In this document: positions 1-25,281 of the stretch, piece after piece
Position numbering within the stretch: the stretch's first letter is position 1
Layout of the letters: each line of letters opens with the position of its first letter
Origin: a virus
Strand: one strand, 5' to 3'
IMG/VR virus record: IMGVR_UViG_3300020020_000152
Span: 1-25,281 of that record
Length of the DNA stretch: 25,281 nt
Program-made: the position numbers and the translations under genes
Notes under the pieces: generated by a model
Databases searched by the model: none
Told to the model about the DNA's origin: nothing
The model's input: only the letters and a program-made list of their open reading frames with translations

Positions 1-326
1 GCCCGGTAATCCGCGACGAGCGACAGAAACGTCTCGTCTTTCTGGAGTTGTTGGATGCGTACTATGCTGTAGCCGGTGATCAGCGCAGCCTGCTGAAGTT
101 TCATCCCTGCGGCGAGGCACCGCGCGAGCGAGTGGTGGGAGGCGTGAATTCGGACTATTGTCCGTGGAGGCGCCGGCCGTGGGAGTGTCATTGCGGCCAT
201 ATCGCCCTCGGTCAAATCGCGCTCGTACGCGACGTGAAAGGGCTTGTTCATGGCGCCTACGAGTCGCAGGCGATCCATCGGCTCGGCGAGGTCGAGCTCC
301 TCAAGCAGGTTCTCTTTTTTGGTCAT
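1..326 (-). CDS. Terminase small subunit-like HTH protein (partial, runs off left edge)
   Basis: An open frame on the minus strand starts with ATG at 326 and stays open to the window edge, so the C-terminus is missing. It begins MTKKENLLEELDLAEPMD. About 60 residues in comes a helix-turn-helix-like stretch containing HHSLARCLAAGMKLQQAA followed by LITGYS and IQQLQKDETF. This pattern (an ageing 'loA.G....eAA..tGys...i..L..d..F' region) is what I associate with phage terminase small subunits and related DNA-binding proteins that recognise packaging sites. The start overlaps the end of the upstream leftward gene by 26 nt, and a GGAGAGG-like sequence lies about 13 nt upstream. The assignment is by pattern only. 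A generic phage HTH protein is the alternative. The large terminase would be expected just left of the window. Confidence 0.6.
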   Translation of the reverse strand, partial: MTKKENLLEELDLAEPMDRLRLVGAMNKPFHVAYERDLTEGDMAAMTLPRPAPPRTIVRIHASHHSLARCLAAGMKLQQAALITGYSIVRIQQLQKDETFLSLVADYR

Positions 327-489
327 AGTTCAGTGACCACCTCTCCGGATGGAACAGTTTGAGCCGCTTATACAGCTCGTTACAGGCGGCGACATCGTGA
401 TCGCTGCGCAGATTCCGTAGCTCTCTGTCGTCGAGGGGTGCTAGCGGGATCTCGGGTGGTCGTCCTCTGGGATGGGGCCGCTCTCGCAT
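301..489 (-). CDS. Small hypothetical protein upstream of terminase-like gene
   Basis: A 62-residue arginine- and proline-rich protein (MRERPHPRGRPPEIPL...) with a C-terminal region containing NELYKRLKLFHPERW. I chose the start at 489, preceded by a GAGAAAG sequence with 5-nt spacing. An in-frame ATG at 537 would add 16 residues, but it lies only about 4 nt from the predicted transcription start at about 541, so it would need leaderless translation. The gene is the first of the leftward transcript, and its 3' end overlaps the terminase-like gene. Function not recognised. The position suggests a packaging or morphogenesis accessory, which is inference. Confidence 0.5.
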   Translation of the reverse strand: MRERPHPRGRPPEIPLAPLDDRELRNLRSDHDVAACNELYKRLKLFHPERWSLNYDQKREPA

Positions 490-547
490 TGGGCTTTCTC
501 GATGTGGCTTATCCGGCGTTAGGGGCTTCGCCCCCACGAGCGCGGGA

Positions 548-576
548 AGTGTACCTCAGGACTGGCCCCGTGTCAA
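548..576 (-). promoter_or_regulatory. Sigma70-type promoter, leftward
   Basis: Read on the minus strand, a perfect -35 box TTGACA (571-576) is followed by 17 bp and a -10 box TACACT (548-553). The predicted start of transcription is near 541, just ahead of the leftward genes at 489 and 326. Spacing is optimal. This is probably a host-polymerase promoter for the terminase-side transcript. Confidence 0.7.
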
Positions 577-585
577 GTAGTTTTT

Positions 586-676
586 GAGCCATATCTAAGA
601 AGGACCAGGGGATAGTATGGCTGGAAGGCTAGGTTTTTCTAGCGGTAGAGCCATATGTTAGACTGGGTTTTTCTAG
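586..676. repeat. Paired short direct repeats in control region
   Basis: GAGCCATAT occurs at 586-594 and 648-656. GGTTTTTCTAG occurs at 632-642 and 666-676, start-to-start 34 bp. The first copy of the second repeat is also bounded by CTAG on both sides (629-632 and 639-642). The set lies just upstream of the leftward promoter and could be binding sites for a phage regulator. Confidence 0.45.
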
Positions 677-900
677 GGGGGTCAACGCGCCCAGCAATAA
701 AAGTTCGTTTTTTGCCCCCCTCCCCTCTTTTAGTTGCGAACTTGCAATCCGTGGGCCACTCGTCATGCGTCCCGCGCATACCAGCCATACGATGAGAGCA
801 TGAGCGGGCGCGGGCCGCGCCATAGTTTTGACACAATGGGTATGTATGATGCACTCGTTCGATCGGGAATGGTCCCGGTCCCAAACGGTGAGTCAGAAAC

Positions 901-1266
901 ATGCAACTCAACATCTTTGTCCCAAAAGCGAACCACACTTTCACGTGCGAGGTGGAGGATCTCCCAGCCGAATCAATCGCATACGCTCTCGATTACGGCA
1001 TTCGCCAGTCCGTGGTCGATACCACCGCCGGCGTAAAGCGAGTGGACTTTACAACCACGGAAGAGTTCAACGCCGAGGCACTCGCGAAAGCCCAAAAGCG
1101 TTGGGATCAAATCGTGAGCGGCAACGTCCCCGGCACGCGCACTCCCAACGTCGAGGCCGCGAAAGCTCGGGAACTCATGAAAGTCGTGGTCGGTGCCAAT
1201 ATGACGGTGGAACAGGCGACCGCGATCCTGCAGGCCGAGGCGGAACGGTTGGCCCAGGCCGCGTAA
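901..1266 (+). CDS. Conserved-type phage early protein, monocistronic
   Basis: A 121-residue protein beginning MQLNIFVPKANHTFTCEVEDL, with a helical C-terminal half ending in a repeated Ala/Glu helix (AILQAEAERLAQAA). The sequence YALDYGIRQSVVD followed by AKAQKRWDQI resembles early proteins I associate with other phages, but no function is known to me. It is the first gene of the rightward arm and is followed directly by a strong intrinsic terminator at 1276-1305, so it is expressed as a single-gene unit. That arrangement often marks an abundant protein. Ribosome binding site is weak (GTGAG about 10 nt upstream). Confidence 0.75.
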   Translation: MQLNIFVPKANHTFTCEVEDLPAESIAYALDYGIRQSVVDTTAGVKRVDFTTTEEFNAEALAKAQKRWDQIVSGNVPGTRTPNVEAAKARELMKVVVGANMTVEQATAILQAEAERLAQAA

Positions 1267-1275
1267 CGAAACCAA

Positions 1276-1305
1276 GGTGGGGCGCAAATGCCCCACCCTT
1301 TTCTT
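1276..1305 (+). terminator. Rho-independent terminator
   Basis: The stem GGTGGGGC (1276-1283) pairs perfectly with GCCCCACC (1290-1297) across the 6-nt loop GCAAAT. It is followed by CTTTTCTT. It sits 9 bp after the stop codon of the 901-1266 gene. Confidence 0.88.
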
Positions 1306-1373
1306 GCGCGCTTGGCCAGGGCCCAGTGTTTAGCTACTAGTTCACTACCTCGACTACCTCGCGGGCACGTCCA

Positions 1374-1414
1374 CTCGATACCTCCGATACCGAAACGGTA
1401 TCGACCATATCGAG
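1374..1414. promoter_or_regulatory. Nested dyad, putative operator
   Basis: The inner inverted repeat is CGATACC (1385-1391), spacer GAAAC, GGTATCG (1397-1403). Outside it, across unmatched 4-bp steps, CTCGATA (1374-1380) pairs with TATCGAG (1408-1414). The inner 19 bp recurs in the opposite orientation at 10831-10849 with 17 of 19 identities, which argues for a protein-binding site. Confidence 0.6.
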
Positions 1415-1481
1415 ACATAATCCTACGTTCCCCTACATAATCATTCCCAAAAAACGCTCCTTCCTCAATCTGTGTGTACTG

Positions 1482-1699
1482 CTTTATAACGCTATATCTC
1501 CTATGTAAACGGTTTTGGCACCCGTGTATGGCTGGCAGGCTCGGGCCAACGCCCCCAGTGGGCATACCTCCCCTCCTTCCTTCCACTTCACACATATATA
1601 TATACAGAGAGGTATCCCAGACGAGGCCTCGACCCTCTTAAACTCCACCCATACACGGGTTGCAAAACCCGTTTCCATAGGAGATGTAGGTTTATAAAG
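1482..1699. repeat. Large imperfect inverted repeat (~218 bp) with AT core
   Basis: The left arm 1493-1531 matches the reverse complement of 1649-1688 at about 35 of 40 aligned positions. The match extends outward to CTTTATAA (1482-1489) against TTATAAAG (1692-1699), and inward to GGGCATACCTC (1560-1570) against GAGGTATCCC (1609-1618). The centre, near 1590, is next to an 11-nt alternating AT run (1594-1604). It could form a long cruciform or RNA hairpin. No transposase or coding sequence lies between the arms. Confidence 0.75.
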
Positions 1700-1847
1700 A
1701 CAAGCACATAGCCTTAGGAAGGTTGTTAATCGCCCACAGTCCCTTTAGGGGCGCACTCGTTAAATCCACAAAAACACCACAATTCCGCCGTAATTTCGCC
1801 ACATCGGTATGGTTTAATGCTCGGAAAGTGAACTGGAGACCACTCAA

Positions 1848-2084
1848 ATGAACGATGCTCTTTGCGAGTGTCATCTGCTGCCGTGTTGCGATTGCTGTCA
1901 GCGCGAAGTCGATTACGTGCGCGGCTCCGTGTGGCACGGAACTGCGAGGATATGTCTGGAATGTTTCTATCAGTGGTACGATCCCGACAACGGAAAAGTT
2001 GACTGCACTGATCCCGTCAGCATTGGAAACTATGTGCGGAGTAAGCACGGACTCCCGCCCCTCAAGCGTTGGCAGAAACGATAG
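1848..2084 (+). CDS. Small Cys-rich, probable zinc-binding protein
   Basis: A 78-residue protein with a dense cysteine cluster near the N-terminus (CECHLLPCCDCC) and a second pair, CLECF, about 30 residues on. This spacing would suit a zinc finger or zinc ribbon. A GGAG sequence precedes the ATG. It is first in a run of very small early genes that share CAAATG-type starts. Function unknown. Small zinc proteins of early phage operons often bind host proteins or nucleic acid, but nothing here shows which. Confidence 0.7.
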   Translation: MNDALCECHLLPCCDCCQREVDYVRGSVWHGTARICLECFYQWYDPDNGKVDCTDPVSIGNYVRSKHGLPPLKRWQKR

Positions 2085-2098
2085 GAAAGGCCATTTAA

Positions 2099-2311
2099 AT
2101 GAACAGCACCTTCACCCTTTCCATCGAAACCACCGAAGGCCAGAGCTTCCAGTACGGTTTCCACCTCGGCACCGACGAACGCCTTGCGCGGCAAATTGCC
2201 GAGGAGAGGTTCCACGCTCGCGTCAACAATGGCCTCCCGGTCATCACCGTTGCCATCTTGCGCGATGGCCGAATGGTTGATTGCTACGGCGGCCGTTGGT
2301 TCGGCCGCTAA
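2099..2311 (+). CDS. Small hypothetical early protein
   Basis: A 70-residue protein beginning MNSTFTLSIETTEGQSF. It has alternating beta-like segments, and the C-terminal VAILRDGRMVDCYGGRW resembles the 'lirdGrvvdvydG.w' ending of small phage hypotheticals. AGGAAAGG lies upstream of the start. No function recognised. A 6-bp GC stem (GCGGCC/GGCCGC, 2289-2308) overlaps its last codons. Confidence 0.7.
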   Translation: MNSTFTLSIETTEGQSFQYGFHLGTDERLARQIAEERFHARVNNGLPVITVAILRDGRMVDCYGGRWFGR

Positions 2312-2332
2312 TCGCCGCTAAAGGTCCGTCAA

Positions 2333-2572
2333 ATGACCAGCAACCTCCCAAACATCAACGGTGCGAGCGTCGTTTATGGCCGCGCCCTTCGCATTCTTGA
2401 GCACATCAATGCTCGCGAGTACGCCCGCCAAGTAGAGGCCAACAAGGGCCGCAAACTCCGCAGCTATCGTCCGCCGTATGACGCCGACCTCCTCGTTAAC
2501 GCCATGAACAAAGGTGACGAGGAAATGCTTAAGGGGCTGGTCGCAAGCTACGCCTATCACATCTACAATTGA
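2333..2572 (+). CDS. Small hypothetical early protein
   Basis: A 79-residue, mainly helical basic protein with segments RALRILEHINAREYARQ and LLVNAMNKGDEEMLKGL. Not recognised. The start ATG follows AAAGGTCCGTCAA and lies 21 bp after the previous stop codon. It is in the same direction and spacing as its neighbours, so probably one operon. Confidence 0.65.
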   Translation: MTSNLPNINGASVVYGRALRILEHINAREYARQVEANKGRKLRSYRPPYDADLLVNAMNKGDEEMLKGLVASYAYHIYN

Positions 2573-2583
2573 GCCCGCTCAAA

Positions 2584-2787
2584 ATGAAGACACTCAACAA
2601 GATACCCCTCAAACCCGGAACCACAGTCACGTTTGAGTACCCGCTCCGCCGCGGCTACACCACTGTCCGCGGCACCGTGCTCGAGCCCAGTGAATACACC
2701 GCTCCGTGGGAGGTCCGTGTTCAGTGGGACGACGGCTACGGCATCACTAACATCGAGCGCGAGAGGATAAGTGAGGTCTCCCAATGA
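2584..2787 (+). CDS. Small hypothetical beta-rich protein
   Basis: A 67-residue protein starting MKTLNKIPLKPGTTVTFEYP, with beta-strand-like repeats and the segment WEVRVQWDDGYG, suggestive of a small barrel or SH3/KOW-like fold. I chose the ATG at 2584 because it sits in the same CTCAAAATG context as neighbouring starts. A TTG at 2569 would add five residues. The stop overlaps the next start. Confidence 0.65.
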   Translation: MKTLNKIPLKPGTTVTFEYPLRRGYTTVRGTVLEPSEYTAPWEVRVQWDDGYGITNIERERISEVSQ

Positions 2788-3002
2788 AAACTATTCTCAT
2801 CTCTAACGAGGCCATGGACGCTATTCGCTCCGCGGCCGATCAAAGCTTCAAACAAACCGCGAAGCGAGTACCTCCCAATTGGTGGAGGCTGAGCCTCGCT
2901 GATGAGACATTCGAGCAGCTCCTCGACCGTCGCCTCGAAGATGAGAGCTGGTCAGACACTATCATCCGCGTAATCTCGACCAGCAAAGGGGGCACTCAAT
3001 AA
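2784..3002 (+). CDS. Small hypothetical protein
   Basis: A 72-residue protein, MKTILISNEAMDAIRSAADQ..., mostly helical, with an acidic middle (LEDESWSD). It overlaps the preceding gene by 4 nt, a sign of translational coupling. The segment FEQLLDRRLEDESWSDTIIRVIS resembles the second half of small antitoxin-like or ribbon-helix-helix proteins, but too weakly to assign. Confidence 0.6.
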   Translation: MKTILISNEAMDAIRSAADQSFKQTAKRVPPNWWRLSLADETFEQLLDRRLEDESWSDTIIRVISTSKGGTQ

Positions 3003-3003
3003 A

Positions 3004-3126
3004 ATGAGAATGAACCTACGTTGCTGGTGGTTTGGACATTGGTGGGTGTTTGTGGTGGAGCAGCCGCCCGATTTAGGCACTTGGGTTTGCTGCCAATGTG
3101 GCAAAAGCTGGGAGAGCCGCTCATGA
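3004..3126 (+). CDS. Very small zinc-ribbon-like protein
   Basis: A 40-residue open frame starts 1 nt after the previous stop. The sequence begins MRMNLRCWWFGHWWVF and ends with CCQCGKSWESRS. A Cys and His in the RCWWFGH part and the C-terminal CxxCG-type knuckle fit a tiny zinc ribbon, a design often seen in phage genomes. It fills an otherwise empty gap in the operon. Confidence 0.55.
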   Translation: MRMNLRCWWFGHWWVFVVEQPPDLGTWVCCQCGKSWESRS

Positions 3127-3160
3127 CAGAGAGTATCAAAGGGGCTAATGGAGAGTTTCA

Positions 3161-3535
3161 ATGAGGCGAGTCGTAATTGAGTCGCCCTTCGCAGGCGACA
3201 TTGCAGGCAACGTGCTCTACGCACGCCACGCTATGCGTGATAGCCTCGACCACGGCGAAGCTCCAATTGCTTCGCACCTTATCTACACTCAGCCCGGTAT
3301 CCTCGACGACACTATAGATAAAGAGCGCGATCAGGGTATCCAGGCAGGATACGAGTGGATGCACGCGAGCGATTTAGTCGCCTTCTACGTCGACCGCGGC
3401 TGGTCCAAGGGGATGCTCCGAGCACTCAAGATGGCGCGCATTCTCAAGAAGCCGGTCGAGGTGCGGTCGCTCTCCGGTAACACCGCGATCACAGACGAAT
3501 TCGCCAAAAAGTTTTTAGAGGACTGGCCAACGTGA
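3161..3535 (+). CDS. DUF7768-like / nucleoside 2-deoxyribosyltransferase-like protein
   Basis: A 124-residue protein with the N-terminal pattern VVIESPFAGDIAGN, followed by YARHAMRDSLDHGEAPIASH, YTQPGILDD and a later AFYVDRGWSKGMLRAL. This is the conserved layout of a phage/bacterial family (DUF7768) related in fold to nucleoside 2-deoxyribosyltransferases and the DUF4406/DUF1937 proteins. These have a Rossmann-like core that binds nucleotide-type ligands. Enzyme activity is unproven in the family as far as I know; a role in nucleotide metabolism is inference. The start is supported by GGAGAG 6 nt upstream. The 3' end overlaps the next gene by 4 nt. Confidence 0.75.
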   Translation: MRRVVIESPFAGDIAGNVLYARHAMRDSLDHGEAPIASHLIYTQPGILDDTIDKERDQGIQAGYEWMHASDLVAFYVDRGWSKGMLRALKMARILKKPVEVRSLSGNTAITDEFAKKFLEDWPT

Positions 3536-3801
3536 GCGTCAAAGACTCTTTCGACCGCTTCAAGTCGTTCGTGGCGGGGCTCGAATACAGCCCCGACACC
3601 CTCGCCCTGGATAAAGCCCTGGGCGAGGCCTCGAACTTACTCTACGACACTCGTATCAAGATCGATGTAGAGTGGGCAAAGGCCCGCTCTCAACCAGCGC
3701 GGCGCGCAGTATCACTGCTTAGCGCCCTGGGTATCACAGACGACGAGATTGCCGACGCTCTCGCGGCCGTTCGAGAGCAAAACTCGGGAGACCGTAAATG
3801 A
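3532..3801 (+). CDS. Hypothetical helical protein
   Basis: An 89-residue acidic, helical protein with a GTG start overlapping the previous stop (GTGA). The C-terminal part, ALGITDDEIADALAAVRE, reads like a helix-turn-helix or UBA-like helical pair. Not recognised. The 3' end overlaps the following small gene by 4 nt, so the genes appear translationally coupled. Confidence 0.6.
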   Translation: MSVKDSFDRFKSFVAGLEYSPDTLALDKALGEASNLLYDTRIKIDVEWAKARSQPARRAVSLLSALGITDDEIADALAAVREQNSGDRK

Positions 3802-3929
3802 CCCTCAAGCGAAAGCGGCGAGTGCGCCGAACCCGCGCTCCTAAGTACGTCTTTGTACTGCGGGCTGGACAGTTCATAAAGATTCGCCTGCGCCGCGTTC
3901 ACGCCTTCTTTCTAGAGGAGTCAAAGTAA
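3798..3929 (+). CDS. Very small basic protein
   Basis: A 43-residue protein with a strongly basic N-terminus (MTLKRKRRVRRTRAPKY) and a hydrophobic-basic second half. It overlaps its neighbours at both ends (ATGA upstream, TAATG downstream), which supports it as a real gene filling the gap. The charge suggests nucleic-acid binding; function unknown. Confidence 0.55.
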   Translation: MTLKRKRRVRRTRAPKYVFVLRAGQFIKIRLRRVHAFFLEESK

Positions 3930-4156
3930 TGACTCTTGCACAACAGTTCGCACTCAAGTGGGCAGCGCGTCAGCCACCACACCTTCACCTCTCAGCCTCC
4001 AACCTCGCTCGACGCTACGTCGATGAAAAGGTAATAATCAAGCGAAGCTTTAACGAGCTATTGTTCGAGTACACGTTCTCTGATGGCTCAATCGCCAGGA
4101 CGCACGGTAAAGGGCGATCATTCAAGATAGTGGAGCCCGCCAATGTACACTCTTGA
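3929..4156 (+). CDS. Small hypothetical protein
   Basis: A 75-residue protein beginning MTLAQQFALKWAARQPPHLH and ending with a beta-like FEYTFSDGSIARTHGKGRSF stretch. AGAGGAG about 7 nt upstream gives a good ribosome site. Not recognised. It overlaps the helicase start by 14 nt and so probably helps couple helicase translation. Confidence 0.6.
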   Translation: MTLAQQFALKWAARQPPHLHLSASNLARRYVDEKVIIKRSFNELLFEYTFSDGSIARTHGKGRSFKIVEPANVHS

Positions 4157-5642
4157 AACTGATGGCCGAGTCCTCGAGGCCACCGAAGAGCAAACTGCTA
4201 TCATCGACTTCGCTCGAGACCGATCTTCCGCAGCTAACATCCTTATAAACGCTCTCGCGGGCGCGGCCAAGACCTCTACGCTGAGGTTCCTGTGCAAGTA
4301 CCTACCAGTCGAGCCGACTCTGTCGGTCGCGTTCAACAAGCGCATCGCAGATGAAATGACCAGGGTGCTTCCTGGTCACGTCCGCTGTGCCACTATGAAC
4401 TCAGTTGGGCACAGGGTTTGGGCCGCGGCCACGGGCAAGCGCCTCGTGCTCGATACCAAGAAGAACTACAATCTTGTCAAGAACGAGATCGACAACCTTC
4501 CGCGGCGCCTGCGTCAGGAGGCCTATGACGCTATGGGAGACCTCATCAAGACGGTCTCGCGGGCGAAGCTCTCGGGCTATGTGCCCTCCGGCACCGGCCA
4601 GGGTAAATCGGTCCTCACCGCGAGCGAGTTTTTCGGCTCTCTCGAAGAGGAGCCTGATGACTGGTTCTGCCAGATGGTCAACTCTGTACTCGTCGCGGGC
4701 ATCAGACAGTCCTACGGCGGGTTGATCGACTTCGACGATCAGATCTACATGCCAACCCTCTTCGGGGGCTCCTTCCCACAGCACGCTCGGGTGATGGTAG
4801 ACGAGGCCCAAGATCTCAGTCCACTGAACCACGCTATGGTCGACAAGCTTGTGGGGCCGCACACCCATCTCATAGCGGTCGGCGATCCCTGGCAAAGCAT
4901 CTACGCTTTCCGTGGCGCCGACACGAGGTCGATGAGCTATCTTCGAGACCGCTTTTCAATGCACGAGATGACGCTGAGCGTCTCGTTCCGCTGTCCAATC
5001 ACAGTTGTCAAGAACGCCCACGGTCGAGTGCCACATATGCGCTGGCCCAAGTGGGCCAAAGAAGGCCAGGTCACAATTCTATCTGAATGGAGCGCCAAGG
5101 ATGTTCCAGACAATAGTGCTATTATCTGTCGTAATAATGCTCCTCTACTTAGTTGCGCTCTTGCACTGCTCAGAGCTGGGCGTGGCGTGCATCTTATCGG
5201 GACTGACCTTGGGCCTCAGCTTGTACGCGCTCTTAAGAAGCTAAGTGACGATATGCAGCTCTCACAGGAGAAAGTTCATGAAGCCATCAATCTCTGGGAA
5301 GCGGACAAGCTTCGCAAAGCTCGCAACGCAGGAACAGTCGCGGATAAGGCTGAGTGTTTACGCGTTTTCGCAGACTTCGGACCCACTCTCGGAGCAGCTA
5401 TTGCATACTGCGAGCGCCTCTTTTCGAGCAAAGGACCCATCCAGCTTCTATCAGGACATAAGGCAAAAGGGCTTGAGTGGCAGACTGTATATCACTTGGA
5501 CCCCCATCGAATACCTTCGCCCTGGTCCAAGGAGGGGGAGGCACTTGAGCAAGAACTTAACGTCCGCTATGTAATCGAGACGCGGGCGAAGGAGTCGTTG
5601 TTCTTCGTCCGGCTGGACGAACTCACAAAGGACACAGTATGA
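4143..5642 (+). CDS. UvrD/Rep-like superfamily 1 DNA helicase
   Basis: A 499-residue protein with the SF1A helicase motifs in order. There is a Q-like EQTAIIDFA near the N-terminus. Walker A, INALAGAAKTST, has Lys43; the residue before Lys is Ala rather than Gly. Walker B is VMVDEAQD (Asp220-Glu221). Motif III is VGDPWQSIYAFRGAD, with SFRC following. Motif V is SGHKAKGLEW and motif VI is RYVIETRAKESLFFV near the C-terminus. The family translocates 3'-5' on DNA using ATP. In phages such proteins help replication restart, recombination or initiation. At about 500 residues it is a short member lacking the large 2B insertions of UvrD, more like Dda-sized or F-box-type phage helicases. It sits at the end of the small early genes and overlaps both neighbours by 4-14 nt. 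Confidence 0.93.
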   Translation: MYTLETDGRVLEATEEQTAIIDFARDRSSAANILINALAGAAKTSTLRFLCKYLPVEPTLSVAFNKRIADEMTRVLPGHVRCATMNSVGHRVWAAATGKRLVLDTKKNYNLVKNEIDNLPRRLRQEAYDAMGDLIKTVSRAKLSGYVPSGTGQGKSVLTASEFFGSLEEEPDDWFCQMVNSVLVAGIRQSYGGLIDFDDQIYMPTLFGGSFPQHARVMVDEAQDLSPLNHAMVDKLVGPHTHLIAVGDPWQSIYAFRGADTRSMSYLRDRFSMHEMTLSVSFRCPITVVKNAHGRVPHMRWPKWAKEGQVTILSEWSAKDVPDNSAIICRNNAPLLSCALALLRAGRGVHLIGTDLGPQLVRALKKLSDDMQLSQEKVHEAINLWEADKLRKARNAGTVADKAECLRVFADFGPTLGAAIAYCERLFSSKGPIQLLSGHKAKGLEWQTVYHLDPHRIPSPWSKEGEALEQELNVRYVIETRAKESLFFVRLDELTKDTV

Positions 5643-5956
5643 GTTATAACAAATCTCCCCTCGCCTTCGATGACATTGCCGAGGCATTCGAGCGCGCCCT
5701 TAACTCTCCTAAGGGCGTGCGAATATCCTGTGCGAATAGGGGCGCAGCAATCGTGCTGCGCTCCCGCTTCAACTACTTCAGGAAGCTTAACCGAGAGGAC
5801 AACAAACGGACCTACCCGACCGATCATCACCTGTGGAACCGCTCACCCTACGACAAGCTCATCCTGCGCGTGCCGCCGAAGGGCGGGCCCGAGGAGGCTG
5901 TTCTCTACATCGAGCCGCGCTCGATAGATGATATGACTATAGAGGAGATAGAGTGA
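5639..5956 (+). CDS. Hypothetical protein downstream of helicase
   Basis: A 105-residue protein with an ATG overlapping the helicase stop (ATGA). It has a Ser/Arg-rich middle (NRGAAIVLRSRFNYFRKLNRED), a segment YDKLILRVPPKGGPEEAVLYIEPR, and an acidic tail. The middle resembles small phage proteins of unknown role with a beta-hairpin fold. No function recognised; coupling to the helicase is clear from the overlap. Confidence 0.65.
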   Translation: MSYNKSPLAFDDIAEAFERALNSPKGVRISCANRGAAIVLRSRFNYFRKLNREDNKRTYPTDHHLWNRSPYDKLILRVPPKGGPEEAVLYIEPRSIDDMTIEEIE

Positions 5957-6066
5957 TGCTGCTCGGCCTACCCCCGCGACTCGAGTTCGACTTTATCCTG
6001 ATGGGCGTCTGGATAGCCGTTGTGCTGGCTATTTGTGTCATAGGCTTGGTCATGTTCCTGCGCTGA
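5956..6066 (+). CDS. Very small single-span membrane protein
   Basis: A 36-residue open frame, ATG overlapping the previous TGA. After a short N-terminal part (MLLGLPPRLEFDF) there is one strongly hydrophobic segment of about 20 residues, rich in I, V, L and A. GAGGAGATAGAG upstream is a good ribosome site. It is the last gene before the promoter at 6098. Possibly an early membrane-acting peptide; function unknown. Confidence 0.6.
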   Translation: MLLGLPPRLEFDFILMGVWIAVVLAICVIGLVMFLR

Positions 6067-6097
6067 CAAATAAATGTGAGAACTGTGTCGATTTTGA

Positions 6098-6126
6098 TTG
6101 ACAACCTAGTCCGGTTGTGCAACAAT
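6098..6126 (+). promoter_or_regulatory. Sigma70-type promoter for the 6186 gene
   Basis: Perfect TTGACA (6098-6103), 17-bp spacer, AACAAT (6121-6126, four matches to consensus). The start of transcription would be near 6133, giving a leader of about 50 nt before ATG 6186. Together with the downstream terminator this makes a one-gene transcription unit inside the early arm. Confidence 0.65.
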
Positions 6127-6142
6127 GCCCGAACCATACGAA

Positions 6143-6157
6143 ACACCGTATCGGTAC
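6143..6157. promoter_or_regulatory. Possible operator-like dyad in leader
   Basis: ACCG-TAT-CGGT (6145-6155) has the same ACCG-nnn-CGGT core as the dyad at 1388-1400 and lies within about 12 bp of the predicted transcription start. The arms are only 4 bp, so this is a weak call. Confidence 0.3.
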
Positions 6158-6185
6158 CACTCGACGCCAAACCCAGGAGGTAACA

Positions 6186-6713
6186 ATGGCGAATGGAGGC
6201 TACGATCAAATCACTATTCAGGGGCAGGTGTTTCGGGTGCCCATCCGCTACGCGGCCGGTCACCAGTTGAACGACGGCGAAGCCGGCGCCCTGAACCAGA
6301 CCCTTCACGAGAACCTTCGCAACAACTTCGCCAAGAAGGTTGCCGAGGGCCAAGAGGCCGGGGTGCCACTTGAAACCCTTCAGCAACAGCTGGACGACTA
6401 CGCCAACGACTACCAGTTCGGTGTGCGCACTGGTGGCGGTGGATTCCGAGGCGATCCGGTCATGACTCTCGCAATGAACATTGCTCGCGAGATGGTCCGC
6501 ACCGCGATCAAGACCAAGGGTCTCGACCAGGACGAGTGGCCGGCAAGCCGCATTTCTCAGGCGGCGAAGGCCTTGCTCGACTCGCAGGGCGACGACGGCA
6601 AGATCATCCAGACCGCTCGCAAGCAGGTCGAAGCCGAGAAGGAGGCCGCGAAGGAGGCGATGGCTTCAGTAAATGAGCTTTTGGATGGTGCTGGTGCCCA
6701 AGCCGCGCAGTAA
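6186..6713 (+). CDS. Conserved phage protein, own promoter and terminator (probably abundant)
   Basis: A 175-residue protein. The N-terminal part QITIQGQVFRVPIRYAAGH followed by GEAGALNQTLHENLRNNFAKK is a pattern I recognise from many phage replication regions ('y.eGh.l...eA.aLNqt..eNlrnnfa'), where it is annotated only as hypothetical. The C-terminal third is a long charged helix (KQVEAEKEAAKEAMASVNEL). I chose the ATG at 6186, which follows AGGAGG with 7-nt spacing. The gene has its own promoter (6098-6126) and an intrinsic terminator (6769-6796), so strong separate expression is likely. Function unknown; a structural or DNA-coating early protein would fit but is inference. Confidence 0.85.
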   Translation: MANGGYDQITIQGQVFRVPIRYAAGHQLNDGEAGALNQTLHENLRNNFAKKVAEGQEAGVPLETLQQQLDDYANDYQFGVRTGGGGFRGDPVMTLAMNIAREMVRTAIKTKGLDQDEWPASRISQAAKALLDSQGDDGKIIQTARKQVEAEKEAAKEAMASVNELLDGAGAQAAQ

Positions 6714-6720
6714 CCACCAT

Positions 6721-6796
6721 CGAGAGGGCTAAGAAGCGTGACACCTTCCCCCACCCTCTCGACAAACTGGGGGAGCGAAAATGCTCCCCCCTTTTT
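6721..6796 (+). terminator. Double-hairpin intrinsic terminator
   Basis: GGGGGAGC (6769-6776) pairs perfectly with GCTCCCCC (6783-6790) across GAAAAT and is followed by CTTTTTCC. Just upstream a second stem, CGAGAGGG (6721-6728) with CCCTCTCG (6754-6761), spans a 25-nt loop. The first is the functional terminator; the second may be an mRNA-stabilising hairpin. Confidence 0.88.
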
Positions 6797-6830
6797 CCTT
6801 AGTGTATTGTAGCGTGAGTATGGAGCACCC

Positions 6831-7055
6831 ATGTTAGTTAAGGAACCACTCCTTAATTACTGGTATCGGGCGCTCTCTAGCCCCTTCGGCATCGAAGTAG
6901 TGTGTTCTGATGCCGAGGGGGCGAGAACCCGACTCTACACGGCACGAAAAGAGGCTAAAGACCCGGACCTCGACCAGATCAGTGTTTGCTTATCTCCTTT
7001 TGACCCAATGAAACTGTGGTTAGTAAAGAAAAGGCCGACCAATGAGACGCCGTGA
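6831..7055 (+). CDS. Small hypothetical protein
   Basis: A 74-residue protein, MLVKEPLLNYWYRALSSPFG..., with the segment GIEVVCSDAEGARTRLYTARKEAKDPDLDQISVCLSP cut here into two strand-rich parts. This resembles small phage proteins of the 'WyraL.S.fGi.v....d.e....LY.aR...' type found near replication genes. Function unknown. It starts a new co-oriented gene string after the terminator; I see no clear promoter in the 35 bp upstream. Confidence 0.6.
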   Translation: MLVKEPLLNYWYRALSSPFGIEVVCSDAEGARTRLYTARKEAKDPDLDQISVCLSPFDPMKLWLVKKRPTNETP

Positions 7056-7257
7056 AGATCGAGCTATCAGCAAGCACACACTCAATCTCTACGCAGGGGA
7101 CTACATCAAACTACAGGCACTCTATTCGACGCGCATCGGCGCTGCCAAGATCATCCGTGACATAGTCCGCGCGCACATCCGCAAGATCGAGGAGGACGCC
7201 GCGCAGAAGCTTCCGCTCGTCGGCGACCTCGATGTTGAACTGGAGACACAGCAATGA
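7042..7257 (+). CDS. Ribbon-helix-helix-like small protein
   Basis: A 71-residue protein. A short strand (KHTLNLYAGDYIKLQAL) is followed by a helical pair (GAAKIIRDIVRAHIRKIEE). This is the strand-helix-helix order of ribbon-helix-helix DNA-binding proteins such as Arc/CopG, here with an acidic tail. It overlaps the preceding gene by 14 nt and the following one by 4 nt. A role as a small transcriptional regulator is plausible but inferred from fold pattern only. Confidence 0.55.
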   Translation: MRRREDRAISKHTLNLYAGDYIKLQALYSTRIGAAKIIRDIVRAHIRKIEEDAAQKLPLVGDLDVELETQQ

Positions 7258-7442
7258 GCGACCTCTCCGAACTGTTCGACCGCGATCCCCTATTACTCAC
7301 CGATCAAGATATCGCTAAGATCATCGCTCGTATGCGCGAGGCGCAGGCCCAATACGAACTGGGAGTCAAGGCCCCGGTCGCAGCGCGCCCAAAGAAAACT
7401 CCAAAGACCAACGATCTGCTGAAGGATCTAGGGCTCGGATAA
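7254..7442 (+). CDS. Small hypothetical protein
   Basis: A 62-residue protein: acidic, helical N-terminal half (LTDQDIAKIIARMREAQAQY) and a basic linker (RPKKTPKTND) leading to LLKDLGLG. Short proteins with a 'pl.ltd.Di..iI..mR..r..f' helix occur in phage early regions. Unknown function. Start overlaps the previous stop (ATGA), end overlaps the next start (TAATG). Confidence 0.65.
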   Translation: MSDLSELFDRDPLLLTDQDIAKIIARMREAQAQYELGVKAPVAARPKKTPKTNDLLKDLGLG

Positions 7443-7609
7443 TGAGCAAATGGACACCTGAGAGGCTCCTGCAGGATGCTTGTCCGCGCTGGCTGTGCTG
7501 GCTCTTCGGCCCGCCCAAGCTTGAATATAAGGATTGCCCATTCAGTGACGGCAGTCTCAGGTGGTTTGGCTACTGTCCGCGCTGCGGGCGAGGTGTAGAG
7601 GCGCAATGA
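7442..7609 (+). CDS. Small zinc-ribbon-like protein
   Basis: A 55-residue open frame with Cys pairs DACPRWLCW and a C-terminal YCPRCGRG knuckle, plus KDCPF between. Four or more cysteines in such a short protein, with a CPxCG motif, suggest a zinc ribbon. It starts on the previous stop (TAATG) and ends on the next start (ATGA). Confidence 0.55.
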   Translation: MSKWTPERLLQDACPRWLCWLFGPPKLEYKDCPFSDGSLRWFGYCPRCGRGVEAQ

Positions 7610-7809
7610 ACGTCCCAGGTATCGAAACCTGGCTCCTGATCTTCACCATTACTAACGCTAGTGGTGAGTCCGATACGTTTCTAGGAGGAGAGTACCAAAC
7701 GCGCGAAAAGTGCGAACAAGCTGTGATAATGCAGTATGGACACTGGCATCTGCTTTACAGCCGTCTTCAATGGCGATGCGAGAAAGCTAACCTGAAGCCG
7801 GTCCAGTAG
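7606..7809 (+). CDS. Small Cys-containing hypothetical protein
   Basis: A 67-residue protein beginning MNVPGIETWLLIFTITN. I chose the ATG at 7606, which overlaps the previous stop (ATGA). The pattern W-L-x-x-F ... GEYQTREKCEQA ... LQWRCEKA contains two well-separated cysteines that could form a disulfide. The N-terminal strand is hydrophobic. A similar layout (W..L.F ... GqYQTyqrC ... LrWnC) is present in the leftward gene at 19119-19286, so the two may be distant paralogues. Function unknown. Confidence 0.65.
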   Translation: MNVPGIETWLLIFTITNASGESDTFLGGEYQTREKCEQAVIMQYGHWHLLYSRLQWRCEKANLKPVQ

Positions 7810-7829
7810 TCTACAGAAGGAGTCAGAGA

Positions 7830-8795
7830 ATGCCCTCACCTTTCATTGACGGGACGCGAGTTCAGTACGCCTGGGACTCCACATCCCTGGGCTGGCTGAA
7901 AGAATGCCCCCGCAAGTACCAGTACCATATGCTCGAGGGCTGGACCTCGCGGGGCGAATCTGTCCACCTCGAATTTGGCATCCTCTATCACGAGGCCCTC
8001 GAAATCTATGAGCGCTATCGCTTTACAGGACGGGATCACGACATATCTCTGAATCACACAGTCAGACACGTTCTTGAGCGTACATGGCGCGACGGCAAGC
8101 CTTGGCGGGCGAGTAAAGATCTGTCCTCAGAGGACAAAACATCTCTCAAGTGCCGCGAGTTTCTTATCCGCACTATCATCTGGTATCTCGACAAGTTCAA
8201 GGACGACCCTGCCAAGACTCGTATAAGTTCTAACTCTGGTCGTCCTATGACCGAACTGCATTTCCAGTTCGAGATCGGGTTCAACTTCAATCTCAGCATC
8301 CCCTATACCCTTTGTGGCTATCTCGACCGCGTAGTGGATTTCCAAGACCAACCCTTCGTTATGGACCGCAAGACCACAACGAGCACCCTCGGCTCTTACT
8401 ACTTCGATCAGTACAACCCCGACAACCAGATGTCTTTCTACACAGTGGCCTCCCAGGTCGCATTCCATACCCCTGTTAAGGGGGTCATAGTGGACGCCGC
8501 ACAGATCGCAGTTGGTTTTAGCCGTTTTGTACGCTCGTTCGTGTTCAAGACTTCCGACCAGGTGGACGAGTGGATGAAGGATCTAAAGATTTATCTTCGC
8601 CAGGCCGAGATGTATGCCGAGTCTGGCTACTGGCCACAGAACGACAAATCCTGCCACAAGTATGGTGGCTGTGTGTTCAGGGGGATATGCTCGAAGAGCC
8701 CTCTTGTCCGACACAAGTTTCTTGAGAGCAGCTTCGAGCGCCGCGAGTGGAACCCCCTCATACCAAGAGGCCCCGATGTGGAAAATCTCGTTTGA
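7830..8795 (+). CDS. PD-(D/E)XK exonuclease with Fe-S cysteines (Cas4/AddB/RecB-like)
   Basis: A 321-residue protein. The opening SLGWLKECPRKYQY holds Cys26. His54 is in FGILYHEALEIY. The nuclease core has Asp166 in GYLDRVVD and Asp179-x-Lys181 in VMDRKTT, followed by a QxxxY-like QMSFYTVAS. Near the C-terminus Cys275, Cys281 and Cys287 lie in CHKYGGCVFRGIC. One N-terminal plus three C-terminal cysteines is the known [4Fe-4S] layout of Cas4 and AddB nucleases. Phage members probably resect DNA ends for single-strand annealing or strand exchange. Here the second catalytic acid is Asp rather than Glu, which is common. Next to it lie a Sak4-like ATPase and an SSB-like protein, forming a recombination module. 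The start is supported by AAGGAG 9 nt upstream. Confidence 0.88.
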   Translation: MPSPFIDGTRVQYAWDSTSLGWLKECPRKYQYHMLEGWTSRGESVHLEFGILYHEALEIYERYRFTGRDHDISLNHTVRHVLERTWRDGKPWRASKDLSSEDKTSLKCREFLIRTIIWYLDKFKDDPAKTRISSNSGRPMTELHFQFEIGFNFNLSIPYTLCGYLDRVVDFQDQPFVMDRKTTTSTLGSYYFDQYNPDNQMSFYTVASQVAFHTPVKGVIVDAAQIAVGFSRFVRSFVFKTSDQVDEWMKDLKIYLRQAEMYAESGYWPQNDKSCHKYGGCVFRGICSKSPLVRHKFLESSFERREWNPLIPRGPDVENLV

Positions 8796-8997
8796 GGGAA
8801 TTGTGACTCGGGTGTTTCCACGAAGTCTCGTGCGCTCTATGCGCAAGGTCGATGACGAGATCAAGATTGAGCGAGACCCAGAGCAATGGTATCTTCAGGT
8901 CGGCGACATATCTTTCCAAGTTGGGGACGAACGGCCACTGGCACAGGTTGGTGATCTAGTCAATATCACTATCCAAAAAATTCCAGGGAGCCAGTAA
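8776..8997 (+). CDS. Small beta-rich hypothetical protein in recombination module
   Basis: A 73-residue protein, MWKISFEGIVTRVFPRSL..., overlapping the end of the nuclease gene by 20 nt in another frame. The sequence alternates short strands and turns and ends WYLQVGDISFQVGDE then VGDLVNITIQKI, like a small OB-fold or beta-barrel. Between a nuclease and a RecA-like ATPase, a small DNA-binding accessory is possible, but this is inference. Confidence 0.6.
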   Translation: MWKISFEGIVTRVFPRSLVRSMRKVDDEIKIERDPEQWYLQVGDISFQVGDERPLAQVGDLVNITIQKIPGSQ

Positions 8998-9044
8998 TAC
9001 CAGCACCACGCAGAGTGGATAGATACTTCTTCGAGGAGAAGATA

Positions 9045-9839
9045 ATGGCAACTCTGAGTCAGCACCAATCCTCTGATTACACAAAGCTACTCTTAATAGG
9101 AGATTCAAAATCTGGGAAGACCGGGTCGCTTGCATCACTAGTTAAAAAATACAAGCTTCGGATTCTTGATTTTGACAACGGCCTGGACGCCCTTGCGCAG
9201 GTCATCAAGCGGGAGTCTCCGGCGGCGCTAGAGAACGTCGAGTTTCGTACACTCCGCGACAAACTAAAGGCCACCCCCGTCGGTACTGTGGTCGATGGGA
9301 CGGCCACGGCCTTTATAGACGGGATCAAGATGCTCGACCGCTGGAAATACGACACAGTGGATCTTGGTATCCCGGCTAACTGGGGTAAAGACTGTGTCCT
9401 CGTCATCGACTCCCTAACCTTTATGTCTGACGCGGCGTTCAGGTTTAGAGAGCCTTTGGTTCCACGCTCGAAGGATGGTAAGTATGATGTCCGTGCGGTA
9501 TACAAAGATGCTCAGGATGCTGTTGAGAACGTACTTGCCCTCCTCACCTCTGAAACATTCAGAACTAATGTTATTGTTATCAGTCATGTCCGCTATGTTG
9601 ACAATCCAGATGGAACGAAAAAAGGCTACCCGACTGCTGTGGGCTCCGCTCTTTCTCCGCAAATACCTACCTATTTCAACTCAGTCGCACTCGCGCAGAC
9701 GGGTCCGGGCGGCAAGCGCCAAATACAGACGGCGGCGACAGCCATGATCGACCTCGCGAACCCGGCCAGCTTCAAGATGTTACCTACGTTGCCAATAGAG
9801 ACCGGACTGGCAACGTTCTTTGAGACAGTACGGTCATAG
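9045..9839 (+). CDS. Sak4-like P-loop ATPase (RecA-fold recombinase)
   Basis: A 264-residue protein. Walker A is GDSKSGKTG (Lys25) and LLLIGD precedes it. LRILDFDNGLDAL follows, and Walker B is VLVIDSLTFM (Asp122). Later come VIVISHVRYVDN and a Lys/Gly-rich strand region. This is the layout of phage Sak4-type single-domain RecA-like ATPases, which anneal or exchange single strands together with the phage SSB. I prefer ATG 9045 because GAGGAG lies 6 nt upstream; a GTG at 9015 would add 10 residues. The neighbours, an Fe-S exonuclease upstream and an SSB-like protein downstream, agree with recombination-dependent replication or repair. Confidence 0.82.
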   Translation: MATLSQHQSSDYTKLLLIGDSKSGKTGSLASLVKKYKLRILDFDNGLDALAQVIKRESPAALENVEFRTLRDKLKATPVGTVVDGTATAFIDGIKMLDRWKYDTVDLGIPANWGKDCVLVIDSLTFMSDAAFRFREPLVPRSKDGKYDVRAVYKDAQDAVENVLALLTSETFRTNVIVISHVRYVDNPDGTKKGYPTAVGSALSPQIPTYFNSVALAQTGPGGKRQIQTAATAMIDLANPASFKMLPTLPIETGLATFFETVRS

Positions 9840-9848
9840 GAGTCAGAG

Positions 9849-10079
9849 ATGAACGACGAGCGACGTAAGAAACTAAGAGAGGCTGTAGACTGTCTGTGCC
9901 GGGCCCTTAGTCTGGTTGACGAGGTCGCCAACGACGAGCGGGAGGCCTTCGAAAATCTCCCAGAAGGAATGCGGCAGGGTGAAAAGGGCTCATGGATGGA
10001 GGGCGCTGTCGACCTCCTTAACGATGCCTATTCTAAAATTGAGAAGGCCGTTGGCAACGTAGAAACTGCAAGCGAGTAA
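9849..10079 (+). CDS. Small conserved-type helical acidic protein
   Basis: A 76-residue, strongly acidic helical protein. A first helix (RRKKLREAVDCLCRALSLVDEV) is followed by EREAFENLPEGMRQGEKG and a second helix (AVDLLNDAYSKIEKAVGNVE). This two-helix pattern with FxNLPE in the middle is one I recognise from many phage and plasmid small proteins without known function. AGGAG 7 nt upstream supports the start. Confidence 0.72.
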   Translation: MNDERRKKLREAVDCLCRALSLVDEVANDEREAFENLPEGMRQGEKGSWMEGAVDLLNDAYSKIEKAVGNVETASE

Positions 10080-10112
10080 CTTAACGCAACGCCATAAAAC
10101 TAGGAGGTTTAC

Positions 10113-10544
10113 ATGGCAAGCTTCGAAGACATCCTAAACAAGCCTGCGTCAGATATCAAGGCGCCGCCCGCGTATCCAGTGGGTACTTATCACTGTCTCG
10201 TGGACGGGCCTCCGACCCCAGGAAAGTCCAGTCAGAAACAGACAGATTTTCTGCAGTTCAAGTTCAAGATCTTGTCTCCAATGCAAGATGTTGATGCAGA
10301 ACAGGCCGCGGAGCAGCAGATTGTCGGCAAGCTCATCTCTGCTGATTTCTACATTACCGAAGCTGCTGTATGGCGTCTCAAGGATCTGCTTGTCGAACAC
10401 CTTGGCATCGAGGAGGGCTCGAAGAGCCTTCGTGAAATCGTTGCCGAGGCGCCCGGCAAACAGGTGCTGGTAAAGCTCCGTCACGAACTCTCGCAGGACG
10501 GAAAGCGAGAGTTCCACCGATTAGATTCAACTGCGCACGTCTGA
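10113..10544 (+). CDS. Probable single-stranded DNA-binding (DUF669-like) protein
   Basis: A 143-residue protein with the repeated beta pattern of phage SSB-like proteins: PVGTYHCLVDG, then SSQKQTDFLQFKFKILSP, then ISADFYITEAAVWRLKDLL, an acidic helical linker, and GKQVLVKLRHELSQDGKREFH. The order 'p.G.Y...v......S.Kt.flqf.fkil...ia.fyit..a..rlkd.l' fits DUF669-type/OB-fold SSBs. It follows the Sak4-like ATPase, and Sak4 proteins are often paired with an SSB. AGGAGG before the ATG is a strong ribosome site. It lacks an obvious acidic C-terminal tail. Assigned by pattern and context, not by a search. Confidence 0.6.
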   Translation: MASFEDILNKPASDIKAPPAYPVGTYHCLVDGPPTPGKSSQKQTDFLQFKFKILSPMQDVDAEQAAEQQIVGKLISADFYITEAAVWRLKDLLVEHLGIEEGSKSLREIVAEAPGKQVLVKLRHELSQDGKREFHRLDSTAHV

Positions 10545-10571
10545 GTCCTCTGACTCCTCAGGCGTGTTCGG

Positions 10572-10609
10572 GGCCGGGGGGTCTCGCCGCACCCGAAGAC
10601 CCCCCGGCC
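10572..10609. other. Strong 13-bp GC hairpin without U-tract
   Basis: GGCCGGGGGGTCT (10572-10584) pairs perfectly with AGACCCCCCGGCC (10597-10609) across a 12-nt loop. It lies in the 81-bp gap between the SSB-like gene and the next gene. No T-run follows on either strand, so it is not a classic intrinsic terminator. An mRNA-stabilising element or attenuator is more likely. Confidence 0.65.
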
Positions 10610-10625
10610 ACTCTAGGAGACTGAT

Positions 10626-10817
10626 ATGGCAAGATCTTGTGAAGATTGTTATTACTCTCGACCAAACAACGAGAGCACGGTTTCCTGCAATAGATACCCT
10701 CCGACCATTACCAAGGCCGAGGGGAACAGTATAACTAGCTACTTTCCGCTGGTCAACAAGAGTATGTGGTGTGGAGAATGGCGGCGGCAAGTGGATAGTG
10801 GATCGACGAGACAATAG
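10626..10817 (+). CDS. Small Cys-rich, probable zinc-binding phage protein
   Basis: A 63-residue protein. It opens with SCEDCYYSRP, then CNRYPPTI, and later MWCGEWRR. The set C-x-x-C ... C-x-R-Y-P-P ... W-C-G-E is a recurring pattern in small phage hypotheticals and fits a four-cysteine zinc site. GGAG 9 nt upstream of ATG. Function unknown. Confidence 0.7.
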   Translation: MARSCEDCYYSRPNNESTVSCNRYPPTITKAEGNSITSYFPLVNKSMWCGEWRRQVDSGSTRQ

Positions 10818-10827
10818 TCTAAGGTCC

Positions 10828-10852
10828 GTACAATACCATTTCGGTATCGTAC
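10828..10852. promoter_or_regulatory. Dyad operator upstream of ParB/methyltransferase gene pair
   Basis: GTACAATACC (10828-10837), spacer ATTTC, GGTATCGTAC (10843-10852), one mismatch between arms. The inner 19 bp, read on the minus strand, is CGATACCGAAATGGTATTG, which matches the dyad at 1385-1403 at 17 of 19 positions. It lies between two co-directional genes, 14 bp ahead of ATG 10866. TACAAT (10829-10834 region) could double as a -10 box, although no good -35 is seen. Confidence 0.6.
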
Positions 10853-10865
10853 CTATGGAGGTTAC

Positions 10866-11342
10866 ATGAGTATCCTAGATATCTACGGCAAACGTAAGAA
10901 TGGCAGAAAGGAGCCCCTTATCATGCCAACAGACGACGCACCGCCGCGCTTTCTCTCAACCCCACAGCAGGCCGTTGCTCGCCCCTCTTCCCGCTCCGAA
11001 CGTGCCGCCCTCGCGGCAGCACAGTGGGAGGAGATCGAGAACGAACTGCGAGACTCGAAGGCCAAGTACGAGATGGAGGTCAACTCACTCAAGACCGAAA
11101 TTCAGGAACTCAAAGGGCGTCTCATAACCTTCGAGTCAGCAAACTCTATTCTTAACGCTGACTGCGAACTCCTGCGGGTTCAAGTAGCAGAAAACAGATC
11201 TAGGCTCGATACGCAGCGAGGCAAGCTCCAGGTCGCTGCGAAGATCATTCTCGACATGGCGGAAGAAGAGCGTAAATCTAGTCTTACCGAAGAGCAGAGT
11301 ATCGAAGCTCACAACGCTGTTGAAGAGGCCCTCACAAGATGA
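10866..11342 (+). CDS. Hypothetical coiled-coil protein
   Basis: A 158-residue protein with a basic, proline/serine-rich N-terminus (about residues 1-45) followed by a long charged helical region (about 50-130), including ENELRDSKAKYEMEVNSLK and LRVQVAENRSRL, that should form a coiled coil. GGAGG lies 6 nt upstream of ATG 10866. An alternative start at 10923 also has a ribosome site. It overlaps the ParB/methyltransferase start by 4 nt, so the two may act together. No enzyme motif is visible. Confidence 0.65.
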   Translation: MSILDIYGKRKNGRKEPLIMPTDDAPPRFLSTPQQAVARPSSRSERAALAAAQWEEIENELRDSKAKYEMEVNSLKTEIQELKGRLITFESANSILNADCELLRVQVAENRSRLDTQRGKLQVAAKIILDMAEEERKSSLTEEQSIEAHNAVEEALTR

Positions 11343-12649
11343 CTTCTGGGAAGTTCCACATGGTCCCGCTTGACGACATCACGGTCAGGCGGGACAAGCG
11401 CCAGCGGCGCGCTCTCGAAGATATCAACGTTCTTGCCGACTCTATCCGACGGCTGGGTCTCATTCACCCTATAGTCGTCACGCGAGAGCTTGAACTGGTC
11501 GCAGGCGAGCGCCGTTATATGGCGTGCACTGAACTCGGATGGAGTCACATTCCAATCCAGTATGTTGATGAGGCCGAGCCCGCAAAACTTCGCGCGATCG
11601 AACTCGAAGAGAATATCAAGCGCCAGGATATTTCATGGCAGGATCAGGTCCAGGCAATCTCTGAGTACCATCAGATCCGTGCCGTGGAGACTCCAGACTG
11701 GACCCAGAACGACACTGCCGCGGCCATTGGATTATCTCCGCAGCACGCTGGCCGAATGCTTCAAATAGCCGAGGAGATCGAACGCGGCAACAAACTCGTT
11801 ATCGACGCCCCTAAGCTCTCTACTGCCGCCGGTATAACCGAGAGGGCGCGCCTGCGCCGCGATCAGGAGAGTATTAGTAAACTTCACGAGACATTTCAGA
11901 CCCCGAAACAAGAGCGTCCCCCTGAAGATATCATTGTGGGCGATTTCACAGAATGGGTCCACACAGACATAGATCGACGGTTCAACTTTATCCACTGTGA
12001 CTTTCCGTATGGTATTGGGGCTGATGATTTCAATCAGGGCGGGGCTGCCGCCCACGGAGGCTACGCTGACACTAGTGAGACTTGGGCAAAGCTTGTACTA
12101 GCCCTTGAGGTCGCTACGAAGCGTATCGCGGCGCCCTCTTGTCACCTGATGTTCTGGTTTGCTATGAGAAAGGCCGATGATCGACTCTACGAATTGACTT
12201 GTCGCGCCCTCGAACTTATAGGCTGGGATATAAATCCTCAACCCCTAATATGGATGAAAAGCGATGGAGCAGGTATACTCCCCGACCCTGAACGAGGCCC
12301 AAGACAAATCTACGAGACATGTCTCTTTGGATCGAGAGGAGACCGTAAGATTGTTAGAGCGGTTGCAAACGCTTACCACGCGCCAACTGTCAGAGATCGG
12401 CACATGTCTGAGAAACCAGAGCCCATGCTTCGCCACTTTTTCGGTATGCTCGTTGACGAGAATACAGTTATGCTCGACCCTACCTGTGGTAGTGGAAGTG
12501 CATTGCGAGCGGCTGAGTCTCTTGGTGCGAAGTATGTCCTTGGCATTGAAAGAGACGAAGGATTTGCAAAGCTAGCACGCGAGGCTCTCGATCGCGCGCG
12601 CCGACTCAAAAAGGCAGAGAATGCAGTACAAGATCGCACTGGTGGGTGA
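11339..12649 (+). CDS. ParB-like domain fused to N6/N4-type DNA methyltransferase
   Basis: A 436-residue fusion. Residues 1-110 match a ParB/Spo0J N-terminal domain: DIxVR, LADSIRRLGLIHPIVV, LVAGERRYMACTELG, and ELEENIKRQDIS. A helix-turn-helix-like stretch follows (AAAIGLSPQHAGRMLQIA). The methyltransferase half has catalytic motif IV as DFPYG (Asp221), a variant of DPPY, and the SAM-binding motif I DPTCGSGSALRAAE at Asp380 near the C-terminus. Motif IV before motif I marks a beta-class amino-methyltransferase. Such ParB-methylase fusions occur in phages and plasmids and may methylate phage DNA against host restriction. The ParB fold can also hydrolyse nucleotides such as CTP; whether it does here is unknown. 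Confidence 0.85.
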   Translation: MTSGKFHMVPLDDITVRRDKRQRRALEDINVLADSIRRLGLIHPIVVTRELELVAGERRYMACTELGWSHIPIQYVDEAEPAKLRAIELEENIKRQDISWQDQVQAISEYHQIRAVETPDWTQNDTAAAIGLSPQHAGRMLQIAEEIERGNKLVIDAPKLSTAAGITERARLRRDQESISKLHETFQTPKQERPPEDIIVGDFTEWVHTDIDRRFNFIHCDFPYGIGADDFNQGGAAAHGGYADTSETWAKLVLALEVATKRIAAPSCHLMFWFAMRKADDRLYELTCRALELIGWDINPQPLIWMKSDGAGILPDPERGPRQIYETCLFGSRGDRKIVRAVANAYHAPTVRDRHMSEKPEPMLRHFFGMLVDENTVMLDPTCGSGSALRAAESLGAKYVLGIERDEGFAKLAREALDRARRLKKAENAVQDRTGG

Positions 12650-13646
12650 AGCCTGGGGCGAGCACGAAGAGCGCGAGCGTATGCCCTTCGTCGGCCCCGC
12701 CGGTTGGCAACTCAACTCCATGCTCAAGGAGGCCGGAATAGTCCGCGCCGACTGCTTCCTCACGAACTGTTTCAATCTGCGGCCAAGGCCGTCGAACAAG
12801 ATCGAAAATCTATGTGCAACCCGTAGAGAGGTCCGTCATGCGCTCCCGCCGCTATCATCTGGCAAGTACATCCGCGATGAATTTCTCCCTGAACTCGACA
12901 GACTTTACGCAGAACTTACTAAAGCTGATCCAAATGTCATTATCTGTCTCGGGGGAACTGCCGCCTGGGCAATACTACGTGACGGTAGAATATCGAAACT
13001 TCGTGGGGCAATCGCGAGTTCCCCCGTTCTGGCAGGAAAAAAATGCCTCCCCACCTTCCACCCCTCCTACATCCTCCAAGGAGGCTACGATCACCGACAC
13101 GTCACTATCCTCGATCTCCAGAAAGCCCGTCGAGAGTCCGAGTATCCCGAGATCCGCAGACCAAAACGAGTCATCTACACCGAGCCCCTTCTCTCAGAAC
13201 TTGAGTGGTTCGCCGAAAGGTTTATTTCACGGGCAAGACTCTTGGCAGTCGACATCGAGACTCGGGGAGAAAGAATAACCTGTATAGGCTTCGCGCCCGC
13301 GACGGACCTAGCCCTTGTGCTGCCGTTCGAAGATCTCCGCAAACCGGGCGGCAACTACTGGGGCTCGATAGAGTCCGAAATGGCCGCCTGGGCCTGGGTC
13401 AGAAGGGTGCTCGACTCTCCTGTAGAGAAGGTGTTCCAGAACGGTATATTCGATATGTCCCGACTGTGGAAGGGTTATGGTATTCCAGTGCGTAATGCAG
13501 CCCATGATACCATGCTACTGCATCACGCGCTCCAGCCCGAGTCCCCGAAGGCTCTTGCTTATCTGGGTTCGGTTTACACCAGTGAGAGCGCCTGGAAACT
13601 CGGCATCCGACTCAAGCACAAGGGCACCATAAAAAAGGAGGATTGA
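12621..13646 (+). CDS. Uracil-DNA glycosylase fused to Exo I/Exo II half of a PolA 3'-5' exonuclease
   Basis: A 341-residue protein. Residues 1-170 look like a family 4/5-type UDG: GEAWGEHEERERMPFVGPAG, the TNCFNLRP segment, and PTFHPSYIL with the conserved HPS. The Fe-S cysteines of thermophilic family 4 enzymes are not seen. From about residue 200 it reads as the start of a DEDDy exonuclease: Exo I is AVDIETRG (Asp211, Glu213) and Exo II is QNGIFDMSRLW (Asp278), then HDTMLLHHAL. It stops after GTIKKED, before Exo III (YxxxD), which is found instead near the N-terminus of the polymerase at 14264. In SPO1-like phages UDG, exonuclease and polymerase are one chain. The gene overlaps the methyltransferase end by 29 nt. 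The next gene starts 1 nt after this stop with an AGGAGG site. Confidence 0.85.
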   Translation: MQYKIALVGEAWGEHEERERMPFVGPAGWQLNSMLKEAGIVRADCFLTNCFNLRPRPSNKIENLCATRREVRHALPPLSSGKYIRDEFLPELDRLYAELTKADPNVIICLGGTAAWAILRDGRISKLRGAIASSPVLAGKKCLPTFHPSYILQGGYDHRHVTILDLQKARRESEYPEIRRPKRVIYTEPLLSELEWFAERFISRARLLAVDIETRGERITCIGFAPATDLALVLPFEDLRKPGGNYWGSIESEMAAWAWVRRVLDSPVEKVFQNGIFDMSRLWKGYGIPVRNAAHDTMLLHHALQPESPKALAYLGSVYTSESAWKLGIRLKHKGTIKKED

Positions 13647-13647
13647 G

Positions 13648-13854
13648 ATGCTTTGCGCCGCGATACTCTCCGTCGAACTCATCACGCCCCACTACTGCCC
13701 CTTTCTAGAGGAGGCAATCAATCGAACTATGGATCGCATGGTTCACTGTGAGGCTCAATGGACTCGCCAGTGTGAGGACGATTGGCGCACCCTCAATAAA
13801 CTGCGTCAGTGGAGCAGCGAGGCTCAGTGTGATCTCGTCTATAGGAGGTCGTGA
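13648..13854 (+). CDS. Small hypothetical protein between polymerase halves (first of three)
   Basis: A 68-residue protein with a strong AGGAGG ribosome site 6-7 nt upstream, the site overlapping the last codons of the UDG-exonuclease gene. It is mostly helical and has five cysteines at scattered positions (LCAAI, HYCPF, HCEAQW, QCEDDW, QCDLV). W/R-rich segments WTRQCEDDWRTLNKLRQW look amphipathic. Not recognised. Its separate ribosome site and ATGA overlap with the next gene argue against it being part of an intron. Confidence 0.6.
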   Translation: MLCAAILSVELITPHYCPFLEEAINRTMDRMVHCEAQWTRQCEDDWRTLNKLRQWSSEAQCDLVYRRS

Positions 13855-13988
13855 TGTTCTGGTGGGTAGCCTTTGTTAATCCTGCATGGTATGCCTACTG
13901 CTATACCCAGGCGTCTATGCGTCACGCGGCCTGGGGAGTGCCTTATGAACAGCACCGAGCCCTGATGCTGGCTTGGTATGGAATGTAG
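13854..13988 (+). CDS. Very small aromatic-rich hypothetical protein (second of three)
   Basis: A 44-residue open frame overlapping the previous stop (ATGA) and preceded by AGGAGG. Very rich in Trp, Tyr, Met and Ala (MFWWVAFVNPAWYAYCY...). It may be membrane associated. Function unknown. It lies between the two parts of the exonuclease domain. Confidence 0.5.
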   Translation: MFWWVAFVNPAWYAYCYTQASMRHAAWGVPYEQHRALMLAWYGM

Positions 13989-13997
13989 GAGGCCCTA

Positions 13998-14267
13998 ATG
14001 GCCGCACGCGAACTTGCCAAGCTTCTTGCCGTTGGACTCCTAAAGGAATCTCTGAAAGAGGGCGAGGAAGAACTCGAGGATATCACTATCCCGGTCTCGT
14101 CCAGCGCTATCCGCTCGATCGGTTGGCGCTCTGACGGCGTTATCACAGTGGAATTCCTCGCCCGCGGCACCTACAGCTACGCGGGCACCCGAGAACTCTT
14201 CGATGCCTTTGTCGCGGCGCCCTCGAAGGGCACATTCTTCAACGAGCACTTTCAGGTGCGGCGATGA
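13998..14267 (+). CDS. KTSC-domain protein (third of three between polymerase halves)
   Basis: An 89-residue protein. A helical N-terminal part (about residues 1-25, LAKLLAVGLLKESLKEGEEE) precedes a KTSC domain: VSSSAIRSIGWRSDG, then VEFLARGTYSYAGTRELFDAF, then SKGTFFNEHF. KTSC domains are small beta-alpha modules named from a conserved Lys-Thr-Ser-Cys set. They occur alone or at the end of lysyl-tRNA-synthetase-like proteins and in many phages; their role is unknown. AGGAGG 7 nt upstream. Its stop overlaps the polymerase start (ATGA), so it is coupled to polymerase translation. Confidence 0.8.
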   Translation: MAARELAKLLAVGLLKESLKEGEEELEDITIPVSSSAIRSIGWRSDGVITVEFLARGTYSYAGTRELFDAFVAAPSKGTFFNEHFQVRR

Positions 14268-15691
14268 AGGTCACCCGCACCGACACTCTCAAGCCGGGGC
14301 AACCGTCGTCAGAGACTGAACGATTATGGGTTTACAATGGTCTAGACTGCTGTGTGACGCTCGAAGTCCTCGAACACATCCTCCCCCAACTAGACAATCT
14401 CACCTCCAACACCTATTCTCTTTCGCGAGCCCTCCAGGCCCCGGTGCTGGAAATGAACCTCAGAGGAGTTCTTGTCGATGAGCAAGAACGAAAACGAGCT
14501 ATCGAAAACTATAAGACTGACACTGAACGACTCGAACGGAATCTCTATCGTATCGTTAGAGACGGAATTGGATACGACGGTTTCAGTGATAAGGGAAAGA
14601 CTAAAGCATGGAGATCTAACGCCCTTGTCGCTGTTCTATTATATGATATTCTCAAGCTTCCAGAAATTCGCAAGAGAAATGAAAGAGGAGAAATGGCCAG
14701 AACAGTCAACCGTGATGCACTTGAAAGACTTCAAATACACTTTATCGCCCAGCCAATCATCTCGCATATTCTATCTCTTAGGGACTTCGGAAAGAAAATT
14801 GGAGTCCTTGAGACGAAGATTGACTTCGACGGGAGACTCAGAACTTCGTATAACATTGCCGGAACTACAACGGGTAGATTTTCTTCTAGCATCAGCGATT
14901 TCGGAACTGGTGGAAATCTACAGAACGTTGAGGAAAGACTCAGACGAGTTGTCATCGCCGACAGAGGCATGAAGTTCGCTAACGTCGATCTTGAACAGGC
15001 TGACAGCCGCAATATAGGGGCTTTGTGCTGGAATGCGTTCAGAGACGGAAAATACCTGGATGCCTGTGAGTCAGGTGATCTCCACACTACGGTCGCTAAA
15101 ATGTCGAGACCCGAGCTGCCCTGGACTAACTCACTCAGTGAGGATCGGCGGATCGCCGAGCAGCCCTACTACCGGCACTACGGACTCCGGCATATGTGTA
15201 AAGTGCTTGGCCACGGCACGAATTACCTGGGGAGCCCCTATGAAATGTCAAAGCACACCAAAATCGACCAAGCCACTATCAAAGATTTTCAGGCTCTTTA
15301 CTTCAGCACTTTTCCGGCTATCCACAGACTCCATGAGTGGATCAGGACGCAGCTAATCGAGACTGGCAACCTCGTAACACCCTTCGGGCGCAAACGCTGG
15401 TTCTTTGGAAAGCGCGACGAACGAGATACTCTTAAACAGGCCGTGGCGCACATGGGCCAGTCAATGACCGCGGACGAGATGAACAACGCTATGATGGCGC
15501 TATGGCGCCTAAACCTTGTTCAAATACTGTTACAGGGCCACGACTCAATTCTAGTTCAATACCCAGAGGAGAGGGAGAATGAGATCGTACCGCTAGAAGT
15601 CCAAGTCGGATGGAATTGGGGCAAAGCTGCAAAGGATAATCCCGCCGGACTCTCGAAATGGCCAGATGAGCGCCGCCACCATACCAACTAG
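14264..15691 (+). CDS. Family A DNA polymerase carrying Exo III half of the exonuclease
   Basis: A 475-residue family A polymerase. It starts with residues that match the very end of a 3'-5' exonuclease: LWVYNGLDCCVTLEVL (Tyr24 and Asp28, the YxxxD of Exo III). The polymerase core has the TTTGRFSSS / NLQN motif, motif A VDLEQADSR (Asp242), motif B with RHMCKVLGHGTNYLG (Arg309, Lys313) and motif C GHDSILVQ (His426, Asp427). Two details differ from E. coli Pol I: His in place of Phe762 in motif B, and HDS in place of HDE in motif C. The missing Exo I/II motifs are on the UDG protein upstream, so the pair together would rebuild a SPO1-like UDG-exonuclease-polymerase. ATG overlaps the KTSC gene stop; the end overlaps the next gene by 26 nt. 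Confidence 0.92.
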   Translation: MKVTRTDTLKPGQPSSETERLWVYNGLDCCVTLEVLEHILPQLDNLTSNTYSLSRALQAPVLEMNLRGVLVDEQERKRAIENYKTDTERLERNLYRIVRDGIGYDGFSDKGKTKAWRSNALVAVLLYDILKLPEIRKRNERGEMARTVNRDALERLQIHFIAQPIISHILSLRDFGKKIGVLETKIDFDGRLRTSYNIAGTTTGRFSSSISDFGTGGNLQNVEERLRRVVIADRGMKFANVDLEQADSRNIGALCWNAFRDGKYLDACESGDLHTTVAKMSRPELPWTNSLSEDRRIAEQPYYRHYGLRHMCKVLGHGTNYLGSPYEMSKHTKIDQATIKDFQALYFSTFPAIHRLHEWIRTQLIETGNLVTPFGRKRWFFGKRDERDTLKQAVAHMGQSMTADEMNNAMMALWRLNLVQILLQGHDSILVQYPEERENEIVPLEVQVGWNWGKAAKDNPAGLSKWPDERRHHTN

Positions 15692-16907
15692 GCGACTCGG
15701 CAGCTGGATAGACGCATACCAAGAGTACACGGAAATTCTACCCTCACCACCGCTATTCCGTAAGTGGGTCGCGATCTTCTTTTTAGCAGCCGTAATGGAA
15801 CGGAAGATCTGGGTTCGGACTATGGGCTCGTCCCTGCATCCGGGCCTTTTCATACTTCTAGTCGGACCACCGGGAATAGGCAAAGGACAAGCCATTCATC
15901 TCGGCGAGGCAATGCTCCGTGAAATTCCAGACCTCAAAGTCGGTCCCTCTGATATGACCGCGGCGAGTCTAATTGACGCCCTGAACGAATCAACTCGACG
16001 ACTCGCCCTTCTAGATGCCTCGACACCCTATGTCGAGTTCAACTCTCTTGTAGTTATATCTCGTGAGCTTGGTGTGCTGATCCCGGCGTGGGAGACCGCG
16101 CTCATGAACAACCTAACGGATATCTATGATGGCTTTACGGTGGACCAGAAACGACGCGGGAAAGATCTCAGGATCAAAATTCTCAACCCGCAGATTAACC
16201 TTCTTGGAGCGTGTACTCCTTCGTACCTTAATGAAGTTATGCCTCCGGGGGCTTGGGATCAGGGATTTATCTCGAGAACTATTCTTATTTATTCAGGTGA
16301 TAGAGTTCGTAAAGATCCCTTCCTTGACGACAGCGCCACCGCCCTCATCGGACGACTACGCAACGATCTCCTTCACGATCTTAAAACGATTGCACTTGAG
16401 TATGGACAGATGTCCTTCACCACCCCTGCAGCCACCGCCATAAAGGCCTGGATTAACGCGGGCTGTCCACCAGAACCAACTCATCAGAAGCTACAGTTTT
16501 ATAACTCTCGTCGGGTTGCGCATCTACTCAAGCTGTGTATGATTTCAAGTATGTCCAGATCGAATGACAAAGTTATTGGTATCGAGCACTACAGCGAGGC
16601 TCTGAACTGGCTTGTCGAGGCCGAGCGATACATGCCTGATATCTTCAAGTCTATGATAAGCGGTGGAGACTCGTCCGCGATGGAGGAGGCATGGAACTTT
16701 GTGTGGTTGATCTACAGCAAGGAGAAGAAGCCTATTGCAGAGCATCGTATAGTCCACTTCTTGCGCGAGCGCGTGCCGGCCCACTCAATTATGCGGGTTC
16801 TTGACATTATGGTCAAGTCAAGAATGCTCGAAATTAGCATTCAAGGAGGGGGCTTTCAGGGCTACAAGCCAACCTCTAGAGAAGAACGTCTCAGTGGTCA
16901 GGGGTGA
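15666..16907 (+). CDS. P-loop replicative helicase/primase-like ATPase (DUF3987-like)
   Basis: A 413-residue protein. After an N-terminal helical part (WIDAYQEYTEILPSPPLFRKWVAIFFLAA) comes Walker A VGPPGIGKG (Lys73). Later segments include VVISRELGVLIP and INLLGACTPSYLNEVMP, then GFISRTILIYSG with an Arg that could act as arginine finger. The C-terminal part looks like a winged-helix (EHRIVHFLRERVPAHSIMRVLDIMVKSRMLEIS). This general layout matches phage/plasmid DUF3987-type or AAA+ helicases that load with a PolA-type polymerase. It is the last gene of the replication arm, overlapping the polymerase end by 26 nt. The exact family is uncertain; a DnaC-like loader is less likely given the size. 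Confidence 0.75.
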   Translation: MSAATIPTRRLGSWIDAYQEYTEILPSPPLFRKWVAIFFLAAVMERKIWVRTMGSSLHPGLFILLVGPPGIGKGQAIHLGEAMLREIPDLKVGPSDMTAASLIDALNESTRRLALLDASTPYVEFNSLVVISRELGVLIPAWETALMNNLTDIYDGFTVDQKRRGKDLRIKILNPQINLLGACTPSYLNEVMPPGAWDQGFISRTILIYSGDRVRKDPFLDDSATALIGRLRNDLLHDLKTIALEYGQMSFTTPAATAIKAWINAGCPPEPTHQKLQFYNSRRVAHLLKLCMISSMSRSNDKVIGIEHYSEALNWLVEAERYMPDIFKSMISGGDSSAMEEAWNFVWLIYSKEKKPIAEHRIVHFLRERVPAHSIMRVLDIMVKSRMLEISIQGGGFQGYKPTSREERLSGQG

Positions 16908-17170
16908 CGCCAGCCGTTACAGTGAGCAATCTCGTGGCGGAGAGCGTTGGTATCTTGCAGACTATGAAGATAGACCCTGCACCACCCACGACCAACGATA
17001 GCGCACCCCGCCAGAACCTGAAAGAGCCCAACCTGCCTCTGACAGACCGCGGCAAGCCGTACCGGATCGAGTTGCTGAACTGTCAACTTTCCTCTGTACG
17101 GTCGATCCGGCGGCTGAGTCAGAGCCGCCGACGGCCAGACCAAAAGCAGCAATAGTAGTATTGCACGCAT
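16898..17170 (-). CDS. Secreted HExxH-containing small protein
   Basis: A 90-residue minus-strand protein with a clear signal peptide (MRAILLLLLLVWPSAALTQP, likely cleaved near residues 17-19). At the C-terminus is the zinc-protease-like motif HEIAHCNGWRHP (His79, Glu80, His83). The HExxHxxGWxxHP ending is seen in many small phage and Proteobacterial proteins of unknown role. Three other cysteines could form disulfides in the periplasm. GAGGTG lies 6 nt upstream of the start. It is the last leftward gene, and its stop codon overlaps the end of the rightward helicase-like gene by 10 bp. The frame opposite (16904-17155) I regard as a shadow. Confidence 0.75.
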   Translation of the reverse strand: MRAILLLLLLVWPSAALTQPPDRPYRGKLTVQQLDPVRLAAVCQRQVGLFQVLAGCAIVGRGWCRVYLHSLQDTNALRHEIAHCNGWRHP

Positions 17171-17178
17171 AGTTCACC

Positions 17179-17658
17179 TCATCTTGTTGAGTCTGGGACT
17201 CTCGGTCTCGGATCACCACGAACGTAGGCTTCGAGCGATCGGAGCCGCTCCTCGACACGGTTGACTTGACTATCGAGCGCCCTCGACGTTGATTGCAACT
17301 CTCCAGTCGTAGGCCGAGTTGACTCCAAAAGCTGGAGCTGTTTGTCGAGCTTATCTAATCGGTCTCGCGTAGCCAGAGTGAGCTGATCAAACTCTGATCT
17401 CTCGATTGTTCCTTTCCGGAGAATAAGAATCTCCGACTTGATATCAGTGTCATCCTTCTGCATATCGCGGCGCAAGTTTCCAATCATCCGCTCGCTACTG
17501 CTCCGAATCTCTTGAATAAGTCTGTCTTGCGCCGCAAACTGTGTTTGAAACAGCGTCCAGCCAGCGATACCCATAGTGGCGACCAAGGTGAGGACAAACC
17601 CCACTGTGATAATGATATTAGCCCACGTGAGTTGTCCAGGACCGTTGACGCGTACCAC
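17179..17658 (-). CDS. Membrane-anchored coiled-coil protein, lysis region
   Basis: A 159-residue protein with a GTG start. One N-terminal transmembrane helix (about residues 12-35, IIITVGFVLTLVATMGIAGW) precedes a long charged helical region (about 40-145) rich in Asp, Arg, Glu, Leu and Gln, predicted coiled coil. That is the layout of inner-membrane spanins (Rz-type) and of small phage membrane coiled-coil proteins. AGGGG about 9 nt upstream overlaps the end of the lipoprotein gene. A spanin role is inference from layout and neighbours. Confidence 0.65.
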   Translation of the reverse strand: MVRVNGPGQLTWANIIITVGFVLTLVATMGIAGWTLFQTQFAAQDRLIQEIRSSSERMIGNLRRDMQKDDTDIKSEILILRKGTIERSEFDQLTLATRDRLDKLDKQLQLLESTRPTTGELQSTSRALDSQVNRVEERLRSLEAYVRGDPRPRVPDSTR

Positions 17659-17664
17659 AGCTTT

Positions 17665-17925
17665 TTACCCCTTTAGTTTCTGACAGATCTGTAACTCAGC
17701 GTTGATGCACCTGCACTGATAGAGCGTCTCATTAGCAGCGAGACGCTCTTTCACTTTCCGCGCCGCCACGACCTTGCCGTCTCCAGGATCAACGATGACC
17801 TGCTGATAGGCGTCGCAGAAGCTATTTGTCACTCGCGGTCTGTTGTCGCTCAAGAGACCGCAGGAACTCATCAAGCTCGCTATCGCTAAGCTGAGTAAGA
17901 TTCTCCAGAATGATCTTCCCGGCAC
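17665..17925 (-). CDS. Lipoprotein, candidate outer-membrane spanin (Rz1-like)
   Basis: An 86-residue protein with a signal peptide and lipobox-like cysteine (RILLSLAIASLMSSC, Cys22). It is followed by NSFCDAYQQVIVDPGDGK and VKERLAANETLYQCRC. The 'sFCd.y.pv....d........ia.Ne..y..lC' pattern is frequent in short phage lysis-region proteins. The gene overlaps the upstream 17822-18064 gene by 104 nt in another frame, as Rz1 genes often overlap Rz genes. If so, it would join the outer membrane to an inner-membrane partner to disrupt the envelope. The lipobox (Met-Ser-Ser-Cys) is a little atypical. Confidence 0.65.
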   Translation of the reverse strand: MPGRSFWRILLSLAIASLMSSCGLLSDNRPRVTNSFCDAYQQVIVDPGDGKVVAARKVKERLAANETLYQCRCINAELQICQKLKG

Positions 17926-18064
17926 GAGTCAACTCCATTGTTGCCGCGAGATTTTTAGCTATCTCGCGGTCTTCGCCCTCGGCGATCCACTGATTCTTTT
18001 GTCCGGTCTCAATCAGCCACCGGACAATACTCAGAATAGTGGAGATCAGCGCTATCCAAGACAT
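17822..18064 (-). CDS. Small membrane protein of lysis cassette
   Basis: An 80-residue protein beginning with one hydrophobic helix (MSWIALISTILSIVRWLIE) followed by a charged amphipathic helical part and an acidic C-terminal helix (SDSELDEFLRSLERQ). Its start overlaps the holin-like gene stop (TAATG) and AAGGA lies 7 nt upstream. Could be an inner-membrane spanin-type or holin-regulating protein. It partly overlaps the lipoprotein gene, which favours an Rz-like role, but it is short for one. Confidence 0.65.
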   Translation of the reverse strand: MSWIALISTILSIVRWLIETGQKNQWIAEGEDREIAKNLAATMELTRAGKIILENLTQLSDSELDEFLRSLERQQTASDK

Positions 18065-18405
18065 TACGGTATCCTTACTTGTACTAACGGAGGCGTAGCC
18101 GTCGCTAGACGTTCCGTTTCCTTAACAGCCTCTATTGACCTTCCCATAGGTGCTATCTCGATCTTCTGCACCTCTGGTATGCTCGCTGCCGCAGTCAGAA
18201 TGCCAACCTTACTCCTGGAGAACATGCTCCATACGAGACCGATTACTGAAACAGCAACACCTATCACTGTTTCACTGGTCAGTATAGACATGATCTGATC
18301 TGCCGACAAAAACCCTTTCGCCGCGAACCATCCAGCGAAGGCTCCCCCGACCGTAGTCATGAACCAACGCACCATACTCTTCAGTTGTTCGTTGTTGAAA
18401 GGCAT
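18064..18405 (-). CDS. Holin-like membrane protein
   Basis: A 113-residue protein. Two hydrophobic segments (about residues 12-32, FMTTVGGAFAGWFAAKGFL, and about 45-63, VIGVAVSVIGLVWSMFS) are separated by SADQIMSIL, then a mostly polar C-terminal region. 'nneqLks..RW..tt.GGa.aGwf..kG.ls.dq...i.s...' is a familiar pattern of phage holin-like proteins next to endolysins. AGGAGG 5 nt upstream of ATG. It would make the inner-membrane lesion that lets the endolysin reach peptidoglycan. Confidence 0.75.
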   Translation of the reverse strand: MPFNNEQLKSMVRWFMTTVGGAFAGWFAAKGFLSADQIMSILTSETVIGVAVSVIGLVWSMFSRSKVGILTAAASIPEVQKIEIAPMGRSIEAVKETERLATATPPLVQVRIP

Positions 18406-18421
18406 TTTATCCTCCTGTTGT

Positions 18422-19114
18422 TCAGTTTTCCTTCACATACTTCTTCACGATCACTCTAACAGCATCGTTGATCTCGGCGAGCATTTTTTCAACCGGATCT
18501 TCAGGAAGCGCAGGCTCCTCCGGCCCCTCAGTCTCTCGCACCAGCCTGATACTCTTATCGAAGTCAACTAGTGCCGAGATCAAAACGGCGCAGCCGACCT
18601 GTGAGTCTATCGCAGTACCATCAAAACGCCCATCAGCGACATATTTGCCGGGCAAATATGTCGCTGACATACTCCAGATATATGGCGATGGAACGTCACT
18701 GTGATACTGCCAGTATCCCCAACCATTGTAGTTTTCACAATAATAAAGTATTTTCTCCAGCCGCCAGTCTACCACCTTATTATAGCTCTTAAGGTTCACC
18801 AGCGCGTCGTGCGCGCTCTCTTCGAAGGTTCTAAATGGCCCACGTCCCTTCGGAACATGAGTCGACACAGCGTTCAGCGGGTCGCCTTGCGCTAGTTGTG
18901 TATTCCAGTTCTGACTGCTCTCGCGTTCATGCAGCACTGCTATCATAAACCAGGGCACACCAGTTGATTTCTCGATATTCTGATAGCGCGCCTTGTTGGT
19001 CATTATACGCTTGGCAATAGCCGCGACAGCCCCGGCCTTCTCAGGCTTGACAACCATGCGATCCCACTGCTTAGCGTAGACCGGCCACATAGAGCGATAA
19101 GTTGGAGCAGCCAT
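18422..19114 (-). CDS. Endolysin (lysozyme-like muramidase or transglycosylase)
   Basis: A 230-residue protein. The core PWFMIAVLHERESSQNWNTQ has Glu63 and Glu65 in a HxRES-type motif; the first is the likely catalytic acid. It is followed by LAQGDPLN, VPKGRGPF, FEESAHDALVNL, and KILYYCENYNGWGYW. This order is typical of a family of phage and bacterial lysozyme-like proteins annotated as lysin or peptidoglycan-binding. No signal peptide is visible, so export would depend on the holin-like protein at 18064-18405. The final 45 residues are an acidic, proline-rich linker and helix. A perfect 35-bp palindrome lies in its coding sequence (18633-18667). GAGGAAA precedes the start. Confidence 0.8.
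   Translation of the reverse strand: MAAPTYRSMWPVYAKQWDRMVVKPEKAGAVAAIAKRIMTNKARYQNIEKSTGVPWFMIAVLHERESSQNWNTQLAQGDPLNAVSTHVPKGRGPFRTFEESAHDALVNLKSYNKVVDWRLEKILYYCENYNGWGYWQYHSDVPSPYIWSMSATYLPGKYVADGRFDGTAIDSQVGCAVLISALVDFDKSIRLVRETEGPEEPALPEDPVEKMLAEINDAVRVIVKKYVKEN
18633..18667. repeat. Perfect 35-bp palindrome inside endolysin gene
   Basis: Two 17-bp arms (TCAGCGACATATTTGCC and its exact complement) are separated by one G at 18650. It encodes SATYLPGKYVAD in the endolysin and, because of the symmetry, the same peptide on the opposite strand. It could form a strong hairpin in the transcript. Confidence 0.9.
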
Positions 19115-19118
19115 ATCA

Positions 19119-19286
19119 CTATTTCCTCTTACAATTCCATCTAAGTGTTGTTTTTAGTTCTTTCTCGGCGATTGGTAGTTGATGCGACGCCCCAGCAATA
19201 CACCGCTGATAAGTCTGGTACTGTCCGGCCTCGAATGGAGCTATCCAGACAGACCAAAACATCAGCACCCATATCTCCGGTTGCAT
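19119..19286 (-). CDS. Small Cys-containing hypothetical protein
   Basis: A 55-residue protein. I chose the ATG at 19286, which follows GGAG and comes just after the TGA of the upstream gene; a longer form from 19328 would overlap that gene. Sequence MQPEIWVLMFWSVWIAP then GQYQTYQRCIAG and LRWNCKRK. The spacing of Trp, YQT and two Cys is like the protein at 7606-7809 on the other arm, suggesting paralogy. Hydrophobic start may be a signal anchor. Function unknown. Confidence 0.6.
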   Translation of the reverse strand: MQPEIWVLMFWSVWIAPFEAGQYQTYQRCIAGASHQLPIAEKELKTTLRWNCKRK

Positions 19287-19287
19287 G

Positions 19288-19563
19288 TCAACTCCAGGTC
19301 GAGACCTGAGGCACCACGAGCAGTCCATTTCTTATACACTCCCTCACTTGCCTTCTCTGTTTCTTAGATAGAACTACACCATTAGCCTTTCCCATAATCT
19401 CTAACTGTTCAACAGTATACGTAGAAGCATACCACCGAACCAACACGCAGGGATAAGGAAGATCTGGGCCCTCGTTTACTGCCGGCCTCTTCCGTAGTGC
19501 TCCCTCGGCTACCGCTGTCAACAGCACCAGCATGAAAGCGATCAGAAGCATTCGACCGCTCAT
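19288..19563 (-). CDS. Small secreted or membrane-anchored protein
   Basis: A 91-residue protein with a signal-peptide-like start (MSGRMLLIAFMLVLLTAVAEGA). After it comes LPYPCVLVRWYASTYTVEQLEIMGKANGVVLSK, cut here into parts: a Cys, then a helix (VEQLEIMGKANGV), then KKQRRQVRECIR. Similar short secreted proteins of the form 'PC..vr.....y.......a...Gvtls..q......C' occur in phage tail/lysis regions. Function unknown. GTGGAGT precedes the start. Confidence 0.65.
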   Translation of the reverse strand: MSGRMLLIAFMLVLLTAVAEGALRKRPAVNEGPDLPYPCVLVRWYASTYTVEQLEIMGKANGVVLSKKQRRQVRECIRNGLLVVPQVSTWS

Positions 19564-19567
19564 GACA

Positions 19568-19894
19568 CTACTCCACTATTGAGATTGACCCAAGATAGAT
19601 GGGAACTGTATCGTCTGCATCTTCGAGTATGAGAAGAACCTCATATAGTTTAGCAGAAAGAGTCCCCATAGCGATTTGTTCGGCGCGCCACTGTATAATT
19701 CCTGTCGAAGGCACAATAATGTCGCCGTCGGACAAGGTAAGAGTAAGTTCGACGAACTTTGTCGTTGGATCGAGCAATTTAAGTGTGATCTCAGTTACAC
19801 TCGATAGATCAGCAAGGGTGTCATCATCGACAGCCCAGATCTCGACGTTCTCGGACCAAGTACCGTAGATTGAAGCGGCTGGAAGGCTATTCAT
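19568..19894 (-). CDS. Tail-associated hypothetical protein
   Basis: A 108-residue beta-rich, acidic protein. It contains ENVEIWAVDDDTLADLSSVTEITLKLLDP split into strands, then LTLSDGDIIVPSTGIIQWRA and LYEVLLILEDADDT near the C-terminus. Short Ig-like proteins of this type commonly follow tail fibre genes in phage late operons. AGGGG about 8 nt upstream. It lies right after the tail collar gene (9-bp gap) and is probably a tail or fibre accessory; inference. Confidence 0.6.
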   Translation of the reverse strand: MNSLPAASIYGTWSENVEIWAVDDDTLADLSSVTEITLKLLDPTTKFVELTLTLSDGDIIVPSTGIIQWRAEQIAMGTLSAKLYEVLLILEDADDTVPIYLGSISIVE

Positions 19895-19903
19895 TGCTAA
19901 CCC

Positions 19904-21061
19904 CTAGAGCTTTATAAACCAGGTCACAAGTACTGATCGTGGTAGATTGTTGAATGCAGTCGAAGACCCAACTGTATCGGTTGTAAAGGTGTGTGAATGG
20001 GCGCTGCCAGCGTCGCTCGTAAAAGAGAGGGTATGGGTATGACTCGCTGACTGACCCCCAGATGTAAAAGTGTGCGTATGAGCGCCATCAGAGTTGATAC
20101 TGATTCCAGTCACCGCCGAGTTGATAGTAGCGGAAGCTAGGCCTACACCACCACTGCCATCCAAAATACCTCCAACGCTTGTTACAGCACTATGAGTATG
20201 CGTGTGACCAGGATCAGTTACCCCGTGTATATGCGCTCCATTAGAGGCAGTCGTTCCGGAGTGTGTATGATCATTGCTGGCACTTGCAGTCGTCCCAGAG
20301 ACACCGTGAGTATGTGCACTCTCTGCTGCAGTTGTCCCAGAGTGACTATGTGCTGGTAGGTTATCGCTGATAAGGGTTATTCCATTAATACCTGTGCGAG
20401 AGCCAGCTGTCGTAGCATTTCCAACATCAAAGCCTAGAGCAAGAAAACCACCCGCAGCCGCTCCCATATCATCAAGGCCAAGAGGCACAGTTCCTTGCCA
20501 ATTTGGGAGTACGATAGTCTTATTAGCTGCAAAGTCCGAGGCGGCGCTGCCTCCGCGCCCACCAGATACTGCAGCTATTCCATCGATCAGATTATTCCAT
20601 AGATACGAGAATAACGCTGAGGTATCAGCGTTAGCGCGCTCTGTGCCACTCGAAGAGGCGTTACCGATAGTCCGTCCATTCAACCTAACATATCCAGCTT
20701 TGGTGGTATTTAGCATCTCAGCATGGATCATACCAGTCCCAACCTGAGACTCTGCTGGAATCGTAACACTCAGCTCGATTGGATCGGGGTTAGGGATCTC
20801 CAGAGAGTAAGTCAACTGCACGTCGTCCGCAGATTTCACCTGCACATCAAACGACAGTGTATAAGGTATAAACACGTCAGGCCAACGGCCGTTTGCATCC
20901 GCTACTACAGGGTGCGGATGAGCGGAGGCTTCGCCCGAGTCCTGATATACTGTGAGAGGCGTAGTGGTGCCTCCATTGAAGAAAAAAGCCTGCGCACCAG
21001 CGGCGCGAAGATCGTCCGCGTAGCGCTCTACCGTTCCAGATCGGTTCCATAAGCTACCCAC
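19904..21061 (-). CDS. Tail fibre / tail collar protein with HxH repeats
   Basis: A 385-residue protein with a GTG start and GAGGAG 7 nt upstream. The N-terminal 100 residues (LWNRSGTVERYADDLRAAGAQAFFFNGGTTTPLTVY..., cut) resemble a virion-attachment domain of fibre proteins. A tail-collar region follows at about 110-220, with GYVRLNGRTIGN, LFSYLW and LPNWQGTVPLG. The last 160 residues carry at least eight HxH motifs (AHSHSG, AHTHG, DHTHSG, AHIHG, GHTHTH, AHTHTF, SHTHTL, AHSHTF) and end LPRSVLVTWFIKL. HxH repeats of trimeric tail tips can bind metal ions, as in T4 gp37. It is probably the receptor-binding or tail tip protein. Confidence 0.88.
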   Translation of the reverse strand: MGSLWNRSGTVERYADDLRAAGAQAFFFNGGTTTPLTVYQDSGEASAHPHPVVADANGRWPDVFIPYTLSFDVQVKSADDVQLTYSLEIPNPDPIELSVTIPAESQVGTGMIHAEMLNTTKAGYVRLNGRTIGNASSSGTERANADTSALFSYLWNNLIDGIAAVSGGRGGSAASDFAANKTIVLPNWQGTVPLGLDDMGAAAGGFLALGFDVGNATTAGSRTGINGITLISDNLPAHSHSGTTAAESAHTHGVSGTTASASNDHTHSGTTASNGAHIHGVTDPGHTHTHSAVTSVGGILDGSGGVGLASATINSAVTGISINSDGAHTHTFTSGGQSASHTHTLSFTSDAGSAHSHTFTTDTVGSSTAFNNLPRSVLVTWFIKL

Positions 21062-21073
21062 TATAAATCTCCT

Positions 21074-21205
21074 CTATAACTTGTTCACGCATGGCGCCCA
21101 GCGAAAGGGATATGGTCCTCGATCCATGCGCCATCCGGGCTTCTCGATATGCGCCCACCAACCGCCGTTGCCTTCATGCGCAGTCACACGCGCCGGTATG
21201 AGCAT
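21074..21205 (-). CDS. Very small hypothetical protein
   Basis: A 43-residue minus-strand open frame with GAGGAG 6 nt before ATG 21205. The sequence is MLIPARVTAHEGNGGWWAHI followed by EKPGWRMDRGPYPFRWAPCV: Trp- and Gly-rich. It sits 12 bp before the tail fibre gene. Unknown function; supported by the strong ribosome site and its tight packing. Confidence 0.5.
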   Translation of the reverse strand: MLIPARVTAHEGNGGWWAHIEKPGWRMDRGPYPFRWAPCVNKL

Positions 21206-21215
21206 CAATCGCTCC

Positions 21216-21350
21216 TCAAATCCTTACTACGTGACGTGATGCGTGCAGAACCATCCGCAGCAACCGCTCGATTGTGTCTGCCGCCTGATTCTGTAGTTGG
21301 TCACCGGCGCGAAGCTGAACGACCAGGATGCGAATTTCAGAAACACTCAC
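21216..21350 (-). CDS. Very small helical hypothetical protein
   Basis: A 44-residue open frame from a GTG at 21350 with GAGGAGG 5 nt upstream. MSVSEIRILVVQLRAGDQLQ then NQAADTIERLLRMVL gives two amphipathic helices, resembling short 'eIr.la.qLr.g....eaad.Ie.l' phage proteins. Function unknown. Confidence 0.5.
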   Translation of the reverse strand: MSVSEIRILVVQLRAGDQLQNQAADTIERLLRMVLHASRHVVRI

Positions 21351-21360
21351 TCGATCCTCC

Positions 21361-21564
21361 TCAAGTAGATACCTGTTGACGGCCCTCAGCAGTCACCCAC
21401 CATGTTTCTGAATTATTGTCTGAACGCCGACATCGAATGAAGCCTCGTCGCGCTAGATCATTGGCGCGCGGGTCGCGTTTTGACAGTTGATAACCATTTG
21501 CTCCACTGCTCACGATGTCGCGTAGCAACGAGAATTGTTCAAAAGTTAGACCGCCGTAGCTCAT
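21361..21564 (-). CDS. Small winged-helix-like protein
   Basis: A 67-residue protein from ATG 21564. MSYGGLTFEQFSLLRDIVSS is followed by NGYQLSKRDPRANDLARRGF and WWVTAEGRQQ. The order helix, then L-S-K-x-D-P-R-A-x-D-L-x-R-R-G-x-I, then strand-turn W-x-V-T-A-x-G-R, is that of a winged helix of the kind found in short phage proteins. An earlier ATG at 21729 would overlap two better-supported small genes. Possible DNA-binding regulator of late genes; inference. Confidence 0.6.
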   Translation of the reverse strand: MSYGGLTFEQFSLLRDIVSSGANGYQLSKRDPRANDLARRGFIRCRRSDNNSETWWVTAEGRQQVST

Positions 21565-21578
21565 CTGATATGCTTTCC

Positions 21579-21695
21579 TTATTTTGAGATTGCTACTGCT
21601 AGGATGGCAACGCCGAGTAGAACGACAACGGCCAGGAAAACTATGAATAATTCCGCCCGCCAGTCGCGCCTTTGTATTTTCCAATAGCCACCCAT
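21579..21695 (-). CDS. Very small single-span membrane protein
   Basis: A 38-residue protein from ATG 21695 with GAGGAG 7 nt upstream. A charged N-terminus (MGGYWKIQRRDWRAE) precedes one hydrophobic helix of about 20 residues rich in V, L, A and I. N-terminus probably cytoplasmic. Function unknown. Confidence 0.55.
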   Translation of the reverse strand: MGGYWKIQRRDWRAELFIVFLAVVVLLGVAILAVAISK

Positions 21696-21706
21696 CGGAA
21701 GGCTCC

Positions 21707-21868
21707 TCAAATTGATTCGGTTGGTACATTGCGCCATTCTAATCTCGTATGGACCCCCGCAATCGCGGGCTTCTCGTCTGTGATTAACCACTGTTGTTGC
21801 AACTGAGGGACAGTCGTCCCGTTCGGCTGAAACCATCGCAGCATCAATGTGGGTTGTTCGCGAATCAT
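21707..21868 (-). CDS. Small hypothetical protein
   Basis: A 53-residue protein from ATG 21868 with GAGGAAAGGG upstream. MLRWFQPNGTTVPQLQQQW then LEWRNVPTESI: the pattern 'lRw......g......LQq.W.......eWrdvp' is often seen in short proteins of phage late regions. The frame is not the one containing the longer overlapping frame from 21836, which I reject. Its stop is 11 bp before the next start. Function unknown. Confidence 0.6.
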   Translation of the reverse strand: MIREQPTLMLRWFQPNGTTVPQLQQQWLITDEKPAIAGVHTRLEWRNVPTESI

Positions 21869-21883
21869 CAGAAACCCTTTCCT

Positions 21884-22117
21884 CTATTTCACCTCAGATA
21901 TTCCGAAGACGGTGGATGTGGACGTTGTTCGGCCGTGGCGCGCCCGTAGCCGCTCGTTATCTGCCATGATCTCGGCAACCGTCATCCCTGAGTCGGCCAA
22001 CAAGCCCTGTAGCCGCTCGATCTCATCGGCAGCCCTCATGCACGTTCGTCCGCACGCTGCATCTCCACAGTCGTTGCCGCGCAACTGGCCTACGATGTCA
22101 TCTAGGTAGCTGTCCAT
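21884..22117 (-). CDS. Small coiled-coil phage protein
   Basis: A 77-residue protein: short N-terminal part with CGDAACGRTC (three Cys), then a long amphipathic helix AADEIERLQGLLADSG and VAEIMADNERLRARHGR. This 'AAdeIerLr.ll......i..mtaerd.lr' composition is very common in phage small proteins. AAGGAG 6 nt upstream. Overlaps the end of the preceding virion-type gene by 20 nt. Function unknown. Confidence 0.7.
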   Translation of the reverse strand: MDSYLDDIVGQLRGNDCGDAACGRTCMRAADEIERLQGLLADSGMTVAEIMADNERLRARHGRTTSTSTVFGISEVK

Positions 22118-23777
22118 CTTGTGACTCCTTCAAAATGGCAACAGGGTCAACGTCTGTGCCAAGTGAGTTGTTAAGGTTTCTAGTAGCTATTGTAAACGTG
22201 GCGAGCGCTTGCGGCGCTCCGCTGGTACGAACTACGCGTTCATAAGCCCTCGACCACTGCGCTATCGGCGCGGCTGTGGCTGGTCTAGCGAGGGCCCGAC
22301 CTAATACTGCAGTAGATATCGTAGCTCCTAAGACTGTAAGAGGCGCAGCTGTTGCGCCGACGGCTACTCCAATTAGTGAGGCTACACCAATCTTCGAGCC
22401 TAGAGTTGATCGTTCGCGTTGAAATTGCTGCCACGATGGAGCCCTACGTGAGACAGATTCAATAGCGTCGAGATGCCTCCGCAAGTCATTACCCTCTCGA
22501 CCAAACAGTACATTCTTACCTCGGTCAGAGAGCCCACCATAGTTTCTAACCCAAGTTGCAGGATCGAACTCTGCGGTTCTAGGAGACTGTCCAAGACGAC
22601 TAATTAGGGCTCCTTGAACTTCTGCCTGCTGTCCAACAGGAACATATCTGCGAAGTTGAGCGAGAGTATTGATATCCGCACCAGTTTTAGAGCCTGCCAT
22701 CTTTATAATCGAGCCAATAGCATCTTCATTACTCCCTCGCAAGAGCCCTCGAAGCCTCGTTGGAAGCCCTTCATGTCCTGCGAGGCCCTGTTGGACAATG
22801 CCGCCAGCTACACTCTGATCTACCACCTCGCCGGTCGGTCGTGCTGCTGCAGCCGTGCCAGCGGCCCGAAGCTCCTCAGTTGATCGCTCAGCGGCCGCTC
22901 GAAGCTTTCCACCGCCGACAGGCGCAGCCGAGATTGCCCGTCCCGTAGCTTGCCCAAATTGACCGCCTTCGGCCGCGCGCGGAATAGACATAACCCCTGT
23001 CTCTATCTGAGCCAACTCTGCTGGAGTTCTCGCCGCCCGAGCTATACTCATCCCAGTCTTGTACGCAGCCGAGGCCGGATTAGCCATCAGGGCCATTTCC
23101 ATCGCTTGCTGCGGTGGAAGATCACCAGTCTCCATTGCCACCTGTGCTATATTCCCGAGCCGTTCTGCCTCTTGGCCAATAGCCGGAACCACGGCCTCTA
23201 TGGTCCTTGTGGCCCCGCCTTCGGCGCGAGCGCCTACAGGGCGACGAGTTCGTATAGCGGCGCGCTCGAACGGGTCCTCTGGTATCGCCGGTCCCTCTCC
23301 AGGAGGTGTAGTGCTGAAGCCTTCTGGTAGCTCTATTTGGGGTCTGGGCGGCTCGAGACTGAAGCCCTCGGGTAATTCCACTTGATACGGCTGTTTGTCT
23401 GAATTTTTTCCAACTGGCGAATTTGCGTAGGGCACGCTAAGCGAAGGTGGTACGCGGCCGGAGACATCGGCGATCACCTTGCTAGGATCACCAAATCTCT
23501 CTCGAGTTCCAGGAGGCACACCATAAGGCAGCTCTTTCTTATATGGAGCCTTCGGATTAAACCTCTGTTCAAAGGTATCCACAGAGGGATCCTGTGCCCC
23601 TCTATAGGGCCCAAGAGGCTCTAGAGACCCTGGCCGCCTCATCCAGGATTTGGGTGGAGGCGCCTCGCGCGGGCGTGCCTGAGCAAACATCTCTTGGAGG
23701 TTAGGGAGATAGTCTGCCTCGTCGCGGCGAGCGCGCCTCCTAACTTCAGATTCTAGCTCATCGAATCTTGCAACCAT
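22098..23777 (-). CDS. Large virion/DNA-ejection-type protein
   Basis: A 559-residue protein. The first 190 residues are proline-rich and low complexity, with two ELPEGF units at about 134-139 and 149-154. The middle is Ala-rich and helical (about 230-330). The end has LRGLLRGSNEDAIGSIIKMA, LAQLRRYVPVGQQAEVQGAL, WVRNYGGLSDRGKNVLFG and SRRAPSWQQFQRERS, followed by a hydrophobic Ala/Val/Gly stretch (about 465-500). I associate this C-terminal layout with internal virion or ejection proteins of podovirus-like phages. It starts on the previous gene's stop (TAATG). Exact role unproven; it could also be a tail or head-associated protein. Confidence 0.65.
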   Translation of the reverse strand: MVARFDELESEVRRRARRDEADYLPNLQEMFAQARPREAPPPKSWMRRPGSLEPLGPYRGAQDPSVDTFEQRFNPKAPYKKELPYGVPPGTRERFGDPSKVIADVSGRVPPSLSVPYANSPVGKNSDKQPYQVELPEGFSLEPPRPQIELPEGFSTTPPGEGPAIPEDPFERAAIRTRRPVGARAEGGATRTIEAVVPAIGQEAERLGNIAQVAMETGDLPPQQAMEMALMANPASAAYKTGMSIARAARTPAELAQIETGVMSIPRAAEGGQFGQATGRAISAAPVGGGKLRAAAERSTEELRAAGTAAAARPTGEVVDQSVAGGIVQQGLAGHEGLPTRLRGLLRGSNEDAIGSIIKMAGSKTGADINTLAQLRRYVPVGQQAEVQGALISRLGQSPRTAEFDPATWVRNYGGLSDRGKNVLFGREGNDLRRHLDAIESVSRRAPSWQQFQRERSTLGSKIGVASLIGVAVGATAAPLTVLGATISTAVLGRALARPATAAPIAQWSRAYERVVRTSGAPQALATFTIATRNLNNSLGTDVDPVAILKESQDGQLPR

Positions 23778-25281
23778 TAGTCACCTACAGGTACAGGCTT
23801 CCCGTTTATCATTCTATGGGGTCTGCCTCTAGAGTCGTAGATTATAGTGTCTGGGGATATCATCTGGCGAGTGGTCGGAGCAGCCGGTGCCTGTGGAGCC
23901 GGAGGCAGCGCTGGTGATAGTTCTTTAATTGTGTTAGCAAACTCTTGCCCTTGTGGAGTCAATTTTCCGTCTGGAGTAGTCCATAGCCGTCGCTCTTCTC
24001 GTCGAGCCCCCACATACTCCTCCATATCAGGAACATTCTGATCGTATTTAGATCGCCGACGATATTCAAGAGCGTCTTTCGACTCAGCCTCAGCAAACTG
24101 AGCAGCCTGCCGTAGATACTTTGACAAGGCCTTGTTGCCTTCAGGAGTCATACCCAAACTCAAGAAAGCCCGTTCCATGAACTTGCGATCACCTTCTGAG
24201 ATCTGATTACCGAGAGTACCAAGTGTCGAAAAAATGAGCTTGTTTGACAGGGCTATGTACTCATCTTGCAAGGCAGTGGCCTTTAAAGCCGGATCAGTGA
24301 TACTATCTAACTTCTTTTTGATTGCTCCCTCTGGAATTTCAACGCCAAGATTTTTGGCTATTTGCATAACAGTATTGAGCCCACTTACGGCGCTCCCATA
24401 GAGTCCAGCGCCTTTACCAGAGATGAAGTTTGGATCAGCTATAATCTGATCCATTCTATCCAGGGTACGAATAGTATCTCTAGCGGTTTTACCCCCCTTG
24501 TGATAGTCCAAGAAGAATTTCTGAACCTCCTCAGTATCACTCTTACGAGTCTCTTTCGCGGTGGTCCAATCACCCAGCGACTGGCGCTTCAGACCCATAG
24601 ACTCACGCTGAAACTGATCTGCCTCATAGTTGAGCTGATCTGGAGTTAATCGTGCCTTCTCCAGAGCACTCCGATGTTGGGCTGACAGAGCTTGGATCAT
24701 TCCTTGAGGAGCCTTAGGCCCCATTAGTATAAGCATATCACGAAGTCTATCGGCCTCGGCCTTAGCAGCACCTTGAGCACCACCATAAGTACCTGCTGGA
24801 GGCACCTGACGAGTTGGCTGCTGGCCTGCCTGCGGTCTTGCTGGAACAGCTTGCATTTGAGCGCCCTGTGCCCAAGAAGACAATTGTGGCACAGGAGCTG
24901 GCGGGGCCGTTGGAGGCGGTACCCCGCCAGCCTGTGCGAACTGCTGACCCCTTGGGGTGGGAGTAGCAACCCCTTCGGCGCGGGCCAACAGTTCCTCACT
25001 CGGACTAGCAGCCATATTTGGTGGCACTTCTGTTGAAGGTGCTTGCGGTGCCTGAGATACTCCAGGGATAGCTCCCTGTGGACCACCCCACTGAGTATCT
25101 GGAGCTGGGGAGGGTGGAGATACCACAGTTGGCTCGTTGCCGCCCTGCTGGAGCATCTGCCGAATCAGTGGTAGATACTGTCGATACTGCGCGTCCTCAG
25201 AGATTCTATGACTGAGAGCCCGCTTCTCGCGCGCGGCATTCTGCAGCCGCAATGCCGCCTCCATCTCTGGCAGACGCCCAC
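23777..25281 (-). CDS. Large virion/DNA-ejection-type protein (5' end probably outside window)
   Basis: At least 495 residues. An ATG at 25264 gives MEAALRLQNAAREKRALSH, but the frame is open back to the window edge and no ribosome site is seen before that ATG, so the true start may be upstream. Residues 40-160 are very rich in Pro, Gln and Ala. The core contains TIRTLDRMDQIIADPNFISG, KGAGLYGSAVSGL, LQDEYIALSNKLIFSTLGTL and ISEGDRKFMERAFLSLG, a pattern seen in phage virion proteins near tail or ejection genes. The C-terminus has IIYDSRGRPHRMINGKPVPV. The stop overlaps the next start (TAATG). Function is inferred. Confidence 0.65.
   Translation of the reverse strand, partial: GRLPEMEAALRLQNAAREKRALSHRISEDAQYRQYLPLIRQMLQQGGNEPTVVSPPSPAPDTQWGGPQGAIPGVSQAPQAPSTEVPPNMAASPSEELLARAEGVATPTPRGQQFAQAGGVPPPTAPPAPVPQLSSWAQGAQMQAVPARPQAGQQPTRQVPPAGTYGGAQGAAKAEADRLRDMLILMGPKAPQGMIQALSAQHRSALEKARLTPDQLNYEADQFQRESMGLKRQSLGDWTTAKETRKSDTEEVQKFFLDYHKGGKTARDTIRTLDRMDQIIADPNFISGKGAGLYGSAVSGLNTVMQIAKNLGVEIPEGAIKKKLDSITDPALKATALQDEYIALSNKLIFSTLGTLGNQISEGDRKFMERAFLSLGMTPEGNKALSKYLRQAAQFAEAESKDALEYRRRSKYDQNVPDMEEYVGARREERRLWTTPDGKLTPQGQEFANTIKELSPALPPAPQAPAAPTTRQMISPDTIIYDSRGRPHRMINGKPVPVGD

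Follow-up and report, generated by a model that had tools for sequence, protein, structure and literature searches.

A phage family A DNA polymerase divided within its proofreading exonuclease: a probable two-chain enzyme

The window, a stretch of viral DNA of 25,281 nucleotides, encodes a family A DNA polymerase with the 3'-5' exonuclease divided between two genes. In all likelihood, the products associate into a UDG-exonuclease-polymerase that is naturally made of two chains and has a composite proofreading site, and the split was probably opened by a homing endonuclease. Chain A (UDG, Exo I and Exo II) would join chain B (Exo III and polymerase) without a covalent link. The DEDDy site would exist only in the complex, with Asp211, Glu213 and Asp278 coming from A and Tyr24 and Asp28 from B. 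Split phage polymerases as such are already known; this one stands out in that the active-site residues of the exonuclease are themselves divided.

Results

Layout of the locus

A preliminary description had placed a break within the exonuclease, with three genes between the halves. The reading frames bear this out, and the positions that it gave for the five active-site residues named above are correct. The features are as follows.

12621..13646, plus strand: half A, 341 aa; family-4-type UDG (approximately residues 1-170) and N-terminal part of a DEDDy 3'-5' exonuclease
13251..13259, plus strand: Exo I codons of half A, Asp211-Ile-Glu213 ("DIET"); position derived from residue numbers
13440..13454, plus strand: Exo II codons of half A, Asn274-Gly-Ile-Phe-Asp278 ("NGIFD")
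13596..13643, plus strand: C-terminal tail found only in the split form (half A, residues 326-341); the last codons double as the Shine-Dalgarno sequence of the next gene
13648..13854, plus strand: gap gene 1, 68 aa, no assigned family
13854..13988, plus strand: gap gene 2, 44 aa, no assigned family; a similar protein is encoded in the gap of a relative (L003)
13998..14267, plus strand: gap gene 3, KTSC-domain protein, 89 aa; PF13619, E 1.5e-10
14264..15691, plus strand: half B, 475 aa; head and Exo III, followed by a family A DNA polymerase (thumb, palm and fingers)
14333..14347, plus strand: Exo III codons of half B, Tyr24-Asn-Gly-Leu-Asp28 ("WVYNGLD")

Half A contains a UDG domain (Pfam PF03167, E 4.9e-20) and a partial DNA_pol_A_exo1 match (E 1.2e-4, slightly below the curated cut-off), and stops after Exo II with a conserved C-terminal tail, KGTIKKED. 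The UDG has the fold and motifs of the family 4 / UdgX-like enzymes. Its motif 1 reads GEAWG or GEAYG instead of the usual GEAPG, and UDG activity is thus putative. Half B matches DNA_pol_A (E 4.8e-25) and begins 23 residues ahead of the Exo III tyrosine. The full motif set of the DEDDy exonucleases of family A polymerases (Exo I, II and III) is therefore present, but on two polypeptides.

The fused polymerases of SPO1 (gp31) and of the phage family PHROG 17 are homologous to the window enzyme throughout, with the same three domains (UDG, exonuclease, PolA), order and motifs, but consist of one chain instead of two. On the PHROG 17 profile, half A covers positions 481-788 and half B positions 804-1200; as the matches adjoin, the halves abut within one family. 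In either frame, that of A or that of B, the gap contains several stops, which excludes a single sequencing error.

Conservation of the break and of the active site

Viral metagenomes yielded 105 non-identical A/B pairs with the same break site, none of them fused, and the isolated Caulobacter phage Kuura breaks there too. The carriers form a large group of phages from soil and fresh water, in which the split is old and fixed. A genome scan for hosts matched no more than three short contigs, all in metagenome bins, and no host was assigned.

Asp211, Glu213, Asn274 and Asp278 of half A and Tyr24, Asn25, Leu27 and Asp28 of half B are invariant (107/107 pairs), and the catalytic residues remain so across pairs down to approximately 40% identity. 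Loss of key residues in close relatives was looked for, and none was lost. Together with the identical break in the 105 pairs and Kuura, the retention of all catalytic residues excludes chance. Half A has a pN/pS ratio of 0.23 over its exonuclease part; in half B, the ratio is 0.14 in the Exo III region and 0.19 in the polymerase. By this measure, purifying selection acts on both exonuclease parts, near the level of the polymerase. The earlier argument that residue retention favours assembly is thus strengthened, and it is very probable that A and B come together as one working enzyme with proofreading activity.

Tail and head at the new ends

The lowest pN/pS ratio among all regions (0.08) belongs to the tail of half A, and a search of the fused relatives for a counterpart of this tail found none. 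The first 20 residues of half B are also split-specific, with Thr6 kept in 103/107. The spacing from the Exo II aspartate to the Exo III tyrosine is mostly 83-94 residues in the split forms, compared with mostly 65-70 in the fused ones, because the new tail and head have been added.

The tail (TIKRDE) was considered as a pure docking signal, which is only half true. Over the last five codons of A, 60% of the codons for Arg are AGG, versus 8% elsewhere, and the conservation of the tail is partly due to the ribosome-binding site embedded in it. On the other hand, L060 retains KRDD even though its codons form no ribosome-binding site. The conserved short extensions on both new ends probably help docking.

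Structure models

Residue roles for the comparison with the Klenow fragment were taken from published work (PMC9629493). Profile alignment places the break in the loop preceding Exo III. In E. coli Pol I, the equivalent position is a surface loop at about Gly480-Lys481, with the region of Phe473 on one side and the helix of Exo III on the other. For a joined model, the halves of L068, which are separated by a single in-frame TAA, were connected by reading through this stop, and the alignment against the joined chain rests on in-frame read-through and fused rows. A Klenow-like enzyme is predicted (pLDDT 90.9, pTM 0.86), and the sole stretch under pLDDT 50 is the break itself (residues 328-338). 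The best Foldseek match is the Klenow structure 8oo6, which carries an exonuclease domain (TM 0.76 by target); phage G20c Pol I (7r0k) scores 0.72.

When chain A is modelled alone, its last 40 residues are poor (block pLDDT 65, 63, 61, 38), whereas the joined model reaches 87 and 82 in the stretch leading to the break tail; the two models differ in their alignments and query sequences. As the joined model contains a one-residue covalent link, it shows that A and B together make up a single complete fold; it does not show that they find each other as separate chains.

The gap between the halves

The gap varies from a 4-base overlap to more than 1 kb; 16 pairs, with gaps of -4 to 0 bases, lack any intervening gene. 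The gaps of the relatives hold 143 ORFs in 78 families. The gap genes are interchangeable cargo, with HNH, LAGLIDADG and endonuclease VII types among them. Homing-type endonuclease genes are present in the gaps of 15/105 pairs, but not in the gap of the window, and approximately 86% of the pairs lack a recognised one there. In the window, a Shine-Dalgarno-like GGAGG precedes each of the three gap genes. No protein similar to gap gene 1 was found in the gaps of the relatives. The KTSC protein is restricted to the closest relatives (A at least 73% identical), and is absent from L041 (77%), in which the halves adjoin.

Fused relatives and other breaks

Fused sister polymerases exist among the PHROG 17 members (Microcystis phage Mel-JY34, ctMlz233 and vir526). 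In a tree, the split forms are one clade (SH-aLRT 100) with the fused polymerases as neighbours. A search for fused relatives had been proposed as a check on the split; the forms that it retrieved constitute a sister clade and do not speak against it. This sister clade probably marks the ancestral state. Inside the fused clade, an HNH gene has independently inserted into the corresponding loop of L206. L190 has another break, in the UDG-exonuclease linker, and this also holds an HNH gene. Breaks in the family occur at the UDG-exonuclease linker, the exonuclease-polymerase linker and the palm. An apparent second split at the palm site of L026 consists of two overlapping frames, and is probably a frameshift error.

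Discussion

Other explanations of the locus have to account for the same data. The exonuclease could be dead, with A a stand-alone UDG, B a proofreading-free polymerase and the motifs mere remnants. Some phage PolA proteins have indeed lost exonuclease residues (divPolA1, PMC11348598), but the invariant acidic residues and tyrosine in 107 pairs and the selection near that on the polymerase make this very unlikely. It is even harder to believe that a full-length protein is restored by splicing, whether of RNA (the gap as an intron) or of protein (a split intein). There are precedents: group I introns are known from phage polymerase genes (SPO1 gene 31), and for a phage PolB (MIJ3, PMC6892783) a split intein accompanied by an HNH gene has been reported. 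The gap carries separately translated genes with ribosome-binding sites. The tail of A (about 16 residues) and the head of B (about 20) leave no space for ordinary intein halves and lack conserved end residues (Cys/Ser or His-Asn), as judged by end length and residues. An Rfam search of the window gave no match, which is a weak test, as the same search missed the SPO1 intron. The rejection of an intron therefore rests on the 16 gap-free pairs, in which there is nothing to excise; for these relatives, the excised intron considered in the preliminary description is excluded. The same description had proposed that the KTSC protein or its small neighbours hold the halves together. The gap genes do lie in one gene string with the halves, and the ATG of half B overlaps the KTSC stop as ATGA. 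However, the absence of KTSC outside close relatives, and from L041 among these, the pairs with nothing between the halves and the diversity of the gap ORFs leave hardly any room for structural partners in the gap, and the distribution of KTSC rules it out as an assembly factor.

Concerning the origin, we favour a single split of a fused gene in the common ancestor of the phage clade. Most likely, the loop of the fused gene was entered by a free-standing gene for a homing endonuclease of the HNH type, which would later have been lost or replaced. The gap would then have come to house a varying set of small genes, among them that for KTSC. The preliminary description offered assembly or an invading element as alternatives. 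Both parts are favoured, but not the choice between them, as an old invasion was probably followed by assembly. In a variant of this explanation, the halves also assemble, but the split came about by simple mutation (a stop followed by a restart, in a loop that tolerates it), and cargo and endonucleases colonised the gap only afterwards. Gap-free adjacent halves in several branches and the many gaps without an endonuclease gene are in line with this variant, which is possible, but in our view the less likely course, since HNH genes invaded the same loop in L206 and occupy the linker break in L190. As most gaps lack a recognised homing endonuclease, the endonuclease is the probable rather than the established cause of the split, and we infer its role, like that of the tails. 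It could further be asked whether the split is used, not merely tolerated. A might dock via the conserved tail and head, the polymerase could run without proofreading, and the level of proofreading would be set by the A/B ratio or by a DNA damage state sensed by the UDG. Selection for regulated proofreading would explain the absence of re-fusion in 105 pairs and the conserved broken ends, but we regard such a use as rather improbable.

The two-chain enzyme proposed here resembles the split gene 43 product (gp43A/gp43B) of Aeromonas phages 25 and 44RR, a phage replicative polymerase of two chains that co-purify and are active, with an endonuclease gene or a spacer between the genes (PMC2988022). 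However, gp43A/gp43B belongs to the non-homologous family B, whereas the window enzyme is of family A and is cut between the active-site motifs of the exonuclease. In NrdA of Aeromonas phage Aeh1, insertion of the homing endonuclease gene mobE interrupts a critical region of an essential gene, whose products together make a fully active enzyme (PMC2988022). This is another enzyme and the endonuclease is still there, whereas in the split PolA clade it would mostly have been replaced by varied cargo. The OM43 phages MEP401 and MEP402 encode PolA on two ORFs, with a small ORF of no known function between them, across related genomes (PMC10580990). This known split of a family A polymerase lies inside the polymerase domain and leaves the exonuclease undivided on one chain, and the accessible part of that paper does not mention a UDG. 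The SPO1 group I intron is an insertion in the same gene family as the window polymerase, but it is spliced RNA and lies in the polymerase domain (approximately profile position 540-557), not in the exonuclease loop. No mention of an exonuclease split of this kind was found in the literature searched.

The arrangement, fixed across a deep and widespread phage clade, would represent a natural two-chain proofreading site. With the fused sister clade and the snapshot provided by L206, the steps from insertion to a fixed two-chain enzyme become testable, and the breaks at several sites make the family a good system for asking where an essential enzyme tolerates cuts. The split also calls for caution in annotation, since chain B resembles a polymerase without proofreading. 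In phage Kuura, chain A is filed as a "hypothetical protein", and the accessible part of the Kuura paper names just a DNA polymerase.

Organization and breadth of the split

In the window, a virus record of 25,281 bases, a UDG-exonuclease half carrying Exo I and Exo II (half A) and a polymerase half carrying Exo III (half B) are encoded separately. They match abutting stretches of a single profile, PHROG 17, a fused phage polymerase family.

12621-13646: half A, UDG domain and partial exonuclease domain
14264-15691: half B, family A polymerase domain
3161-3535: DUF7768/nucleoside deoxyribosyltransferase-like gene

The motif residues named in the preliminary description were found at their reported positions in both chains. 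The three small genes that it placed between the halves were also recovered, each with a Shine-Dalgarno sequence; the last is a KTSC gene, the end of which is joined to the start of B by an ATGA overlap. Genes for a Sak4-like recombinase, an SSB-like protein, a ParB-methyltransferase fusion and a DUF3987 primase-like protein surround the halves, which identifies the region as a phage replication block. The fusion (11339-12649) combines a ParB N-terminal domain with an N4/N6 DNA methyltransferase, and the first 29 bases of half A lie within it. UDG motif 1 of half A (12645-12659) reads GEAWG instead of the GEAPG usual in family 4 UDGs; P is replaced by W or Y in 101 of the 107 sequence pairs. 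Judging from this motif, uracil-excision activity or specificity may differ.

To collect related pairs, each half was used as a query against viral contigs, and the matches were then paired. None of the 105 non-identical pairs from these contigs is fused, and the break position is identical in all. Kuura, an isolated phage of Caulobacter, is organized likewise and carries two genes between the halves. Gap lengths extend from -4 bases to over 1 kb, and in sixteen pairs the gap cannot hold a gene: six have 4-base overlaps, seven have TAATG or TGATG, and in three TAA is directly followed by ATG. Inserts above 100 bp occur in 82% of A-B junctions, versus 2% of B-DUF3987 junctions, where the genes nearly always overlap. 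The upstream ParB-methyltransferase-A junction is also variable (58% over 100 bp), and the A-B gap is therefore one among several insertion sites of the block, not the sole one.

The 143 gap ORFs fall into 78 similarity groups, with families including KTSC, DUF7768/nucleoside deoxyribosyltransferase-like, DUF1937, HNH_3, LAGLIDADG_3, Endonuclease_7 and methyltransferase. Homing-type endonucleases are present in 15 of the 105 pairs, each gap gene being classed with its similarity group where a representative of that group had been tested. The DUF7768-like family occupies the gap in 14 relatives and lies outside it in the window (3161-3535), so gap genes move from place to place.

Conservation and predicted structure

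The catalytic residues (Asp211, Glu213, Asn274 and Asp278 of A; Tyr24, Asn25, Leu27 and Asp28 of B) are invariant (107/107). The exonuclease part of A has a pN/pS ratio of 0.23, the region around Exo III one of 0.14 and the polymerase one of 0.19. The ratio is lowest (0.08) in the last 16 residues of A, with synonymous change unreduced, which points to a protein-level role of this tail. In the last five positions of A, AGG makes up 60% of arginine codons, versus 8% elsewhere, so these bases also provide the ribosome-binding site for the gene that follows. At the head of B, Thr6 is kept in 103/107. Fused relatives lack both extensions; the distance from the Exo II Asp to the Exo III Tyr is mostly 83-94 residues in split pairs, versus mostly 65-70 in fused relatives.

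In one relative, contig L068, a single in-frame TAA separates the halves. The joined chain, with TAA read as a residue and every other letter unaltered, was modelled with AlphaFold2 from an alignment combining in-frame read-through rows with naturally fused ones (pLDDT 90.9, pTM 0.86). The only stretch below pLDDT 50, residues 328-338, is the break. The best Foldseek match was 8oo6, Klenow with an exonuclease domain (TM 0.76 by target length), and 7r0k (phage G20c Pol I) was in the first five. The window's half A modelled alone reached pLDDT 88.4, dropping to 65-38 in the last 40 residues; its exonuclease part still matches Klenow and ExnV1. The end of A is modelled better in the joined chain, consistent with B completing the fold; the two models compared differ in alignment and query. 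Profile alignment to Klenow (residue roles as summarised in PMC9629493) maps the break to the loop preceding the Exo III helix, beyond the Phe473 region and close to Gly480-Lys481 (E. coli numbering, counted so that Tyr497 and Asp501 coincide with Exo III of the query).

Very probably, the two chains form one enzyme: A and B would assemble, and the proofreading site would be built across their interface. Split-gene precedents support assembly. In phage 25, split gp43 is active and its parts co-purify, and in Aeh1 the split NrdA has full activity (PMC2988022). Split family A phage polymerases have already been reported: in OM43 phages the break is inside the polymerase domain (PMC10580990), whereas here it lies between Exo II and Exo III. 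The literature search turned up neither a break at the latter position nor any mention of the split in Kuura.

Origin of the split and other breaks in the family

In an unrooted quick tree of the polymerase part, some branches of which are long, the exonuclease-loop split forms one clade (SH-aLRT 100) beside fused polymerases. The view that the fused state came first is based on deeper rows that are fused, namely SPO1 (with an intron), vir526 and Mel-JY34, together with what is established about the polymerase family. On balance, the split probably originated via an endonuclease. Other breaks are found in related contigs and phages.

L206:5001-7870: otherwise fused polymerase locus, HNH insertion in the exonuclease loop
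L184:679-3380 and L190:4995-7663: UDG and exonuclease-polymerase separated at the domain linker by an HNH_3 gene
MW202554 and L158: break at the exonuclease-polymerase linker
L159 (Vibrio phage; L159:2956-6090), L181, L186 and L192: break in the palm, fused sister clade

L206 sits among fused rows, with 78% identity to its neighbour, and is broken independently in the same exonuclease loop. The gene responsible matches HNH endonuclease families (E about 1e-28), and its insertion is apparently recent. L206 is well suited as a test of gene splitting driven by homing. The palm breaks, which may be either introns or true splits, lie shortly ahead of the motif A region (about position 555 of the profile), near the region of the SPO1 group I intron, with 45-817 bases between the parts and a methyltransferase-like gene inside the interval in L192. 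At the palm site of another contig (L026:4457-6021), half B is in two overlapping frames, probably due to a sequencing or assembly frameshift.
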